Assembly: GCF_003966655.1 (NCBI RefSeq)
Contig: NZ_AP018795.1
Coordinates: 1,144,001-1,208,000 of the forward strand
Reading direction: 5' to 3'
Length of the DNA stretch: 64,000 nt
Source of the DNA: Acidithiobacillus ferridurans
GTDB lineage: Bacteria; Pseudomonadota; Gammaproteobacteria; Acidithiobacillales; Acidithiobacillaceae
Position numbers and translations under genes: made by a program
Notes under the pieces: generated by a model
Database searches by the model: none
What the model was told of the DNA's origin: nothing
The model's input: only the letters and a program-made list of their open reading frames with translations
In this document: piece by piece, positions 1 to 64,000 of the stretch
Layout: every line of letters begins with the position of its first letter
How positions within the stretch are numbered: the stretch's first letter is position 1

Positions 1-15
1 CATCTGGGAGCGCTT

Positions 16-1173
16 ATGAGCGCGGAACGGGGCGGCGTCGACTTCGACCGGGTCATTCCACGACGCGGAACTGGATGCCTCAAATGGGATGGTGCCGCAG
101 AACGCTTTGGCGCTGAAGTGCTGCCCATGTGGGTGGCGGACATGGATTTCGCCGCACCGGACACGGTCATCACCGCTTTGCAGGAACGCCTGAATCACCC
201 CATTTTCGGTTATCCGGGCAATGAAGGGACCATGTTGCAGGCCGCCGCCGACTGGCTGGCCAGACGCCATGACTGGCGGCCGGAAAGCGACGCGATCGCC
301 TGCATCAGCGGTGTCGTTCCCGCCCTTTACGCAGCCGTACGGGCCTTCACCCAGCCGGGCGAAGCGATCATCGTCATGCCGCCCATTTATCCGCCGTTCA
401 TGACTGCAGTGGAGGACAACGGGCGGAAATTGCTGCTGGCCCCGCTGATCGCGGATGACACCGGCCATTACCGCATGAACTGGGATGCCCTGGAAATCGC
501 CGTCCAGCGGGCGAAACTGTTGATCCTCTGCTCGCCCCACAACCCGGTGGGGCGGGTCTGGACACCGGAAGAACTGCAACGACTGGGCACACTGTGCGCC
601 GATGCCGACTGCGTGGTGGTCAGCGATGAAATCCATGCCGACCTCAGTCAGCATCCGCACAGCCCTTTCCCCAGCCGCTTCCCGCGCTCGATCCTCCTGA
701 CCTCTGCCGGCAAAAGCTTCAATCTGGCGGGACTGGGCGGCGGGGTCAGCGTCATCCCCGACGCTGGGCTGCGTCGTACCTTTCTGACCGAGGTCCGGCG
801 CAGTCAGATTCAGCACACCAACCTCTTCGCGCTGACCGCCATGACCGGCGTCTGGCGGCACGGCGCGGAATGGCAGTCCGCGTTGCGCGGTTATCTGGCG
901 GACAACGCCCGTTTCATCAGCGAATACCTGATGCGGGAGCTACCCGAGGTCGGCTATCGGCAACCGGAGTTCGGGTACCTCGCCTGGCTGGACGTGCATC
1001 ATTACGGCAACGACGAGACGCTGGCGCGGCGTCTGCTGCAAGCAGGTCTCGGCCTCAATCCCGGGCCCAGTTTCGGGCCGGGTGGTGAGGGTTTCTTGCG
1101 ACTGAACTTCGCCACCCCCCGAAGCATCCTGGAAGAAGGGCTGGGGCACTTGCGACAGGCCTTGCACCGCTAG
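16..1173 (+). CDS. PatB/MalY-family PLP-dependent C-S lyase (putative cystathionine beta-lyase)
   Basis: A 385-residue fold-type I PLP enzyme. The N-terminus has the MWVADMDF signature (about residues 38-45) that marks the MalY/PatB branch of class I/II aminotransferases. Asn176 in SPHNPVGR, Asp204 in VVSDEIH and the Schiff-base Lys233 in TSAGKSFN are all present. This family cleaves cystathionine or cysteine conjugates to pyruvate, ammonia and a thiol, acting in the cytosol in methionine and sulfur metabolism. The ATG at 16 is the first start available, so an upstream partner outside the window cannot be excluded. The exact substrate is not visible from sequence; an aminotransferase role is possible but less likely given the signature. 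Confidence 0.85.
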   Translation: MSAERGGVDFDRVIPRRGTGCLKWDGAAERFGAEVLPMWVADMDFAAPDTVITALQERLNHPIFGYPGNEGTMLQAAADWLARRHDWRPESDAIACISGVVPALYAAVRAFTQPGEAIIVMPPIYPPFMTAVEDNGRKLLLAPLIADDTGHYRMNWDALEIAVQRAKLLILCSPHNPVGRVWTPEELQRLGTLCADADCVVVSDEIHADLSQHPHSPFPSRFPRSILLTSAGKSFNLAGLGGGVSVIPDAGLRRTFLTEVRRSQIQHTNLFALTAMTGVWRHGAEWQSALRGYLADNARFISEYLMRELPEVGYRQPEFGYLAWLDVHHYGNDETLARRLLQAGLGLNPGPSFGPGGEGFLRLNFATPRSILEEGLGHLRQALHR

Positions 1174-1273
1174 TCCCGGAGAACTTTCCACAGGAAACCG
1201 CCCCGACGACGGTATCGGAACGGCTTGCCCTACCCTACAATACGTTCCACCGAGCGGAGGAGACCAGAGAGAA

Positions 1274-2182
1274 GTGACAGAGGTGCAGGGTAACCTGAAG
1301 CAAAAAGCAGTGGCCACGCTGGCAGCGGGCATTCTGCGCGGGGCGGGGCACCTGCCGCGGCGTTGGCGGGCAGCTCTGGGCGCAATGCTCGGTGATGTGG
1401 TGCGGCTCAGTATGAGCCGGGTGCGCAAGGTGGTGGATGCCAACCTCGCCATTGCTTTCCCCATGATGAGTCTGGCCCAGCGGCTTACTCTGCGGCGCGC
1501 GCACTTCCGGGCACTGGGCCAGGCGGCCCTGGAGCTGGGACCATTGTGGTACTGGCCCTTGCCCCGCGCCCTCGGCCTGATCCGCGAAGTGCGTGGGGAC
1601 GATCTGGTGGACGCCGCTTTAGCCAAAGGACATGGGGTGATTCTCTTCACCGCGCACCTCGGGGCCTGGGAAGCCGCGGTGCTCTACATCGGGCAACGCT
1701 GGCCGGTAACCGTACTCTACATGGAAACCCGCAATCCGGCCGTCAACGCCCGCATTGTGGCTGGGCGCGGGCGCAGTGGCGCGCAATTGGTCCCCAAGGA
1801 GGGAGGTATCCGCCCCCTGCTCCACGCACTGCATCAGGGAGAGGCCATCGGTATACTTCCGGATCAGAACGTCGATCCGCGCGAAGGGGATTACGTCCCG
1901 TTCTTCGGCCGTCCTGCCTGCACCACACCTTTGCTGGGCCGGCTGGCGGCGCGGCGCGGAAGCCCGGTGTTCGGACTCTTCGCCTATCGGTTACCGGGTG
2001 GTGAGGGTTTTCGTGTCGAGATTGTCCCCATGCCGGAATCCTTTCCGAGCGGGGATGCCACAGCCGATGCCACGGCGATGAATGCGGCACTGGAGACCGC
2101 CATCCGTAAAGCCCCTGAACAGTACTGGTGGGTTCACCGCCGTTTCAAGGATCAGCCGGAAGGCTGGGACCATCCCTATTAA
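1274..2182 (+). CDS. LpxL/HtrB-like lysophospholipid acyltransferase (lipid A late acyltransferase)
   Basis: A 302-residue protein of typical LpxL/LpxM length (about 305). The HX4E catalytic motif is seen as HLGAWE at residues 128-133, followed by the DQN...F block (about residues 194-208) common in this family. These inner-membrane enzymes add secondary acyl chains to Kdo2-lipid IVA. It reads from GTG at 1274, preceded by a GGAGGAG-like ribosome site about 15 bases upstream. The stop lies only 4 bases from the convergent waaA stop, and WaaA supplies the Kdo-lipid A substrate of such enzymes, which supports the assignment. Which acyl position it fills cannot be told. Confidence 0.82.
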   Translation: MTEVQGNLKQKAVATLAAGILRGAGHLPRRWRAALGAMLGDVVRLSMSRVRKVVDANLAIAFPMMSLAQRLTLRRAHFRALGQAALELGPLWYWPLPRALGLIREVRGDDLVDAALAKGHGVILFTAHLGAWEAAVLYIGQRWPVTVLYMETRNPAVNARIVAGRGRSGAQLVPKEGGIRPLLHALHQGEAIGILPDQNVDPREGDYVPFFGRPACTTPLLGRLAARRGSPVFGLFAYRLPGGEGFRVEIVPMPESFPSGDATADATAMNAALETAIRKAPEQYWWVHRRFKDQPEGWDHPY

Positions 2183-2186
2183 AAAG

Positions 2187-3440
2187 TTACGGAACGAGAT
2201 GATCCAGCAGGGCAAAAGTACGCCTTAGCGCGCCACGCTGCTGCTGCAGAAACGCCAGGGCACGGTCGCCCATCTCTGTCGCTGGCCCCTGGGTAGTCAA
2301 CCACGCACCCAACTGCGCTACCAGTGCCGCGGCATCCGCCACCTGAACCGCCGCGTTGGCCGCCAGCAAATCCTGGGTGATGCCCTTAAAATTATCCATA
2401 TGCGGGCCGAAGGTAACCGGGCGTGCCAGTGCTGCAGCTTCCAGGGGATTATGCCCCCCCGCCGGCACAAAACTGCCACCGATGGTCACCACATCTGCCG
2501 CCGCGTAGAAGTCCATCACCTCACCCAGTGTATCTATCAGAAAAACCGCGCGCGCCCCCACGTCCTCGGCACGCGAGCGCAAGGCAAAGGACACTCCCTT
2601 TGCCTGCATCCGCGCCATCACCTCCGGTCGCCGCGAGGGATGGCGGGGAATCAGCACCAGCAGCAGATTCGGCCATTGGCGCTGCAAGTCTTCCAGCGCC
2701 GCCAGCGCCATCTGCTCCTCACCGGCATGCGTGGAAGCGAATACCCAGACCGGTCGCCCAGCGAAGCGCTGTCGCCACTGACGCCCCCGCTCCCGCGCGG
2801 CGACAGGTTCGGGCAGGTCATATTTGATATTACCGGTCACCACCACATGCTCTGCCCCCAGGCGGCGGAAAGCCGCCGCATCCTCCGAACTCTGGGCCGC
2901 AACAGCGCTCATACTGGCCAGTGCGGGGGCAAAGAGCGTCCGGAAACGAGCGTAACCCCGAAGCGATCGCTGCGAGAGCCGGGCATTGGCCAGCATCAGG
3001 GGCACGCCCTCACGGCTGGCCGCATGACAGAGATTGGGCCAGATCTCCGTTTCCATGATAATCCCCAGGCGTGGTCGCTGGCGGCGCAAAAAGCGCGTGA
3101 CCGCCGCTGACAGGTCATAAGGCAGATAATACCGCAGCACTTCCGTACCCAAACGCTGACTAACTACTGCAGCTCCCGTCGGCGTTGTGCTGGTCATCAG
3201 AATGGGCAGCTCCGGATAACGTGCCTGCAAAGCCCGCACCAGGGGAATCGCCGCAATAGTCTCCCCCACACTCACCGCATGAATCCAGATAGGCCGATCC
3301 GACCGGCGCGGCCCCCAGCCGAAACGCTCCCACCAGCGCTCCCGGTAGGCAGGCCGTCGCCAGGCCCGCCAAAGGGTATAACCCAGGACGACAGGGGTGA
3401 GCAACCAGAGCAGAAAGGCGTAGAGGCGGCGGCTCATCAT
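2187..3440 (-). CDS. waaA: 3-deoxy-D-manno-octulosonic acid (Kdo) transferase
   Basis: A 417-residue GT30 enzyme that moves Kdo from CMP-Kdo to lipid IVA at the inner membrane. An N-terminal hydrophobic anchor (about residues 5-22, FLLWLLTPVVLGYTLW) is followed by WERFGWGP, and the C-terminal half has the conserved nucleotide-sugar block GGSFVPAGGHNPLEAA and the FGPHMDNF motif. It is the last gene of the LPS run: its ATG at 3440 overlaps the stop of the upstream phosphatase gene (ATGA), which indicates translational coupling. Length and motifs are normal for WaaA. Confidence 0.93.
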   Translation of the reverse strand: MMSRRLYAFLLWLLTPVVLGYTLWRAWRRPAYRERWWERFGWGPRRSDRPIWIHAVSVGETIAAIPLVRALQARYPELPILMTSTTPTGAAVVSQRLGTEVLRYYLPYDLSAAVTRFLRRQRPRLGIIMETEIWPNLCHAASREGVPLMLANARLSQRSLRGYARFRTLFAPALASMSAVAAQSSEDAAAFRRLGAEHVVVTGNIKYDLPEPVAARERGRQWRQRFAGRPVWVFASTHAGEEQMALAALEDLQRQWPNLLLVLIPRHPSRRPEVMARMQAKGVSFALRSRAEDVGARAVFLIDTLGEVMDFYAAADVVTIGGSFVPAGGHNPLEAAALARPVTFGPHMDNFKGITQDLLAANAAVQVADAAALVAQLGAWLTTQGPATEMGDRALAFLQQQRGALRRTFALLDHLVP

Positions 3441-4117
3441 TCACGGTGCAAAATACGGTCGGTCAGCCAGTCCAGACGATACCAGGGCCGGAAGTTTTTC
3501 AGGATGTGCTCACGATCATACCCGTCCTGGATCCAGGCACGCAGGGTCAAGCCGGGCCGGCGGGCGGCAGCATCGTGGTAACTGATGAAAAACCAGTCGA
3601 GAATGCCGGTATTGGCGTGCCGAATATGACCGAAGGGCCACAAACGCAGTTGCCGCTGCGCCACGCGGAGGGGTATCCCCAGCACCAGATGCAGATACAG
3701 CACGCTGATGAAACCGGCCCGATCCGCGCCGGATTTGCAATGCAGCAAAAAAGGTTGGGGTAATTGATCCAGCACCGCTATGCCCGCCAGCAACTTGTCG
3801 CGTTCCGGCAGATCCCGGGAGCCGAAGCCGTGCAGGGTCAGGTGCATCATGCCCAGGGCATCACAAGCCTCCTGCTCCAGACGGTAATGGGGCTCGTGGG
3901 GGGCCGGAGCACGCAGGTTCAATACCGCGCAGAGACCATGCTTTTGCTGCCAGTGCCGTAACTGGACCGGCGACGGCTGGGCCGAGCGAAACACCCCTGG
4001 CGCAATCTCGTGAAAGTTTGCATAAAACAGTTCGCGGAAAATGCCGTGATCCGTCCAGAACTGATGGCGCCGATAGCGGCGGCGCTCATCCGGCAGGAGC
4101 ACCAGGGGGTGTTTCAT
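3437..4117 (-). CDS. Dual-specificity/tyrosine phosphatase-like protein in the LPS core operon
   Basis: A 226-residue protein with the CX5R phosphatase loop HCKSGADRAG (Cys127, Arg133) and a plausible general acid region near LHGFGSRDLPERD (residues 95-107). No signal peptide is seen, so it is probably cytosolic. The ATG at 4117 overlaps the stop of the heptosyltransferase gene (ATGA), and its own stop overlaps the start of waaA. A longer reading to 4219 has no support because it lies inside the neighbour. The substrate is unknown: the position between heptosyltransferase I and Kdo transferase suggests a phosphorylated core sugar, lipid or LPS enzyme rather than a general protein phosphatase, but this is inference. 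Confidence 0.75.
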   Translation of the reverse strand: MKHPLVLLPDERRRYRRHQFWTDHGIFRELFYANFHEIAPGVFRSAQPSPVQLRHWQQKHGLCAVLNLRAPAPHEPHYRLEQEACDALGMMHLTLHGFGSRDLPERDKLLAGIAVLDQLPQPFLLHCKSGADRAGFISVLYLHLVLGIPLRVAQRQLRLWPFGHIRHANTGILDWFFISYHDAAARRPGLTLRAWIQDGYDREHILKNFRPWYRLDWLTDRILHRE

Positions 4118-5166
4118 GATCGGTGCTCCAGCAAAGGGGATAAGGCCGTCCAGACCCGCTCCGGGCGCATGGCCTGCTGGCAGAGTATCAGGCCTTTTTT
4201 CGCCTCCGGCAACGGGCATCGGGATTTACCGCACGGCGCGCAAGGCTCGGAACTTTGCAGGCTGGCCTGACGGCTCTCTGCCACAGAAAACCGATCCCTG
4301 GCCGTCGGTCCGTACAAAGTAACCCCCGCCAGCCCCAGGGCACCGGCCAGATAAGAAAGGCCTGTATCCATACCGACATAGGCATCAGCCCGCACGATCA
4401 AGGCGGCAAGCTCCGGCAACGTGGCGGGGGGTAGGGCGACCACATTATCCGCCTGTTCCGCGATGCGCCGGGCGCGCGCCGCCTCGCGCGCATTGCCTGC
4501 GGGCAGCAACAAACGCAACCCCACCTGTCGCAACAGGGCGGCCAATGCCCACCAGTGGTCTTCCTGCCATTCCTTGTTCTCCCGCGAGGTCCCGTGAAAA
4601 CCCAGCACAAAGGGCTGCCGCGCCAGTTCGCTCCAAGGCTGCGCCAGCGTGTCTTTACGCAGGCGCGCGATGGCCACCTGCAAACCATAATCCGGCGGTG
4701 TTTCCGGTAAGGGGTAGTTCAAAGCCTGTGCGAACAGCTGGCGATTCCGACTGATGGCGGACTGCCCCCAGGCCACGCAAAACCGGCGATGATATAGCCG
4801 GGTGGCACCCGGTTCGCGGGCGCTGGCGGCATCCAGACCCCACAGGGGCGCACCGCCCAGACGGCCCAGCAAGGCGCTTTTGTAGAGGCCCTGGGCGTCG
4901 AGAATATGGTCGTAATGCTCGTCCCGTAGACCCTGGCGTAAATCTCGCAGCGCAGCCGCCAAGCCTCGCCACCGTTCTTTATGAACACGCAGAGAGAAGG
5001 GGATCACCCGCGTGACCCCGGGATGCAACTGGGCGAGGGGCGCGAATGCGGGCTCAACCAACCAGTGTAAGCATAGATCCGGGCGGGCCTGTCGCATATC
5101 CGTCACCGCCGGCAGGGTATGCAGCACGTCGCCCATGGAACTCAGGCGCAGCAGCAGAATCTTCAT
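4114..5166 (-). CDS. waaC: Lipopolysaccharide heptosyltransferase I (WaaC-like)
   Basis: A 350-residue GT9 enzyme. The N-terminus MKILLLRLSSMGDVLHTLPA is the classic heptosyltransferase start, and YVGMDTGLSYLAGALG near residue 270 is the conserved donor-binding DTG...HLA-type block (with Tyr in place of His). These enzymes add L-glycero-D-manno-heptose from ADP-heptose to the inner LPS core on the cytosolic face. The H-T-L-P-A start and the overall length favour WaaC over WaaF. The ATG overlaps the preceding glycosyltransferase stop by 4 bases, and the phosphatase ATG overlaps its own stop. Confidence 0.87.
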   Translation of the reverse strand: MKILLLRLSSMGDVLHTLPAVTDMRQARPDLCLHWLVEPAFAPLAQLHPGVTRVIPFSLRVHKERWRGLAAALRDLRQGLRDEHYDHILDAQGLYKSALLGRLGGAPLWGLDAASAREPGATRLYHRRFCVAWGQSAISRNRQLFAQALNYPLPETPPDYGLQVAIARLRKDTLAQPWSELARQPFVLGFHGTSRENKEWQEDHWWALAALLRQVGLRLLLPAGNAREAARARRIAEQADNVVALPPATLPELAALIVRADAYVGMDTGLSYLAGALGLAGVTLYGPTARDRFSVAESRQASLQSSEPCAPCGKSRCPLPEAKKGLILCQQAMRPERVWTALSPLLEHRS

Positions 5167-5963
5167 CGCTGACTATGGTCTCTGAGTTCCAGCGCCATGG
5201 CATATTTCATGAACGCGCCCAGCGCCGTGGTCCAGGCAATAGCGGCGCCCTCCACACCATCCAGAAATCCCAAGCGCCAGAAATAGCCGCGCCAAAAAGC
5301 CGCCAGCGCGTGGGTCATGGGCATGTAAGCATGGAGCACCTTGCCGCGCTGGTGGACCTGCTGCGCGTTGAGGGTAGCATAGAGGCGCAGTTTATCCAGC
5401 ATATCCGCATAGCTCGGGAAAGAATGATGGTCCAGGATATATCCCTGCATACGCCGCGTCTCCCCCTGACCATACCAGCTTTCATGCACCATATCCTCGG
5501 GACGATAATGCCCATAGCGTCGGTTAAAAAGCCTCACCACATAATCCCGGCTCCAGTCTCCGTGGCGTATGGCCTTGCCGTGAAGGTAATTATAACGCCT
5601 TAGCGCATAAGCAACATGAGGGTCGCCACTCCGCACCACATCCACAATGGCAGAACGCGCCTGATCGCGCAAAATTTCATCCGCATCCAGCATCAGTATC
5701 CAGTCATTTTCCGCCGACTCCACGGCAAACTGCCGTTGCGCACCAAAGCCGGGCCAAGGCCTTTGAATGATCTTTACACCCATTTCCGTTGCGATGGCCA
5801 GCGTATCATCCGTAGAACCACTGTCTACCAGAACAATTTCCGCACCTAACGGCACTACGCTGCCCAGCGATGCCCGCAGCAAACGCCCGGCATCTCTGGT
5901 AATATAAATAACGGATAGAGCACTAGCAGCCACGGCCACCTGATCTCCATAAGAAGTACTCAT
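5163..5963 (-). CDS. Family 2 glycosyltransferase, LPS core type (WaaE-like)
   Basis: A 266-residue GT2 enzyme with the N-terminal nucleotide-binding block LVDSGSTDDTLAIA (about residues 45-58) and the metal-binding LDADEIL (about 92-98). The region after about residue 150, with MVHESW and LDHHSFPSYADML, resembles the WaaE/KdtX group that adds a beta-linked hexose to the first core heptose. It sits directly upstream of heptosyltransferase I and overlaps it by 4 bases. It follows the preceding GT2 gene with no gap. The donor and acceptor sugars are inferred from neighbours only. Confidence 0.8.
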   Translation of the reverse strand: MSTSYGDQVAVAASALSVIYITRDAGRLLRASLGSVVPLGAEIVLVDSGSTDDTLAIATEMGVKIIQRPWPGFGAQRQFAVESAENDWILMLDADEILRDQARSAIVDVVRSGDPHVAYALRRYNYLHGKAIRHGDWSRDYVVRLFNRRYGHYRPEDMVHESWYGQGETRRMQGYILDHHSFPSYADMLDKLRLYATLNAQQVHQRGKVLHAYMPMTHALAAFWRGYFWRLGFLDGVEGAAIAWTTALGAFMKYAMALELRDHSQR

Positions 5964-6911
5964 TCATTTACTGCACTTCCCCGGCAAGCCCCAATGTGTT
6001 GGCCGGAACAGGAGATGCCACATCAGTATTCCTCCATAGGTCAAACAACGTTTCCGCTGACGAGGAAGAAGCCCGAGAGTAAGCACCATTGCTATTCCGT
6101 TGGCAAGAAAATTAATTGCTGCCTTTACTGGCATCCAAAAAGATAAAACTACCCAGGGAATGCGTCCCTCCACCTTACGTGCATAGAGCAACCGTGAGCG
6201 CTGAAATTCAATGCGCGACCCTACTTGAAATTTCCTAGCGGTGCCACCGAGCGCATGCTCCACCCTGGCATCTGGACAAAACACCACGTCAAATCCAAGG
6301 CGATGAGCACGTGCGCACCATTCCGTTTCTTCCAGATAAAAGAAGAAATCTTCGTCCAGCATGCCCAATTGAGGCAAGAAAGAACGGCGTACCGTCATTG
6401 CTGCACCGATCAGGCTGGGAACATTTACCGATTGACGCTCCCCTGATAGACGCCCACCGAAGTATTTTGGTGCCATTCTTTTGAGCAGCGCCCTTGGCAA
6501 TATTTCGTGCCAGAATCGCGGCAATGCCGCCACTACATTTTGGGTACGACCAACCGGGTCAATCAGGCGGGCACCCACAAGGGCCGCTCGAGGCCAGGCC
6601 AGAAAACAGCATGTCACAGCCTCCAGCGTACCCGATAATAATTGCGCGTCATTATTCAGAACCATGACAAAATCACGATCAGCGACTGCCAACCCCTGGT
6701 TGACCGCACGGGCGAAGCCGGCATTACAACTGTTCGCCAATATTTTGGCGTCGGGAAACCGTTGCGAAATCACCTCCACCGACCCGTCATCGCTACCATT
6801 ATCGATGACGATACAATGCTGCGCCAACACGCCCTCCGCAAGACAGGAAGACATTGCGTCAAGTGTTTTTGATACGCCATTGTAGTTAACAATAATAACG
6901 CAAAATTTCAT
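5964..6911 (-). CDS. Family 2 glycosyltransferase, rhamnosyltransferase-like (WbbL type)
   Basis: A GT2 enzyme of 315 residues from the ATG at 6911 (a GTG at 6917 would add two). It has IIVNYNG at the N-terminus, VIDNGSDDGSVE, a VMVLNNDAQL metal motif, and FFFYLEETEWCARAHRLGF, which is the DxD/ED-type catalytic block of the rhamnosyltransferase WbbL group. The C-terminal third is hydrophobic (about residues 255-295), suggesting membrane association. It probably adds a sugar to an O-antigen or outer-core intermediate. Base use is more AT-rich than in the flanking housekeeping genes. Confidence 0.78.
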   Translation of the reverse strand: MKFCVIIVNYNGVSKTLDAMSSCLAEGVLAQHCIVIDNGSDDGSVEVISQRFPDAKILANSCNAGFARAVNQGLAVADRDFVMVLNNDAQLLSGTLEAVTCCFLAWPRAALVGARLIDPVGRTQNVVAALPRFWHEILPRALLKRMAPKYFGGRLSGERQSVNVPSLIGAAMTVRRSFLPQLGMLDEDFFFYLEETEWCARAHRLGFDVVFCPDARVEHALGGTARKFQVGSRIEFQRSRLLYARKVEGRIPWVVLSFWMPVKAAINFLANGIAMVLTLGLLPRQRKRCLTYGGILMWHLLFRPTHWGLPGKCSK

Positions 6912-7221
6912 AGTCACGATAATGCGACCCCCCTATATTGCATGGGTAGTCCTATACACGAAGCCAATCTCAATGCGTCTTCACAACCCCAATTTATAGC
7001 CTTATATAGCATCACCCGCCGGAACACTGCTGGAACCGGCAATACGCGCCATCCCAGTGGGAATCCGCGAAAAATCAATACAGTTAACGATATCATCATC
7101 GCGCCCGAAACCGACGCAAATGATTTATCAGGCAAAAAGCAGCCAGTCATGAAAATGCGACAGCCATGACTACAAATTTATGTCTCCGCTTGTTGTCACC
7201 ACAGTTCACCCTTCGTACCCC
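6912..7221. other. 310-bp interval in the LPS run with a doubtful 78-codon minus-strand frame
   Basis: The interval separates the O-antigen ligase gene from the GT2 gene, although most other genes on this strand are butted or overlapping. On the minus strand a 78-codon frame (7150 to 6914) ends in a stop that touches the start of the next gene. Its second half (from FRRVMLYKAINWGCEDALRL) looks amphipathic and protein-like, but I recognise no family, the start lacks a good ribosome site and the first half looks random. It may be a small coupled gene, the remnant of a deleted glycan gene, or chance. No promoter is obvious. Confidence 0.25.
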
Positions 7222-8475
7222 CTACGCGAAGCGATTGTCAGTTGTAGTCGCGCCACGTAAGCCATCCTGGGCAAGGGGGATTGGTAAGGCAGCCAGTAGC
7301 GCCAGCGAGAATACATTAGCATACCCCCAAATCAATGTGTCAGAAAAACTACCAGCTATAAATACCGCCATATAAACTAAAACAAACCAGCCTTCGGGAA
7401 CCGCCTTCAATCGCCATGCTGGTGCCGTTACGGCCCATAAGAACCACACCAGCAGCAATAGACCGGGAATGCCCAGCATGGCCAGTTCAAGGAGATAACT
7501 GTTTTGAGGCTGGCTCATGATCAACGGAGATGGCAGATCAGGTAGAATATGATTTTTCTGTAATTGTGCCATCTCGTTTGCGTAATTGCCTGTACCAACC
7601 CCTAGGATAGGATGCTGGAAGCCCATGTGCAGTGCACCCTGGGCCATCAAAACACGTAGTCCCCAACTGGTATCGTAATCACCCTTGCTGACGACTTGTA
7701 AATTTTGCAATCCTTCTTGCACTCGATGCTGAACAATGGGAGACATTCCCATCCCAATTATTGTCAGCGCAATACCCCCCAACGCCCAATAACGCCACCG
7801 CCCCCTGAATAATACCCATACCGCAAGCGGCATGAGGATAACGAAAAGCAGCTGACCAGTACGTCCGGCCCCCATGCCCAATTGCAGCAGAAAGGCTACC
7901 GCGAGCATTGCGTTTACCCATCTCGGCAACAAGACCCTATCCCGCATATCGTAGGCTATCCATAGCAATGCCATGGTCAGCGTCATGCTGAGAAAAATAT
8001 GATTGGCATAACCGACAGGACCAAGCCTCGGAATCAACGGATTCCATTTCCATATTCCAAGCCACTGACATAAGCCGACTATCCAGTTCAATATCAATCC
8101 CGCCAGAAATAAACCCGGAATCATCCGGAACCTGCTTCTGTTCCAAGGCAGTGTTGTCCCGGCATACGCAAAAAAGAAATATCCGAGTCGACTTATGGCT
8201 ATCCAGGTATCGTGAGGGCTCGCTCTGCTCCAAATAGTACCTAGCAACGTCCATAATATTAACAAGGTCAGTGGTACGAACCATGGGCGCGTCGGGATCT
8301 CCCGTGAGTCTTTCCAGTACCCGCTCATGATATATAATAGTATAAAGATACCGCCACTAATGCCCGCTGCCGCAGTACTTAACGGAAAGAAAAAAATCGG
8401 CAGACAAAAACACAGGAACATGGTCTTTTGTAAAAGTGCTTTCATAGGCGTAGCGTCAGCGCGGTTTATATTCAA
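7222..8475 (-). CDS. O-antigen ligase-like polytopic membrane protein (WaaL/RfaL family)
   Basis: A 417-residue protein that is hydrophobic almost throughout, with about 10-12 membrane segments and a large periplasmic-type loop near residues 250-340 containing GVGTGNYANEM and PHNS-like PQNSYLLELAMLGIPG. This is the Wzy_C/O-antigen ligase architecture. WaaL joins undecaprenyl-linked O-polysaccharide to lipid A-core in the periplasm; Wzy polymerases share the fold, so a polymerase role is the main alternative. It lies among core and glycan transferase genes. The sequence is AT-richer than the flanks, as is common for O-antigen genes. Confidence 0.8.
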   Translation of the reverse strand: MNINRADATPMKALLQKTMFLCFCLPIFFFPLSTAAAGISGGIFILLYIMSGYWKDSREIPTRPWFVPLTLLILWTLLGTIWSRASPHDTWIAISRLGYFFFAYAGTTLPWNRSRFRMIPGLFLAGLILNWIVGLCQWLGIWKWNPLIPRLGPVGYANHIFLSMTLTMALLWIAYDMRDRVLLPRWVNAMLAVAFLLQLGMGAGRTGQLLFVILMPLAVWVLFRGRWRYWALGGIALTIIGMGMSPIVQHRVQEGLQNLQVVSKGDYDTSWGLRVLMAQGALHMGFQHPILGVGTGNYANEMAQLQKNHILPDLPSPLIMSQPQNSYLLELAMLGIPGLLLLVWFLWAVTAPAWRLKAVPEGWFVLVYMAVFIAGSFSDTLIWGYANVFSLALLAALPIPLAQDGLRGATTTDNRFA

Positions 8476-8561
8476 TCATAGGCCACACCATGCTACGTGG
8501 TCGCTCGCGAAGGGAAAAACATCGTCCCATTTTCTTATTCATATCTTTACGTTTTTGTGGT

Positions 8562-9953
8562 TCATTCATGGCTTTTGTCCTTCTGACCGCAAACCGTGCC
8601 GCGACATAGCAGCCACACGCCCTGATACCGTGACACAACGGTATAGCCGGGCGGCACCGCCCCAGGGTAGCTGATGACGAATCCGTTGGCCAAATTTGAT
8701 GGCGGCGTTACCAGTGGAGGATGCGGCCTTATCGCCAGGTCTATGTCGGCTGTCACGCCGATACCTACCCATGCAGCGTTCGTAACATAGAGGGATGCCC
8801 CACGGGTTTGCATGAGCACGTCCCGCGCTATGGCGCTGATATGCGGGCGAAACCGATCGGTATACGCGGGAAAGGCCCATAGCGCGAAAAAATATTTGAG
8901 AAGGATGGCTGCCATCATCCACTTTACGGCCAAACGCCGTGTCTTTTCGGAATCAACGACCCACCCCGCCAATACCAGTGCCACTATTCCATAGAGCGGC
9001 ATCAGGTAACGGATCCCACTTTGCGGCGATAGCCAATAGGGCAGGTAATTTACTCCCGCTATCCATAGAGCCGTCCGTACCTGCGGATCGTTCATACGGG
9101 AAATCGGATAACGGCGCAACATGGCATATAACACGACGCCTCCGACCGGAAGCAACTGCCCGAAAGTCTGCGCAGGAAAGACAAAAAACTGATGCAGGTA
9201 ATCCAGCAATCCCTGCCCCTGCAATTTGCCGATGATGTCGTCGAACATTCCATGGGCCATGGTGCCACCGGCTGGGGCCATGGCATACCAGAGGACGGGG
9301 ACCACCAACGCCAGAAGATGTATGGCCCAGGAAGGCCACGAAAACAAAAAACGCCAGCCGCGGGTTTGGTAGGTCACCACCAATACCGCCACACCGTAAA
9401 ATACATAGACGGTCAGAGCCTTGGTAAGAAACGCACAAGACAACGCCAGCACGGCAATAGCGAAGAAGCCAACACGCCGCTCCATCACCGCAAGCCATCC
9501 AAAAAGCATGGCCGCCAAACAGAAAAAGGCGAACAGCGGGTCACTATACGCCAGCCAGCCATCGTAAAAGAGCACGTCCCCCAACGTGATATACACCAAG
9601 GCAGCGAAAGCAGCCAGCCTCCTCTCCTTCCAGATTCTTCCTGCGAACCATCCCACCAGCAGTCCGGAACCCACCGTCGCCAAAGCCGCGATCAATCGTG
9701 CTGCAACCAGCATGTGAGACCAGCCAATCCACATGGACACCATGGTGATGAGCCAATTATCCAAGGGCGGGCGCCAATAGTCCTGTCCGTACATGACCGG
9801 GGTGAGCAGATGGCCGTGATACCACATTTCATAGGACATGAGCGGATAAACCGCTTCTTCACCGGTATACTGGACGTTATGGAGGGTAAAGACGAAGCTA
9901 GCCGCGGCGAGTGCGAAAAGCAGCCAGTAGTTTCTGGTGTTCGTTGTGGTCAT
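8562..9953 (-). CDS. ArnT-like family 39 glycosyltransferase
   Basis: A 463-residue integral membrane enzyme. The N-terminus has one membrane segment and then the periplasmic-loop motif GEEAVYPLMSYEMWYHG and a YGQDYWRPPLDNWL block, the acidic plus YxKPPL-type signature of GT39/GT83 (ArnT, PMT). About ten further hydrophobic segments follow. Such enzymes take a sugar from a polyprenyl phosphate and attach it to lipid A, core or protein on the periplasmic side. An ArnC-like GT2 that could make the polyprenyl-linked donor is encoded 2 kb upstream on the same strand. The sugar and acceptor are not known. Confidence 0.82.
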   Translation of the reverse strand: MTTTNTRNYWLLFALAAASFVFTLHNVQYTGEEAVYPLMSYEMWYHGHLLTPVMYGQDYWRPPLDNWLITMVSMWIGWSHMLVAARLIAALATVGSGLLVGWFAGRIWKERRLAAFAALVYITLGDVLFYDGWLAYSDPLFAFFCLAAMLFGWLAVMERRVGFFAIAVLALSCAFLTKALTVYVFYGVAVLVVTYQTRGWRFLFSWPSWAIHLLALVVPVLWYAMAPAGGTMAHGMFDDIIGKLQGQGLLDYLHQFFVFPAQTFGQLLPVGGVVLYAMLRRYPISRMNDPQVRTALWIAGVNYLPYWLSPQSGIRYLMPLYGIVALVLAGWVVDSEKTRRLAVKWMMAAILLKYFFALWAFPAYTDRFRPHISAIARDVLMQTRGASLYVTNAAWVGIGVTADIDLAIRPHPPLVTPPSNLANGFVISYPGAVPPGYTVVSRYQGVWLLCRGTVCGQKDKSHE

Positions 9954-10203
9954 TCGATCCGGTACCCCAGGGTGGAAAGCATGTGCAACACCTGCTGAGT
10001 CGCTGGAGCCCCCTCTCGGCGGGACCTGGCATCAGCGCGGCATTCAATCGGTCGGAGCGGCCAAGGGCTGGTCTACGCCGGTATAGATCTGTCCAGCCAG
10101 ATGCCCTTTGACAGACAACAGCAGCAATATCGTTACTTGCATGCACTTTCTTCCCGGCTCAGCGAACAGAATACGCCCATCATAAAGTGCGGACGCTTCG
10201 GTG
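9954..10203. other. 250-bp interval with a possible gene remnant
   Basis: Minus-strand reading across this gap is broken by stops, yet the last 23 codons before the GT39 start form a convincing protein-like end (REGAPATQQVLHMLSTLGYRIE) whose TGA overlaps the GT39 ATG as ATGA, the same coupling seen elsewhere in this run. At the other edge an ATG overlaps the GT4 stop (10207) and opens 24 codons in the same frame. Between them the frame has stop codons near 10135 and 10065. This is what a truncated or decayed gene between GT4 and GT39 would leave, but chance is possible. Confidence 0.3.
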
Positions 10204-11280
10204 TCATCGCGCCAGGGTGGCCAGAAAATTGCGGGCGATGATGCCGGCGTCAAAATGCCGGGCATATTCCGGCCCGGCGGCACCGAACTCCGCGCATAAA
10301 TGCCGATCCGCCGCCAAGCGGAGGATAGCGTCCCGCCAACATGCCATGTTTCCGGCAGGCAATAACAAACCGCTCCGATCCGCCGCAAAGCTCTCGGGAA
10401 TACCCCCCATGGCCGCACCCAGCACCGGTGTCGCGCAGGCCTGCGCCTCCAGACAGACGCGGCCAAAGGTATCCGGCTCGATGGAAGGCAAGGCAAGGAC
10501 ATCCATGACGCTGTACCAGGGCGTTGCCGGATCTTGCCAGCCCAGCAGATGATGCCAGGGCTTATCCTCCAGATACGCGCGCAACTCCGCTTCATGGGTG
10601 CCTCCCCCCAACCACAGCTCATGCACCCGTGCATCGGTGGCATGCGCGGCGTCAATGGCATCGGCAAGCATGAACACACCCTTGCCACGGTGCCAGGCGC
10701 CGACAAAGCCCACGAGAAAATCCTCATCCGTCAATCCCAAGGCGGCGCGCTGCCGCGTTCGCGCCGTGCAATCACGCTGGAAATCTGCCAGACGCAGGGG
10801 ATTCGCCAATACTTCGACACGTTCTGCGGGCACGCCCTGCAGGATCAGCCGCTCTCGCAGATAGGCGGAGATCGCGAACAAGCGCAGAGGCCAACGCGAG
10901 AGCAGCCAGCGGGTACTGGGCTTGAGGCGTAGATCCATGTGCCGGAACAATGCCAGAGGCCGCCCCTCGCTGCGGCTGATCAGCGCCAGCGGCCAGTATT
11001 CCTTGCTGAAGCTGCCGATAACCCAGTCCGGCTGCACCATACGGATAGCCCGACGCAAGGCACGGATGCCGCCGGGATCGGCGCTATTGCGGAAGACTCC
11101 GAAATGCCTGGTCACCGGCGCGGTCTCCAGCGCCTGCGCGATCCGTCCTTGCGGATGCACCAGACAATGCACCTCCGCCCCCCGTTCGGCCAGGGCGCGA
11201 CTCAGGGTGACCATATGCGTCTCCGTACCACCACCGCCGGGATTGGTGCCCACCCAGAGCAGACGCGGGGCGGCGGTCAA
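10204..11280 (-). CDS. Family 4 glycosyltransferase (GT-B fold)
   Basis: A 358-residue GT-B enzyme with the N-terminal glycine-rich GTNPGGGGTETHM block (about residues 8-20) and the C-terminal donor site PSIEPDTFGRVCLEAQACATPVLG (E-x7-E type, about 270-295). It probably transfers a hexose in core or O-unit assembly at the cytosolic membrane face. It appears to start at TTG 11280, overlapping the deacetylase stop as TTGA, so translation is likely coupled. No membrane segment is seen. The sugar specificity cannot be read. Confidence 0.82.
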   Translation of the reverse strand: MTAAPRLLWVGTNPGGGGTETHMVTLSRALAERGAEVHCLVHPQGRIAQALETAPVTRHFGVFRNSADPGGIRALRRAIRMVQPDWVIGSFSKEYWPLALISRSEGRPLALFRHMDLRLKPSTRWLLSRWPLRLFAISAYLRERLILQGVPAERVEVLANPLRLADFQRDCTARTRQRAALGLTDEDFLVGFVGAWHRGKGVFMLADAIDAAHATDARVHELWLGGGTHEAELRAYLEDKPWHHLLGWQDPATPWYSVMDVLALPSIEPDTFGRVCLEAQACATPVLGAAMGGIPESFAADRSGLLLPAGNMACWRDAILRLAADRHLCAEFGAAGPEYARHFDAGIIARNFLATLAR

Positions 11281-11993
11281 TGGCGGTCCTCATGCCTGGT
11301 CAGCAATTGCAGGGGAAACACATGCGGCGCGTGGTGTCCGCCGACCATCACCCGCGGCAAGCCGAAGAGGTCTTCACCGGGCTGGGCGCGACCCCGCCGT
11401 ACGGTCACCGCAGCGGCAAAGCCGGCGCGCCGGGCCGCCTCCCGCTCGCGCGGCCCCGCCGCACCGTAGGGATAACAGAACTGGGTCACCGGCACCGCCA
11501 AAAGCCCTTCCAACTCGCGCCTGGATCCTGCCACCTCGTCGTCCAACTCGGACTCACTCAATTCCGGCAAATGGGGATGATGGCGGCTGTGCGCCCCGAC
11601 CTCCATCCCGGCATCCCGCCATCGGCATAATTCATTCATGTCCATCAATGGCTTATGTGTGCCGAGCTGCTGCGCATCCCAGTGATTGTCGGTACCGATG
11701 GCGGCACTCACCACGTAGCAGGTTGCCGTAAAACCATGGCGCTGCAACACCGGCATGGCATATTCGAGATTATCTCGATAGCCATCATCCAGAGTAATCA
11801 CCGCCACCTTGCCCTCGCGCTCACCACGCAGATAGGGCAGCGCCGCAGACATGGACAAACCACGGTAACCCAACCAGTGCAGCAGCGCCATCTGCCGCGC
11901 GAAGCGCCGGGGCGAAACATAGAGGCCGCGCAACCTGACCCCTTGCGGGGCCACCGCTATGTTGTGGTACATCAGAATGGGAACCGGCTTCAC
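11277..11993 (-). CDS. NodB-type polysaccharide deacetylase
   Basis: A 238-residue carbohydrate esterase family 4 protein. It opens with PILMYHNIA, then shows motif 1 TLDDGY (general base and metal Asp pair, about residues 88-93), motif 2 HSRHHP (metal His pair) and motif 3 FCYPYG. There is no signal peptide, so it acts at the cytosolic face like ArnD, which deformylates an undecaprenyl-linked amino sugar. It starts at GTG 11993 overlapping the ArnC-like gene (GTGA) and its stop overlaps the GT4 start (TTGA). The likely substrate is therefore the lipid-linked sugar made by the upstream GT2; this is inference. Confidence 0.85.
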   Translation of the reverse strand: MKPVPILMYHNIAVAPQGVRLRGLYVSPRRFARQMALLHWLGYRGLSMSAALPYLRGEREGKVAVITLDDGYRDNLEYAMPVLQRHGFTATCYVVSAAIGTDNHWDAQQLGTHKPLMDMNELCRWRDAGMEVGAHSRHHPHLPELSESELDDEVAGSRRELEGLLAVPVTQFCYPYGAAGPREREAARRAGFAAAVTVRRGRAQPGEDLFGLPRVMVGGHHAPHVFPLQLLTRHEDRH

Positions 11994-12952
11994 GCGGGCG
12001 GATCGAGATGTACGGTATGGCGAACCACATAAGTCTTTTTATCCTGAGACTCATGATAGACGCGCACCAGCATCTCGCCGAGGATGCCGGTATTGAGGAA
12101 TTGCAGCCCGGCGAGGAAAAACAGCACTCCCGCAATCAACATAGGGCGCCCGGAGATTTCCGCACCAAAACCGAATTTATCGATGAAAAGATACAGCAGC
12201 ATGGCCGAACCGCTGCTCAGGAGGATCAATCCGATCACCCCGAAAAAATGCATGGGCCGCTGGCTGTAGCCCAGAAAAAATTTGACGAAGAGCAGATCCA
12301 CCAGCACCCGGAAGGTACGGGTGATGCCATATTTGCTGTGCCCCGCCCGGCGCGGGTGGTGCCGTACCGGTACCTCGACGATGCGATCCGTATAAGTCAG
12401 GGTGGAAAGCCAGGCCGGGATAAAGCGATGCATTTCGCCATACAGGCGCACCCCCTTGATCACCGAGGCCCGATAGGCTTTGAGGGTACAGCCATAATCG
12501 TGCAGATAAACCCCCGTGAGGCGGCGGATCAGGTGATTGGCAATCCGCGACGGCATTCTGCGCAACAACAGGCCATCCTGCCGATTTTTCCGCCAGCCGG
12601 CCACCACGTCCAGATTCTCGTCCAGCAGACGCCGCGCCAGAGGCAGGATATCTTCGGGATCATTTTGCAGATCCCCATCCAGGGTCACGATCACCTCGCC
12701 CAGGGCGGCGTCGATCCCCGCCTGCATCGCCGCCGTCTGCCCAAAATTCCGCTGCAGGTGGATGACCTTGAAACGTGGGCCGCGCGCCTCCGCCTCCCGG
12801 TCCAGCGCGGCGGCACTCCCGTCCCGACTGCCATCATCGACGATGATCACTTCGGCGTCGGTGTCTCCCAGGGCGTTGCTGAGGGCCGTACAAAGCGGCG
12901 AGACATTGTCGATCTCGTTGTAGAGCGGGATCACGACGGAAACCAGGGCCAT
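11990..12952 (-). CDS. ArnC/DPM1-like polyprenyl-phosphate glycosyltransferase (GT2)
   Basis: A 320-residue GT2 enzyme: SVVIPLYNE at the N-terminus, IIVDDGSRDGS, LDGDLQNDPEDI (metal-binding DxD) and YKYGITR-like HSKYGITRTF. Two C-terminal membrane segments (about residues 230-255 and 265-290) are typical of ArnC/GtrB-type enzymes, which load a sugar on undecaprenyl phosphate. Its stop overlaps the deacetylase start, and a GT39 gene lies downstream, an arrangement that recalls ArnC-ArnD-ArnT. The ArnA and ArnB functions are not in this window, so the sugar need not be aminoarabinose. Confidence 0.85.
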   Translation of the reverse strand: MALVSVVIPLYNEIDNVSPLCTALSNALGDTDAEVIIVDDGSRDGSAAALDREAEARGPRFKVIHLQRNFGQTAAMQAGIDAALGEVIVTLDGDLQNDPEDILPLARRLLDENLDVVAGWRKNRQDGLLLRRMPSRIANHLIRRLTGVYLHDYGCTLKAYRASVIKGVRLYGEMHRFIPAWLSTLTYTDRIVEVPVRHHPRRAGHSKYGITRTFRVLVDLLFVKFFLGYSQRPMHFFGVIGLILLSSGSAMLLYLFIDKFGFGAEISGRPMLIAGVLFFLAGLQFLNTGILGEMLVRVYHESQDKKTYVVRHTVHLDPPA

Positions 12953-13942
12953 TTATCGGTCCCAGTGCCGGAGCAAAGCGCGGGTGGCGGCCGCAGGGTC
13001 CTGCGCTTCGAGAATGCCGGAGAGTACCGCCACACCCCGTGCACCTGCCGCCAGCGCCTCCGGCACCCGTGCTGCCGTCATTCCGCCGAGCGCAATGAGG
13101 GGTAGAGAGGACTCAGCAGCCATCGCCGCGAAAGCCCCGGGTCCCAACGCCTCCGTATCCGGATGGCTGGAAGTGGGGAAAATCGGCGAGAGAAAGGCAT
13201 AACGCGCGCCCAGACGCGCCGCCCGTTGCAAGCCCGCAGCGTCATGACAGGACACCCCGAATGTCTCATCGGGTTTTACGCCCACGTCCGACTGCGCCTG
13301 GGTCAGGTGACGGCCGGTCCTTGGCCAGCCGGGCAGGGGGTCGGGATGATTGAGGTAGACCTGCACACCCCCCGCCAACGCCCCGACGCATAGTGCCGCC
13401 AGCACGTCAGCGCTGGGGCCATCAGGCACCGCTTTGCAGCGCAACACCAGCCAGCGCAATCCGGCATCAAGGGCCGCTTCCAGTGCGCGCCGGAAATCGG
13501 GCAGAGGCAACCTTCCCGGATCCGCAATCAGACAGAGGGGCGGCTGGGGCAGAGCCTCCGCCAACACGTCCGCAATCAGACGGAGGCTCGCGGGGAGGCA
13601 CTCCAGCGCTGGGATCTCCCAGGGAAATAGCCAGCGTACTTCCTGTCCCTCGCGACCATGGGCCGTGCCCGTCCAGTGCCGCACCCGGTAGAAATGCACC
13701 CGCACCGTCCGTTCCGGATAGGTATATTCGAGCACCCGGAAGGGTTCCGGCGCGGTTACCGTAATCCCCAGTTCTTCCCAGAGCTCCCGGACCAGCGCCT
13801 GTTCCGGCGTTTCGCCCGGATCGACTTTACCGCCGGGAAACTCCCAGAAGCCCGGCCAGGGCTTGCCCTCCGGGCGCAGTGCAACCAGCAGGCGCCCGGA
13901 GGCGTCTTCAATGATTCCGGTTGCGACGGGAACGGTAGGCAT
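12953..13942 (-). CDS. mutT: Nudix hydrolase (MutT-like) fused to a ThiE-like domain
   Basis: A 329-residue two-domain protein. Residues about 1-130 are a MutT Nudix domain with the box GGKVDPGETPEQALVRELWE (about 37-56), expected to hydrolyse 8-oxo-dGTP. Residues about 135-329 resemble thiamine phosphate synthase (ThiE/TenI barrel: LRCKAVPDG, GVSCHDAAGLQRA, SPIFPTSSHPDT, LGGMTAARVPEALAAGARGVAVLSGI). This fusion is known next to argJ and secA in gamma-proteobacteria. Whether the second domain is active in thiamine synthesis is uncertain. It overlaps argJ by 1 base (TGATG). Confidence 0.9.
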   Translation of the reverse strand: MPTVPVATGIIEDASGRLLVALRPEGKPWPGFWEFPGGKVDPGETPEQALVRELWEELGITVTAPEPFRVLEYTYPERTVRVHFYRVRHWTGTAHGREGQEVRWLFPWEIPALECLPASLRLIADVLAEALPQPPLCLIADPGRLPLPDFRRALEAALDAGLRWLVLRCKAVPDGPSADVLAALCVGALAGGVQVYLNHPDPLPGWPRTGRHLTQAQSDVGVKPDETFGVSCHDAAGLQRAARLGARYAFLSPIFPTSSHPDTEALGPGAFAAMAAESSLPLIALGGMTAARVPEALAAGARGVAVLSGILEAQDPAAATRALLRHWDR

Positions 13943-15168
13943 CAGCTACGGTAATCGGCGTTGATACGTACATAGTCATAGGACAAGTCGCAGGTCCAGA
14001 TTTGCGCTTCGGCGGCACCCCTGCCCAGATCCACCCGCACCGGGATCTCCTCCTGCACCATTACCGCCTGACCAGCCGCCTCGCTGTAACCGGGGTCGCG
14101 GGCACCATCCCGCACGATGCGCGTAGCGCCCAGCCAGACCTGCACACCCGCCACATCCAGGTCCTCGATGCCGGCTGAACCAATGGCCGCCAGCAAGCGC
14201 CCCCAGTTCGGGTCAGAAGCAAAGAACGCGGTCTTGATCAAGGGGCTATGGGCCATGCGGTAAGCCACCCGCAAGCACTCCGCCTCATCATATCCGCCCG
14301 AAATACGGATCGGAATGAACTTGGTCGCCCCCTCACCGTCGCGCACAACCGCCTGTGCCAGCCATTGTGCGACGAGGGTGATGGCGTCTCTCAGTTTCCC
14401 GTAGCGGGGGTCCGTCGCCTTCGTAACGGGCGGTAGCGCCGCCCGTCCCGTCGCCATCAGGACGCAGGCATCGTTGGTGGAGGTATCGCCGTCCACTGTG
14501 ATGCGGTTGAAGGACTGCGCCATGGCCTCTTGCAGGCACTGCTGCAAGGCCGCCCCATGCAGCGGGGCATCGGTGGCGATGTAGGCCAGCATCGTCGCCA
14601 TATCGGGGCGAATCATCCCCGACCCTTTGGCCATGCCGGTCACCGTGATCGTAACGCCGTCCATCTCGATCTGCCGGGAACAGCACTTGGCGACGGTGTC
14701 GGTGGTCATGATCGCCGCCGCAGCAGCCTCCCATTGGTCCTCGGCGAGTCCGACAACACAGGCCGGCAAGACTGCGGCGATTTTTTCCGCCAGCGCCACA
14801 GGCTCACCGATCACCCCGGTGGAGAAGGGCAGCACCGCTCCGGGCGCACAGCCCAACTGTTCGGCCACTTCCCGGCAACTCGCCTCCGCCGCCCGCAAAC
14901 CAGCCACACCCGTACCGGCATTGGCATTGCCCGTATTGATCACCAGCGCCCGCACGCCGGGCCCTTCCGCCAGATGATGCCGTGCCACCAGTACGGGCGC
15001 GGCACAAAAGCGGTTGCGGGTAAAAACGGCCGCCACCTGGGACCCCTCGGCGAGATGAATCAGGGTCAGATCACGACGACCCACATAACGAATACCCGCC
15101 TCCGCCACGCTCAGGCGAACCCCGGCTACGGGCAGGATATTCCGGGGAGGATCAAGACCGACGGCCAT
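13942..15168 (-). CDS. argJ: Bifunctional ornithine acetyltransferase / N-acetylglutamate synthase
   Basis: A 408-residue ArgJ. The self-cleavage site and nucleophile Thr lie in KGSGMIRPDMATMLAYI (about residues 180-196), after which the chain splits into alpha and beta parts. TVDGDTSTND and SDPNWGRLLAAIG are the other family signatures. The enzyme recycles the acetyl group between N-acetylornithine and glutamate in the cyclic arginine pathway. It follows secA by 9 bases and overlaps the Nudix gene, giving the order secA-argJ-mutT seen in pseudomonads. Confidence 0.95.
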   Translation of the reverse strand: MAVGLDPPRNILPVAGVRLSVAEAGIRYVGRRDLTLIHLAEGSQVAAVFTRNRFCAAPVLVARHHLAEGPGVRALVINTGNANAGTGVAGLRAAEASCREVAEQLGCAPGAVLPFSTGVIGEPVALAEKIAAVLPACVVGLAEDQWEAAAAAIMTTDTVAKCCSRQIEMDGVTITVTGMAKGSGMIRPDMATMLAYIATDAPLHGAALQQCLQEAMAQSFNRITVDGDTSTNDACVLMATGRAALPPVTKATDPRYGKLRDAITLVAQWLAQAVVRDGEGATKFIPIRISGGYDEAECLRVAYRMAHSPLIKTAFFASDPNWGRLLAAIGSAGIEDLDVAGVQVWLGATRIVRDGARDPGYSEAAGQAVMVQEEIPVRVDLGRGAAEAQIWTCDLSYDYVRINADYRS

Positions 15169-15177
15169 ACGCTATCC

Positions 15178-17919
15178 TTATTGCAGGCGCCCGTGACAAT
15201 GCTTGTACTTTTTGCCGGAACCACAAGGGCATGGCTGATTCCGTCCCACCTTGTCGTCACTGATTGCGGGGCTGTGACCGGCCTCCTGTTCACCAATGAC
15301 GCCCAACCCCGCCAGTGCGAGGCCGGCATCCTCGGCAAGCGGTGCCGCCGCCGCAAAATCCGGATGGGAAAACTGCAAATGCTGAGGCTGGGCAGCACGG
15401 GCTATGGCATCCCAATCCAGCGGCTCTGCCGGAGCCGGACTCACATGCAGGCGCGAGAGGGCGCTGACCACTTCTTCGCGCAACTGGTCCAGCATGGCGT
15501 TGAACATGATCAGAGACTCCCGCTTGTACTCCTGTTTGGGATTCTTCTGAGCATATCCACGCAGGTGAATGCCTTCACGGAGATGATCCATGCTCGCCAG
15601 ATGGTCCTTCCACTGGCTGTCCAGGACCTGCAGCAGGATGGACTTTTCGAAGTGGCGGGTCATCTCGCTGCCCATGAGAGACTCTTTGGCCGCGTAAGCG
15701 GACAACGCCATCTCCATGATCCGCTCCCGTAGCACCGCGTGAGTGAGGCCTTTATCCTCCTCCAGCCATTGCCCGACCGGGACCTGCAGGCCAAAAATCC
15801 GCTCCAGTGCCGCTTCCAGGCCTGGCAGATCCCAGCGCTCCTCCATAACACCTTCCGGCGCCGTCGCGGCCAGCACCGCGTCCAGAACATCCTCGCGCAA
15901 CGCCCTGATCTCCGCACCAACGTCATCGGCATCCATGAAGGAGTTGCGCTGCTGATAGATGATCCGGCGCTGTTCATTGGCCACGTCGTCGTATTCCAGC
16001 AATTGTTTGCGGATATCGAAGTTGCGGCTTTCCACCTTGCGCTGGGCATTCTCGATGGACTTGGTCACCCACGGATGCTCGATCGCCTCCCCCTCCTTCA
16101 TGCCCAGCTTCTGCATCAGGCCACTCAGACGGTCGCTGCCGAAAATGCGCATCAGGGGGTCATCCAGGGAAAGGTAGAAACGGGTGGTGCCGGGGTCGCC
16201 CTGGCGGCCGGACCGCCCGCGCAACTGGTTGTCTATCCGCCGCGATTCATGACGTTCGGTACCGATGATATGCAATCCGCCCGCCGCTATCGCCGCGTCA
16301 TGCAACCCCTGCCAACCGCTCTTGAGAGACTCGATCCGCCGGGTTCTTTCCTCCTCTTCCAGTTCCGGATTGGCCAGCACCATATCTACCTGATGGCCGA
16401 CATTGCCGCCCAGCACGATGTCGGTACCCCGTCCCGCCATGTTGGTGGCGATGGTCACCGCCCCCGGTGTGCCCGCCTGGGCAATGATCTCCGCCTCGCG
16501 CTGATGTTGTTTGGCGTTCAGCACTTCATGGGAGATCCGCGCCTGCTTGAGCAGATGAGACAGAAACTCGTTGTGTTCGATAGAGGTGGTACCCACCAGC
16601 ACCGGCTGCCCGCGCTGTTGACAGTCGCGGATATCTTCCACTATCGCTTTCCATTTCTCCTGACTGGTCCGGTAGATAAGATCGGCGAAATCCGTCCGAC
16701 ACACCGGCCTGTGAGTCGGTATGATCACCACTTCCAGGCCGTAAATCTGATTCAGTTCAAATGCTTCCGTGTCAGCGGTCCCGGTCATGCCCGACAGCTT
16801 TTCGTACATGCGGAAATAATTCTGAAAGGTGATGGAGGCCAGGGTCTGGTTCTCATTCTGGACCGCCACCCCTTCCTTGGCCTCCACCGCCTGATGCAGG
16901 CCGTCAGACCAGCGCCGCCCGGACATCATGCGTCCGGTGAATTCGTCGACGATACAGACCTCTCCGTCGCGAACGATATAATCCGTCTCCCGCCGGTAGA
17001 TCACATGGGCCCGCAACGCCTGGTTGAGGTGATGGACCAGGGTGACGTTGGCCAGATCGTAGAGGTCGCCGTCCACCAGCAGACCGCTCTCCGCCATCAG
17101 GCGTTCCGCCTTTTCGATCCCCTCCTCCGTAAGCAGGACCTGCCGGGCCTTTTCATCGACCGTATAGTCCTCATCGACGACAAAACTCCCGACGAGTTTG
17201 TCCACCCGGTAGTACAGATCGGTATTTTCTTCCGTGGGGCCACTGATGATGAGCGGAGTGCGCGCCTCGTCGATCAGGATGGAATCCACTTCGTCGATGA
17301 TGGCGTAGTGCAGGCCGCGCTGTACCCGATCGGCCGGAGAAAACGCCATGTTATCCCGCAGATAATCGAAACCGAACTCGTTATTGGTGCCGTAGGTGAT
17401 GTCGGCCGCATAGGCGGCGCGGCGCTCCTCACTGGACATATCCGAGATGATGGTACCCACGCTCAGGCCCAGAAACTGGTGAATCTTGCCGACCCACTGA
17501 GCATCGCGGCTGGCCAGATAGTCATTGACGGTCACCACATGCACACCCTTACCCTGCAGGGCGTTGAGGTAGGCCGGCAAGGTCGCAACGAGGGTCTTGC
17601 CCTCACCAGTGCGCATCTCCGCGATTTTGCCCTCATGGAGCATGTAGCCACCGATGATCTGCACATCGTACTGGCGCATGCCCATTACCCGCCGGCTCAC
17701 CTCACGCACCACGGCGAATGCCTCCGGCAACAGGGCATCGAGGGATTCACCACGGACCAACCGTTCCCGGAAAAACGCGGTCTGTGCAGCAAGGGTCGCA
17801 TCATCCATGGCTTTGAGGCGGTCTTCCAGGGCGTTGACCTGCGCCACAATGGTACGGGCCTTCTTGATCAGTCGGTCATTGCGGCTGCCGACGACATGGC
17901 GGATGATAGTTCCAAACAT
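15178..17919 (-). CDS. secA: Preprotein translocase ATPase SecA
   Basis: A 913-residue SecA, close to the usual 900. Visible are [17 protein letters not shown] (Walker A), [19 protein letters not shown] (DEAD-type Walker B and motif II-III), [13 protein letters not shown] and [10 protein letters not shown] (helicase motifs V and VI), and the C-terminal zinc tail [14 protein letters not shown] that binds SecB and phospholipid. It drives Sec-dependent export at the inner membrane. It is divergent from dciA across 52 bases. The long open frame on the opposite strand here (15739-17979) is a shadow of this gene. Confidence 0.98.
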
Positions 17920-17971
17920 GATGAGTATACGAACCTAGTAAAAAATATCGAGCAGGGTAGCATGAAAGCCT

Positions 17972-18484
17972 ATGGGTGATAAACGGTGGCGCGCCTGGCG
18001 CACCATGACGCAAGATTCTTCAGGACCCATCGCGGAGGTCTGCCGCCACGGCACACTGTTGCGCGAGCGCCAGTTCGACTGGAACGGATTACTCGCGCTG
18101 GAAGCACAGGGCCAGACCTGGCTGGTGGACTGGTCCGGGGGGGTGCTGAGCGTACTTTGTCAGAGCCCGGTATGGATTTCCTGGCTGCGAAGAAATGAAA
18201 AAATCATACTGAAACGATGGAATAGCCGTTTCCCGGAAACGTCGGCGAGGCAGATCGTCGCCACAGTCCGGCCCTGGTCATACCGGCTGCCGCAGTCGGC
18301 AGGAGTTCAGCCGACGCCTCAGATTTCGGCAGAGGCACCCGCGGCACTGCGGGCCGTGGCCGGGCAGGTGCCCCAGGCCGTCGCCGCCGCACTGCAGCGC
18401 CTGGCCAACACCATGGACCGTCTTCAGGCGGAGGCCGTCACCAAGGTGTCGGCAAAGGAAAACGGCGCACGCCGCTCGGCGTAA
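17972..18484 (+). CDS. dciA: DciA/DUF721-family protein (putative DnaB helicase loader)
   Basis: A 170-residue protein whose middle part (about residues 40-100: [34 protein letters not shown]...RFP) has the DUF721 pattern of strand-rich core followed by a W-x-x-x-L-R helix. In bacteria lacking DnaC/DnaI, DciA assists replicative helicase loading. The position between lpxC and secA on the opposite strand matches pseudomonads and is a strong clue. Its last 61 bases overlap the 3' end of lpxC tail to tail. The C-terminal 60 residues are low in recognisable motif. Function is from family knowledge. Confidence 0.72.
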
Positions 18485-19335
18485 TCCACGAACTCCCAGG
18501 CGTCCTGACGGAGAAGCAGCGCCCGCAGCAGACTGTTGTTGAGGGCGTGTCCGGCCTTGTGTCCGGAAAAATGGCCGACCAGCGGGTGCCCGAGCAGGTA
18601 TAGATCACCTATGGAATCCAGCACCTTATGGCGCACGAACTCATTGGTGTAGCGCAGCCCCTCTTCGTTGAGCACACGGTAGTCGTCGACCACGATAGCG
18701 TTGTCCAGATTGCCGCCGAGGGCCAGGCCCATCCGCCGCAACGCCTCGACTTCGCGCATGAAGCCGAAGGTTCGCGCACGGGCCACCTCCTTGAGGTAAG
18801 AAGTGCGAGCGAAGTCCACCGTCACCTCCTGACCGCCGTTTTTCATCACCGGATGGTCGAAATCGATGGCAAAACTCACCTTGAAGCCTTCGAATGGCTC
18901 CAGTTGTACCCAGCGGTCACCATCTTCCGCCTTGAGCGGTTTGGTGATGCGGATGAATCGCTTCGAGGCATTCTGCTCTTCAATCCCCGCACACTGGATG
19001 AGGAATACGAAGGGCGCAGCGCTACCGTCCATGATGGGCACTTCGGGTCCGTCGAGATCCACATAGGCATTGTCGATGCCAAGACCCGCCAAGGCCGACA
19101 TCAGGTGTTCAACGGTACCAACCCGGATATGGCCATCGCCGATATTGGTGGAAAGGCGGGTATCCACCACATGGAGCGGATCCGCTTTGATCCAGGCGCC
19201 GCCCTCGATATCGCTGCGGTGGAATACGATCCCGGTATTTACAGGTGCCGGGCGCAGGCCGATGTAGACCTTCTTGCCGCTATGCAAACCGATCCCTGTG
19301 CCCCAGATCATGTTCTTAAGTGTACGCTGACGCAT
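18424..19335 (-). CDS. lpxC: UDP-3-O-acyl-N-acetylglucosamine deacetylase
   Basis: A 303-residue LpxC that carries out the committed step of lipid A synthesis. Zinc ligands are visible in [15 protein letters not shown] and in [15 protein letters not shown] (His and Asp), with the downstream catalytic [15 protein letters not shown] chose ATG 19335 (MRQRTLKN), since the family begins this way and AAGAAGG lies 5 bases upstream; ATG 19338 is the alternative. The last 61 bases overlap dciA on the other strand. It is detached from ftsZ, its usual neighbour in gamma-proteobacteria. Confidence 0.96.
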
Positions 19336-19394
19336 CATAGCCTTCTTCCGCGACCTGAGGGATCGCCCTCCCACTGAATAAGTATCTCTACTTT

Positions 19395-19456
19395 ACAACT
19401 TTTGTTGTCTCTATACAACTAACCGACTGGTCAGGCAGTTTACAGGGGCTGGTCAG
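19395..19456. promoter_or_regulatory. Repeat-rich lpxC/sspA intergenic control region
   Basis: Two identical 8-bp direct repeats CTGGTCAG (19427-19434 and 19449-19456) lie 22 bp apart start to start, that is two helical turns, immediately before TTGACA elements that face sspA. Nearer lpxC the pentamer ACAAC occurs at 19395-19399 and 19415-19419 with its complement GTTGT between (19404-19408), so hairpins can form two ways. These could be operators or leader structure for either divergent gene. No regulator is recognised from the repeat. Confidence 0.4.
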
Positions 19457-19458
19457 TC

Positions 19459-19558
19459 TTGACAATATTCCATTGACATTTGTTAACACATGCCATAGAA
19501 GCTTTTTCCCGCCGGCCGCCACGCTAATCACCCAAAGGCACGTCCGGTTATGTATAAT
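19459..19558 (+). promoter_or_regulatory. Candidate sspA promoters
   Basis: Two exact TTGACA hexamers occur at 19459-19464 and 19473-19478. The first has TTAACA 18 bases on; the second has only a weak partner (ATAGAA, 16 bases on). A separate perfect TATAAT sits at 19553-19558 about 70 bases before the sspA ATG but lacks a good -35. Which of these starts transcription cannot be decided from sequence; the TATAAT is best placed for a short leader. Confidence 0.4.
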
Positions 19559-19627
19559 TGCTGGATGCGCGATCGCTCAACGGCCGTCGCATAGTAACCA
19601 GGCTTCTCGGAAACAAGGACACAGATC

Positions 19628-20248
19628 ATGGCCACCCCCAGCAGCAAAAAAACCCTCATGACGCTCTACTCCAGCAACGATTGTGTCTTCGCGCACCGTG
19701 TGCGTTTCGTGCTGGAAGAGAAAGCTATGGAATATCAAACCATCGACGTCGATCTCGGCAACCGGCCCGAAGACCTTGCGGAACTCAATCCCTACAACCA
19801 GGTGCCGACCTTGGTGGATCGCGATCTTGCCATTCACGAATCGGTCCTGATCATGGAGTACCTAGACGAGCGGTTCCCCCATCCGCCACTGATTCCGGTA
19901 GACCCCATATCCCGCGCCAAGGTGCGCCTGGGTCTCCTGCGCTTCGACCGTGACTGGTTTGCGCCGCTCTTTCAGCCCGGCTACGGTGCCGAGCAGGTCA
20001 AAACCGCCAAGGAGCAGATTCGCAGCACCCTCGCCGGGCTGAACAGCATCTTCAGCCAGCAGCGTTACCTCTTTGGTGATGACCTTTCGGTGCTTGACTG
20101 TGCTATCGCCCCCCTCCTGTGGCGCATGCCGGTACTGGACATCTCTCTGCCTGCCGCAGCCCGCGCCACTCAGAATTATATGGATCGCATCTTCAGCATG
20201 GAAAGCTTCAAACGCAGCCTGACGCCTGCCGAGAAGGCCATGCGCTGA
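19628..20248 (+). CDS. sspA: Stringent starvation protein A (SspA)
   Basis: A 206-residue glutathione transferase-fold protein that binds RNA polymerase rather than glutathione. The N-terminus TLMTLYSSNDCVFAHRVRFVLEEKAM and the NPYNQVPTLVDRDL block are diagnostic of SspA. It helps stress and acid-tolerance gene expression in other proteobacteria. AAGGA lies 8 bases before the ATG. The acyl-CoA ligase gene starts 2 bases after its stop. Unlike in E. coli, sspB is not adjacent but lies near 48.4 kb. Confidence 0.93.
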   Translation: MATPSSKKTLMTLYSSNDCVFAHRVRFVLEEKAMEYQTIDVDLGNRPEDLAELNPYNQVPTLVDRDLAIHESVLIMEYLDERFPHPPLIPVDPISRAKVRLGLLRFDRDWFAPLFQPGYGAEQVKTAKEQIRSTLAGLNSIFSQQRYLFGDDLSVLDCAIAPLLWRMPVLDISLPAAARATQNYMDRIFSMESFKRSLTPAEKAMR

Positions 20249-20249
20249 C

Positions 20250-21992
20250 ATGAACATCGATCTCGGCCATTTCCAGAGTCTGCCCGAGGGACTCTTTGCA
20301 CGCTGTGCCCGCGCTCCCGGCGGGACCATCGCCCTGCAACGACTGGGCGATGCTTTTCGGCCGATGACCGCAGCAGCCTTCGTCGGACATGTACGGGCAC
20401 GGGCACGGGGACTTCTGCACCTGGGGGTGCGCCGGGGCGAGCGGGTCATTCTGATGGCCCCCAACTCCGTGGACTGGGCCATCATGGATTTTGCCATTCT
20501 CAGCGTTGGCGCCATTACCGTCCCTCTCTACCCGACATTCAGCCCGCGCGAGATTCACTTTGTGCTGGGTGACAGCGGCGCCGGGTTGATGCTGCTGGAA
20601 GGCGCCGGGGAGTGGCAACGACTGGGGGGCGAGGGGGGCTGGGGCGTGGCCGACGACCGTATCCTGCTGCGCGATACGACGGCCGCGCAGAACGCCGGCC
20701 TGCGCCATTGGGCATCGCTGGAGGACGAGGGAGCAACCGTACCGAATAGCGGGCTGGAAGAACGTCTGGCGGGCTTGCAGCGCCAGCAAACCGCCACCAT
20801 CGTCTACACTTCCGGGACGACGGGTTGGCCCAAGGGCGTTATGCTCAGTCACGGCAACATCCTCAGTAACGTCGAAGGCTTTCTGCCGCTGGTACCGTTG
20901 CATGCTGGACAACGCCTGCTTTCCATACTGCCCCTGTCTCATGTCTTTGAACGCGGTACCGGGCATTTCGGCGCCTACCTGCTGGGCCTGGAAGTAGCCT
21001 ACGCGGAGCGCCCGGACACCGTGCTCCGCGACATGGCCACGTCGCATCCGGATATAGTGGTCGCCGTGCCGCGCGTTTTTCAACTACTCTATGGCCGGGT
21101 ACGACGAGGTATCGAAGACCGGCCGGGCCTGCTCGGACGTTTTCTGCGCCGGGGGGCGGGGCTCGATCCGCAGGGACGTCCGGCGAAGCGCTGGCAACGT
21201 TCCCTTACCCGCCGCCTGCTGATCCGCAGCCTCCGCAGAAAACTGGGCGGGCACCTGCGCTTCTTCGTCTCCGGCGGCGCGCCGCTGGACGCCGGGATCA
21301 CCCGCTTCTTCATGGACCTGGGATTGCCCATTGTGGAAGGGTACGGCATGACCGAAGCGAGTCCGGTGATCGCCGCCAATCCACTGGAAGCCATTCATCC
21401 GGGAACCGTGGGGCGATTCCTGCCCAATCTCGAGGGGCGCATGGCCGCAGATGGCGAAATCCTGGTGCGCGGCCCGTCCGTCATGCTGGGCTACTGGAAC
21501 AACGAGAGTGCGACGGGCGAGGCACTGGTAGACGGCTGGTTGCACACCGGCGACGTGGGCAGTCTGGACCCGGACGGTTACCTGCGAATCAGCGACCGCA
21601 AGAAAGACCTGATCGTCAACTCCGCCGGCGAGAATATCCCCCCGCAAAAAATCGAGATGCGGCTGATGGCACAAGCGCTGATCGAACAGGCCATCGTCTT
21701 CGGTGACCGAATGCCCTATCTTGTGGCGCTCATCTTTCCCAATCAGGAAGTCCTCAAGGCGCGTGTCGGTGACCACGCGGACGAAGCCGCCATCCGCAAT
21801 GCCATCCATAAGGCCATCACGACCGCCCTCGCCGATCTGCCCTCCCATGAACAGGTGAAGCGTTTCGCCCTGCTGCCGGAAGCACTGAGTGAAAGCAATG
21901 GCGAACTGACGCCCACCCTCAAAGTGAAACGGCGCGTCGTCGCCGAGCGTTACGCCGCTCTGCTGACGCAAATGGACAGCGGCAAGGGCTGA
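20250..21992 (+). CDS. AMP-dependent acyl-CoA synthetase (long-chain fatty acid CoA ligase family)
   Basis: A 580-residue ANL-superfamily enzyme. The ATP loop YTSGTTGWPKGVMLSHGN (about residues 187-204), EGYGMTEASPV (about 362-372), WLHTGDVGSLDPDGYLRISDRKKDLIV and a C-terminal Lys region are present. It activates a carboxylic acid to acyl-AMP and then acyl-CoA. The pattern is closest to the FadD15/long-chain group. It is tightly packed between sspA and the CCA enzyme gene. The chain length or even the thioester acceptor (CoA or carrier protein) is not settled by sequence. Confidence 0.85.
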   Translation: MNIDLGHFQSLPEGLFARCARAPGGTIALQRLGDAFRPMTAAAFVGHVRARARGLLHLGVRRGERVILMAPNSVDWAIMDFAILSVGAITVPLYPTFSPREIHFVLGDSGAGLMLLEGAGEWQRLGGEGGWGVADDRILLRDTTAAQNAGLRHWASLEDEGATVPNSGLEERLAGLQRQQTATIVYTSGTTGWPKGVMLSHGNILSNVEGFLPLVPLHAGQRLLSILPLSHVFERGTGHFGAYLLGLEVAYAERPDTVLRDMATSHPDIVVAVPRVFQLLYGRVRRGIEDRPGLLGRFLRRGAGLDPQGRPAKRWQRSLTRRLLIRSLRRKLGGHLRFFVSGGAPLDAGITRFFMDLGLPIVEGYGMTEASPVIAANPLEAIHPGTVGRFLPNLEGRMAADGEILVRGPSVMLGYWNNESATGEALVDGWLHTGDVGSLDPDGYLRISDRKKDLIVNSAGENIPPQKIEMRLMAQALIEQAIVFGDRMPYLVALIFPNQEVLKARVGDHADEAAIRNAIHKAITTALADLPSHEQVKRFALLPEALSESNGELTPTLKVKRRVVAERYAALLTQMDSGKG

Positions 21993-21997
21993 TCACC

Positions 21998-23368
21998 ATG
22001 CGCCTCGAACCACCTGCCGCGCTGACACCCGTTCTCACGGCTCTGCAGCGGGCCGGGGCAGAAGTCCTGGTGGTGGGCGGCACGCCGCGGGATGCACTGC
22101 TGGGCATGGCCACCCACGACTGGGATCTGGAAATTTACGGGTTGAGCGAGGCACGCCTGAGCGAGTGTCTGCTGCCTTTTGGCGCTCATCGGGTAGGCGG
22201 CCGCTGCGCGGTGTGGGTGGTAGCGGGTGCGGAGATTGCCCTGCCCCAGGCCCAAGGCGGGCGTATCGACCCCCACCTGCCCTGGGAGATCGCCGCACAG
22301 CGGCGAGATTTTTCGGTCAACGCCCTGGTCTGGGACTGGCGGACGCAGCGTCTGCTGGACCACTTTGGCGGGGTGGACGACCTCCACGCCCGGCGGCTGC
22401 GCGCGGTGTCGGCGAATAGTTTCGGCGAGGATCCCCTGCGCGTTTTCCGCGCCGCCCGACTGGCGGGGCAGCTCGGATTTTCCATTGAAGCCCAGACTGC
22501 CGCCCTCTGCCGCCAACTGGCGCCCCGCCTCCAGCAGGTCCCCGGGGAACGTCTGCGCAAGGAGTGGGAGGCGCTGCTTCTGCGCGGCCAGCACTTGATC
22601 CGGGCATGGGATAGTCTTGCCCTTACCGGAGCGGTCACCCGATTCCCCGAACTTCAAGCCTTGCAGGCCGTACCTCAGCGTCCCGATGCCCATCCGGAAG
22701 GCGACGTATGGATACATACGGGGCGAGTACTGGCTGCTGCCGGCCAACTACGCAGGGGCGACCGGTCGCGCGATATCATCCTCATGCTCGGCGCCCTGCT
22801 GCACGATCTCGGCAAAGCCAGCACCACCCGGCGCGATCCTCAGGGTCGCTGGCGCGCCTTCGGGCATGAACGAGCACGCACCGCCGCCGAGTCTTTTCTC
22901 GGCCGCTATTTTCCGGGCACACACCTCAGCCACCAGATACTGCCGGTCATTCGCTGGCACGGCGCTCCCTACGCCCTGTACCGCGATGGCGCCGGGCGTG
23001 CCGCCTATGCCCACCTTGCGCTGCAGGTTCCTGACCTTTCCTTACTGCTCGATGTCGCCGCGGCGGATGCGCGCGGGGCAGGCAGGGAGCACCCACCGGC
23101 CATAGACACCGCCCGCAGGCTCTGGCAGGAGATGAATGCCTGGCCCCGTCTGCCGAAACCATTGCTGAAGGGGCCTGACCTGATGGCACTGGGACTCGCC
23201 CCCGGACCGCAGTTGGGCAAGGCGCTGGCCCTTGCCCACGAACTACAGATCGTGGGTGCTTGCCATGACCGCGAGCGCCTGATGGCGGAACTGCGCCGAC
23301 GTCTGCCCGAGCTCAGTCTCCGAGGCGACCGTGTTTATGGACTGCGGTCGCGTTCCCCCAATGGCTGA
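21998..23368 (+). CDS. cca: tRNA nucleotidyltransferase (CCA-adding family) with HD domain
   Basis: A 456-residue class II nucleotidyltransferase. The head has VVGGTPRDALLG followed by HDWDLEIYG (metal DxD, about residues 24-47) and RRDFSVNAL; the ERLRKEWEALL block follows. Residues about 240-350 are an HD phosphohydrolase domain (WIHTGRVL, LGALLHDLGKASTT, GHERA). This is the multifunctional CCA layout that repairs tRNA 3' ends. Poly(A) polymerase is related, but the HD domain favours Cca. The 3' end overlaps a small minus-strand gene by 56 bases. Confidence 0.85.
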   Translation: MRLEPPAALTPVLTALQRAGAEVLVVGGTPRDALLGMATHDWDLEIYGLSEARLSECLLPFGAHRVGGRCAVWVVAGAEIALPQAQGGRIDPHLPWEIAAQRRDFSVNALVWDWRTQRLLDHFGGVDDLHARRLRAVSANSFGEDPLRVFRAARLAGQLGFSIEAQTAALCRQLAPRLQQVPGERLRKEWEALLLRGQHLIRAWDSLALTGAVTRFPELQALQAVPQRPDAHPEGDVWIHTGRVLAAAGQLRRGDRSRDIILMLGALLHDLGKASTTRRDPQGRWRAFGHERARTAAESFLGRYFPGTHLSHQILPVIRWHGAPYALYRDGAGRAAYAHLALQVPDLSLLLDVAAADARGAGREHPPAIDTARRLWQEMNAWPRLPKPLLKGPDLMALGLAPGPQLGKALALAHELQIVGACHDRERLMAELRRRLPELSLRGDRVYGLRSRSPNG

Positions 23369-23579
23369 CGTCCGGCACCTGCACTCCCACCCACCAGTAC
23401 GACGCAACACTGTCCTGCCCATGGCCACCGACGAGGCTTTGCCCTGGCGCCAGATAGACATGCTCCACCAGATTCCGGGCCTCCTCACGGCTCCGGAAAA
23501 CGGACCACGCGACCACCCGTTCCATCGGTGCCGTTGATGGCACTTCCCTTGATTCGTCGAGAAAACTATCGTTGATCAT
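23313..23579 (-). CDS. Small conserved-looking hypothetical protein (88 aa)
   Basis: An 88-residue soluble protein with no family I recognise. I call it real because the ATG at 23579 has a strong AAAGGAG 9 bases upstream and the reading has balanced composition (acidic N-terminus MINDSFLDESREVP, then MERVVAWSVFRSREEARNLVEHVY, and an aromatic VASYWWVGVQVPDVSHW stretch). It is divergent from rnpB, and its last 56 bases run antisense to the end of cca. A TATACT -10-like element lies about 80 bases upstream but without a good -35. Function unknown. Confidence 0.6.
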   Translation of the reverse strand: MINDSFLDESREVPSTAPMERVVAWSVFRSREEARNLVEHVYLAPGQSLVGGHGQDSVASYWWVGVQVPDVSHWGNATAVHKHGRLGD

Positions 23580-23692
23580 GTCATTTCGCTCCTTTCCACA
23601 GACCCGCACTGAACGGCGTCCTGCCGCGACCTACACCGGCGCACCCCAGCGTAATGAAGTATAGTGCGGTAATCCGGCTCCACGTTTTTCTT

Positions 23693-23721
23693 CTGACAAG
23701 AGGGTTCAAAACGCGTATGAT
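23693..23721 (+). promoter_or_regulatory. Sigma70 promoter of rnpB
   Basis: CTGACA (23693-23698), a 17-base spacer and TATGAT (23716-23721). A start point about 7-8 bases on would fall at 23728-23729, exactly where the RNase P RNA P1 helix begins, which supports both calls. Confidence 0.85.
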
Positions 23722-23728
23722 CCGCGAC

Positions 23729-24072
23729 GGAGTGGGCCAGACGACCGCCGCGGAGCAATCCGGGGAGGAAAGTCCGGGCTCCACAGGGCAAGGCGCCGGC
23801 TAACGGCCGGGAGGCGTGAGCCTACGGAAAGTGCCACAGAAAATATACCGCCAAAGCGCGTAAGCGCCGGTAAGGGTGAAAAGGTGCGGTAAGAGCGCAC
23901 CGCATTTCCGGCGACGGAAATGGCAGGGAAAACCCCGCCTGGAGCAAGACCAAATAGGCGTGCGATACCGTGGCCCGCGGTGCATGCGGGTAGGTTGCTG
24001 GAGCCTGCGCGTAAGTTCAGGCCTAGAGGAATGGTCGTCCACGACAGAACCCGGCTTATCGGCCCACTCCAA
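23729..24072 (+). ncRNA. rnpB: RNase P RNA, bacterial type A
   Basis: About 344 bases. The 5' end GGAGTGGGCC pairs with GGCCCACTCC at 24061-24070 to make helix P1. Conserved blocks seen in order are GAGGAAAGTCCGGGCTCC (about 23764-23781), the GGTAAGGGTGAAAAGGTGCGG block (about 23869-23890), GGAGCAAGACCAAATAG, and the 3' ACGACAGAACCCGGCTTATCGG. It is the ribozyme that matures tRNA 5' ends. It has its own promoter and lies upstream of mraZ, as in pseudomonads. Ends are estimated from helix P1; I see no hairpin with U-run directly after it. Confidence 0.97.
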
Positions 24073-24311
24073 TTTTTACCACATGCCGCGCGCCATCCCC
24101 ACAGTGCCCGTGGCACCATTGAAAACGCCAATTAAAATAAGCCTGATAGAGTGTGTTCCGCAAATGGTGCCCACGCATTCCCTACCTTGGGGAGTCCTCC
24201 CTGCCCTATATTTTGCGCCATATAATCCGACAATTGCGGAAACCCCTTCAAGTGCTTTGTTTACTCTTTATAAACACGCTCTAACATGCCGTAATTATTC
24301 GCGTTTTTTCC
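24073..24311. other. AT-rich gap between rnpB and the dcw promoter
   Basis: No gene is seen. The stretch is more AT-rich than its flanks. It has a 9-bp inverted repeat (GGCACCATT at 24112-24120 and AATGGTGCC at 24163-24171, loop 42) and a TATAAT at 24221-24226 without a recognisable -35. It may add a second upstream promoter for the cluster, but support is weak. Confidence 0.4.
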
Positions 24312-24340
24312 TTGACAGCGGGCGGCCTTCCCTCTAATCT
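24312..24340 (+). promoter_or_regulatory. Sigma70 promoter of the dcw cluster (PmraZ)
   Basis: A perfect TTGACA (24312-24317), a 17-base spacer and TAATCT (24335-24340). The predicted start near 24347 is about 50 bases before the mraZ ATG and right at the edge of the MraZ-type repeats. This should be the main promoter of the 16-gene cluster. Confidence 0.88.
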
Positions 24341-24347
24341 TCAAAGT

Positions 24348-24372
24348 GTGGGGCAAAGTGGGTTGAAGTGGA
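24348..24372 (+). promoter_or_regulatory. MraZ operator: three GTGG(G/A) repeats at 10-bp spacing
   Basis: GTGGG at 24348-24352, GTGGG at 24358-24362 and GTGGA at 24368-24372, each separated by 5 bases and two of them preceded by AAAG/CAAA. MraZ of E. coli is known to bind TGGG repeats with 5-base spacers in its own promoter, and this array has the same period, directly downstream of the -10 and over the start point, as expected for autorepression. Confidence 0.8.
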
Positions 24373-24396
24373 AGATTTTGGAGGAAGCATACAGAC

Positions 24397-24852
24397 ATGT
24401 TTAGGGGAACCCATCGGCACAGTCTGGACAGCAAAGGACGCATGAGTGTCCCGGCACGCTTCCGCGACTGGCTCAGCGCCCACTGCGATGGTCAACTGGT
24501 CGTCACCATTGACGCCCAGAGCCAGAAAGGAGAACGCTGCCTGGTGGCCTACCCCTTGCCCACCTGGGAAAAGGTGGAACGCCGTATCGCAGAACTCCCC
24601 AGCAACAACCCCGCAGCCCGGCAGTTCCAGCGTCTTTTTGTGGGACAATCCGAAGAACTTCGCCTGGACGCCCAGGCCCGTATCCTGCTCTCTCCCAACT
24701 TGCGCAAATTTGCGGAACTCGACAAGGAACTGGTACTGGTCGGTCAGATCGACAAGTTTGAAATCTGGGATGCCGCACGCTGGGATGCCTGCCAGGAAAT
24801 CTGGCTGTCCGGTGCGGATGGTTTTGCCAGCTTGGGGGATCTGATCCTGTGA
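24397..24852 (+). CDS. mraZ: Transcriptional regulator MraZ
   Basis: A 151-residue protein with the doubled SpoVT/AbrB-like MraZ fold: MFRGTHRHSLDSKGRMSVPARFRDWL in the first half and DAQARILLSPNLRKFAELDKELVLVGQIDKFEIWD in the second. It forms a ring and represses the dcw promoter. GGAGGA lies 11 bases before the ATG. Its stop overlaps the rsmH GTG start (GTGA). The repeat array just upstream is its probable operator. Confidence 0.96.
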   Translation: MFRGTHRHSLDSKGRMSVPARFRDWLSAHCDGQLVVTIDAQSQKGERCLVAYPLPTWEKVERRIAELPSNNPAARQFQRLFVGQSEELRLDAQARILLSPNLRKFAELDKELVLVGQIDKFEIWDAARWDACQEIWLSGADGFASLGDLIL

Positions 24853-25814
24853 GGAGCGCAAATGATCCGGATGCAACCCATGTTGCCGTGCTTCTGGCAG
24901 AAACCATCGTCGCCCTGCGTCCCGCGCTCCATACTGGCGCCACCGTACGCTGCGTCGATGCCACCGGTGGTCGGGGCGGCCATAGCGCGGCGCTGCTGGC
25001 GGAACTCGGCGCGGCGGACACTCTACTCATCCTTGACCGCGACCCGAGCGCCATCGCCGCATTGCGCGCGCGCTTCGCGCAGGATTCCCGGGTATATATC
25101 CGCCAGGCGCGCTTCAGCCAGTTGGCCGAAGTGCTTGCTGCGCTGGAGTGGGAGCAAGTGGACGCCATCCTCGCTGATCTCGGCGTGTCCTCTCCGCAAT
25201 TGGATGAGGCAGCGCGCGGCTTCAGTTTCCTGCGCGATGGCCCCCTCGATATGCGTATGGACCCGGGGGCAGACAGGAGTGCGGCAGAGTGGCTGGCGAC
25301 TGCGACGGAAGCAGATATGACGCGGGTATTGCGCGAGTACGGCGAAGAACGTTTTGCTCGCCCCATCGCCCGCGCCATCCTGCGCGCCCGGGAACAGGCG
25401 CCCATTACCAGAACCCTGCAACTGGCGGAGCTGATCGCCCAGGTACTGCCCCGGCACGAAACCGGACAGCATCCGGCGACCCGCAGTTTTCAGGGCATCC
25501 GCATTTTCATCAACCGCGAACTGGAAGAACTGGAGGCCTTTCTTCCTCAGGCCATGAATGCGTTACGCGCCGGGGGCCGGCTGGCGGTCATCAGCTTTCA
25601 CTCCCTGGAAGACCGTCTGGTGAAACGTTTTTTCCGCGCCGACGATTATCGTATCAGTGCTGATATCCCTCTGCGCGCCAGCGAACTTCCGCCCCTGCCA
25701 TGGCATCCGGCAGGCAAGGCGCTGCGTGCCGGTCCCCAGGAAACTCACGACAACCCCCGCTCCCGCTCTGCTGTACTGCGGGTTGCCGAAAGGAGTGAAC
25801 GTCATGCGGCGTAG
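24849..25814 (+). CDS. rsmH: 16S rRNA (cytosine-1402-N4) methyltransferase
   Basis: A 321-residue RsmH (MraW). The start is HVAVLLAETIVALRP, then the SAM site DATGGRGGHSAALLAEL (about residues 38-54), DRDPSAIAA, ADLGVSSPQLDEAARGFSF, GPLDMRMD and ISFHSLEDRLVKRFF near the C-terminus. It methylates C1402 in the ribosomal P-site. GTG 24849 overlaps the mraZ stop; a nearby ATG at 24862 is in another frame. It overlaps ftsL by 11 bases. Confidence 0.96.
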   Translation: MRSANDPDATHVAVLLAETIVALRPALHTGATVRCVDATGGRGGHSAALLAELGAADTLLILDRDPSAIAALRARFAQDSRVYIRQARFSQLAEVLAALEWEQVDAILADLGVSSPQLDEAARGFSFLRDGPLDMRMDPGADRSAAEWLATATEADMTRVLREYGEERFARPIARAILRAREQAPITRTLQLAELIAQVLPRHETGQHPATRSFQGIRIFINRELEELEAFLPQAMNALRAGGRLAVISFHSLEDRLVKRFFRADDYRISADIPLRASELPPLPWHPAGKALRAGPQETHDNPRSRSAVLRVAERSERHAA

Positions 25815-26067
25815 CACCATCATTCTCGCCCTGCTGATTACCGCCTCGCTATTCGGCATCGTCGCGGCGCGGCAAAATACCCGTAGCCAGTTCATTGCGT
25901 TACAGGAGGCCCAGGCCAGACATTTTGCCCTGGACAACCGCTGGGGTCAGCTGGAGCTGGAGCAGGCGACGCTCGCCTCCAATGCCCGTGTAGGCGATAT
26001 CGCCCGCCAGAAGCTTGGGCTTTCTGCCCCCAAAAGCAATCAGATCATCATGGTCAGAACACGATGA
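25804..26067 (+). CDS. ftsL: Cell division protein FtsL
   Basis: An 87-residue bitopic protein: one membrane helix at about residues 5-22 (TIILALLITASLFGIVAARQ) followed by a coiled coil (FIALQEAQARHFALDNRWGQLELEQATLA) and a short tail. This is the FtsL layout; with FtsB and FtsQ it activates FtsWI at the septum. AAAGGAG lies 8 bases before ATG 25804. Sequence conservation of FtsL is low, so position between rsmH and ftsI carries much of the evidence. It overlaps ftsI by 4 bases. Confidence 0.92.
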   Translation: MRRSTIILALLITASLFGIVAARQNTRSQFIALQEAQARHFALDNRWGQLELEQATLASNARVGDIARQKLGLSAPKSNQIIMVRTR

Positions 26068-27839
26068 CCCAGCCCGGCGCGCCACTCCTCCCGCTCCCAA
26101 CCGTCATGCTCCCCGCATGGCGGGCTACGGCGTTGTGGGTGACCGTCGCGCTGGGTCTGGCAGCGGTGATGGCGGAAGCCTGGCAGGCACAGGTGGAGCG
26201 CGGCCCATTTCTGCGCAGCCAGGGTGCCCAGCGTTATCTGCGACACTTTGCCCTGCCGGCGCAGCGCGGTGCTGTTCTGGATCGTTCCGGCAAACCACTG
26301 GCGCTGTCCGTCCCGGTACAAACCCTCTGGGTAGATCCCCGGTTGTTTAACGCCCAGCGGGCGCAGTGGCCACAGATTGCATCCCTGCTGGGGGTCGGCG
26401 CAGCGACCCTCGCCACCCGAATCCATAGCGGCGGCAGCCGGTTCGCCTTCCTCGCCCGGCAGATCGCTCCGGAACGTGCCGCTGCCATTCTCGCCCTGCA
26501 TGTACCTGGCTTATATAACTTCAACGAAAATCGGCGTTACTATCCGTCCGGCAGCATCGCCGCGCCGTTGCTCGGCTTCACCAATGTGGACGGGCGCGGC
26601 ATCGAAGGGCTGGAACTGGCATACGATCAGTGGCTGCGGGGGAAGGCGGGGGAAGAAACCGGGCTGCGCGACAATCTGGGGCATCCCCTGGCGATCCTGG
26701 GCACAGCCCGGCCGGCACAGCCCGGTCAAACGCTGACCCTGAGTATCGACCGCAATATCCAGTATGTGGCTTACACGGCTCTCGCCTCGGCCGTTCAGCG
26801 TTTTCAGGCACGCTCTGGAGCGGCGGTGCTCATGAATGTACGCACGGGCGAAATCCTGGCCATGGCCAGCTATCCCTCGTTCAACCCCAATGATCGTGGG
26901 GACTTTCAGCCCAGCCTCTATAACAACCGGGCTGTCGCCGACACGTTGGAACCCGGCTCGGTGATGAAGCCCTTCACCATCGCTGCTGCGCTGGATGATG
27001 GCAGCATCCAGGCCGATTCCACGTTTGATGTGGACACCAACTGCTTCCGGGTGGCCCATTATTGTATTCAGGATGATGTCCGCCACGGCACTCTCGACCT
27101 CGCGCAGGTGCTCAAGTATTCCAGCAACATTGGGGCAGCGAAGATTTCCCTGCGCACGCCACCTGCCGATCTCTACCGGATGCTGCGCAATGCCGGTTTC
27201 GGACAGGTGAGCGGCTTGGGCCTGCCCGGGGAGGCGGGCGGTACCGTTCCCGCCTGGCAGGGTTGGGACGTTGCGCGACGCGCGGCCATGGCTTATGGTT
27301 ACGGCCTCTCGGTCACGCCTTTGCAACTCGCGGCGGCGTACGGCGCCATCGCCAACAACGGGGTCTACGTCCAGCCCACCCTGCTGCGCAATACCCCCTC
27401 GCACAGTCAGCAAATCATGCCGGCCGCCACCGCAGCACGTCTGCGCGACTGGCTCACGGGGGTGACCGGCCGGGGCGGCACCGGCTTTCTCGCCGCGATT
27501 CCCGGCTATTCGGTGGCCGGGAAAACGGGTACCTCCATCATGGCGAATGGCAAGGGCGGCTTTCATAAGCATCAGGTGAATACCACCTTTGTCGGCTTCG
27601 CTCCCGCACGCAATCCGCAATTTGTCATGGCGGTAGTGGTGCGTGGACCAACTCGGGGATGGCGTTATGGTGGCGTGGTCGCCGCGCCGGTATTTCGGGT
27701 AACCATGGGCACCGCGCTGCACCAAATGGGCGTACAGCCCGATGTCGGGGCCGAGGGCTGGAACGCCGCCGCAGGGAAAGCCATGACGGCGGAACAGGAG
27801 CGGCGCTGGGCCGAGGGGGCTGGTGATGCCGCACACTGA
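26064..27839 (+). CDS. ftsI: Septal peptidoglycan transpeptidase FtsI (PBP3)
   Basis: A 591-residue class B penicillin-binding protein. One N-terminal membrane segment (about residues 20-38) is followed by the pedestal domain starting near RGAVLDRSGKPLA, then the transpeptidase with SVMK (Ser299 nucleophile), SSN (353-355) and KTGT (487-490). It crosslinks septal wall with FtsW. Start overlaps ftsL by 4 bases. Length is normal (E. coli 588). Confidence 0.96.
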   Translation: MTQPGAPLLPLPTVMLPAWRATALWVTVALGLAAVMAEAWQAQVERGPFLRSQGAQRYLRHFALPAQRGAVLDRSGKPLALSVPVQTLWVDPRLFNAQRAQWPQIASLLGVGAATLATRIHSGGSRFAFLARQIAPERAAAILALHVPGLYNFNENRRYYPSGSIAAPLLGFTNVDGRGIEGLELAYDQWLRGKAGEETGLRDNLGHPLAILGTARPAQPGQTLTLSIDRNIQYVAYTALASAVQRFQARSGAAVLMNVRTGEILAMASYPSFNPNDRGDFQPSLYNNRAVADTLEPGSVMKPFTIAAALDDGSIQADSTFDVDTNCFRVAHYCIQDDVRHGTLDLAQVLKYSSNIGAAKISLRTPPADLYRMLRNAGFGQVSGLGLPGEAGGTVPAWQGWDVARRAAMAYGYGLSVTPLQLAAAYGAIANNGVYVQPTLLRNTPSHSQQIMPAATAARLRDWLTGVTGRGGTGFLAAIPGYSVAGKTGTSIMANGKGGFHKHQVNTTFVGFAPARNPQFVMAVVVRGPTRGWRYGGVVAAPVFRVTMGTALHQMGVQPDVGAEGWNAAAGKAMTAEQERRWAEGAGDAAH

Positions 27840-29277
27840 GATGCTTGCCCGCCTGCTGCCAACCGCTCCTGCCGCCCTGGCGGGAATTGCCCTGCAGGGG
27901 ATTGAAACCGATACTCGTCGCCTGCGACCCGGCATGCTCTATGTCGGGCTGAACACCCGTCATGGCGATGGGCAGCAATTTTTGCAACAGGCGTGGGCGG
28001 CGGGTGCGGCCGCTGCCCTGTTGGAGAGCAGTGACGAGCACGTGCATGGCGAACAGGGTCATCCCGTCTGGCAAAGTCCGCAGGCACGAGCCCTGCTCGG
28101 CATGGCTCTGCGCCGCTGGTACCGCTGGGACGAGGGTCAGGCGCCCGTCATCGTTGGCGTGACCGGCACCAACGGCAAGAGCAGCGTGACCCGCCTCATT
28201 GCCGAGCTCGCCCCGCAGCCGGCCATGATCATCGGCACCCTCGGCTATGGCCGCGTCGATGCGCTGATCTCCCACGCCAACACCACACCAGACCCGGTCC
28301 CTTTGTGGCAGACCATGGCCACCCTGCGCGATCAGGGCGCCAAGGTCATCGCCATGGAAGTCTCCTCCCATGCCCTCGCCCTGGAACGGGTGGCAGCAGT
28401 ACCCTTTGCCGCCGCCGTATTCACCAATCTCAGTCGGGACCACCTCGATTTTCACGGGGATATGCTGCGCTACGGTGCCAGCAAAACCCGTCTCTTCCAG
28501 ACCCCAGGCCTCCGCCTGGCCGTATTGAACGGTGATGATGCATTCACCGGGCAGATCGCTGCTGCCGTGGCGCCGGAAGTCCGGCAGCTACGCTTCGGGG
28601 TGGGGAGTGTAGACTACCAGGCGGTCGCGTTGCACCCTGGCGCCAGCGGTACCCTGCTCGACCTGCGGACCCCTGCAGGTTCGCGGCGCATACGCAGCCC
28701 CCTGATCGGTAACAGCAATGTTCAGAATCTGCTGGCCGCGCTGGCGACCGCCGAAGCTATGGGCTGGCCGGTCAGCGATGCAGCCATTGCTGGACTCGAC
28801 CTGCCGGAAGGTCGTTATCAGCGTCTGGCTCCGGTCCCCGGCAAGGCGCAGGTGATGATCGACTATGCCCATACCCCCGACGCGCTGCAGCGAGTGCTGA
28901 CCGACCTGCGCGAAGTCGCCAAAGGCGCCGTGACTGTGGTCTTTGGCTGCGGCGGTGACCGGGATCGTGGCAAACGACCGGAAATGGGACGGATAGCCGA
29001 ACGCCTTGCCGACCACGTCATTCTCACCGACGACAACCCGCGCAGCGAAGCGCCCGAGGCTATCGCCAACGACATCCTGGGCGGTATGGAACAGCCCGGT
29101 CGGGCTATGGTGATTCATGACCGCGCGGCGGCCATCCGGGCCGCCATCACCGCATCGCAGGCGGGGGATTGGGTGCTCATCGCCGGTAAGGGACACGAGC
29201 GCACCCAGGAGATCATGGGACAGCGCCAACCCGTTCCGCGGGACCGCGACGTCGCCACGGAGGTACTGCGCGTATGA
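27826..29277 (+). CDS. murE: UDP-MurNAc-tripeptide synthetase MurE
   Basis: A 483-residue Mur ligase that adds the third amino acid to UDP-MurNAc-L-Ala-D-Glu. ATP loop GVTGTNGKSSVTR (about residues 111-123), the TTPDP block and the DDNPRSE motif near residue 405 are present; DNPR is the signature for meso-diaminopimelate, as expected for a Gram-negative wall. I chose ATG 27826; GTG 27823 is equally in frame. The start lies inside the ftsI end and the stop overlaps murF by 4 bases. Confidence 0.95.
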   Translation: MPHTEMLARLLPTAPAALAGIALQGIETDTRRLRPGMLYVGLNTRHGDGQQFLQQAWAAGAAAALLESSDEHVHGEQGHPVWQSPQARALLGMALRRWYRWDEGQAPVIVGVTGTNGKSSVTRLIAELAPQPAMIIGTLGYGRVDALISHANTTPDPVPLWQTMATLRDQGAKVIAMEVSSHALALERVAAVPFAAAVFTNLSRDHLDFHGDMLRYGASKTRLFQTPGLRLAVLNGDDAFTGQIAAAVAPEVRQLRFGVGSVDYQAVALHPGASGTLLDLRTPAGSRRIRSPLIGNSNVQNLLAALATAEAMGWPVSDAAIAGLDLPEGRYQRLAPVPGKAQVMIDYAHTPDALQRVLTDLREVAKGAVTVVFGCGGDRDRGKRPEMGRIAERLADHVILTDDNPRSEAPEAIANDILGGMEQPGRAMVIHDRAAAIRAAITASQAGDWVLIAGKGHERTQEIMGQRQPVPRDRDVATEVLRV

Positions 29278-30626
29278 TCCGCTATTCGCTGAAGGAAATA
29301 GCTGATATTACCGGCGGCGCGCTGTTGCCCGGCAGCGATGGCAGCCAGATGATTCAGGGTGTCACTACGGACAGCCGTGAGGTGCTGAGCGGACAACTTT
29401 TCGTGGCCTTGCGCGGCACGCGGTGCAATGGCGCGGACTTCGTACCCGGTGCCATCGCACAGGGTGCCGGAGGCGCGCTGGTGGATATCCCGGTGGCGGC
29501 ACCGGGTGTCCTGGTGAGGGATACCCTGGTCGCGTTGCAGACACTGGCCGCCCACTGGCGGCGGCGTTTCAGCTTGCCGCTGCTGGCAGTGACCGGCTCC
29601 TGCGGCAAAACTACGGTCAAAGAGGTACTCACCGCCATCCTTAACCAGTCCGGCCCGGTACTCGCCACTCGCGGCAATCAGAACAATCATGTCGGCGTGC
29701 CTCTGACGCTGGCCAGGCTCGGTCCCGAGCATCGCTACGCGGTGCTGGAAATGGGCATGAATCATCCCGGCGAACTCGCCCTCCTCAGCGGGCTGGCGCG
29801 GCCTACCCTGGCCCTGATCAACAATGCAGCCCCCGCGCATCTGGAAGGCCTCGGCAGCGTTGCCGCCATTGCCGCGGCCAAAGGCGAAATTCTCTCCGGT
29901 CTCGATAACCGCGGTCTCACCATCCTCAATGGCGACGATTCCTTCGCGGATTTCTGGGCGGAACGGGCGCCGGGCGAAGTCTGGCGCTTCAGTTTGGAAC
30001 ATCGCCCGACGCGGGTGCGCGGACACTGGCGCGCCCACGAACAGGGTGGCGGACATCTGGAGGTGCGCGCTCCGCAAGGGCAATTCACCCTGGAGATTCC
30101 CTTGCCCGGTCAACACAACGGCCGCAATGTCCTGGCGGCCACGACCGCGGCACTGGCGCTCGACATTCCCATTCCGCAGATTCAACGGGCGGTGGCCGGA
30201 CTGCAAACCATTCCCGGACGTCTGCAGTGGCACTCCGGTCCGCACGGTAGCCGGATGCTGGATGACACCTACAACGCCAACCCCGCATCCCTGGAGGCTG
30301 CCCTGCGTGTGCTCGCCGCACAGCCGGGTCAACGCATTCTGGTTTTAGGCGACATGGGTGAACTGGGTCCCGAGGCCGCACTCTACCATCACCAGGCGGG
30401 GTTGCTGGCCCGCCAGCTCGGCGTTGAACGGCTTTACGCCTTGGGGCCTTTGGCGCAGGAAGCAGCCAATGCCTTCGGGACCAACGCCGAGGCATTCTCC
30501 GAATTACCTCCTCTGCTGGCCGCGATACGCCGTCGCCTGGATGAAGAAACGGTGGTGCTGATCAAAGGCTCCCGCGCCGCCCGAATGGAGCGTGTCGTGC
30601 AAGCCCTCGGCGGGGGGGATGCCTGA
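29274..30626 (+). CDS. murF: UDP-MurNAc-tripeptide:D-Ala-D-Ala ligase MurF
   Basis: A 450-residue Mur ligase. [19 protein letters not shown] at the N-terminus, the ATP loop [14 protein letters not shown] (about residues 104-117), [16 protein letters not shown], and the [15 protein letters not shown] and LGDMGELG blocks near residues 326-362 identify MurF. It completes the pentapeptide in the cytosol. Start overlaps murE by 4 bases; stop and mraY start share one base (TGATG). Confidence 0.96.
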
Positions 30627-31708
30627 TGCTTTACGCCCTCTTCATGCAGCTCGGCAGCCTCTATCACGGCTTTTACGTTTTTCAGTATCTGGCCCTGCGC
30701 GGCGTGCTCGCCACCCTCACCGCGCTGGTCCTTTCGCTGTTCATCGGCCCCTTCTTCATCGCCCGCCTGTGCCGCTACAAAATCGGTCAGATGGTTCGCA
30801 ATGACGGTCCCGAAACCCATTTGATCAAGCAGGGTACGCCGACCATGGGCGGCGCGCTGATCCTGCTGGTGGTCATTTTGACAACTCTGCTCTGGTCGGA
30901 TCTGGGCAACCCGCTGGTCTGGGTGGCGGTGCTCACCACCCTGGCCTTTGGGGCCATCGGTTTCGTCGACGACTGGCGCAAGCTGCGGCGCCAGAACAGC
31001 AAGGGGCTCTCGGCGCGGGCCAAATACGGCTTACAGTCGCTGGTGGCCTTTGCCGCGGGGGGGGTGCTCTATGCCCTGGCCAGCAATCCCGTGGAGACCA
31101 GCCTCATTCTGCCTTTTATACCGCATGTGTTGATCCCGATGGGTGCCGGCTTCATCGTCTTCAGTTATTTCGTGATTGTCGGCACCTCCAATGCGGTGAA
31201 CCTGACCGACGGTCTGGACGGCCTGGCCATCGTCCCGACGGTCATGGTCGCCGGCGCACTGGGCGTATTTGCCTACGTTTCGGGCAACGCCGTCTTTGCC
31301 CGCTACCTAGACGTACCCTGGGTGCCGGGTTCCGGCCAGATGCTGATATTCTGCGGGGCACTGGTGGGTGCGGGGCTGGGTTTTCTATGGTTCAACACCT
31401 ATCCGGCTGATGTTTTCATGGGCGATACCGGCGCTCTCGCGCTGGGTGCGGCACTGGCCATCGTCGCCATCGTCGCCCGTCAGGAACTGGTGCTATTCAT
31501 CATGGGCGGCGTGTTCGTGGTAGAAACCTTGTCCGTCATCATTCAGGTAGCCTCCTTCCGGCTCACCGGCAAACGGGTCTTTCGCATGGCGCCCCTGCAT
31601 CATCATTTTGAAAAAAAAGGCTGGCCCGAACCCCGGGTGGCGGTCCGTTTCTGGATCATCACCGTGATTCTGGTCCTCGTTGGCCTTTCCAGTCTGAAGA
31701 TCCGCTGA
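30626..31708 (+). CDS. mraY: Phospho-MurNAc-pentapeptide transferase MraY
   Basis: A 360-residue polytopic membrane enzyme (10 segments expected). [11 protein letters not shown], the FVDDWRK active-site Asp pair, [10 protein letters not shown], and [13 protein letters not shown] with [16 protein letters not shown] are diagnostic. It moves phospho-MurNAc-pentapeptide to undecaprenyl phosphate, making lipid I. Length equals E. coli MraY (360). Confidence 0.98.
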
Positions 31709-31709
31709 C

Positions 31710-33056
31710 ATGGACATGAACGGGAAAAAGGCATACATCGTCGGCATGGGCAAGACGGGACACTCCCTCTTGCGTACGGCCCTGCGCCTGGGCGCTCATT
31801 GCCGAGTGGCCGACACGCGTCTGCTGCCAGACGCCGCCGACTTGCGGCGCCGTTATCCAGCAGTCGATTTTCATTTTGGTGACATGCCCGGGGACCTGTT
31901 TCTGGAGGCGGATATTGTTCTGCTCAGCCCAGGGCTGGCACCGTCGCTGCCCGCCCTTGTCAGCGCCAGACGGGCCGGCATTGAGATTATGGGCGATATC
32001 GAACTTTTTGGCCGAATCGCCCGGGCCCCCATCGTCGCGATCACCGGCAGCAATGGCAAAAGCACCGTCACCACCCTGGTGGGCGAAATGGCACGGGCCG
32101 CGGGGCTGCGCGCCGCCGTCGGCGGCAACCTCGGCACCCCCGCCCTCGACCTTCTGCCGGAAACAAGGCCCGAGCCCGATCTCTATGTCCTCGAACTTTC
32201 CAGCTTCCAGCTTGCGGCCTGCCAGGATTTCCACCCCCGCGCCGCCGCCATCCTCAACCTGAGCCCAGATCATCTGGACTGGCATGGTGACTATGCGGCC
32301 TATGGTGCCGCGAAAACCCGCATTTTCCGGGCGATGGGCGCAGGGGACACGCTGGTACTGAACGCCGGCGACACCTTTACGACCGCCCTGCCGTCCCAGG
32401 TCCCTGCGGGCGTACAGGTGCAGTTCTTTGGCGGCGTTGACGAACACGACGCCAGCATCGCCGGTGACCGGCTCTGCCTGCGTCGCGACGGTCCCCTGCT
32501 GGATTTCGATCAACTCCCGCTGCGCGGCGCGCATAACGCCGAAAATGCGCTGGCCGCCGCCTTGCTGGCCCGCGCGATGGCCATCCCTGTGACGGCCATC
32601 CGCCAGGCGTTGCGCACTTTTCCGGGCCTACCCCACCGCCTTGCCCGGATCGCCGAGGTCAACGGTGTGAGTTACTACGACGATTCCAAGGGCACCAACC
32701 TGGGCGCGACCCTCAAAGCCATGTCCGGCTTGCCGGGACCCCTGGTGATGATACTCGGCGGCGATGCCAAGGGGGCCGACCTGAGCCCCCTGCGGGAGGC
32801 CTGTCGCGGGCAGCGTGGCGCTGTCGTCCTCGGTAAGGACGGGGCACAGATCTCCGCCCTGCTCGCCGGAATACTGCCCGTCGAGAGTGCCCGGAACATG
32901 GCACAGGCTGTCGAGAAGGCGGCGGTGCTGGCGCAGCGCGGCGACCAGGTGCTGCTCTCGCCCGCCTGCGCCAGTACCGACATGTTTACCGATTATCAGG
33001 ATCGCGGCCGTCAATTCGCCGTGGCGGTACGGGCCCTGACGGAGGATCTGGCATGA
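31710..33056 (+). CDS. murD: UDP-MurNAc-L-Ala:D-Glu ligase MurD
   Basis: A 448-residue Mur ligase: VGMGKTGHSLLR at the N-terminus (UDP-binding Rossmann part), ATP loop ITGSNGKSTVTTLVGEM (about residues 111-127), LNLSPDHLDWHGD, and the C-terminal DDSKGTNLGATL and LGGDAKGADL blocks. It adds D-glutamate. Only 1 base separates it from mraY and it overlaps ftsW by 4 bases. Confidence 0.96.
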   Translation: MDMNGKKAYIVGMGKTGHSLLRTALRLGAHCRVADTRLLPDAADLRRRYPAVDFHFGDMPGDLFLEADIVLLSPGLAPSLPALVSARRAGIEIMGDIELFGRIARAPIVAITGSNGKSTVTTLVGEMARAAGLRAAVGGNLGTPALDLLPETRPEPDLYVLELSSFQLAACQDFHPRAAAILNLSPDHLDWHGDYAAYGAAKTRIFRAMGAGDTLVLNAGDTFTTALPSQVPAGVQVQFFGGVDEHDASIAGDRLCLRRDGPLLDFDQLPLRGAHNAENALAAALLARAMAIPVTAIRQALRTFPGLPHRLARIAEVNGVSYYDDSKGTNLGATLKAMSGLPGPLVMILGGDAKGADLSPLREACRGQRGAVVLGKDGAQISALLAGILPVESARNMAQAVEKAAVLAQRGDQVLLSPACASTDMFTDYQDRGRQFAVAVRALTEDLA

Positions 33057-34225
33057 CCAGGCCGAGCTGGTGGTTGGCGGAAGACGGGCCCGCAGACACG
33101 GTCCTGTGGTGGATCATCCTGATTTTGCTCGGCTTCGGCCTCATCATGGTGTACTCGGCCAGCGCCCCCATTGCCCAGCACGAAACCGGCAACCCTTTCT
33201 TTTTTGCGGAGCGGCAGGGCATCTACGCCAGCCTCGCCGCCGCCGTGCTTTATTATACCAGCCGCGTCGATCTGGACTTCTGGGAGCGCATCACGTTCCC
33301 ACTGATGGGCATTTCTCTCATTGCCCTGGTCATGGTTTTTGTGCCATTCGTCGGGGTATCGGTAAATGGCTCCCACCGCTGGATCAATTTCCTGATCGTC
33401 CGCCTGCAACCTTCCGAGTTGCTGAAATTCGCCCTGCTGCTTTTCCTCGCCCGCTACGTGGTACGCAAGGGGGAGTTGCTGGGACGCATCAAGGAAGGTC
33501 TCTGGCCGATTTTCGTAGTGCTGGGTCTGCTGGGTCTGCTTTTACTCCTGCAACCGGATTTCGGCTCCTACGCGATGGTGGTGCTCCTTACCGGAGTGAT
33601 GCTTTTCCTGGGTGGACTGCCCTTGGGTTACGTCCTCCTGGCCGGCATCGTGTCGGGTAGCGCCCTGGGGATTTTGGCCGTATCCGCGCCTTATCGCCTG
33701 GCCCGCATCACCACATTCCAGAACCCCTGGGCAGATCCCTACGGCGCCGGATTCCAGTTGGTGCAATCTCTCATTGCCTTTGGGCGTGGTGGCGTCTTCG
33801 GAGTCGGTCTGGGCGACGGAATCATGAAATATTTCTACCTGCCCGAGTCCTATACAGACTTCATTCTGGCGGTGATCGGCGAAGAGCTGGGTATGATCGG
33901 GGTGTGGTCCCTGGCGATTCTCTATGGCATCGCCAGCTGGAGGATCTACCGCGTCGGCCGGCGCGCGGCGGCGGCCGGGGATGCGTTCTTCGCTCTTTTC
34001 TGCTACGGCACACTGACCTGGTTTGGGGGCGAGGCGGTGATGTCCATGGGCGTGAATCTGGGCGCTTTACCGACCAAGGGTTTTGCCCTGCCCCTGATCA
34101 GTTACGGCGGCAGCGCCCTGGTCTTTCTCTGCGCCGCGCTGGGCGTCGTCCTCGGCGTCAGCCGCCGCTATCCGGCCGTACACAAGGGCTCGGTCGTGAT
34201 CCGGGAGGAACTCCAGAATGGCTGA
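33053..34225 (+). CDS. ftsW: Septal peptidoglycan glycosyltransferase FtsW (SEDS family)
   Basis: A 390-residue SEDS membrane protein with about 10 segments. GFGLIMVYSAS near the start, NGSHRWINFLIVRLQPSELLKFA, LQPDFGSYAMV, and LPTKGFALPLISYGGSALVFLCAALG near the C-terminus are the family signatures. It polymerises lipid II at the septum with FtsI. Start overlaps murD by 4 bases and stop overlaps murG by 8. Confidence 0.96.
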   Translation: MTRPSWWLAEDGPADTVLWWIILILLGFGLIMVYSASAPIAQHETGNPFFFAERQGIYASLAAAVLYYTSRVDLDFWERITFPLMGISLIALVMVFVPFVGVSVNGSHRWINFLIVRLQPSELLKFALLLFLARYVVRKGELLGRIKEGLWPIFVVLGLLGLLLLLQPDFGSYAMVVLLTGVMLFLGGLPLGYVLLAGIVSGSALGILAVSAPYRLARITTFQNPWADPYGAGFQLVQSLIAFGRGGVFGVGLGDGIMKYFYLPESYTDFILAVIGEELGMIGVWSLAILYGIASWRIYRVGRRAAAAGDAFFALFCYGTLTWFGGEAVMSMGVNLGALPTKGFALPLISYGGSALVFLCAALGVVLGVSRRYPAVHKGSVVIREELQNG

Positions 34226-35300
34226 CAGCGTCCTGATCGCAGCGGGTGGCACCGGAGGCCACGTCTTCCCGGCACTGGCGGTCGCCGATGCGCTGCGCGC
34301 CCAGGGGGCGGAGGTCGCTTTTGCAGGAACGGCCGCCGGGATGGAAGCACGCCTCGTGCCCGAGCGCGGCTACCCGTTACATACGCTGGATATGCAGGGC
34401 CTGCGCGGCAATGGCATCAGACGCTGGTTGCGCGCGCCTTGGCGAGTGGGCAGGGCCGTTCTGCAGGCACGCCGGATTTTGCGGCAGACCGGGAGCCAAG
34501 TGGTCCTGGGTATGGGGGGTTATGTCGCCGCGCCCGTCGGCATCGCCGCCTGGACCTTGGGTCGCCCGCTCTGTCTGCACGAGCAGAATGCCGTCGCCGG
34601 GCTCAGCAACCGTTTGCTGGCCCCACTGGCCAGGCGTATTTTTCTCGGCTTCCCCAGCGCCCGCCTGGCCCGGGGTGAGTGGGTGGGGAATCCGGTGCGC
34701 GAGGCTATTCGCGCCTTGCCGCTGCCACGGGAACGCTTCCACGACCGCAAAGGGCCGGTACGCCTGCTCATCATGGGCGGCAGCCAGGGTGCCAAGGGAC
34801 TGAACGCAGTCAGTGCCGCCGCGCTGAGCGGTATGACCGCCGCCGAGCGTCCTGCCATCTGGCATCAGGCGGGCAGGGATCACGTGGAAAGCACGCAGGC
34901 GGCTTACGCGCGGGCCGGCATTGACGCTCGGGTAGAACCCTTTATAGAGGATATGGCGGCGGCGATGGGATGGGCCGATCTTGCCCTCTGCCGCGCCGGC
35001 GCCGCCACCATCGCCGAACTCGCCGCCGCTGGTCTCGGCGCCATCCTGATCCCCTTCCCCTTCGCCGTGGACGATCATCAGGCCGCCAACGCCCGTTTTC
35101 TGGAGGAGGCCGGTGCCGCCAGGATGCTGCGTCAGGAGGGACTGGACGCCCCGCAACTGCGCGATGTGCTGCGTCCCTTGCTGGCCGACCCGGAACTCCG
35201 CCTGCGCTGGGCAGAGGCGGCACGCCGGCAGGCCAAGGGCGACGCCGCCGCCACCGTTGCGGCAGCATGTATGGAATGCGTGGGAGGCACCGATGCGTAA
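34218..35300 (+). CDS. murG: UDP-GlcNAc:lipid I GlcNAc transferase MurG
   Basis: A 360-residue GT28 enzyme. AAGGTGGHVFPALAVADAL (N-terminal G-loop, about residues 8-26), LGMGGYVAAPVG, HEQNAVAGLSNR, LIMGGSQGAKGLN, and CRAGAATIAELAAAGLGAILIPFPFAVDDHQ (donor site) are all there. It makes lipid II on the cytosolic face. It overlaps murC by 8 bases. Confidence 0.97.
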   Translation: MADSVLIAAGGTGGHVFPALAVADALRAQGAEVAFAGTAAGMEARLVPERGYPLHTLDMQGLRGNGIRRWLRAPWRVGRAVLQARRILRQTGSQVVLGMGGYVAAPVGIAAWTLGRPLCLHEQNAVAGLSNRLLAPLARRIFLGFPSARLARGEWVGNPVREAIRALPLPRERFHDRKGPVRLLIMGGSQGAKGLNAVSAAALSGMTAAERPAIWHQAGRDHVESTQAAYARAGIDARVEPFIEDMAAAMGWADLALCRAGAATIAELAAAGLGAILIPFPFAVDDHQAANARFLEEAGAARMLRQEGLDAPQLRDVLRPLLADPELRLRWAEAARRQAKGDAAATVAAACMECVGGTDA

Positions 35301-36687
35301 CTGGGTACGACAAATCCATATGGTCGGAATCGGCGGCAGCGGCATGCGCGGCATAGCCGAGGTACTGCTGAATCTCGGCTATGCCGTCTCCGGTTCTGAT
35401 CTGCGGCCCGGCAATTCCACTTTGCGCCTGACGGATTTGGGGGCGCGGATTTTCAGCGGCCACGAAGCAGCCAATGTGCGCGGCGCCGATGTGGTCGTGA
35501 TTTCTTCGGCCATTCCCGAAAGCAATCCCGAGGTGCAGGCCGCCCGCACGCTGCGCATCCCCGTCGTCCGCCGCGCCGAGATGCTGGCGGAGCTCATGCG
35601 CTTCAAGCAGGGCATCGCCATCGCCGGCACCCACGGCAAAACCACCACCACCAGCCTGGTGGCAAGCATTCTCGGCGCTGGCGGACTGGATCCCACCTTC
35701 GTCATCGGTGGCCGCCTGAAGAGTGCCGGCACCCATGCCGCCCTCGGCAGCGGTGAATATCTGGTGGCGGAAGCGGACGAATCCGATGCATCCTTCCTCT
35801 ATCTCTCACCCGTCATGGCCGTCGTCACCAATATTGACGCCGATCACATGGAAACCTACGGCGGCAGCCTCGACAATCTGCGTGGCGCCTTCCTGCAATT
35901 TCTCCAGCGCCTGCCCTTCTACGGCCTCGCCGTCCTCTGCACCGATGAAGCCTTGGTCGCCGGCCTCATCCCCGAATTGCGCACCCCCGTGCTGCGCTAC
36001 GGTTTCGGTGACGATGCGGATTTACAAGCGCGTGATGTCACCGTGCAGGGCATCGGCAGCCGCTTCGCCGTGTGGCGGCGGGTGGACAGCGACTATGTCC
36101 ATTGGCTGGACGTAGAACTGGGCATCCCCGGCCGCCATAACGTCCTCAATGCCCTCGCCGCCATCGGTATCGCCAGCAAGGTGGGCATACCGGAATCCAC
36201 CATTGCCGCTGCTCTGGCCGACTTTCGTGGGGTCGGCCGCCGCTTTGAGCTGGTCGGTACCTTCGCCGGCGTTACCGTGGTGGACGATTACGGCCACCAC
36301 CCCCGGGAAATCGCCGCCACCATCGCCGCAGCCCGTTCCGTATGGCCGGAGCGGCCGCTGGTGGTAGCCTTTCAGCCCCACCGCTATAGCCGCACGCAAG
36401 CGCTCTTCGCTGATTTTGTCAGCAGTCTGGCGGCGGCGGACCGGGTGATTCTGACGGATATATATAGCGCCGGCGAAAAACCCCTGGCCGGCGTCACCGG
36501 CAGCGCCCTCGCCGAGGCCATGGCCGCCCAGGGCATAAGCGTCCGTTTTCTGCCCGACTTGCTGACCGCGCCGCAACAGCTCCGTGCCGAGCTTCCTGCC
36601 AATGCGGTGCTGCTGACCCTCGGGGCCGGCAGCATTGCCAGTCTGGCGGCACAATGGCCCCAGGTTTTTGGGGAGGACCCCTCATGA
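35293..36687 (+). CDS. murC: UDP-MurNAc:L-alanine ligase MurC
   Basis: A 464-residue Mur ligase starting at ATG 35293 (MRNWVRQIHMVGIGGSGM), with GGGAGG 6 bases ahead; an in-frame extension upstream lies wholly within murG and is rejected. IAGTHGKTTTTSLVASI (about residues 113-129) is the ATP loop; EADESDASFL and VDDYGHHPREI are MurC-specific. It adds the first alanine of the stem peptide. Overlaps murG by 8 and murB by 4 bases. Confidence 0.96.
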   Translation: MRNWVRQIHMVGIGGSGMRGIAEVLLNLGYAVSGSDLRPGNSTLRLTDLGARIFSGHEAANVRGADVVVISSAIPESNPEVQAARTLRIPVVRRAEMLAELMRFKQGIAIAGTHGKTTTTSLVASILGAGGLDPTFVIGGRLKSAGTHAALGSGEYLVAEADESDASFLYLSPVMAVVTNIDADHMETYGGSLDNLRGAFLQFLQRLPFYGLAVLCTDEALVAGLIPELRTPVLRYGFGDDADLQARDVTVQGIGSRFAVWRRVDSDYVHWLDVELGIPGRHNVLNALAAIGIASKVGIPESTIAAALADFRGVGRRFELVGTFAGVTVVDDYGHHPREIAATIAAARSVWPERPLVVAFQPHRYSRTQALFADFVSSLAAADRVILTDIYSAGEKPLAGVTGSALAEAMAAQGISVRFLPDLLTAPQQLRAELPANAVLLTLGAGSIASLAAQWPQVFGEDPS

Positions 36688-37571
36688 TGCATGCCATTGG
36701 TGGCCGTCTGCGCCTGGGGGAACCCATGCATCGCCACACCAGTTGGCGGGTCGGCGGGCCGGCTGACCGCTTCTATCTGCCCGGCACACTGGAAGATTTG
36801 CAGGCTTTCCTGCAGCATTTCGCCACCGCCCCCATCACCTGGCTCGGGCTGGGTAGCAATGTGCTGGTGCGGGATGGCGGCCTGCGCGGTACCGTCATTT
36901 GCCTGGCCAACACCCTGGATGCCATCACCCTCGATGCGTCCGGCCTGATCCATGCTGGCGCCGGCGCCGGCGCCGTCAAGATTGCTCATTTCGCGGCCAA
37001 AGCCGGGCTTGCGGGCGCCGAATTCCTGGCCGGCATACCCGGCACCCTGGGCGGCTGCCTGACGATGAATGCGGGGGCCAACGACGGCGACACCTGGAGC
37101 CTGGTGGAATGGGCCGAGGTCCTGCACCCCGATGGCCGAGTGCAACGCCTGTCCCGCTCCGAGTTCCAGGTGGGTTATCGCGAGGTGCAGGGTCAGGGTG
37201 CTGCCTGCTTCATCGCCGCGGGATTGCGCCTGTCGCCCGCAGACAGCGACATCGTCCTGCAGCGCCTGCGCGCCTGGCAGGAACGCCGCGCCGCCACTCA
37301 GCCCCTGGAATGGCCGAGCTGCGGTTCCGTCTTCCGCAATCCGCCCGGCGATCATGCCGCCCGGCTCATCGAGGCGGCAGAGCTCAAGGGCCTGCGTTAT
37401 GGGGACGCCGAAGTCAGCACCCAGCACGCCAATTTCATCATCAACCGCGGTGCCGCCCGCGCCGAAGAGATCGAGGCACTGGTGGCCAACGTACAACGAG
37501 AGGTCCGCAACCGCTTCGGCGTCGAACTTCAGCCAGAGATGCGGGTCATCGGGGAGGTGGCCGATGTCTGA
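36684..37571 (+). CDS. murB: UDP-N-acetylenolpyruvoylglucosamine reductase MurB
   Basis: A 295-residue FAD enzyme. HTSWRVGGPADRFYLP (FAD-binding start), LGLGSNVLVRDGGLRG, GIPGTLGGCLTMNAGANDGD, and SCGSVFRNPPGDHAARLIE (catalytic Ser region) mark MurB; the length suits the type II (shorter) form. ATG 36684 overlaps the murC stop as ATGA and has GGGAGG 7 bases upstream; a start at 36654 would lie within murC. It overlaps ddl by 8 bases. Confidence 0.95.
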   Translation: MMHAIGGRLRLGEPMHRHTSWRVGGPADRFYLPGTLEDLQAFLQHFATAPITWLGLGSNVLVRDGGLRGTVICLANTLDAITLDASGLIHAGAGAGAVKIAHFAAKAGLAGAEFLAGIPGTLGGCLTMNAGANDGDTWSLVEWAEVLHPDGRVQRLSRSEFQVGYREVQGQGAACFIAAGLRLSPADSDIVLQRLRAWQERRAATQPLEWPSCGSVFRNPPGDHAARLIEAAELKGLRYGDAEVSTQHANFIINRGAARAEEIEALVANVQREVRNRFGVELQPEMRVIGEVADV

Positions 37572-38490
37572 TTTGGCCCGCATAGCCGTACTTTATGGAG
37601 GTCCCTCCGGAGAGCGCGAAGTCTCTCTCGACAGCGGCCGCGCCGTGTTGCAAGCCTTGCAGGGGCTGGGTATGGATGCCGTCGGCGTCGACATCCAGCC
37701 GGCCATCCTCCAGCAGCAAATGGCCGAAAGCGGGGCGCAGATCGCCTTCAACGTCTGCCATGGCGCGGTAGGCGAAGACGGTCTGTTGCAGGCCTGCCTG
37801 GAAACTCTGGATATGCCCTACACCGGCAGCGGGGTCCTCGCCTCCGCGCTCGCCATGGATAAATGGCGCTGCAAGCAGCTCTGGCGAGCTGCCGGGTTAC
37901 CGGTGACCGACGGCATCCTGCTGCATCGCGGCGGCCATACGCCCGATCTCGGCGCCCGCTTCGGCTGGCCCCTGTACATCAAGCCGAACCACGGTGGCTC
38001 CAGCCTCGGGGTCAGCAAAGTCTGCGGCCCGGCGGAATTGGATGCAGCCTTACAGTGCGCCTTCGCCATCGAGGAGGAAGTCCTCTGCGAGGGTGCCGTC
38101 ATCGGTCACGAAGCCACCGTCGGCGTCCTCGATGGCCAAGCGCTGCCGCCGATCGTCATCGAAACGCCCCGGGCCTTCTATGACTACACCGCCAAGTATC
38201 TTGCCGACAATACCCGTTACCTCCTGCCCTCCGGCCTCGGCGCGCCACTGGACCAGCAGTTGCAGGCGCTTGCGCTCAGTGCCTTTGCCGAGCTCGGCTG
38301 CCGCGACTGGGGGCGGGTCGACTTCATGGTCGACGGCGATGGCCGACCCCATCTGCTGGAAGTCAACAGTGTACCCGGCATGACCAGCCACAGCCTGATT
38401 CCCATGGCCGCCAAAGCCACCGGCATAGGTTTCCCGGAATTATGCGCCGCCATACTGCGCACCGCGCAGAGGAGAGTGAAATATGGTTAG
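37564..38490 (+). CDS. ddl: D-alanine--D-alanine ligase
   Basis: A 308-residue ATP-grasp ligase. VLYGGPSGEREVSLDSG at the N-terminus, NVCHGAVGEDGLLQACLE, YIKPNHGGSSLGVSKV, and the C-terminal LLEVNSVPGMTSHSLIPMAAK metal and D-Ala site. It supplies the dipeptide used by MurF. ATG 37564 overlaps the murB end by 8 bases; the long upstream extension of the frame is a shadow of murB. It overlaps ftsQ by 8 bases. Confidence 0.96.
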   Translation: MSDLARIAVLYGGPSGEREVSLDSGRAVLQALQGLGMDAVGVDIQPAILQQQMAESGAQIAFNVCHGAVGEDGLLQACLETLDMPYTGSGVLASALAMDKWRCKQLWRAAGLPVTDGILLHRGGHTPDLGARFGWPLYIKPNHGGSSLGVSKVCGPAELDAALQCAFAIEEEVLCEGAVIGHEATVGVLDGQALPPIVIETPRAFYDYTAKYLADNTRYLLPSGLGAPLDQQLQALALSAFAELGCRDWGRVDFMVDGDGRPHLLEVNSVPGMTSHSLIPMAAKATGIGFPELCAAILRTAQRRVKYG

Positions 38491-39324
38491 CGTCATGCGC
38501 GATTACCGTCATGGGCAGCAAGCGCAACATCCTGCCGCCACCCTCAGAAAACCGCCCAGACCCACAGCCGAGGCGGCCCCGCCCAAAGTACGCCGGGCCA
38601 TTCCGTGGCGGCTTTATGGCCGCACGCTCTTTGGCGGAATCGGTATCAGCGCCCTCGCGTGGGGGGGCTGGATGGGCTGGAACTGGGTGCGTGAACCACA
38701 AGTCATGCCCATCAGCACCTTGACCATTTCCGGCATATCGGCGCGGATCCCGCTGCCCGAGGTGAACGCCGCCCTCAGACCCTACGTGGGTCAGGGTTTT
38801 CTCTGGATCCATCCGGATCAGGTGCGACGGGCAATCGACGCCCTCCCGTGGGTAGCGGATGCGGAAGTCCGCCGGGTCTGGCCCGACCGACTGCAGATCC
38901 AGATCAAATCCTACACACCCGTAGCCCGCTGGCTGTGCGGCGCGGGACAGATGGTGGATGGCCAGGGTCAGGTGTTCAGCGTCCCCCCCAGCAGATACCG
39001 GCAGGACTTCCGAACCTCGAAGGCCCGGCCGGCAGCGGTAGTGAACTGATCGCACAACTCGCCACTTTCAACGATATCGTCGCCCCGCTTGGCGTCAAGG
39101 TGACGTCCCTTCAGGAAGACCGACGCGGCGGCTGGCGCTGCATTCTCAGTAATCAGGTGCGCTTGCTGCTGGGCAGCGAAAACATCCTTCCCGCCTTAAA
39201 ACGCTGGGTGGCCATCGCCCCCCAGGTCAAGGAATACCTCGTGCCGGGGGCCACCATGGACCTGCGCTACACCAACGGCTTTGCGGTCGCCATGCCCGCG
39301 GCGGCCACCGTCAGCAGTCAGTAA
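38483..39324 (+). pseudogene. ftsQ: Cell division protein FtsQ, interrupted by a -1 frameshift in a C run
   Basis: FtsQ has a cytosolic tail, one membrane helix (about residues 48-66), a POTRA domain (ISTLTISGI...) and a beta domain. Here the first frame reads correctly through MVDGQGQVFSVPP (residue 169), then leaves the family and stops at 39049 (188 aa). The rest (LPNLEGPAGSGSELIAQL to the stop at 39324) lies in another frame. The switch falls in a run of seven C at 38983-38989; eight C would give an uninterrupted 280-residue protein (E. coli 276). Because FtsQ is normally essential and the downstream part is well kept, I think the gene is functional and that this is a base-calling error or, less likely, ribosomal or polymerase slippage. 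Confidence 0.9.
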
Positions 39325-39354
39325 CGGATCACCGATCCGAAGGAGCGAAACGAA

Positions 39355-40623
39355 ATGAAACGCAGCAATCCGGAACTCATCGTCGGTTTGGACATCGGCA
39401 CCTCCAAGGTCGCCTGCATCGTCGCCCAGTCCAGGGGCGGCCGTGAGGCAGAGATCATCGGCGTCGGTCAGCATCCCTCCCGGGGCCTCAAAAAGGGTGT
39501 GGTCGTCGACATCGAATCCACCGTTCAAGCCATCACCCGCGCTGTACAGGAAGCGGAACTGATGGCCGGCGTGCAGATTCACGGCGCCATCGTCGGTATT
39601 GCCGGCGGCCACATCCGCGGCTACAACAGCCACGGCATCGTCGCCATCAAGAACAAGGAAGTCAGCAATGAGGATGTCGGTCGGGTCATGGACGCCGCCC
39701 GTGCCATCGTCATTCCCCAGGACCAGAACGTCATCCATATCCTCCCCCAGGAATTCATGATCGACAGTCAGGAGGGGGTCCGTGAGCCCTTCGGCATGTC
39801 CGGCGTGCGCCTGGAGGCACGGGTGCACATCGTCACCGGTGCCGTCAGCGCCGCGCAAAACATCACCAAGTGCGTCGAACGCTGCGGCTTGCAGGTACAG
39901 GATCTGGTCCTCGAACAGCTCGCCTCCGCCGATGCCGTCCTCACCGCTGATGAGAAAGAACTCGGTGTCTGTCTGGTGGACATCGGCGGTGGCACCACGG
40001 ACATCGCCATCTTTCGCGATGGCGCCGTTCGCCACACCGCTGTCATCCCCATTGCCGGCGATCAGGTGACCAACGACATCGCCCTCGGCCTGCGCACCCC
40101 GCCCGTCGAAGCCGAACAGATCAAAAAGCTCTACGGCTGCGCCCTCGGTGATCTGATCGAGCAGGATGACGAAATCCCCGTCCCCAGCGTTGGCACCCGC
40201 CCGCCCCGAACGATTTCGCGGCGCATCCTCGGCGACATCATCGAGCCTCGCATCAAGGAGCTTTTCGAGCTGATCCAGGCGGAACTGCGCCGCACCGGCT
40301 ACGAAGACATGGTCGCTGCCGGAGTGGTCATTACCGGCGGCTCCAGCAAGCTGGAAGGCATGGCCGAGCTGGCCGAAGAAATCCTCCATCTGCCGGTGCG
40401 CGTCGGCGAGCCCATGCATTTACCGGGCATGGAAACCGTCGTCCGGACTCCGGGCCATGCCACGGGTGTCGGTCTGGTCATGTACGGGCTGCACAATCAA
40501 GTGGCGAGTCAGGCCGAGCCACTTCAGAACCCGGCCATCGCGGCCCGGGAAAACCATATGGATACCAGCTTCGGCGGCGTTTTTCGCAAGATGCGCTCCT
40601 GGGTACAGACGAGCTTTGGCTGA
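39355..40623 (+). CDS. ftsA: Cell division protein FtsA
   Basis: A 422-residue actin-like ATPase. VGLDIGTSKVACIV (phosphate 1), the 1C subdomain with GVVVDIESTVQAI, LVDIGGGTTDIAIF (phosphate 2), VVITGGSSKLEGM (adenosine), and a C-terminal amphipathic helix (FRKMRSWVQTSFG) that tethers FtsZ to the membrane. AAGGAG lies 9 bases before the ATG, and a 30-base gap separates it from ftsQ. Confidence 0.97.
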   Translation: MKRSNPELIVGLDIGTSKVACIVAQSRGGREAEIIGVGQHPSRGLKKGVVVDIESTVQAITRAVQEAELMAGVQIHGAIVGIAGGHIRGYNSHGIVAIKNKEVSNEDVGRVMDAARAIVIPQDQNVIHILPQEFMIDSQEGVREPFGMSGVRLEARVHIVTGAVSAAQNITKCVERCGLQVQDLVLEQLASADAVLTADEKELGVCLVDIGGGTTDIAIFRDGAVRHTAVIPIAGDQVTNDIALGLRTPPVEAEQIKKLYGCALGDLIEQDDEIPVPSVGTRPPRTISRRILGDIIEPRIKELFELIQAELRRTGYEDMVAAGVVITGGSSKLEGMAELAEEILHLPVRVGEPMHLPGMETVVRTPGHATGVGLVMYGLHNQVASQAEPLQNPAIAARENHMDTSFGGVFRKMRSWVQTSFG

Positions 40624-40681
40624 TTTCTGCTCGCAGGGCTGAGGTACACAATTTTGCAGGACTTCAAGAAGGAGAAAGACG

Positions 40682-41845
40682 ATGTTTGAACTCAATGAAT
40701 GTGAACAGGACGGCGCGGTCATCAAAGTCATCGGCGTCGGCGGCGGCGGCGGCAACGCCATCAACAACATGTGCGCGGCAGGATTGGAAGGCGTGGAGTT
40801 CATCAGCGCCAATACCGATGCCCAGGCGTTGCGCCACTCCCACGCCGGCCATACGATCCAGCTCGGCGCTCAGATCACCCGCGGCCTCGGTGCGGGCGCG
40901 GATCCCGAAGTCGGGCGCAAGGCCGCCGAGGAAGGCCGTGACGAAATCCGCGCGGCCCTGGAAAAGGCCGACATGGTCTTCATCACCACGGGCATGGGCG
41001 GCGGCACCGGCACCGGCGCCGCCCCCGTGGTGGCAGCCATTGCTCGCGACATGGGCATCCTCACCGTCGGTGTGGTCACCAGGCCCTTCAACTTTGAAGG
41101 CAAGAAGCGCCAGCAGCACGCCCTCTCCGGCATCGACGAACTCTCCCAGTATGTGGACTCGCTGGTCATCATCCCCAACGAGAAACTGTTGTCCGTCCTC
41201 GGCAAGAACATCAGCCTCAAGGACGCCTATCAGGCCGCCGACAACATCCTCCTCGGCGCCGTGCAGGGCATCTCCGAGCTGGTCACCCGCCCCGGCCTGA
41301 TGAACCTGGATTTCGCCGATGTCCGTACCGTCATGTCCGGCATGGGCCTGGCCATGATGGGTGCCGCCAGCGGCCGCGGCGAAAACCGCGCCAAGGATGC
41401 CGCCACCCGTGCCGCCTCCAGCCCGCTGCTGGACGACATCAATCTCGCGGGTGCCCGCGGCATTCTGGTCAACATCACCGCCGGCATGGACCTGACTTTG
41501 GGCGAGTTCGAAGAAGTTGGCGAACTGATCCGTGGTTATGCGGCAGATGACGCCAACGTCAAGGTCGGTACGGTGCTGGATCCGGAACTGGAAGGGGAAC
41601 TACGGGTTACGGTGGTCGCCACCGGTTTGCAACGGGAACCCGTGCGGCTGGCGGTCGAGAACATCCGGCCACGGTCGGCAGCCATCCCTGCCACGGCGGC
41701 AGACTGGCGCAACCTCGACAAGCCCACCGGCATGCGCCAGCTCGAACGTCCGACGGGTTCGAGCGTGCCCGCCCATGGCGGCAACCATACGCCGAACTAC
41801 GCGGACCTGGACATCCCCGCCTTCCTGCGCCGTCAGGCGGACTAA
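40682..41845 (+). CDS. ftsZ: Cell division GTPase FtsZ
   Basis: A 387-residue tubulin homologue. GVGGGGGNAINNM, the tubulin signature GGGTGTGAAPVVAAI (about residues 104-118), the T7 loop NLDFADVRTVM, a short linker, and the conserved C-terminal peptide DLDIPAFLRRQAD that binds FtsA and ZipA-type partners. AGAAGGAG precedes the ATG. It ends the cluster; lpxC does not follow it, and the next gene is convergent. Confidence 0.98.
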   Translation: MFELNECEQDGAVIKVIGVGGGGGNAINNMCAAGLEGVEFISANTDAQALRHSHAGHTIQLGAQITRGLGAGADPEVGRKAAEEGRDEIRAALEKADMVFITTGMGGGTGTGAAPVVAAIARDMGILTVGVVTRPFNFEGKKRQQHALSGIDELSQYVDSLVIIPNEKLLSVLGKNISLKDAYQAADNILLGAVQGISELVTRPGLMNLDFADVRTVMSGMGLAMMGAASGRGENRAKDAATRAASSPLLDDINLAGARGILVNITAGMDLTLGEFEEVGELIRGYAADDANVKVGTVLDPELEGELRVTVVATGLQREPVRLAVENIRPRSAAIPATAADWRNLDKPTGMRQLERPTGSSVPAHGGNHTPNYADLDIPAFLRRQAD

Positions 41846-41857
41846 GGGCGTAGGGCC

Positions 41858-41903
41858 GGGTCAGCGCAGGCGCTGACCCCGGGCGGCTACGTTTCCCGCC
41901 CGG
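41858..41903. terminator. Two tandem hairpins between convergent ftsZ and the diiron gene
   Basis: A perfect 10-bp inverted repeat (41858-41867 with 41870-41879) and directly after it an 8-bp one (41879-41886 with 41896-41903, loop 9). Both are GC-rich. No T-run follows on either strand, so this may be a bidirectional structure that slows polymerase or protects mRNA ends rather than a textbook terminator. Confidence 0.5.
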
Positions 41904-41965
41904 TGGGGAACCGTCTGCCCGCCATCATGCCGCTACCGTGCCCATGGCGAACCGTTACAGCGCGA

Positions 41966-42823
41966 TCAGCCCGTCACCAAGTGCCCGGAAGCATCATGGT
42001 CGGCGGCGCTCATCAACTTGCGGTAACGGCTGAGATCCTTGATGCTTTGAATGGGCGTTTCGAGCAAAGCAGAAAGATTGCGCAAAATGCCGTTGACCAC
42101 CTTGCCCTCCCAGATCGCGTCGAAATGAATCTGGGTATCCAGCCATTGCTCCAGCCAACCCGGATCCGGCAGATGACTCTGCACGCTGTCCTCGGGATAC
42201 ATCGCCTTGTTCACATGGAGATTGGTAGGATGCAATGCCTTCGCCGTCTTGGTATTGGCCATGAGTACACCGATCTTCGCAAAAGCCAGACGCGCGCTGT
42301 CCCCGAGGCGATCAATAGCGCGCCGCATATATTTCAGATAAACACCGGCGTGCCGCGCCTCGTCCTTGGATAGCACCTCGTAAATCGAACGGATCACCGG
42401 CTCGCTATGCCACTGCGCCGCGCATTTGTACCAGTGTGTCAGGCGGATTTCGCCGCAAAAATGCAGCATAAGGGTTTCCATCGCCGGCGCCGGATCAAAT
42501 TCAAAGCGCACATTGTGCAATTCCTCTTCCGTCGGCAGATATTCCGGTGCGAAGCGGCGCAGGTATTCCATAAGCACCAGGGCGTGCTTCTGCTCTTCGT
42601 AGAACCAGATGGACATGAAGGCCGAGAAATCGGAGTCGCTCCGGTTGTCGCGGAGAAACATCTCCGTCGCCGGGAGTGCCGACCACTCGGTGACCGCATT
42701 CATCTTGATCGTGCGCAACTGCTCATCGCTGACCAGGCTACGGTCAAACTGCTCCCAAGGGATATCCGTGGCCATGTTCCAGCGCGCGGCCTCCAGCGAT
42801 TTGAACAACTCAGGGTATAACAT
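41966..42823 (-). CDS. Ferritin-like diiron protein, acyl-ACP desaturase-like
   Basis: A 285-residue protein starting at ATG 42823 (MLYPELFKSLE); the longer frame upstream to 43111 is rejected as unlike any protein. Metal-ligand motifs are ordered as in the type 2 fatty acid desaturase/ferritin-like fold: TEWSALPATEMF, FYEEQKHA (EExxH), CGEIRLTHWY and SKDEARHA (DExRH). Plant acyl-ACP desaturases use EENRHG and DEKRHE at the same places. It could desaturate acyl-ACP or oxidise another substrate. No membrane segment is seen. It is divergent from an HxlR regulator and a dyad covers its promoter. Confidence 0.72.
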   Translation of the reverse strand: MLYPELFKSLEAARWNMATDIPWEQFDRSLVSDEQLRTIKMNAVTEWSALPATEMFLRDNRSDSDFSAFMSIWFYEEQKHALVLMEYLRRFAPEYLPTEEELHNVRFEFDPAPAMETLMLHFCGEIRLTHWYKCAAQWHSEPVIRSIYEVLSKDEARHAGVYLKYMRRAIDRLGDSARLAFAKIGVLMANTKTAKALHPTNLHVNKAMYPEDSVQSHLPDPGWLEQWLDTQIHFDAIWEGKVVNGILRNLSALLETPIQSIKDLSRYRKLMSAADHDASGHLVTG

Positions 42824-42949
42824 GGCGAACCAACCTCTCTCATGGCGTTCTCGATAACGGGCGCCGGGGCACCTCGGCCCCCTTCCGCACAGCAGACGAA
42901 AGTCGCGCGCCGGCCCCCCACAAAGCCTTGTGACAACACCGTGAGGCTT

Positions 42950-42980
42950 CGTAAAATATATGCTTGGCATTTTACGACAA
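42950..42980 (-). promoter_or_regulatory. Promoter of the diiron gene with an overlapping perfect 8-bp dyad
   Basis: On the minus strand TTGTCG (42980-42975), 16 bases, TATTTT (42958-42953). A perfect inverted repeat CGTAAAAT (42950-42957) and ATTTTACG (42969-42976), 11 bases apart, covers the -10 and touches the -35. A dimeric winged-helix protein bound here would block the promoter; the divergent HxlR-type gene is the natural candidate. Confidence 0.55.
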
Positions 42981-43094
42981 ATCCCGGCATCGGGCGAATG
43001 ATGGACCATGTATGCCCGGGTACGCGCCAACGGTCCTGAAGTCCGGCCCGGATGAGCACCAGATTCCTGCTCGGCAAGCACGCCTTGCGACGCC

Positions 43095-43122
43095 TTGCAT
43101 TGGTTGTTCATAACGGGATAAT
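43095..43122 (+). promoter_or_regulatory. Candidate promoter of the HxlR-type regulator
   Basis: TTGCAT (43095-43100), a 16-base spacer and GATAAT (43117-43122), about 40 bases before the regulator ATG. It faces away from the diiron gene promoter. Confidence 0.5.
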
Positions 43123-43160
43123 GTTAGTATATTTTGTAGATCCGGTACGATTGAGTAACC

Positions 43161-43538
43161 ATGAACAGCCAAACCAAACAGGAAACGACTTGCCCCATGG
43201 ATGCATTGCTCCGCTTGCTGATGGGGCCGTGGACCACATACATCCTCTGGACGCTGAGACAACGCGGTCCCACCCGTTTCGGGATGCTCAAGCGGGAAGT
43301 GCACGGCATTTCGTCACGGATGCTGACGGAGCGTTTGCGCACCCTGGAGGAGGCCGGAGTGGTATTCAGGGTGTATCGTCCCAGCATTCCTCCAGAAGTG
43401 ACTTATGGCCTGACGCCGCGCGGACTGGAACTGCGGGAAGTGCTGGATGCACTGGATACCCTGGCCCGGCGCTGGAATAGCGAAGACGCTGGCAGGAAAA
43501 GCATCCACCGGGAATCGGCCCTGCCTGTTACCAATTAG
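43161..43538 (+). CDS. HxlR-family winged-helix transcriptional regulator
   Basis: A 125-residue regulator with the HxlR start CPMDALLRLLMGPWTTYILWTLRQRGPTRFGML, the recognition region ISSRMLTERLRTLEEAGVV and the wing YGLTPRGLELREVL. The N-terminal Cys11 is the position that senses quinones, aldehydes or oxidants in members such as YodB and HypR, so redox control is possible. It is divergent from the diiron protein gene and probably controls it through the dyad at 42950-42976. Confidence 0.85.
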   Translation: MNSQTKQETTCPMDALLRLLMGPWTTYILWTLRQRGPTRFGMLKREVHGISSRMLTERLRTLEEAGVVFRVYRPSIPPEVTYGLTPRGLELREVLDALDTLARRWNSEDAGRKSIHRESALPVTN

Positions 43539-43705
43539 CGGTTACCCGCACCCGCCCCGATCATTCGCCGGGATTTCCATGCTCAATCCGTAGGCGAACC
43601 TGGGTCCATGACGTGTCGCGGCACCTGCCTGCGCTGCGGATGACCTAGATTTATCCGGCCATTTGGGGCAGACTTCGCGGATATACTTCGTGTTACGCGG
43701 GATCT

Positions 43706-44167
43706 ATGGCTGCATCCTCTCCTCATGTCCTTGTACTGCATGGCCCGAATCTGAATCTGCTGGGCAGTCGTGAGCCCGGCCATTACGGGCGGACCACCCT
43801 CTCCGAGATCGATGCCGGGATGCAGACACTCGCCCAGGGCTGGGGCTGGCGACTGCGCAGTCTGCAGAGTAACGCTGAGCATGTATTGATCGATGCGGTC
43901 CAGGAGGCCCTCCCCCTGGGCGTCACCGACATCATCATCAACCCCGCGGCATTCACCCACACCAGCGTTGCCCTGCGTGATGCCCTGGCTGCCGTCCAGA
44001 TTCCGTTTATCGAAGTACACTTATCCAATATTCATGGTCGGGAACCCTTCCGCCGTCACTCCTACTTCTCCGATCTCGCCCAGGGCGTCATCGCGGGACT
44101 GGGCGCGGATGGATACTTCCTGGCGCTGGATGCCATTCATCGGCGCATGAAACGCCATAACCCATAA
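43706..44167 (+). CDS. aroQ: 3-dehydroquinate dehydratase, type II
   Basis: A 153-residue shikimate pathway enzyme. [20 protein letters not shown] (active-site loop and Tyr), [28 protein letters not shown] and [16 protein letters not shown] are diagnostic of the dodecameric type II enzyme. It is first in a row with accB, accC and prmA. A TATACT -10-like element near 43681 is the only promoter sign. Length is typical (about 150). Confidence 0.97.
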
Positions 44168-44186
44168 CTGACACCAAGGAAAGAGC

Positions 44187-44657
44187 ATGGATATCCAATT
44201 CATCCGTCGCCTGGCCGAACTGCTGGAAAAGAGCGCCATCGATGAAATCGAAGTGGTGGAGGGCGACAGCAAAGTCCGGATCACGCGGCACACCGCTCCC
44301 GCCCATCCGGCACCGGCCATCGCTTACGCCCAGCCCGCGCCAGCGATGCCGACTACGCCCACCATCGTGGGAACGGCGCCCTCCCCCGCGGCAGCGGTCG
44401 AAGTGCCGCCTCAGGGCTATATGATCAAATCCCCCATGGTCGGGACCTTTTATCGCGCATCCTCTCCGGAATCTGCACCCTTCGTGGAAGAAGGCAGCAT
44501 GGTGAAGGCCGGCCAGACCCTGTGCATCATCGAAGCCATGAAGCTGCTGAACGAAATTGAAGCCGACGTCTCCGGAAAAGTGATCAAGGTTCTCGCTGGC
44601 AATGGCCAGCCCGTCGAATACGGTGAACCCCTGTTCATCATCGCCCCCGGGGATTGA
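44187..44657 (+). CDS. accB: Biotin carboxyl carrier protein of acetyl-CoA carboxylase
   Basis: A 156-residue BCCP: an N-terminal segment ([18 protein letters not shown]), a Pro/Ala-rich flexible linker (about residues 35-75), and the biotinyl domain with [13 protein letters not shown], whose Lys carries biotin. [21 protein letters not shown] is the usual thumb region. Acts in fatty acid synthesis with AccC. AAGGAAAG lies before the ATG. Confidence 0.97.
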
Positions 44658-44658
44658 A

Positions 44659-46005
44659 ATGTTCGAGAAAATCCTCATCGCCAACCGCGGCGAGATCGCC
44701 CTTCGGATTCAGCGCGCCTGCCGCGAACTGGGCATTCGTACCGTAGCCGTCCACTCTGAACCAGATCGCGATCTTCTCCACGTCAAGCTGGCCGACGAAT
44801 CGGTGTGCATCGGCCCAGCGCCGAGCGATAAAAGTTATCTCAATATCCCCGCCGTGATTGCCGCCGCCGAGGTGACCGACGCCGAAGCGATTCATCCCGG
44901 CTACGGATTTCTTTCCGAAAATGCCGACTTCGCCGAACGGGTCGAAAACAGCGGGTTTACCTTCATCGGGCCGCGCGCGGAAACCATCCGCCAGATGGGT
45001 GACAAAATCGCCGCCAAGGCCGCGATGAAGAAGGCTGGCGTACCCTGTGTGCCTGGCTCCGATGGACCGCTACCCGACGATAACGAGGCCCTCAAAGCCC
45101 TCGCCCGGGAGATCGGTTATCCCGTCATTCTCAAGGCGGCCGGCGGCGGCGGCGGGCGCGGCATGCGGGTCGTACACACCGAAGCACACCTCGTCAACGC
45201 CGCGAGCCTGACCCGCGCGGAGGCCGACAAGGCTTTCGGCAACCCGACCCTCTATATGGAAAAATTTCTCGAAACGCCGCGCCACATCGAATTTCAGATA
45301 CTGTGTGACACCCAAGGTCATTGCATTCACCTTGGTGAACGAGACTGCTCGGTGCAGCGCCGTCATCAGAAAGTGATAGAAGAAGCGCCGGCTCCCGGTA
45401 TCAGCGCCGCCCAGCGAGCTGAAATCGGTGCATCGGTAGTCAAAGCCTGCCAGGATATGGGCTATCGGGGCGCCGGCACGATCGAATTTCTCTACGATCC
45501 CGGCAGCCAAACCTTCTATTTCATTGAAATGAATACACGGGTGCAGGTCGAGCACCCGGTCACGGAGATGATTACCGGCATCGACATCGTCAAAGCGCAA
45601 ATTCGCATTGCGGCGGGACTGCCTCTCGGGATTCGGCAGGAGGACGTGGTACTCAGCGGTCACGCCATCGAATGCCGCATCAATGCCGAAGACCCGGAGC
45701 GCTTCGTACCCTCACCGGGACAGATTACCGCTTGGCACCCCCCTGGCGGGCCGGGCATCCGCGTCGACAGTCATATTTATGCGGGTTATCGGGTACCGCC
45801 CTTCTATGATTCCATGATCGGTAAAATCATCGCCTTCGGGGGTGACCGCGAGGAAGCCAACATGCGCATGCGCAGCGCCCTGCGCGAGACCACCATTGAG
45901 GGCATTCAAACCAACATTCCCCTGCATCGGCGGGTACTGGAAGAGGCGCAATACGCCACGGGCGGTGTGCATATCCACTATCTGGAGGCCTTGCTCGCCC
46001 TATGA
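44659..46005 (+). CDS. accC: Biotin carboxylase subunit of acetyl-CoA carboxylase
   Basis: A 448-residue ATP-grasp enzyme starting at ATG 44659 ([20 protein letters not shown]), just after the accB stop; the reading from 44602 lies in acc[30 protein letters not shown] (ATP lid), [14 protein letters not shown] and [15 protein letters not shown] are the family signatures. It carboxylates biotin on AccB. Overlaps prmA by 4 bases. Confidence 0.98.
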
Positions 46006-46880
46006 AAATCGCCTGGTGGCAGCTCGACATGCGCGTCCCCGCAGCAGCCGCAGCAGCCGTCGAGGCGCAATTGCTGGACGCTGGCGCAGAGGCAGTCACT
46101 TTTCTGGAAGGCGATGACAGTGAAGCGGTGTTCGATGAGGGCGATATCTGGCAAAACAGCCGGTGCGAAGCCCTGTTTGCTGCGGACAGCCACAGCGAAA
46201 CAACCCTGCAAAACCTGATCAGAGACAACGACTGGCGGCCCTACGCGGCACGCTACACCGCGCTGGAGGCACAGGACTGGGTAGCGACAACCCAGGCAGC
46301 CTTCCCCGCACGCTGCTTCGGCCGCCTCTGGGTAACCCCCAGTTGGGATGCGGCGCCCGCCAACGCCCCCCGTGTGCTGCATCTCGACCCCGGCCAGGCC
46401 TTCGGCACCGGCGCCCACGCCACCACGGCGCTCTGCCTGCGCTTCCTGGATACGCAGATCCGCGGAGGCGAAAGCCTCATCGATTACGGCTGCGGCTCCG
46501 GCATTCTGGCCATCGCCGGGCTGCTGCTGGGCGCCGGCCAGGCATTCGGGGTGGATACCGATCCCGTTGCACTGCAGGTAGCGGCCGCCAATGCAGAACG
46601 TAACGGCGTCAGCGCCGGTCTGCAGCTCGCGCTGCCGGAAAACGCCAGGCTGCCCCTGGCCGACATCCTGGTCGCCAACATTCTGGCGACCCCCCTTCTG
46701 ACCCTTGCGCCGGCCCTGGCCCATTCCGTCCGTCCTGGAGGCTGGATCGCACTATCCGGCATCCTGCACCATCAGGAAGCGGAGATTCACGCCGCCTACG
46801 AGCCTTATTTTGATCTCGCAGTCGCGCAACACGAAGAAGACTGGTCACTCCTCTATGGCCAGCGCAACACTGGAGTCTGA
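46002..46880 (+). CDS. prmA: Ribosomal protein L11 methyltransferase
   Basis: A 292-residue SAM methyltransferase. The N-terminal substrate domain (first 60 residues) precedes [22 protein letters not shown] and [20 protein letters not shown] (motif I), [21 protein letters not shown] and [16 protein letters not shown]. It methylates ribosomal protein L11. The accBC-prmA order is common in beta and gamma proteobacteria. Confidence 0.95.
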
Positions 46881-46882
46881 TT

Positions 46883-47515
46883 ATGGAAATTACCTGCCCC
46901 CGCTGTGAATCGACCTTCCTCTCGGACGACAAGGCCCTGCGCGAGCACCATTATCGGGTGAAATGCAGCGTCTGCCACCATATTTTTCACGTGGATGTCG
47001 CCGCAGAAACTGCTCGTGCGGGCAGCAGCCTGGGGCGCCGTCTGGGTCGGTTTCTACTCATCCTGGCCATCATCCTGCTGGTTATTGCGTTGATCGGACA
47101 GATACTCTGGTGGACGCGCAGTTACAGTTACGCCGCGACCAGCGCGCCCATCCGCCGCTTCTTGCTGAGTAGCGCGGAGCAACTGGATATCACCATTCCC
47201 TGGCCAGGTCCCAACAAAGACATCCGTATTCTCAACAGCCAGGTCACCCCCGTGGCGGACCACCTGGCGCGGATCACCGGCAATATGGAAAATGTAGCCA
47301 ACCAGGTTCAGGCCTACCCGGTGATTGAAGTCACCCTCAGCAACGTCTATGGCGCACCCATTGCCCACCTGCATTTTACCGCGACGCAATATCTGAGCGC
47401 AGCGTTCCCCGCCCGTGCGGGATTTGTTCCGGGTACGCCAGTACCCTTTGTACTCAGCAGCCCGGCCCTGACAAAGGCGGCGGGTTATCAAATCACCCTC
47501 CTCAGCCGTCCCTGA
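46883..47515 (+). CDS. Zinc-ribbon membrane protein of the DUF3426 family
   Basis: A 210-residue protein: an N-terminal MJ0042-type zinc ribbon (CPRC at residues 5-8 and CSVC at 28-31), a single membrane helix (about residues 57-78, LILAIILLVIALIGQILWW), and a DUF3426-like periplasmic domain (IRILNSQVTPVADHL...IEVTLSNVYGAPIAHLHF). Its role is unknown, though it is regularly found between prmA and fis. It starts 2 bases after prmA. Confidence 0.75.
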   Translation: MEITCPRCESTFLSDDKALREHHYRVKCSVCHHIFHVDVAAETARAGSSLGRRLGRFLLILAIILLVIALIGQILWWTRSYSYAATSAPIRRFLLSSAEQLDITIPWPGPNKDIRILNSQVTPVADHLARITGNMENVANQVQAYPVIEVTLSNVYGAPIAHLHFTATQYLSAAFPARAGFVPGTPVPFVLSSPALTKAAGYQITLLSRP

Positions 47516-47525
47516 AGGGGTAACC

Positions 47526-47768
47526 ATGGATAGCACGAATATGTCCTTGGGCGATTGCGTAATCCACGTCATGGACCGCTATCTGGCGGATTTGGGAGGC
47601 GAAGTCCCCGGCAACCTGCATGCGCTGATCGTCGAAGAAGTGGAGCGTGCGCTGCTCGCGCACACGCTGCAACATTGTGGTGGACAACGCGGCAGGGCCG
47701 CCCAGTGGCTGGGCATCAATCGCAATACTCTGCGGAAGAAGTTGCAAACCTACGGATTGGATACCTGA
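47526..47768 (+). CDS. fis: Fis-family nucleoid protein
   Basis: An 80-residue Fis. The C-terminal helix-turn-helix RGRAAQWLGINRNTLRKKLQTYGLD matches Fis (E. coli: [26 protein letters not shown]). The N-terminal beta-hairpin is short, so activities that need it may be reduced. It bends DNA and controls rRNA and growth genes. AGGGGT precedes the ATG. Its last 19 bases overlap the transglycosylase gene tail to tail. Confidence 0.9.
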   Translation: MDSTNMSLGDCVIHVMDRYLADLGGEVPGNLHALIVEEVERALLAHTLQHCGGQRGRAAQWLGINRNTLRKKLQTYGLDT

Positions 47769-48415
47769 ATCAACTGCGGGGCGGCATTTGCCACGGGTTG
47801 CTGGTTCACGCCCGGTACCGTGCCGCCGCCATTCAGATAGTGCTGATAATAGGCGAGCACCCGCGGTACGTAGGCCTGAGTTTCTGCGAAGGGCGGGATA
47901 TGATAGCCCGCCTGGATCACTGCGTTTGATCCCGCATTGTAAGCGGCTATGGCCAGTTTCAGGTCGCCACTGAAGACCCGCAACAAATGGGCGAGATACG
48001 CTGTGCCGCCGTTGATGTTATCCGTCGGACTGAAAGCATTCGCCACCCCGAAGCGAAGCGCCGTGGCGGGGATGAGCTGCATCAGGCCGACGGCGCCCTT
48101 GGGCGATACCGCACCCGCATTATAACCGGACTCGGCGCTGATTACGGCGTTGATCAGTGCCGAGCTGACCTGGTAACGACTGGCGGCCGCATGAATCAGG
48201 CCCTGATAACGCCTCCGGGCGGCGCGGTTGAAATCGGCGCGCGCCACGGCTACCGCCATTTTTGGGGTGCGCATGACCATCCGGTACCGGTCATTCCCGG
48301 CAGGCACATTGGTAAGATGCACCACCCCGCTGCTATCGGTATAGGCATAAATATCGGCTTCCGCCGTACCTCCGCAAAGCAGCAACAGCGCTGCCGCCAT
48401 CAAAGCGGGCTTCAC
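47750..48415 (-). CDS. Secreted lytic transglycosylase (SLT domain) with DUF4124 N-terminus
   Basis: A 221-residue protein with a signal peptide (MKPALMAAALLLLCGGTAEA), a DUF4124-like segment (IYAYTDSSGVVHLTNVP) and an SLT goose-lysozyme-like domain at about residues 75-190: catalytic Glu in VISAESGYN, then GAVSPKGAVGLMQLIPATA and LAIAAYNAGSNAV. It cleaves peptidoglycan in the periplasm. It starts as the sspB gene ends (4-base overlap). Confidence 0.88.
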   Translation of the reverse strand: MKPALMAAALLLLCGGTAEADIYAYTDSSGVVHLTNVPAGNDRYRMVMRTPKMAVAVARADFNRAARRRYQGLIHAAASRYQVSSALINAVISAESGYNAGAVSPKGAVGLMQLIPATALRFGVANAFSPTDNINGGTAYLAHLLRVFSGDLKLAIAAYNAGSNAVIQAGYHIPPFAETQAYVPRVLAYYQHYLNGGGTVPGVNQQPVANAAPQLIQVSNP

Positions 48416-48837
48416 TTCACCACTCGCAGTGCGGGACGCTCACGCTTCCCGGAAATCTCCGCATTCTCTGCACCGCCGCCCGCCGAAGAAGGCGGGGGCG
48501 CGGCCGGGATTTCCGGATCGGCAAAGCCCATTCCTTCCTGCGTTTCTGCGGCGTATATCGCCGCTACTGCCGCCATGGGTACGTCCACTGTCCGCGCAAC
48601 CCCGCCGAAGCGGGCATTGAAGGAAATCCAGTCGTCCGCCATGCGCAGACCGTGGCAGGCACGTGGAGAGACATCGAGAATCATCCGCCCATCCTTTTCA
48701 TAGCCGCTCGGGACAGACACTCCGGGATAGGCCACCACTACCAGGATATAGGGTGTATGCCCCTGGTCCACGCACCACTGATAGACGGCATTGAGCAGAT
48801 AAGACTTGGCGCTTTCAGGTAACAATTTTTCCCCCAT
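48412..48837 (-). CDS. sspB: ClpXP protease specificity-enhancing factor SspB
   Basis: A 141-residue adaptor. The N-terminal substrate domain (SAKSYLLNAVYQWCVDQGHTPYILVVV..., ILDVSPRACHGLRMADDWISFNARFGG) is followed by a Pro/Gly-rich linker and a RPALRVVK tail, the ClpX-docking motif. It delivers ssrA-tagged proteins to ClpXP. It is not next to sspA, which is at 19.6 kb. Confidence 0.95.
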   Translation of the reverse strand: MGEKLLPESAKSYLLNAVYQWCVDQGHTPYILVVVAYPGVSVPSGYEKDGRMILDVSPRACHGLRMADDWISFNARFGGVARTVDVPMAAVAAIYAAETQEGMGFADPEIPAAPPPSSAGGGAENAEISGKRERPALRVVK

Positions 48838-48861
48838 GTCTGTTCCAGACTCCTAAAACCG

Positions 48862-48889
48862 TATATAGACGATTTTCGAAAATTCTCAA
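48862..48889 (-). promoter_or_regulatory. sspB promoter with a 12-bp palindrome in the spacer
   Basis: TTGAGA (48889-48884), a 16-base spacer and TATATA (48867-48862) on the minus strand. The spacer contains a perfect palindrome ATTTTCGAAAAT (48872-48883), which could be an operator. The start point would lie about 20 bases before the sspB ATG. Confidence 0.6.
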
Positions 48890-49108
48890 GAGCAATCAAC
48901 GCCAGGCCCACGTCTCTGAAGTTTCGAAGCGATCCCAGTAGAATCTGCTCGCGCCTCCTGCGGAGGGCGCCAGCATCACCACCAGCCAGCAGCACAGGTC
49001 ACTGGCTGTAAATTGCCGGACCCGTATCGTCTCCACCGCCTACCACCCCTGCAGTTTCAACTGGTCCACATCCATTCCGACATCCTGTAGATTTTACGGG
49101 ATAACAGC
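48890..49108. other. Gap upstream of sspB without a recognised gene
   Basis: I see no coding frame with family resemblance, tRNA or other RNA. The short open frame 48738-48995 on the minus strand overlaps sspB in a shadow frame. The region after the fbp hairpin probably holds only the end of fbp transcription. Confidence 0.5.
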
Positions 49109-49144
49109 GTGCATAGGCTGCCCCGGATGGGGCGGCCTATGCAC
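49109..49144 (-). terminator. Long hairpin just downstream of fbp
   Basis: A 16-bp stem (49109-49124 with 49129-49144, one G-T pair) with a 4-base loop, 2 bases after the fbp stop. Very stable, but no T-run follows in the fbp direction, so it is either a terminator without U tract or a 3' stabiliser. Confidence 0.65.
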
Positions 49145-49146
49145 TT

Positions 49147-50157
49147 TCAGAATGACTCCTGGTGGTAAGCCACCACCCGCTCCACCTCATTTTTGGCGCC
49201 GAGGATGACGGGAATGCGCTGGTGCAGGCCCTGGGGGACGATATCCAGGATGCGGGTCGTGCCCGTGCTGGCCGCGCCACCCGCCTGTTCCACCAGATAG
49301 GACATAGGATTGGCCTCATAGAGCAGGCGCAGCTTGCCCGGCTTCTTCGGGTCGCGCTGATCGAACGGGTACAGGAAAATACCGCCCCGACAGAGGATGC
49401 GATGCACATCCGCTACCATGGAACCCACCCAGCGCATATTGAAATTGCGTTGGCGAGGCCCATCCGTACCCTGATTGAGTTCGTCGATGTAACGCTGTAC
49501 CGGTTTCTGCCAGTGCCGGTGATTGCTCATATTGATGGCATATTCACTGGTATCCTCCGGAATACGCATCTGGTTGTGGGTCAGGATGTATTCACCGATG
49601 GAAGGATCGAGGGTGAAGCCATTGACCCCGTAGCCGGTGCTGTATACCAGCATGTTGCTGGAGCCGTACAGGGCATAGCCCGCACAGACCTGTTCGACGC
49701 CGGGCTGCAGGAAATCGGCGAGTTCCGCATCCCGCCCCACCACCGGCGCCTTGAGGATGCTGAAAATGGTCCCCACGCTGATGCCGACATCGGTATTGCT
49801 GGAACCGTCCAACGGATCAAAAAGCAGCAGATACTTGCCGCGCGGGATGTTGCGGGGGATGGGATAGGGGTCATCCATCTCCTCGGAGGCCATACCGGCC
49901 AGATGCCCCGTCCAGTCCATGGATTTGAGAATGGCTTCATTGGAGATGATGTCCAGCTTTTTCTGCACCTCCCCCTGGACGTTGTCGGTGCCGGCGCTGC
50001 CCAGCGCTCCCACCAACGCGCCACGGTAGACCTGGGCACCGATAAACTTGCAGGAAATGGTGAGATCGTTGAGTAACCCGGCGAAGTCGCCGGAGGCACC
50101 AGGATAAAGACGGGTTTCTTCAATGATGAACTGGCTGAGGGTGGTGCCGATGTGCAT
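49147..50157 (-). CDS. fbp: Fructose-1,6-bisphosphatase class 1
   Basis: A 336-residue phosphatase of gluconeogenesis and, in autotrophs, the Calvin cycle. ASEEMDDP, the metal-binding [22 protein letters not shown], and the substrate region [21 protein letters not shown] are conserved. AAAGGA lies 8 bases before the ATG. It follows zapD by 30 bases. Length is typical (332-340). Confidence 0.96.
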
Positions 50158-50187
50158 GCCGGAATCCTTTACAAAAGAGTGAAGAGG

Positions 50188-50939
50188 TCAGAGGGCACTG
50201 AGTCCCAGGCGAAATTTTATGGTGGATTCTATCGCGCGCGCCGTTCCCTGGTCCAACCATGGCAGCCACTGGATATGAAAACGATGGATACCCCCACTGA
50301 TTTTGGGATAGTAATCCGCACGATCCGACAACTCCAAGCAGATCAGGGAAGGCGGATGGCGTGCATCCAGAAGCGCGCCATAACGCCCTTCCGGGGCTTC
50401 CACCCCGGACCACGAGCAGGAGTCCCGCAACAAGGCGAGAATCAGATCGGTGCTATCCTGCAAGATCGACAGACTCTCCCGCCAGCCCTGCAGGAGTCCC
50501 GCGATACGCTCGGGGGCTGATATTTCCAGAAGGCCAGAATCGGCAGATCACAGTCGGCGAGGCCTCCGGCCACCCCCATCCTGCCCCGTGCGAGCTGGAT
50601 GATATCCTGGTGGCGCAACAGTTGCCCGAAGGGTTCGCGATACTCGCGCAGCGCTTTGAGTTGCTGGTCTATGCGGAACTGCCAGGCGCGCAAAGGGCCT
50701 TCGTCCGCCTCGGGACTCTGCGACCAGACGGCAAGGCTCTGGGCCAGACGCTCCAGCTCCAGAATGAGATCCAGGCGCAGCTCCGGGCGGCTGCAAAAAT
50801 CCAGCAGTTCATTATAGGCGCGCAGGGCGTTACGCAGGCAGCCAGCATCGGCCCGCCCCTGCTGTAGTTGTGCAAAAACACTTTCCAGACGCAGCAGCAG
50901 GCGCGCGCGTTCATGGAGCGGGTGTTCGTAAACGGCCAT
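50188..50939 (-). pseudogene. zapD: Cell division protein ZapD, interrupted by a -1 frameshift in a G/C run
   Basis: ZapD crosslinks FtsZ filaments. From ATG 50939 (MAVYEHPLHERARLLLRLE, with GAGG ahead) the frame matches ZapD through DLPILAFWKYQ and then drifts off and stops at 50442 (165 aa). The remainder (ERIAGLLQGWRESLSILQ to KFRLGLSAL at 50188) is in another frame. The switch is in five G (C on the coding strand) at 50512-50516; a sixth gives a 250-residue protein (E. coli 247) and restores equal spacing to the conserved Trp, Leu and Arg-x-Ser positions. ZapD is not essential in E. coli, so real loss is possible, but the kept downstream half argues for sequencing error. Confidence 0.85.
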
Positions 50940-51057
50940 GCCGTAACCTCGTTCAGCAGCCGCTGCCGCCGCACGCGACCGCAGACCCCAACGCCAGGCA
51001 ACGGCCGCGTGCACCATTTTCGGGCAACGTTCCCTCAGGGTGCCACAGGCGCTTTCC

Positions 51058-51672
51058 CTAAGCAAATCGTCCGGTTCCACGCAAATGACGAAGATAGAGA
51101 CCCACCTGGGTTTGCAACTCGGTCAGGGTGCCCTCATTGGTGATGATCCAGTCGGCAGCCGCATTACGCGCGGCACGATCACATTGCGCCGCCAGCACTG
51201 CGGTGACTTGTTCCTTTGTCCAGCCAGGACGGGCACGCAGACGCTCTACTTGTACGGAGCGGGGACAATCGACCACCAGCACCTGATCCAGCAATGGGCG
51301 ATAGTCGTTTTCAACCAGCAGCGGCACCACCCAGACCAGCGGCGTTTGCGGATGCTGTTCGGCCAACGCGGCGCTGGCCGTTATGAAGGTGGCCCGAATA
51401 AGGGGATGGAGAAGGGCTTCCAGCCAGGTTTTTGCCGCCGTGTCGGCAAAAATGCGGGCGCGCAACGCTGCACGGTCCAGCCCACCTCCCGGGGCGACAA
51501 AGGCCGGGCCAAAATGGGCGATGATGGCCTGCAGGGCAGGGCTGCCCGGAGCCACCAGTTCGCGGGCAATGACATCGGCATCCAGCACATGGGCGCCAGC
51601 CGCTTTGAGCATTTCGGCGACCGTGCTTTTGCCGCAGGCCACCCCCCCCGTCAGACCGATCCGCAGCGCCAT
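51058..51672 (-). CDS. coaE: Dephospho-CoA kinase
   Basis: A 204-residue P-loop kinase. GLTGGVACGKSTVAEMLKAAG (Walker A, about residues 6-26), VLDADVIARELV and the LVVDCPRSVQVERLRARPG block are typical. It performs the last CoA step. It directly follows pilD (no gap) and precedes zapD by about 120 bases in which I see no gene, the coaE-zapD order of gamma-proteobacteria. Confidence 0.95.
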   Translation of the reverse strand: MALRIGLTGGVACGKSTVAEMLKAAGAHVLDADVIARELVAPGSPALQAIIAHFGPAFVAPGGGLDRAALRARIFADTAAKTWLEALLHPLIRATFITASAALAEQHPQTPLVWVVPLLVENDYRPLLDQVLVVDCPRSVQVERLRARPGWTKEQVTAVLAAQCDRAARNAAADWIITNEGTLTELQTQVGLYLRHLRGTGRFA

Positions 51673-52473
51673 TCAGGAACCCAGCAGGTGCAGGTAACCG
51701 GAAAGGATGGCTTGTGGCCACAGCAGCATGAGCCAGCCCCCCAGCGCCAGATAAGGACCGAAGGGCATGGCATAGTCCCGTCCCTTGCCCCGCAGCAGAA
51801 AGCCCAGCGCAACCAGTCCACCGCCCAGGGCGGCGATAAACAGGGTCAGGAATACGGCCTGCCAGCCCAGCCACGCACCGATCATGCCGAGCAATTTGAG
51901 ATCCCCTCCCCCCATGCCGTGCCGTCCTGCGATCTTATAGTACACGGTAGCCAGCAACCACAGGCTACCGTAGCCGATGATTACACCGAGCAAGGCGTCC
52001 AGGGGCGTTACCAGCGCCAGCCCGGGCCAGAAAAGTGCCGACCCGTTGAGCAGCAGCCCGGCCAACATGCCCGGCTTGGTAAGACGATCGGGCAGAAGCT
52101 GTGTCTCCAGATCGATCATGGTCAGCGCCAGCAGTGCCCAGGTGAAGACCAGGGCGGGAAGCAGATGCCAGGTCAGGCCCAATTGCCAGACCACCACCAG
52201 ACTGAGCAGTCCGCTCAGCAGTTCCAGCGCCGGATAACGCCAGGCAATGGACTTGCCGCAAGCATGGCAGCGGCCACGCAGCGCCAGCCAGCTCAGGACC
52301 GGGATATTTTCCCAAGGGCGCAACACATGGCCACAGTGTGGGCAGTGGGACGCAGGATAAATGATGGATTCGCGGCGGGGTACCCGGTGTACCACCACGT
52401 TCAAAAAACTGCCCACGAGCAGGCCGAGCAGCGTGGTCAGGATATAGGTCGCCCCCAGGAGGGTCTGCGTCAT
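51673..52473 (-). CDS. pilD: Prepilin peptidase and N-methyltransferase PilD
   Basis: A 266-residue polytopic inner-membrane aspartyl protease from ATG 52473. After the first segment come two CxxC pairs (CPHCG and CHACG, about residues 48-75), then the aspartates in TMIDLETQLLPD and GMGGGDLKLLG. It cleaves and methylates type IV prepilins. The ATG would overlap the corrected pilR stop as ATGA. Confidence 0.96.
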   Translation of the reverse strand: MTQTLLGATYILTTLLGLLVGSFLNVVVHRVPRRESIIYPASHCPHCGHVLRPWENIPVLSWLALRGRCHACGKSIAWRYPALELLSGLLSLVVVWQLGLTWHLLPALVFTWALLALTMIDLETQLLPDRLTKPGMLAGLLLNGSALFWPGLALVTPLDALLGVIIGYGSLWLLATVYYKIAGRHGMGGGDLKLLGMIGAWLGWQAVFLTLFIAALGGGLVALGFLLRGKGRDYAMPFGPYLALGGWLMLLWPQAILSGYLHLLGS

Positions 52474-53824
52474 ACGCCACCCCCGGGAATGACCGGTGCA
52501 GCCGCAGATCCAGCGACTGCAGACTGATCCCCAGCAGAATGGCGGCACGGCGCCGATCCCCTTCGGCCTGATCGAGCACCTGCCGCAGCAATGCGGCCTC
52601 CGCCGCGTCGAAAGGGGCCGGTACGGCGATTACCGGCGCCAACGCCAGCCCGTTGCTTTTCGCCACTGGGCCGCCGGAGGAGGACATCCCATCGTCGAAC
52701 AGCATCCCTTCCTGCTTGAGGGCAAGGCTCCGCTCCAGAACATTTTCCAACTCGCGAACGTTGCCGGGGAAGGCGTAACCACCCAGCCGCTCCAAAGTGC
52801 CTGGGGATAGCAGTGCCGGAATATCCTCCGGTGCCACGCCGATACGTTGCAGAATCACCTCCGCCAGTTGCGGGATGTCTTCCGGATGTTCCCGCAAGGC
52901 CGGCATATGGAGTCTCACGACATCCAGACGATATCGGAGATCCTGACGAAACTTTCCGGCCGCAACCATTTCCTGCAGGTCACGGTGGGTGGCGGAAATG
53001 AAGCGCAGGTCCAGGGAGATTTCCCGCGCCGCACCCAAGGGGCGAATGGCCCGCTCCTGAATGGCCCGCAGCAGCTTGACCTGCATCATCATCGGCAGAT
53101 CACCGATCTCATCCAGAAAAACAGTGCCCCCATTGGCCGCCGCAAAGAGTCCTTCGCGACGCTGTACGGCACCGGAATAAGCCCCCTTTTCGGCACCGAA
53201 GAGCTCACTCTCCACCAGCCCCTCGGGAATGGCGCCGCAGTTGACGGCCACGAAGGGCTTGTCGTGACGGGGTCCCGAGGCATGAATGGCGCGTGCGGCC
53301 AGTTCCTTGCCCGTACCGGACTCACCGGTGATGTGTACCGGCGCATTACTCCGCGCTACGCGGCGGATATCGTCGCGCAAGCGCTGCATGACCGGCGCAT
53401 CGCCGACCAGTCGTTGGGTGCCGCCCAGACCCGCTGGGGACAGGCGGCTGAGATCAACGGCCTGGGATATCAATCGCCGCAGACGCGCCAGCTCGATGGG
53501 CTTGGCCATGTAATCGAAGGCCCCCGCCTGCATCGCTTCGACGGCACCTTCGGCGGAAGAATAGGCCGTAATCACGGCGACCGGCACTTGTGGATATGAC
53601 TCGCGCAAACGGCGGATCAGATCAAGACCGGAACCGTCGGGCAAACGCAGATCGCTCAAGCATAAAGAAGGGGCACCTTCGGCGAGGCGGGCGAGGGCTT
53701 CCGCAAGGGAATATGCGCCAGTGACAGTGATCCCCATACCCTGCAGCGTAATGCGCAGCAGTTCGACGATGCCCGGCTCGTCATCGACGATCAGGGCGGG
53801 CGGCAAACCGGAATAGTCAGCCAT
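52470..53824 (-). pseudogene. pilR: Type IV pilus response regulator PilR, 3' end frameshifted
   Basis: An NtrC-family activator: receiver domain (ALIVDDEPG, phospho-Asp in LSDLRLPDGSG, KPIE), sigma54 AAA+ domain with GESGTGKELAARAIH and the GAYSGA variant of GAFTGA, and a Fis-type helix-turn-helix (RRAAILLGISLQSL). As read, the frame runs past the end and 145 residues into pilD in the wrong phase (619 aa). One extra G in the five-G run at the end (C run at about 52482-52486 on the plus strand) would give RSFPGGGV and a TGA overlapping the pilD ATG, total 451 aa (P. aeruginosa 445). The start ATG 53824 overlaps pilS by 8 bases. Confidence 0.88.
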
Positions 53825-55421
53825 CACGCCTCTCCGTCCACCCCCTGCGGGGGAGAAAAATCCGGAACAATACGCCGCCCTGGGGGTGATTTTCACAGGC
53901 TATGCGCCCGTCGTTGATGCGCAGCAGTTCCCGCACCATGGATAAACCCAGCCCGGTACCTCGGGGGTTGGTGGTAAAAAACGGCTCAAAAATGCGCTCC
54001 ATCACTTCCGCCTTTACGCCCGGTCCAAAATCCCGCAGCGTCACCATGATGTTCCCTTCGTCCTCGGGGACGGCATCGATTTCGACACGCATCGTAGCAT
54101 CTTCCGCCACGCCGTACTGCGCGCTGTTATGCAACAGATTCCAGAATACCCGCCGCAACTGCGCGGGATCGGCATAAACCGTAAGCTGCGGCGCGATTTC
54201 GCCGATGGCGATGCTCATGGGTGCCAACAGTGGATCCGCCTGCAACTGGGCGGTGAGCATCGGCAACCAGCTCCGCAAGAAAATGGGTTCGGAATGCGCC
54301 GGACTCGGACGCGCCATCTCCAGCACCGATTCGACAATGGCATTGATGCGTACCGTCTCCCGTTCCAGAATGTCAAAAAGATGCTGCGAAGCGGGGTCGT
54401 CCATGCGCTCGGCGAGAAGGCTGCCGGCGTGGCGAATCACGCTGAGAGGATTACGGATCTCATGGGCGATATTGGCCGCCAGACGACCGAGCGCCGCCAG
54501 TTGCGCCTCTCGTTCCCGGGCACGCAGTGCGGATGCATCACGGAGGAGAAGCAGTCGGTAAGAGCTATCGGGCAGGTCGATCCTGCGCACCAGCAGAGTC
54601 AGGGTGCTGTCCTGCAGAGTTGGGTCACGCCCGTTTGCCGTGATCACCATCTCGCTGTCGTTGGCCGTGGCCTGTCGCAGCATCATGGCCAGACGCGGCT
54701 GCACTACGCCGATGGCGATAGGCATGGAGGTCCATTTCCGGTAACCCGAAAGCGTCCGTGCCGCGGGGTTGCTGAGCACCACGCGACTTTGCCGGTCCAG
54801 CACAAAAATGCCCACATCCATATGCTGCACAATTTCCTGGCTCAACGCATTCAGATTGACGACCTCTGCATCCCTTTGCAGCGCTAGACGGTTGCCACGT
54901 TCCAGACTCGCCACCAGACTGTCGGCCAGTACCGCCACCGCCACCAATGCGAGGAGATAAATGAAAAGCTGACCGAGGGGCGGATGCACGGCGGTCATCC
55001 CGCCGAATAGCGACTCGCCGACCAGCAGCGCCAGCAATATCCACACGAAAACAAAAGCGCTTTTGCCGCGCAACAGGCTTGCCGTGGACACCAGCAGCAG
55101 AAAGGGCAGGATACTGAAGGGGCCACTGACACCGCCACCGAAATGCAGCAGCAGCAACACCAGCAGAGTGTCCGTCGAGACCTGAATCCAGGCGTGGCGG
55201 CGCGGTTGCGTCGGCCATCGCAACAGCAGTCCCAGCAGGTAGACGAGGCTGACCAAGGCGGCCACCAAGGTCAGGATGTGCAGCAGTTCGGCATGCCCTC
55301 CCAGATCGATGATGGTTTCATTGACCGGTAAGCGCACCAGGATGGCGATGGCTGCCGCGATCAGCAACCGATAGGCGGAGATGCCCCAAAGTCGCCGCCA
55401 GTCACCCATCATCTCCGCCAT
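53817..55421 (-). CDS. pilS: Sensor histidine kinase PilS
   Basis: A 534-residue membrane kinase with about six N-terminal segments (residues 15-180), a PAS-like domain (about 200-310), the H-box ANIAHEIRNPLSVIRHAGSLLAE, and N, G1 and G2 boxes (FWNLLHNSAQYG, DFGPGVKAEVMERIFEPFFTT, GTGLGLSMVRELLRI). With PilR it controls pilin transcription through sigma54. It lies directly upstream of pilR with an 8-base overlap. ATG 55421 or the ATG four codons later are possible starts. Confidence 0.92.
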   Translation of the reverse strand: MAEMMGDWRRLWGISAYRLLIAAAIAILVRLPVNETIIDLGGHAELLHILTLVAALVSLVYLLGLLLRWPTQPRRHAWIQVSTDTLLVLLLLHFGGGVSGPFSILPFLLLVSTASLLRGKSAFVFVWILLALLVGESLFGGMTAVHPPLGQLFIYLLALVAVAVLADSLVASLERGNRLALQRDAEVVNLNALSQEIVQHMDVGIFVLDRQSRVVLSNPAARTLSGYRKWTSMPIAIGVVQPRLAMMLRQATANDSEMVITANGRDPTLQDSTLTLLVRRIDLPDSSYRLLLLRDASALRAREREAQLAALGRLAANIAHEIRNPLSVIRHAGSLLAERMDDPASQHLFDILERETVRINAIVESVLEMARPSPAHSEPIFLRSWLPMLTAQLQADPLLAPMSIAIGEIAPQLTVYADPAQLRRVFWNLLHNSAQYGVAEDATMRVEIDAVPEDEGNIMVTLRDFGPGVKAEVMERIFEPFFTTNPRGTGLGLSMVRELLRINDGRIACENHPQGGVLFRIFLPRRGWTERRDG

Positions 55422-55543
55422 ATCAGGTACCAGCCCGCCGCGCCGTCCTGCAGGACCTTACCCGTGCCAGCGCGCATCCTCCGCTCACCCCTGCCGTCCC
55501 GTGGCTTCTGGCATCACATATCTGCAGACACCGGGCGACAGCA
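55422..55543. other. 122-bp gap between pilB and pilS
   Basis: No gene; in many pilus clusters pilC would lie downstream of pilB, but there is no room for it here. I see no clear promoter. Confidence 0.5.
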
Positions 55544-57253
55544 TCAAAGATTGGTCACCCGCAGCACCTCCTCCAGACTGGTCACGCCCTCCCGGATCCG
55601 CCTCAGCCCATTCTGCCGCATGGTCAGCACCCCCTCCTGTGCCGCGGCGCGCGCCAAGTCGATGGACGTGCCGCCACGCATGATGATTTCGCGCATGGTG
55701 TCGCTCACCGGCATCACCTGATAAAGCCCCATCCGGCCCTTATATCCGGTTTTATTGCACTGTTCGCAGCCCACAGCGCCCAGAGGGCGCCAGCCCTGCA
55801 GATCCTCGGGCGCAAGTCCCGCCTCGATCAGGGCCTGTTCGGGAATGCGCAGGGGTTTTTTACAGTGCGGGCAAAGCCTGCGGACGAGTCGCTGCGCCAT
55901 CACCAGATGTACGCTGCCGGCGATGTTATAGGTGGGAATACCCATGTTCTCGAGGCGAGTGAGACTCTGTGGAGCATCATTGGTGTGCAGGGTGGCCAAT
56001 ACCAGATGGCCCGTCTGGGCTGCCTTGATGGCGGTTTCGGCGGTTTCCAGATCGCGCACCTCGCCGACCATGATGATATCCGGGTCCTGGCGCAGGAAGG
56101 AGCGCAGGGCTGCGGCAAAGGTGAGACCGATGCGCTCGTTGATGTTCACCTGATTGATCCCGTACACCGGGATTTCCACGGGGTCCTCTGCGGTACTGAT
56201 GTTGCAGTCACCGGTGTTGAGGATGTTCAGGGCGGTATAGAGGGTCGTGGTCTTGCCGGAACCCGTGGGCCCGGTGACCAGAATCATGCCGTAGGGCCGA
56301 TGGATGGCGTCCTCAAAGGCTTTGCGCTGCTCTGGTAAAAAGCCCAGTTGCTCGATGGGCACCCTGGAACTGGCGGGATCCAGCAGGCGCAGCACGATCG
56401 TTTCGCCAAAACTGGTGGGCAGAAAGGAGACGCGAAAATCGATGACCCGGGCCGGGGGCACGCGGACCCGCAGTCGGCCGTCCTGCGGCAGACGTCGCTC
56501 GGAAATGTCCAGACGGCAAAGAATCTTCAGGCGCGAGGTGACCCCGTCCCGCAACGCCACGGGCGGATGCAGCGCATCCTGCAATACGCCATCGAGGCGG
56601 TAACGTACCCGAAAATCCTTTTCATAGGGTTCCAGGTGAATATCGGACACCTCGCGCTGAATGGCATCCAGCAGCAGTTGCCGGACAAAGCGCACCACCG
56701 GCGCATCCTCGACACTACCGTCGTTCTCCTGGGCGAGGTCGAATTCTTCCGGATCTTCCTCACCGTGCGGCTTATCCACGAATACGTCGTCAATCCCGCC
56801 CTGCAAGCTGTTGACCGCAGCATGTACCGCCTTGACCAGTTTGTCGGCCTCAACCAGCACCGGCATCACCTGCAAACCGGAATTGAATTTCACATCCTCC
56901 ACCGCCTTGAAGTCCGTGGGATCGGCCATGGCGAGGTAGAGGGTGTCCCCATGCTTCGATAAGGGCAGCACCAGATAGCGGGTCATCAGCCCTTTGTCGA
57001 GCTTGCGGATGAGCAACGCATCGATCGCCGCTGCGTCGAGATCGAGCATGGGCATGTTGTAGCGCGCGGAAAGGTGCGCCATGAGCACCGCGGCCGGGAC
57101 GGCGCCCTTCTCCACCACATAAAACAGCAGCGGCGTCTTACCGCGGGCAGGATCGGCGGCCAGGCTTTGCAAGCGCGTCTCGTCGCTTAAACCGTTACTG
57201 ACGAGCGCCCGCAATACTGGCGTTAACGAGATGTGTTCCGGGTTTGTAGCCAT
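55544..57253 (-). CDS. pilB: Type IV pilus extension ATPase PilB
   Basis: A 569-residue GspE/PilB ATPase from ATG 57253 (MATNPEHIS). The N-terminal MshEN-type region is followed by Walker A GPTGSGKTTTLYTALN, the Asp box (TAEDPVEIPVYGINQVNIN), Walker B DIIMVGEVRDLETAETA, the His box ATLHTNDAPQS, and a zinc Cys set CPHCKK...CEQCNKTG. It powers pilus assembly. It overlaps aroE by about 31 bases if this start is right; GGAGGAG lies about 12 bases upstream. Confidence 0.94.
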   Translation of the reverse strand: MATNPEHISLTPVLRALVSNGLSDETRLQSLAADPARGKTPLLFYVVEKGAVPAAVLMAHLSARYNMPMLDLDAAAIDALLIRKLDKGLMTRYLVLPLSKHGDTLYLAMADPTDFKAVEDVKFNSGLQVMPVLVEADKLVKAVHAAVNSLQGGIDDVFVDKPHGEEDPEEFDLAQENDGSVEDAPVVRFVRQLLLDAIQREVSDIHLEPYEKDFRVRYRLDGVLQDALHPPVALRDGVTSRLKILCRLDISERRLPQDGRLRVRVPPARVIDFRVSFLPTSFGETIVLRLLDPASSRVPIEQLGFLPEQRKAFEDAIHRPYGMILVTGPTGSGKTTTLYTALNILNTGDCNISTAEDPVEIPVYGINQVNINERIGLTFAAALRSFLRQDPDIIMVGEVRDLETAETAIKAAQTGHLVLATLHTNDAPQSLTRLENMGIPTYNIAGSVHLVMAQRLVRRLCPHCKKPLRIPEQALIEAGLAPEDLQGWRPLGAVGCEQCNKTGYKGRMGLYQVMPVSDTMREIIMRGGTSIDLARAAAQEGVLTMRQNGLRRIREGVTSLEEVLRVTNL

Positions 57254-58119
57254 CGACGCAATATCTCCTCCACGGCGGCGGTCTGCGGCAATGTTCCGGT
57301 CCATATCCGAAAACTCTCCGCGCCCTGCTCTACCAGCATACCCAGCCCATCCACCGCACCCAGCCCGGCTTGCCGGGCGGCTTGCAGCAGGGGCGTTTCC
57401 AATGGGTTATAGACGATATCGTACACACTGCCATTTTCGGGCATGCGGGCCAGATCCAGTTCCGGGTGGTCCTCGCCGTGCAGGCCCCGCGTGCTGGTGT
57501 TGACGAGCAACGAACTGCAGGGCAACACGGCAGACAATGCCGCCCGGTCCAGCGGGATGGGATGCACCGGGAGGCCGGGAAACTGCGCCGCCAGCACTTC
57601 GGCACGCGGCAGGTGGCGATTCGCCAGATAAATCGCCGGACATCCGGCATGGCCGAGGGCGTAGACGATGGCCCGGGCAGCCCCGCCGGCGCCGATTACC
57701 GTCGCCGGATACTGCCGCCAGCCGTCCCCCGTCGCACGTTCCAGCGCCCGCAAAAATCCCGGTGCATCGGTGTTGTGCCCTTGCATGCCCGAGGGCGTGA
57801 AACAGATGGTGTTCACTGCACCGATAGCCCGCGCCTCCGCGCTGAGCCACTGCATCAGCGGCAATACGGCCTCCTTGTGTGGGACCGTGACATTCACGCC
57901 CCGGATCCCGAGCGCCGGCAACCCGGCCAGCGCCGCGGCGATATCCTCTTCGCGCACCGGAAAAGGTACATACACCAGATCCAGTTCCTGCTGCGCCGCG
58001 AAGAGACGATGCAGCCACGGCGAGAGACTGTGGTTGACGGGAAACCCCAGGATGCCATAGACGGAAGTGCCGCCGTCGGGGTGCCAGCAATGCCGGAGGT
58101 CAGACGGAGCGGAGGGCAT
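57223..58119 (-). CDS. aroE: Shikimate dehydrogenase
   Basis: A 298-residue NADP enzyme. GILGFPVNHSLSPWLHRLF (substrate Ser pair), NVTVPHKEAVLPLM (catalytic Lys), NTDAPGFLRAL, and the NADP loop VIGAGGAARAIVYAL are present. It reduces 3-dehydroshikimate. About 15 residues precede the usual start and overlap the anmK end by 20 bases, so the true start could be internal, but no other start codon is well placed. Confidence 0.94.
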   Translation of the reverse strand: MPSAPSDLRHCWHPDGGTSVYGILGFPVNHSLSPWLHRLFAAQQELDLVYVPFPVREEDIAAALAGLPALGIRGVNVTVPHKEAVLPLMQWLSAEARAIGAVNTICFTPSGMQGHNTDAPGFLRALERATGDGWRQYPATVIGAGGAARAIVYALGHAGCPAIYLANRHLPRAEVLAAQFPGLPVHPIPLDRAALSAVLPCSSLLVNTSTRGLHGEDHPELDLARMPENGSVYDIVYNPLETPLLQAARQAGLGAVDGLGMLVEQGAESFRIWTGTLPQTAAVEEILRRWLQTRNTSR

Positions 58120-59281
58120 GATAGGGGCCTTCCCTGGCGGTGATTTCCGGCCGTTGCGAGAGTTGGACGAGCAGATCCGGCCAGTTATCTCCGGGCAGAA
58201 TATTACCCAGGATCATGGGGTGCCGCGCCCCCGTAAACCGCTCCAGGTCCAGGCGTTTCCCCAGCAGGCACTGGCTGCCCAGCCAGGCGAAGGCCAGCGC
58301 CTCCAGGGCCTGACCGGGGATACCGCTGTGCCGCCCGCCGTGCAGCACCCGGGTCTCCGTCATGGCGTCCTGCAGGGCCTGCATCAGGGCCTGGTTTTCA
58401 GCCCCACCGCCGAATACCAGCATCTCCGCGGCACCCGGTGTCCAGGCTCGCACCGCCTGTGCCACGGACTCGGCGGTCAATGCCGTCAGTGTCGCCAGAA
58501 AATCCGCCGCGGAACCCCGCCAGGAAGACCACCAACGCGTCACCAGCGGCATGCCGAAAGTCTCCCGACCCGTACTTTTGGGCGGTGCTTGCCGGAAGAA
58601 CACGTGGTCCAGCCATTCCTCCAGGCGTGCCACATCGCGCTGTCCGGCAGCCGCCAACCGGCCATCCACGTCGCAGGTAGCCTGTCCGGCGCTACACAAC
58701 TCCACGGCGGCGTCCATGAGTACGTTACCCGGACCGCAGTCGAACGCCAGCAGCGGGCGCGGATCGCCGGCACCCGGCAACCAGGTCACATTGGCCATGC
58801 CACCGAGATTGAGTATCAGACGCGGATGTTCATCCTGAAAGCAGTATTGATGGAAAGGCGGCACCAGCGGTGCGCCCTCGCCCCCCGCTGCCACATCCGT
58901 ACGCCGGAAATCGTGGACCACCGTCAGACCTGTTGCCACCGCGATATCTGCCGCCGCACCAATTTGCAGCGTGAAACCGGGATCACCCCGCGGCTGATGA
59001 CGAATGGTCTGCCCATGCAGGGCGATGAAGTCCACCGGACCCAAGCGGTCCATGGCCTCCCGGGCCACCCGTGCATAACAGGCACCCAGACGTCGGTCGA
59101 GTTGCGCCATCGCTTCGACACCCAATGGCCCGTTGGCGGCCAGCACTTCCGTGCGCAGTGCGGGCGCAAAGGCGCGCGTGAAAACGCCCCGATACCCCCC
59201 ACAGCCGGCGACGGCCAAATCCAGCACCGCGGCATCCACACCATCAGCACTGGTGCCCGACATCAACCCCAGGCCACGCAA
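58100..59281 (-). CDS. anmK: Anhydro-N-acetylmuramic acid kinase
   Basis: A 393-residue sugar kinase starting GLMSGTSADGVDAAVLDL, with HGQTIRHQP, LNLGGMANVTWLP and FDCGPGNVLMD as further AnmK signatures. It phosphorylates anhydroMurNAc from wall turnover to MurNAc-6-phosphate. Length is slightly above the 370 usual. It is upstream of aroE on the same strand, overlapping by 20 bases. Confidence 0.94.
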   Translation of the reverse strand: MRGLGLMSGTSADGVDAAVLDLAVAGCGGYRGVFTRAFAPALRTEVLAANGPLGVEAMAQLDRRLGACYARVAREAMDRLGPVDFIALHGQTIRHQPRGDPGFTLQIGAAADIAVATGLTVVHDFRRTDVAAGGEGAPLVPPFHQYCFQDEHPRLILNLGGMANVTWLPGAGDPRPLLAFDCGPGNVLMDAAVELCSAGQATCDVDGRLAAAGQRDVARLEEWLDHVFFRQAPPKSTGRETFGMPLVTRWWSSWRGSAADFLATLTALTAESVAQAVRAWTPGAAEMLVFGGGAENQALMQALQDAMTETRVLHGGRHSGIPGQALEALAFAWLGSQCLLGKRLDLERFTGARHPMILGNILPGDNWPDLLVQLSQRPEITAREGPYHALRSV

Positions 59282-59329
59282 GGCGGTTATCGGGTCGGAA
59301 CGCGCTGCAGCCGGAGCGGCAACGGCACC

Positions 59330-59818
59330 TCAGTGACCCTCGTCGTGCTCGCCGTGACCATGGACATGGCCGTGGGCCAGCTCTTCGGCGGTGGCATCCC
59401 GTACTTCCAGCACCGTCACATCGAAGTTCAGGGTCATTCCGGCCAGGGGATGATTGAGATCGACGGTAATCTCGTCACCTTCGATGTCGATGATCGTGGC
59501 CAGACGTGTACCATCCTCGGTCATGGTCTCAAACTGGGTACCGACCTCCAGCTCTTCGGCGTCGTCAAAATCTTCGACACCCACCACTTCCACCAGATCT
59601 TCGTCCCAGTCACCATAGCCCTCCTCGGGAGGGATGGAGACCTCCAGCCTGTCGCCGACACGACGCCCCGCCAGGGCCTGCTCCAGACCGGGGATGACGC
59701 CATGGTGGCCATGCAGATAGACGAGGGGTTCTTCCCCCACAGAGCTGTCGATCAGCTCTCCTTCTTCATCGGTCAGGGAATAGTCGATAGTGACGACTTT
59801 GTCTTTGCTGATTATCAT
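59330..59818 (-). CDS. slyD: FKBP-type peptidyl-prolyl isomerase, SlyD-like
   Basis: A 162-residue protein from ATG 59818 (MIISKDKVVTIDYSLTDEEG). The PPIase halves flank an IF chaperone insert (about residues 70-120), with DLNHPLAGMTLNFDV closing the fold. A short His-rich tail (HGHVHGHGEHDEGH) suggests metal binding. The longer frame to 59932 enters the end of hemH and is rejected. Confidence 0.94.
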   Translation of the reverse strand: MIISKDKVVTIDYSLTDEEGELIDSSVGEEPLVYLHGHHGVIPGLEQALAGRRVGDRLEVSIPPEEGYGDWDEDLVEVVGVEDFDDAEELEVGTQFETMTEDGTRLATIIDIEGDEITVDLNHPLAGMTLNFDVTVLEVRDATAEELAHGHVHGHGEHDEGH

Positions 59819-59886
59819 GGCGCGAGTCCTGTTAGGTTGGAGGGCCGAGGGAAAATGCTGTCCTACATTGGCGGTGCGGCTCGATT

Positions 59887-60900
59887 TTAGCCTGACTCTG
59901 GGGAAACGGCAAAGTTTTCCGGGGCATCCCAATCACGCCAATGAGGCTCCAGAATCCGGCTGAATGCTTCTATCCAGAGAGGATTGTCGTTGAGGGCCGG
60001 GATATAACGCAATTCCTGTCCACCTGCATGGAGGAAAGTTTCTTTGCCTTCGATAGCTATTTCCTGCAGTGTTTCCACGCAATCCGCAGCAAAACCTGGA
60101 CACACGGCATCTACGCGGGACACGCCGGCGCTCGCCAGCCCGACCAGGGTTCTGTCCGTATAGGGCCCCAGCCATCTGGCGGCGCCGAAGCGGCTTTGGA
60201 AGCTCTGCACCCACTGATCATCGGACAGGCCGAGCGCCTGTACCAGCAACGCGGTGGTCTTTTCGCACTGGGCACGATAGGGGTCGCCCTTCAGGACGGA
60301 GCTTTCCGGTAAGCCGTGGAAGGTGATGAGCAGACGCTCCGCCTGTCCGTGCGCCTGCCACCAGGCGCGGATGCTGTCCGCCAGGGCGCCGATATAGGCG
60401 GGATGCGCATGCCAGTCGCGAATCATGCGCATCTCCGGGATTTCGCGCCATTTCCGCAACTCTTTGGCAACCGCATCAAAAGTGGAGGCCGTGGTGGCCG
60501 CCGCATATTGCGGATACAGCGGAACCACCAGAATCCTGCCACATCCAGCGTCGCGCAAGGCCGCCATGCCCTTTGCGACGGAGGGATTGCCATAACGCAT
60601 GGCTAGTTCCACCCGGACCTGACCGGGAAACTGACGATCCCAGCGGGCCTGAAGTGCATCGCACTGGCGCTGGCTATAAACCATCAGGGGGGATCCATCG
60701 GGAAGCCAGATGCTGGCATAATTGCGCGCCGAGCGGGCGGGACGAAATCGCAGAATGGGACCGTTCAGGATGGGCCACCAAAGCACCCTGGGAAGCTCCA
60801 CCACCCGGGTATCGCTGAGAAACTCGCGCAGGTAGCGGCGCACCGCCGGGGCGGTAGGCGCATCGGGGGTGCCGAGATTGACGACCAGAATACCGATCAC
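59887..60900 (-). CDS. hemH: Ferrochelatase
   Basis: A 337-residue enzyme that puts Fe2+ into protoporphyrin IX. GILVVNLGTPDAP, MRYGNPSV, LYPQYAAATTAS, ITFHGLPES (active His) and CPGFAADCVETLQEI (with a C-terminal Glu site in GKETFLHAGG) are conserved. It starts at GTG 60900, which overlaps the xthA stop as GTGA. It is probably membrane associated, without membrane segments. Confidence 0.96.
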   Translation of the reverse strand: MIGILVVNLGTPDAPTAPAVRRYLREFLSDTRVVELPRVLWWPILNGPILRFRPARSARNYASIWLPDGSPLMVYSQRQCDALQARWDRQFPGQVRVELAMRYGNPSVAKGMAALRDAGCGRILVVPLYPQYAAATTASTFDAVAKELRKWREIPEMRMIRDWHAHPAYIGALADSIRAWWQAHGQAERLLITFHGLPESSVLKGDPYRAQCEKTTALLVQALGLSDDQWVQSFQSRFGAARWLGPYTDRTLVGLASAGVSRVDAVCPGFAADCVETLQEIAIEGKETFLHAGGQELRYIPALNDNPLWIEAFSRILEPHWRDWDAPENFAVSPESG

Positions 60901-61669
60901 GCGCCGCTCTCCAGTGTGATGCAGACGGGTGCGTGATCCGAGGGACGCTCCGCCGCCCGGGCGGCACGGTCGATGACCACCTCCCGCGTGCGCGAGAGAA
61001 CGGGAGAGGAAGCCAGAATCAGATCGATGCGCAGGCCCTGATTACGCCGAAACGCCGCAGCGCGGTAATCCCACCAGCTCCACGCCCGCGCATCGGGATG
61101 CAGCTTGCGGTAGCTGTCATGCAGCCCGAGTTCCAACAGGGCGCCCAACGCCGCCCGCTCCGGCGCCGAGCAGAGGATGCCCTCCCCCCAGTCTGCAGCG
61201 TCGTAAACATCGCGAGCATCGGGGCAATATTGAAGTCCCCCACCAACAGCAGTTGCGGCCAACCCTGCAATTCTCCGGCGATCAACCCACGCAGGCGCTC
61301 CAGCCATTGTAACTTGTAGGGATACTTGTCGCTGTCCAGGGCCTGGCCGTTGGGTACATAGACGTTGACGACGCGCAGGTCGCCGAAGCTGGCGGCGCAC
61401 AGCCGCGCCTGCCCGTCGCCGCCATCCGGCCAGTCGCAGCGGACGTCACTGGGTGGGTTGCGGCTCAGTATGGCAACCCCATTATACGTCGGTTGACCGT
61501 GATAGAGCGCCCGATAACCGGCATCCGCCAACTCGGCCACCGGGAAACGCGCATCGGCCAACTTGGTCTCTTGCAGACAAAGGACATCCGGCTGCTCGCT
61601 ACCCAGCCATGCCAACACCTGGGGGAGGCGTACCTTGAGGGAGTTGACGTTCCAGGTCGCAATTTTCAC
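60897..61669 (-). pseudogene. xthA: Exodeoxyribonuclease III, interrupted by a -1 frameshift in a G/C run
   Basis: From GTG 61669 the frame reads KIATWNVNSLKVRLPQVLAW, LCLQETK and LLLVGDFNIAP (residue 150), typical ExoIII, then loses the family and ends at 61019 (216 aa). The remainder DARDVYDAADWGEGILCSAPERAAL, SWWDYRAAAFRRNQGLRIDLIL and SDHAP (catalytic Asp-His) is in another frame. The switch is at four G (C on the coding strand) at 61221-61224; a fifth yields 257 residues, the family length. The stop overlaps the hemH GTG as expected. AP endonuclease for base excision repair. Confidence 0.88.
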
Positions 61670-61674
61670 GAAGA

Positions 61675-62277
61675 TTACCGGGGGGCCGTGGCGCTGACGC
61701 TGGGGCGCAGGCGCATGGTATGCATCCAGGCCGTCAAATCCGGGAATTGCAGCAGAAAATCCGGCGCGCGCAGATCAACGTAACCCACGGCCGCGACCGT
61801 CGCAATCTGCGCCAGGGTCAGCACCGGCGCGGTGCCGGCATCCTGCCACGCGTCCGTCTCTTCCTGGAGTATCGCCAGGGCGGCCAGGATCTTGCCACGG
61901 GCGCGCTGCAGCATGGCGGCATCCTGGCAATCGCTGGCATGGCGCTGCTCCAGCACCCAGGCAATGGTCGTATCCATGATGCCGCTCGCCAGCGCCTCGA
62001 TCCGCAATGCCTCGATGCGGGCTTCCGGGTCGTGGGGGATGATGGCGGGTTCCGGGCACAGGATTTCCAAGTACTGGATGATCACTGCCGAATCATATAC
62101 CGACGAACCGTCATCCCGCACCAGCACGGGGATCTTGCCCAGGGGGTTGTGCTCCAGGGCCGCGTGGCCGGGAGCGCGGAGATCCACCCACTCCATATCA
62201 CAGGGGATGTTTTTTTCCAGCAGCGCGATATGCACTTTCCGGGCATAGGGACTGGTCTGCGTCGCATAAAGTCGCAT
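61675..62277 (-). CDS. Glutathione S-transferase-like protein
   Basis: A 200-residue GST fold: thioredoxin-like N-domain (MRLYATQTSPYARKVHIALLEK, NPLGKIPVLVRDDGSSVYDSAVIIQYLE with the cis-Pro and Ser of the glutathione site) and an all-helical C-domain. It is close to the YibF group. ATG 62277 is 8 bases after AAAGGAG; ATG 62283 is too near. It is divergent from rlmJ and 5 bases ahead of xthA. Substrate unknown. Confidence 0.88.
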   Translation of the reverse strand: MRLYATQTSPYARKVHIALLEKNIPCDMEWVDLRAPGHAALEHNPLGKIPVLVRDDGSSVYDSAVIIQYLEILCPEPAIIPHDPEARIEALRIEALASGIMDTTIAWVLEQRHASDCQDAAMLQRARGKILAALAILQEETDAWQDAGTAPVLTLAQIATVAAVGYVDLRAPDFLLQFPDLTAWMHTMRLRPSVSATAPR

Positions 62278-62368
62278 CGTCATCTCTCCTTTTCTGCTGA
62301 GTCCGACCGCTATCTGTTATCATGACGAAAGCATCGCCCCAAGCCAACCCCGGAAAGACCAGCGCGCC

Positions 62369-63205
62369 ATGAATTACGACCATCATTACCACGCGGGCAA
62401 CGCCGCCGACTGCGTCAAGCATCTGGCCCTGAGCCTCACCTTGCAAACCCTGATCCGCAAGGACAGCCCCCTTGCCTATATCGAGACCCACGCAGGAGCA
62501 GGGCGATATGCCCTGGGCGTACAGGGGGAACACCTGCAAGGTGTTTCGCGCCTGTGGGCGGACCGGCGCAGCCTGCCATATGCGGGCGCATGGTTGAAAA
62601 TCGTCAGCAATGAGAATGCTGACGGCGCGTTGCACCACTATCCCGGCTCGCCAGCCCTCGCTGCCGCACTGCTCCGGCCGACCGACCGGATGGTACTCTG
62701 CGAGGAACAGCCGGAAGTCGCGGCACGCCTGCGCAAGGCGATAGGGAAACGGGCCCATACCAGCGTCGTCGGTGAAGACGGCTATCGCGCCCTCTTCGGG
62801 CAGATCCCCCCGCCGGAAAAACGCGGACTGGTCCTCATCGATCCGCCTTTCGAACGCAGGGATGAATGGGAGCGCCTTGCCGATATCCTGATCCGTGCCT
62901 ATCAACGCTGGCCGCAGGGGGTGTATCTCGTCTGGTACCCGGTGAAAATCCGCGGTACGATCACCCGCCTGTGGCAGGCGTTGCGCGGGCGTCTGCCCGC
63001 CTTTGCCTGCGAACTGCTGCAGATGCCGGAAGAGGGTCGGGAACAGCTTTTCGGCAGCGGACTGATCGTGGTGAACCCACCCTGGGGTTTGCGCGAGGCA
63101 CTGGCCGCGGCACTGACGGAATTGGGTCCACTGCTCAGTGCGCCGCAAGGCGGTGGGTTGTGGTCCCTGCGTTGCCAGGGCTGGCCGGGTCCCGAGAAGA
63201 GTTAG
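62369..63205 (+). CDS. rlmJ: 23S rRNA (adenine-2030-N6) methyltransferase
   Basis: A 278-residue RlmJ. YDHHYHAGNAADCVKHLALSLTLQTLIRK and IETHAGAGRYAL (SAM motif I) at the N-terminus and the VLIDPPFERRDEW block (catalytic DPPF) near residue 155 identify it. GGAAAG lies before the ATG. Length matches E. coli RlmJ (280). Confidence 0.95.
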   Translation: MNYDHHYHAGNAADCVKHLALSLTLQTLIRKDSPLAYIETHAGAGRYALGVQGEHLQGVSRLWADRRSLPYAGAWLKIVSNENADGALHHYPGSPALAAALLRPTDRMVLCEEQPEVAARLRKAIGKRAHTSVVGEDGYRALFGQIPPPEKRGLVLIDPPFERRDEWERLADILIRAYQRWPQGVYLVWYPVKIRGTITRLWQALRGRLPAFACELLQMPEEGREQLFGSGLIVVNPPWGLREALAAALTELGPLLSAPQGGGLWSLRCQGWPGPEKS

Positions 63206-63279
63206 CCGGCGTATGCCAGGGGTCACCACCCGAACCCGCCAGTGCGCTCTAACGCATGATTTATCAACAAGGAACCACC

Positions 63280-63564
63280 ATGAGTACCACGACGCTGCCC
63301 AATATCGACCATGTGCGCAAGCTGCTTCTGTATGGCGGCCCCCTCGCGCAACTCCAGGGAGAACTGGTCAAACAACCCGACCAGGAAATCAGTATTGCCG
63401 TACTGTATCAACTGGCACTGCGCCATGGCGTCATCAGTCCGACGGCAGCGCGGGAAGGGCTCGCCCTGCTCGCCGCGGTGGGTCCCGCCGGTGCTGCGGG
63501 GCGGGCCATCCTGGAACGGGTGCTGACGGAAGGGGATTTTCTGGCAGTGCGGGTGATGCGTTGA
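63280..63564 (+). CDS. Small hypothetical protein (94 aa)
   Basis: A 94-residue soluble protein (MSTTTLPNIDHVRKLLLYGGPLAQLQGEL...), mostly helical by composition, with two Leu/Ala-rich helices in the second half. I recognise no family. AAGGAACC lies 8 bases before ATG 63280. It lies between rlmJ and the second exonuclease III gene, only 6 bases from the latter. A real gene by start signal and spacing; function unknown. Confidence 0.6.
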   Translation: MSTTTLPNIDHVRKLLLYGGPLAQLQGELVKQPDQEISIAVLYQLALRHGVISPTAAREGLALLAAVGPAGAAGRAILERVLTEGDFLAVRVMR

Positions 63565-63570
63565 GTGGTC

Positions 63571-64000
63571 ATGACCATGCGCCTGTATAGCTGGAACGTG
63601 AACGGCTGGCGCGCCGCCTGCCGCAAGGGTTTGCGCGAATGGGTCGCGATGGCGCGGGCGGATGTGCTCTGCTTTCAGGAAATCAAGGCCGACCCGGACC
63701 GCCTGCCGGCGGCGGAAACCGCACTGGATAGTTACGATGCCCGCTGGGCAGTCGCTGAACGCCCGGGTTACAGCGGCGTCGCCACCTTCAGCAGAGCGCC
63801 CTGCCGGCCGCTGACAACGGGCCTGGGCATCCCGCGCTTCGACCGGGAGGGGCGCGTGGTTATCACTGACTGCGGTGATTTCGACCTGTATAACGTCTAC
63901 TTCCCCAACGGCAAGAAGGATACGGAACGCCTCGCCTTCAAGCTGGATTTCTATGCCGCCTTCCTGGAACTGATCAACGCACGGGTCGCCGCCGGTCGGG
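63571..64000 (+). CDS. Exonuclease III family protein (second copy, cut by window end)
   Basis: The first 143 residues of an ExoIII/AP endonuclease: MRLYSWNVNGWRAACRKGL, VLCFQEIKADPDRLP, and NVYFPNGKKDTERLAFKLDF. The end lies outside the window. It differs from xthA at 61 kb: it resembles the ExoA/ApeX-like branch (RAACRKG, FPNGK). ATG 63571; a second ATG at 63577 is equally in frame. Confidence 0.9.
   Translation, partial: MTMRLYSWNVNGWRAACRKGLREWVAMARADVLCFQEIKADPDRLPAAETALDSYDARWAVAERPGYSGVATFSRAPCRPLTTGLGIPRFDREGRVVITDCGDFDLYNVYFPNGKKDTERLAFKLDFYAAFLELINARVAAGR

Follow-up and report, generated by a model that had tools for sequence, protein, structure and literature searches.

Probably neighbours by insertion: a divergent hxlR regulator gene and an old diiron oxidase gene in Acidithiobacillus ferridurans

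When a regulator gene and an enzyme gene diverge from a shared intergenic region, and a perfect dyad lies over the promoter of the enzyme gene, are the two a regulator and its target? The question is raised by a locus in a 64,000-nucleotide stretch of the Acidithiobacillus ferridurans genome (the window, which is the whole stretch that we analysed). There, between ftsZ and aroQ as an earlier note on this DNA had it, an HxlR-family regulator gene and a gene for a diiron protein diverge from a 337-bp intergenic region. The note proposed a two-gene response unit: HxlR bound to the dyad would keep the diiron gene repressed until oxidants or reactive aldehydes released the regulator. The features that bear on this proposal, in window coordinates, are:

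41966-42823, minus strand: diiron gene, 285 aa, for a presumed soluble diiron oxidase of the acyl-ACP desaturase fold
42949-42957, plus strand: second dyad arm, holding the -10 box (TAAAAT) of a promoter-like GTGACA-N16-TAAAAT (42930-42957)
42969-42977, minus strand: dyad arm with the -10 box TAAAAT of the diiron promoter; its core CGTANAAT is likely ancestral
42998-43636, no strand: segment of about 640 bp absent from sister genomes, carrying hxlR and its own promoter region
43144-43160, plus strand: candidate HxlR operator GGTACGATTGAGTAACC, directly abutting the start codon of hxlR
43161-43538, plus strand: hxlR, 125 aa, for an HxlR-family regulator with a single cysteine, Cys11

Both genes are where the note placed them, hxlR with its Cys11 at 43161-43538 and the diiron gene on the minus strand. 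The long minus-strand ORF runs from 41966 to 43111, and the likely start within it is an internal ATG at 42823 with GAGAGAGG just 5’ of it. The 29 orthologues (the window's own included) align from this start, with the N-terminus MLYPELF or a near variant, which fixes the diiron protein at 285 aa. The orientation of the gene beside the dcw cluster has turned round between the window and a sister genus: in seven sister-genus loci (L019-L023, L025 and L026) ftsZ and the diiron gene share a strand, with the diiron gene second, and in the window they are convergent.

The first evidence on the pairing comes from its distribution. Among 57 genomes searched, the window's own included, 29 carry the diiron gene: 16/17 in the genus, 11/12 in the rest of the family, 2/2 in the rest of the order, and 0/26 in the sample of the rest of the class. 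The 16 genus loci all have aroQ flanking the diiron gene, and in three of them (L001-L003, from genomes that are close relatives) hxlR lies between the two. Within the stretches compared, hxlR is beside the diiron gene in none of the 13 other loci of the order, so the pairing is not a conserved one. Since the 13 other genus loci are without hxlR here, a gain in the lineage of the window is simpler than repeated loss. The sister genomes show what was gained. A blastn comparison with five sister intergenic regions (L004-L008) matches the window from 42801 to 42997 (in L004 with a gap interrupting this block), and then again from 43637-43642 to 43730; a more distant locus, L009, aligns piecewise to the same two sides. 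In place of the roughly 640-bp segment, the sisters have 35-43 bp of their own unmatched sequence, which suggests a replacement rather than a clean insertion. The dyad is outside the segment, in the block on the diiron side, and the segment begins 20 bp beyond it. On present evidence, hxlR and the diiron gene would have become neighbours recently, without being built as a switch of two genes, and the pair would be an accident of insertion.

The dyad, TCGTAAAAT-N11-ATTTTACGA at 42949-42977, is real and perfect, with 9-bp arms (42949-42957 and 42969-42977), each one base pair longer than the note had given. Its proposed position over both the -10 and the -35 of the diiron gene holds for one half: one arm is the -10, and the other is downstream of the -10. 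In the 2.92-Mb genome the dyad is the sole site with fewer than three mismatches, and a search allowing three mismatches returns 6 sites against 8 for the reversed control. When the 337-bp intergenic region is shuffled with its dinucleotides kept, 65 of 2000 sequences contain a perfect inverted repeat with arms of at least 9 and a spacer of 3-25, and the 64-kb window has 13 places of this kind, the dyad counted in. Given these frequencies, the dyad by itself is weak evidence.

The two arms appear to have different histories. The core CGTANAAT of the arm at 42969-42977 is found at the same place in 25 of the 29 orthologous upstream regions, its exact form missing in L024, L027, L028 and L029. 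A diiron promoter TCGCCC-N17-TA(A/C/G)AAT can be read in the three hxlR-bearing genomes and in five of the six hxlR-minus loci (L004-L008, not L009). This arm is likely, from the comparison, the ancestral -10 box of the diiron promoter. The promoter proposed in the note, TTGTCG-N16-TATTTT, has a score equal to that of this promoter, 8/12, in the three hxlR-bearing genomes, and neither of the two top-scoring sites in the six hxlR-minus loci corresponds to it. Only the three hxlR-bearing genomes have the second arm in perfect form (3/3, against 0/22 of the other boxed loci, where it reaches 3 to 6 of 8 partner matches). In the same three genomes it completes the promoter-like GTGACA-N16-TAAAAT with 10/12 consensus matches, and the best plus-strand site in the six loci without hxlR has 7-8 of 12. 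We infer that the dyad could be two antiparallel -10 boxes, the old one of the diiron gene and a lineage-specific one on the plus strand. This reading explains no less well than an operator why the second arm and hxlR occur together, and under it HxlR need not bind DNA that differs from its own conserved element. The three genomes are one lineage, so that the second arm and hxlR together count as one event. Directly downstream of the diiron promoter, at 42919-42945 on the minus strand, there is an inverted repeat of the GCGG/CCGC type, perhaps a leader hairpin, which by eye recurs in the sister genomes with altered sequence.

What, then, does this HxlR act on? The protein scores 75.6 bits against Pfam HxlR (cut-off 20.8) and matches the PDB HxlR structures 7bzd/7bze at E 4.8e-15. 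Its lone N-terminal cysteine sits in a CPMD motif, and this single Cys is found in 12/12 of the closest homologues, as in the one-Cys HxlR/DUF24 redox regulators, of which YodB, HypR/YybR and QsrR are examples. Matches to HxlR at E <= 1e-6 occur in 12/17 genus genomes. The closest homologues, 77-82% identical and from six sister genomes (L042-L047), are divergent from a gene for a WrbA-type NAD(P)H:quinone oxidoreductase, as is the homologue of L051 at about 67% identity; these neighbourhoods were taken from the upstream sequences, with the ORFs read for L042, L043, L047 and L051, and the WrbA ORF of L043 scores 347 bits with a cut-off of 141. Two homologues at about 62% (L048 and L049) are divergent from a gene that we take to be pirin-like, for which NCBIfam gives no match at E <= 1e-10. 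The single cysteine, together with the wrbA and pirin-like neighbours in sister genomes, supports the description of the regulator in the note as a one-Cys HxlR of the redox or quinone type. The likeness to such regulators (YodB, HypR/YybR, QsrR and RrpA/RrpB) consists in the HxlR domain, the lone N-terminal Cys, and relatives beside a quinone reductase gene. The differences are that the window protein scores far below the NCBIfam cut-offs for RrpA/RrpB, and that the conserved element at the start codon of its gene is not the dyad. In the genome of the window, a wrbA-like gene adjoins another HxlR paralogue (L053, near 2628074), where there is also a gene reading as pirin; this is likely a quinone-response cluster.

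The element at the start codon is a candidate operator. GGTA and GTAAC are kept just before the hxlR start codon in 12/12 of the closest homologues, whatever the neighbouring gene, which is the mark expected of an autoregulatory operator. The full element, GGTAC-N5-AGTAACC, goes with hxlR and not with the diiron gene, and the dyad arms CGTAAAAT/ATTTTACG bear no resemblance to it. The genome has one perfect copy, the one just before hxlR, together with one site at one mismatch (L142, inside an ORF as read from the sequence) and five at two mismatches; by strand there are 4 forward and 3 reverse sites, where the reversed control has 7 and 7. A wider regulon of HxlR on the chromosome was considered and rejected, this search having given no site of note other than that of hxlR.

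Taken together, we think it somewhat probable that two unrelated things stand side by side, an old diiron gene with its own promoter and an hxlR brought by the segment of about 640 bp. The diiron gene would be expressed from its ancestral promoter, whose -10 box makes one dyad arm. The segment, with the gene of a one-Cys repressor of the quinone or electrophile type whose close relatives are mostly divergent from wrbA, would have come to rest in this lineage between the aroQ and diiron promoters. HxlR would most likely repress itself through GGTAC-N5-AGTAACC at its start codon, and be released on modification of Cys11; the second dyad arm may provide extra transcription towards hxlR, or be simple drift. 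Two observations weigh against this account. The second arm is perfect in just those genomes that have hxlR at this place, a pattern to be expected of an operator gained together with the insertion, and variation is low around the dyad: an 85-column stretch, which extends beyond the dyad itself, has 2 variable columns in the three genomes, against 46/340 overall, and something in it may be under selection.

The same low variation agrees with the dyad being the site of another dimeric regulator, either a gain of the lineage or the replacement of an older site. G007 (locus L004), which has no hxlR here, carries an inverted repeat of its own, the different and shorter TACAAT-N6-ATTGTA, on the same -10 box, and this repeat amounts to 6/8 partner matches at spacer 6. 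With no second site in the genome within two mismatches, the regulator would have to be one with a single target, and equally long perfect repeats do arise among the shuffles at the frequency given above; we think this reading unlikely. The response unit of the earlier note is a poor prospect. The divergent layout, a one-Cys regulator, a perfect dyad over the diiron -10, and a second arm that is perfect in exactly the genomes with hxlR here (one lineage, and one event) are what such a unit would have. The dyad is, however, unlike the element conserved with hxlR, one of its arms is ancestral and present without hxlR, it has no further copy within two mismatches in the genome, and the regulator gene lies in a recently inserted segment. 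With hxlR missing from 13/16 genus loci and having an unlike element of its own, the unit finds no support, and control of the diiron gene by HxlR through the dyad, paired in 3/16 loci, is rejected as the leading view.

If the pair is probably accidental, what is the diiron protein? In sequence terms its class is faintly marked. It scores 26.5 bits against Pfam FA_desaturase_2 (PF03405; cut-off 22.7), a weak score over the cut-off, 29.0 bits against AurF (cut-off 29.6), and a weak 29.0 bits against EncFtn-like (cut-off 27). Across 50 homologues at E <= 0.01, FA_desaturase_2 is matched by 50/50, AurF by 50/50 and EncFtn-like by 40/50. In a PDB profile search the top match is DesA2 of M. tuberculosis (E 0.0042), level with a designed helix bundle (E 0.0043); the plant acyl-ACP desaturases come next at E 0.2-0.5, and EncC falls within that range at 0.34. 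An AlphaFold model made from 50 sequences has pLDDT 81.2 and pTM 0.83, with residues 204-219 and 280-285 below 50. For this model the ten best rows of VIA-align are all acyl-ACP desaturases, DesA2 included (Z 19.2 to 17.2; the best covers 237 residues at rmsd 3.3); R2-like oxidases follow at Z 17.0 and below, and RNR R2 at 16.0 and below. Absence from this list, as of the ferritins, is not counted as evidence. The first 19 rows of Foldseek are of the acyl-ACP desaturase class. The model thus has the desaturase fold over most of its length, and other members of the superfamily also reach Z 15-17.

The active site agrees with this class in part. The six ligands E46, E77, H80, E125, E155 and H158, in the order Glu, ExxH, Glu, ExxH, are invariant in 50/50 homologues, as are W15, W23 and D154. 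Three residues after the third Glu ligand, where by sequence offset the equivalent of castor Thr199 is expected (a Thr that we take to be a feature of the plant enzymes), all 50 have a leucine, L128. This Leu counts against strict desaturase chemistry, and we use the term desaturase-like rather than desaturase. In AurF an additional His ligand stands four residues ahead of the last Glu; at this place, position 151, four before E155, the family has Leu or Ile in 50/50. The ivy (2uw1), castor (1oq9/1afr), Thunbergia (7t63) and putative DesA2 (1za0) structures share the fold over residues of about 1-263 at Z 17-19. The likeness to soluble acyl-ACP desaturases extends to the four Glu and two His in two ExxH motifs, whereas the window protein is 11-15% identical to them, is shorter, and has Leu at E125+3. 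R2-like ligand-binding oxidases (Z 15-17) and AurF/CmlI/VlmB (VlmB at Z 16.1, AurF by the Pfam score just under its cut-off) have the same broad ferritin-like fold; the window protein differs in having no extra AurF His, and its structural match to them is somewhat weaker than to the desaturases. The class proposed in the earlier note, an enzyme like the acyl-ACP desaturases, is roughly right by structure match, Pfam and the six ligands. The protein is presumably, as modelled, a soluble, O2-dependent diiron oxidase of the acyl-ACP desaturase fold, and most likely it would act on an acyl chain, by desaturation or other oxidation of an acyl-ACP or of a lipid acyl group. Against an acyl substrate are the gap in Z to the R2-like oxidases of only about 2, the weak stretches of the model, the Leu in place of Thr199, and the presence of a membrane desaturase as well, with which a role in fatty acids is not forced.

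Could the protein have a particular place in unsaturated fatty acid synthesis? FabA (TIGR01749) scores over its cut-off in 0/27 Acidithiobacillales genomes and in 5/13 other class members, and a sixth (G033) falls just short at 221 of 238 bits. In 120 genomes of one order, presumably Burkholderiales, the diiron gene is present in 50 (in two, G330 and G352, only as fragments), FabA in 7 and the two together in none, a non-overlap with a hypergeometric P of 0.02 that ignores kinship; two families (f94 and f167) have FabA in some genomes and the diiron gene in others. A sample of four genomes from another order, too small to use, has the diiron gene in one and FabA in none. These counts are what one would see if a soluble O2-dependent acyl-ACP or acyl-lipid desaturase replaced FabA in Acidithiobacillales and much of Burkholderiales. 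But 63/120 genomes have neither gene, and a PF00487 membrane desaturase is over the cut-off in 26/27 Acidithiobacillales genomes, all but G001, and we regard the replacement as doubtful. On the same two counts the idea that unsaturated fatty acids are made through the diiron gene alone is weakened. The genome of the window encodes two PF00487 membrane desaturase-like proteins, of 374 aa (L148, 2854792-2855559) and 251 aa (L149, 2622825-2623445), the first of which scores 78 bits against DesA, where the cut-off is 500. An iron store or ferroxidase, ferritin-like or like the encapsulated ferritins, or an AurF-type N-oxygenase, to which the AurF and EncFtn-like scores in the window protein and its homologues and the EncC match would point, is improbable given the six-ligand pattern, the Leu or Ile in place of the AurF His, and best structural rows that are acyl-ACP desaturases across most of the length.

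The family itself is widespread. The diiron protein is 83-87% identical in a sister genus, where FtsZ is 79-81%. A scan of genome contigs with the alignment of the order finds at least 553 encoding stretches; among the 80 matches listed, 72 loci (L069-L140) are outside Acidithiobacillales, mostly in Burkholderiales or other betaproteobacteria, at 67-74% identity. In a wider sample of the class the gene is present in 10/276 genomes. By these comparisons the gene appears to be old and strongly conserved in Acidithiobacillales and many Burkholderiales. Near it in the 72 loci listed, which are not independent and for which we used a simple gene caller and family names from one representative each, are genes for a flavin amine oxidase (32), a CFA-type methyltransferase (22), DUF1365 (22), a CarH/LitR-like B12-binding MerR regulator (24, of which 21 directly upstream on the same strand), a glutathione peroxidase-like protein named from sequence (19), a photolyase-related protein (5), and UbiB (4; L098, L115, L127 and L138). 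A gene of one or more of five kinds (amine oxidase, CarH-like, CFA, DUF1365, photolyase-related) is near in 41/72 of these listed loci. The passages drawn on here describe cfa, photolyase and periplasmic glutathione peroxidase genes in a proposed Shewanella RpoE2 regulon (PMC4336711), and DUF1365 as the domain of UfaO, which uses O2 in making furan fatty acids in Rhodobacter (PMC7380195). The ChrR-controlled ufa genes of Rhodobacter (PMC7380195) and the Shewanella RpoE2 regulon (PMC4336711) resemble the Burkholderiales neighbours of the diiron gene, which may tie the protein loosely to acyl-lipid chemistry. The Acidithiobacillus diiron gene differs in being outside any such set of singlet-oxygen or light-related lipid genes. 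A diiron protein of this kind is not named in the passages concerned of either source, and in the text of PMC7380195 drawn on, ‘diiron’ occurs once, in a reference title. NCBIfam has no model that the window protein reaches at its cut-off and gives no match at E <= 1e-5 for a Burkholderiales member of the family, and a literature search that took in few of the subscription journals found no paper naming the protein.

The result corrects a tempting regulator-target reading, and the lesson is that a perfect dyad in a promoter can consist of one ancestral -10 box and a lineage-specific mirror copy of it. The part worth testing, more than the pairing, is the diiron oxidase family, deeply conserved and unnamed. 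If it is true that the diiron protein makes unsaturated acyl chains, this would help explain unsaturation without FabA.
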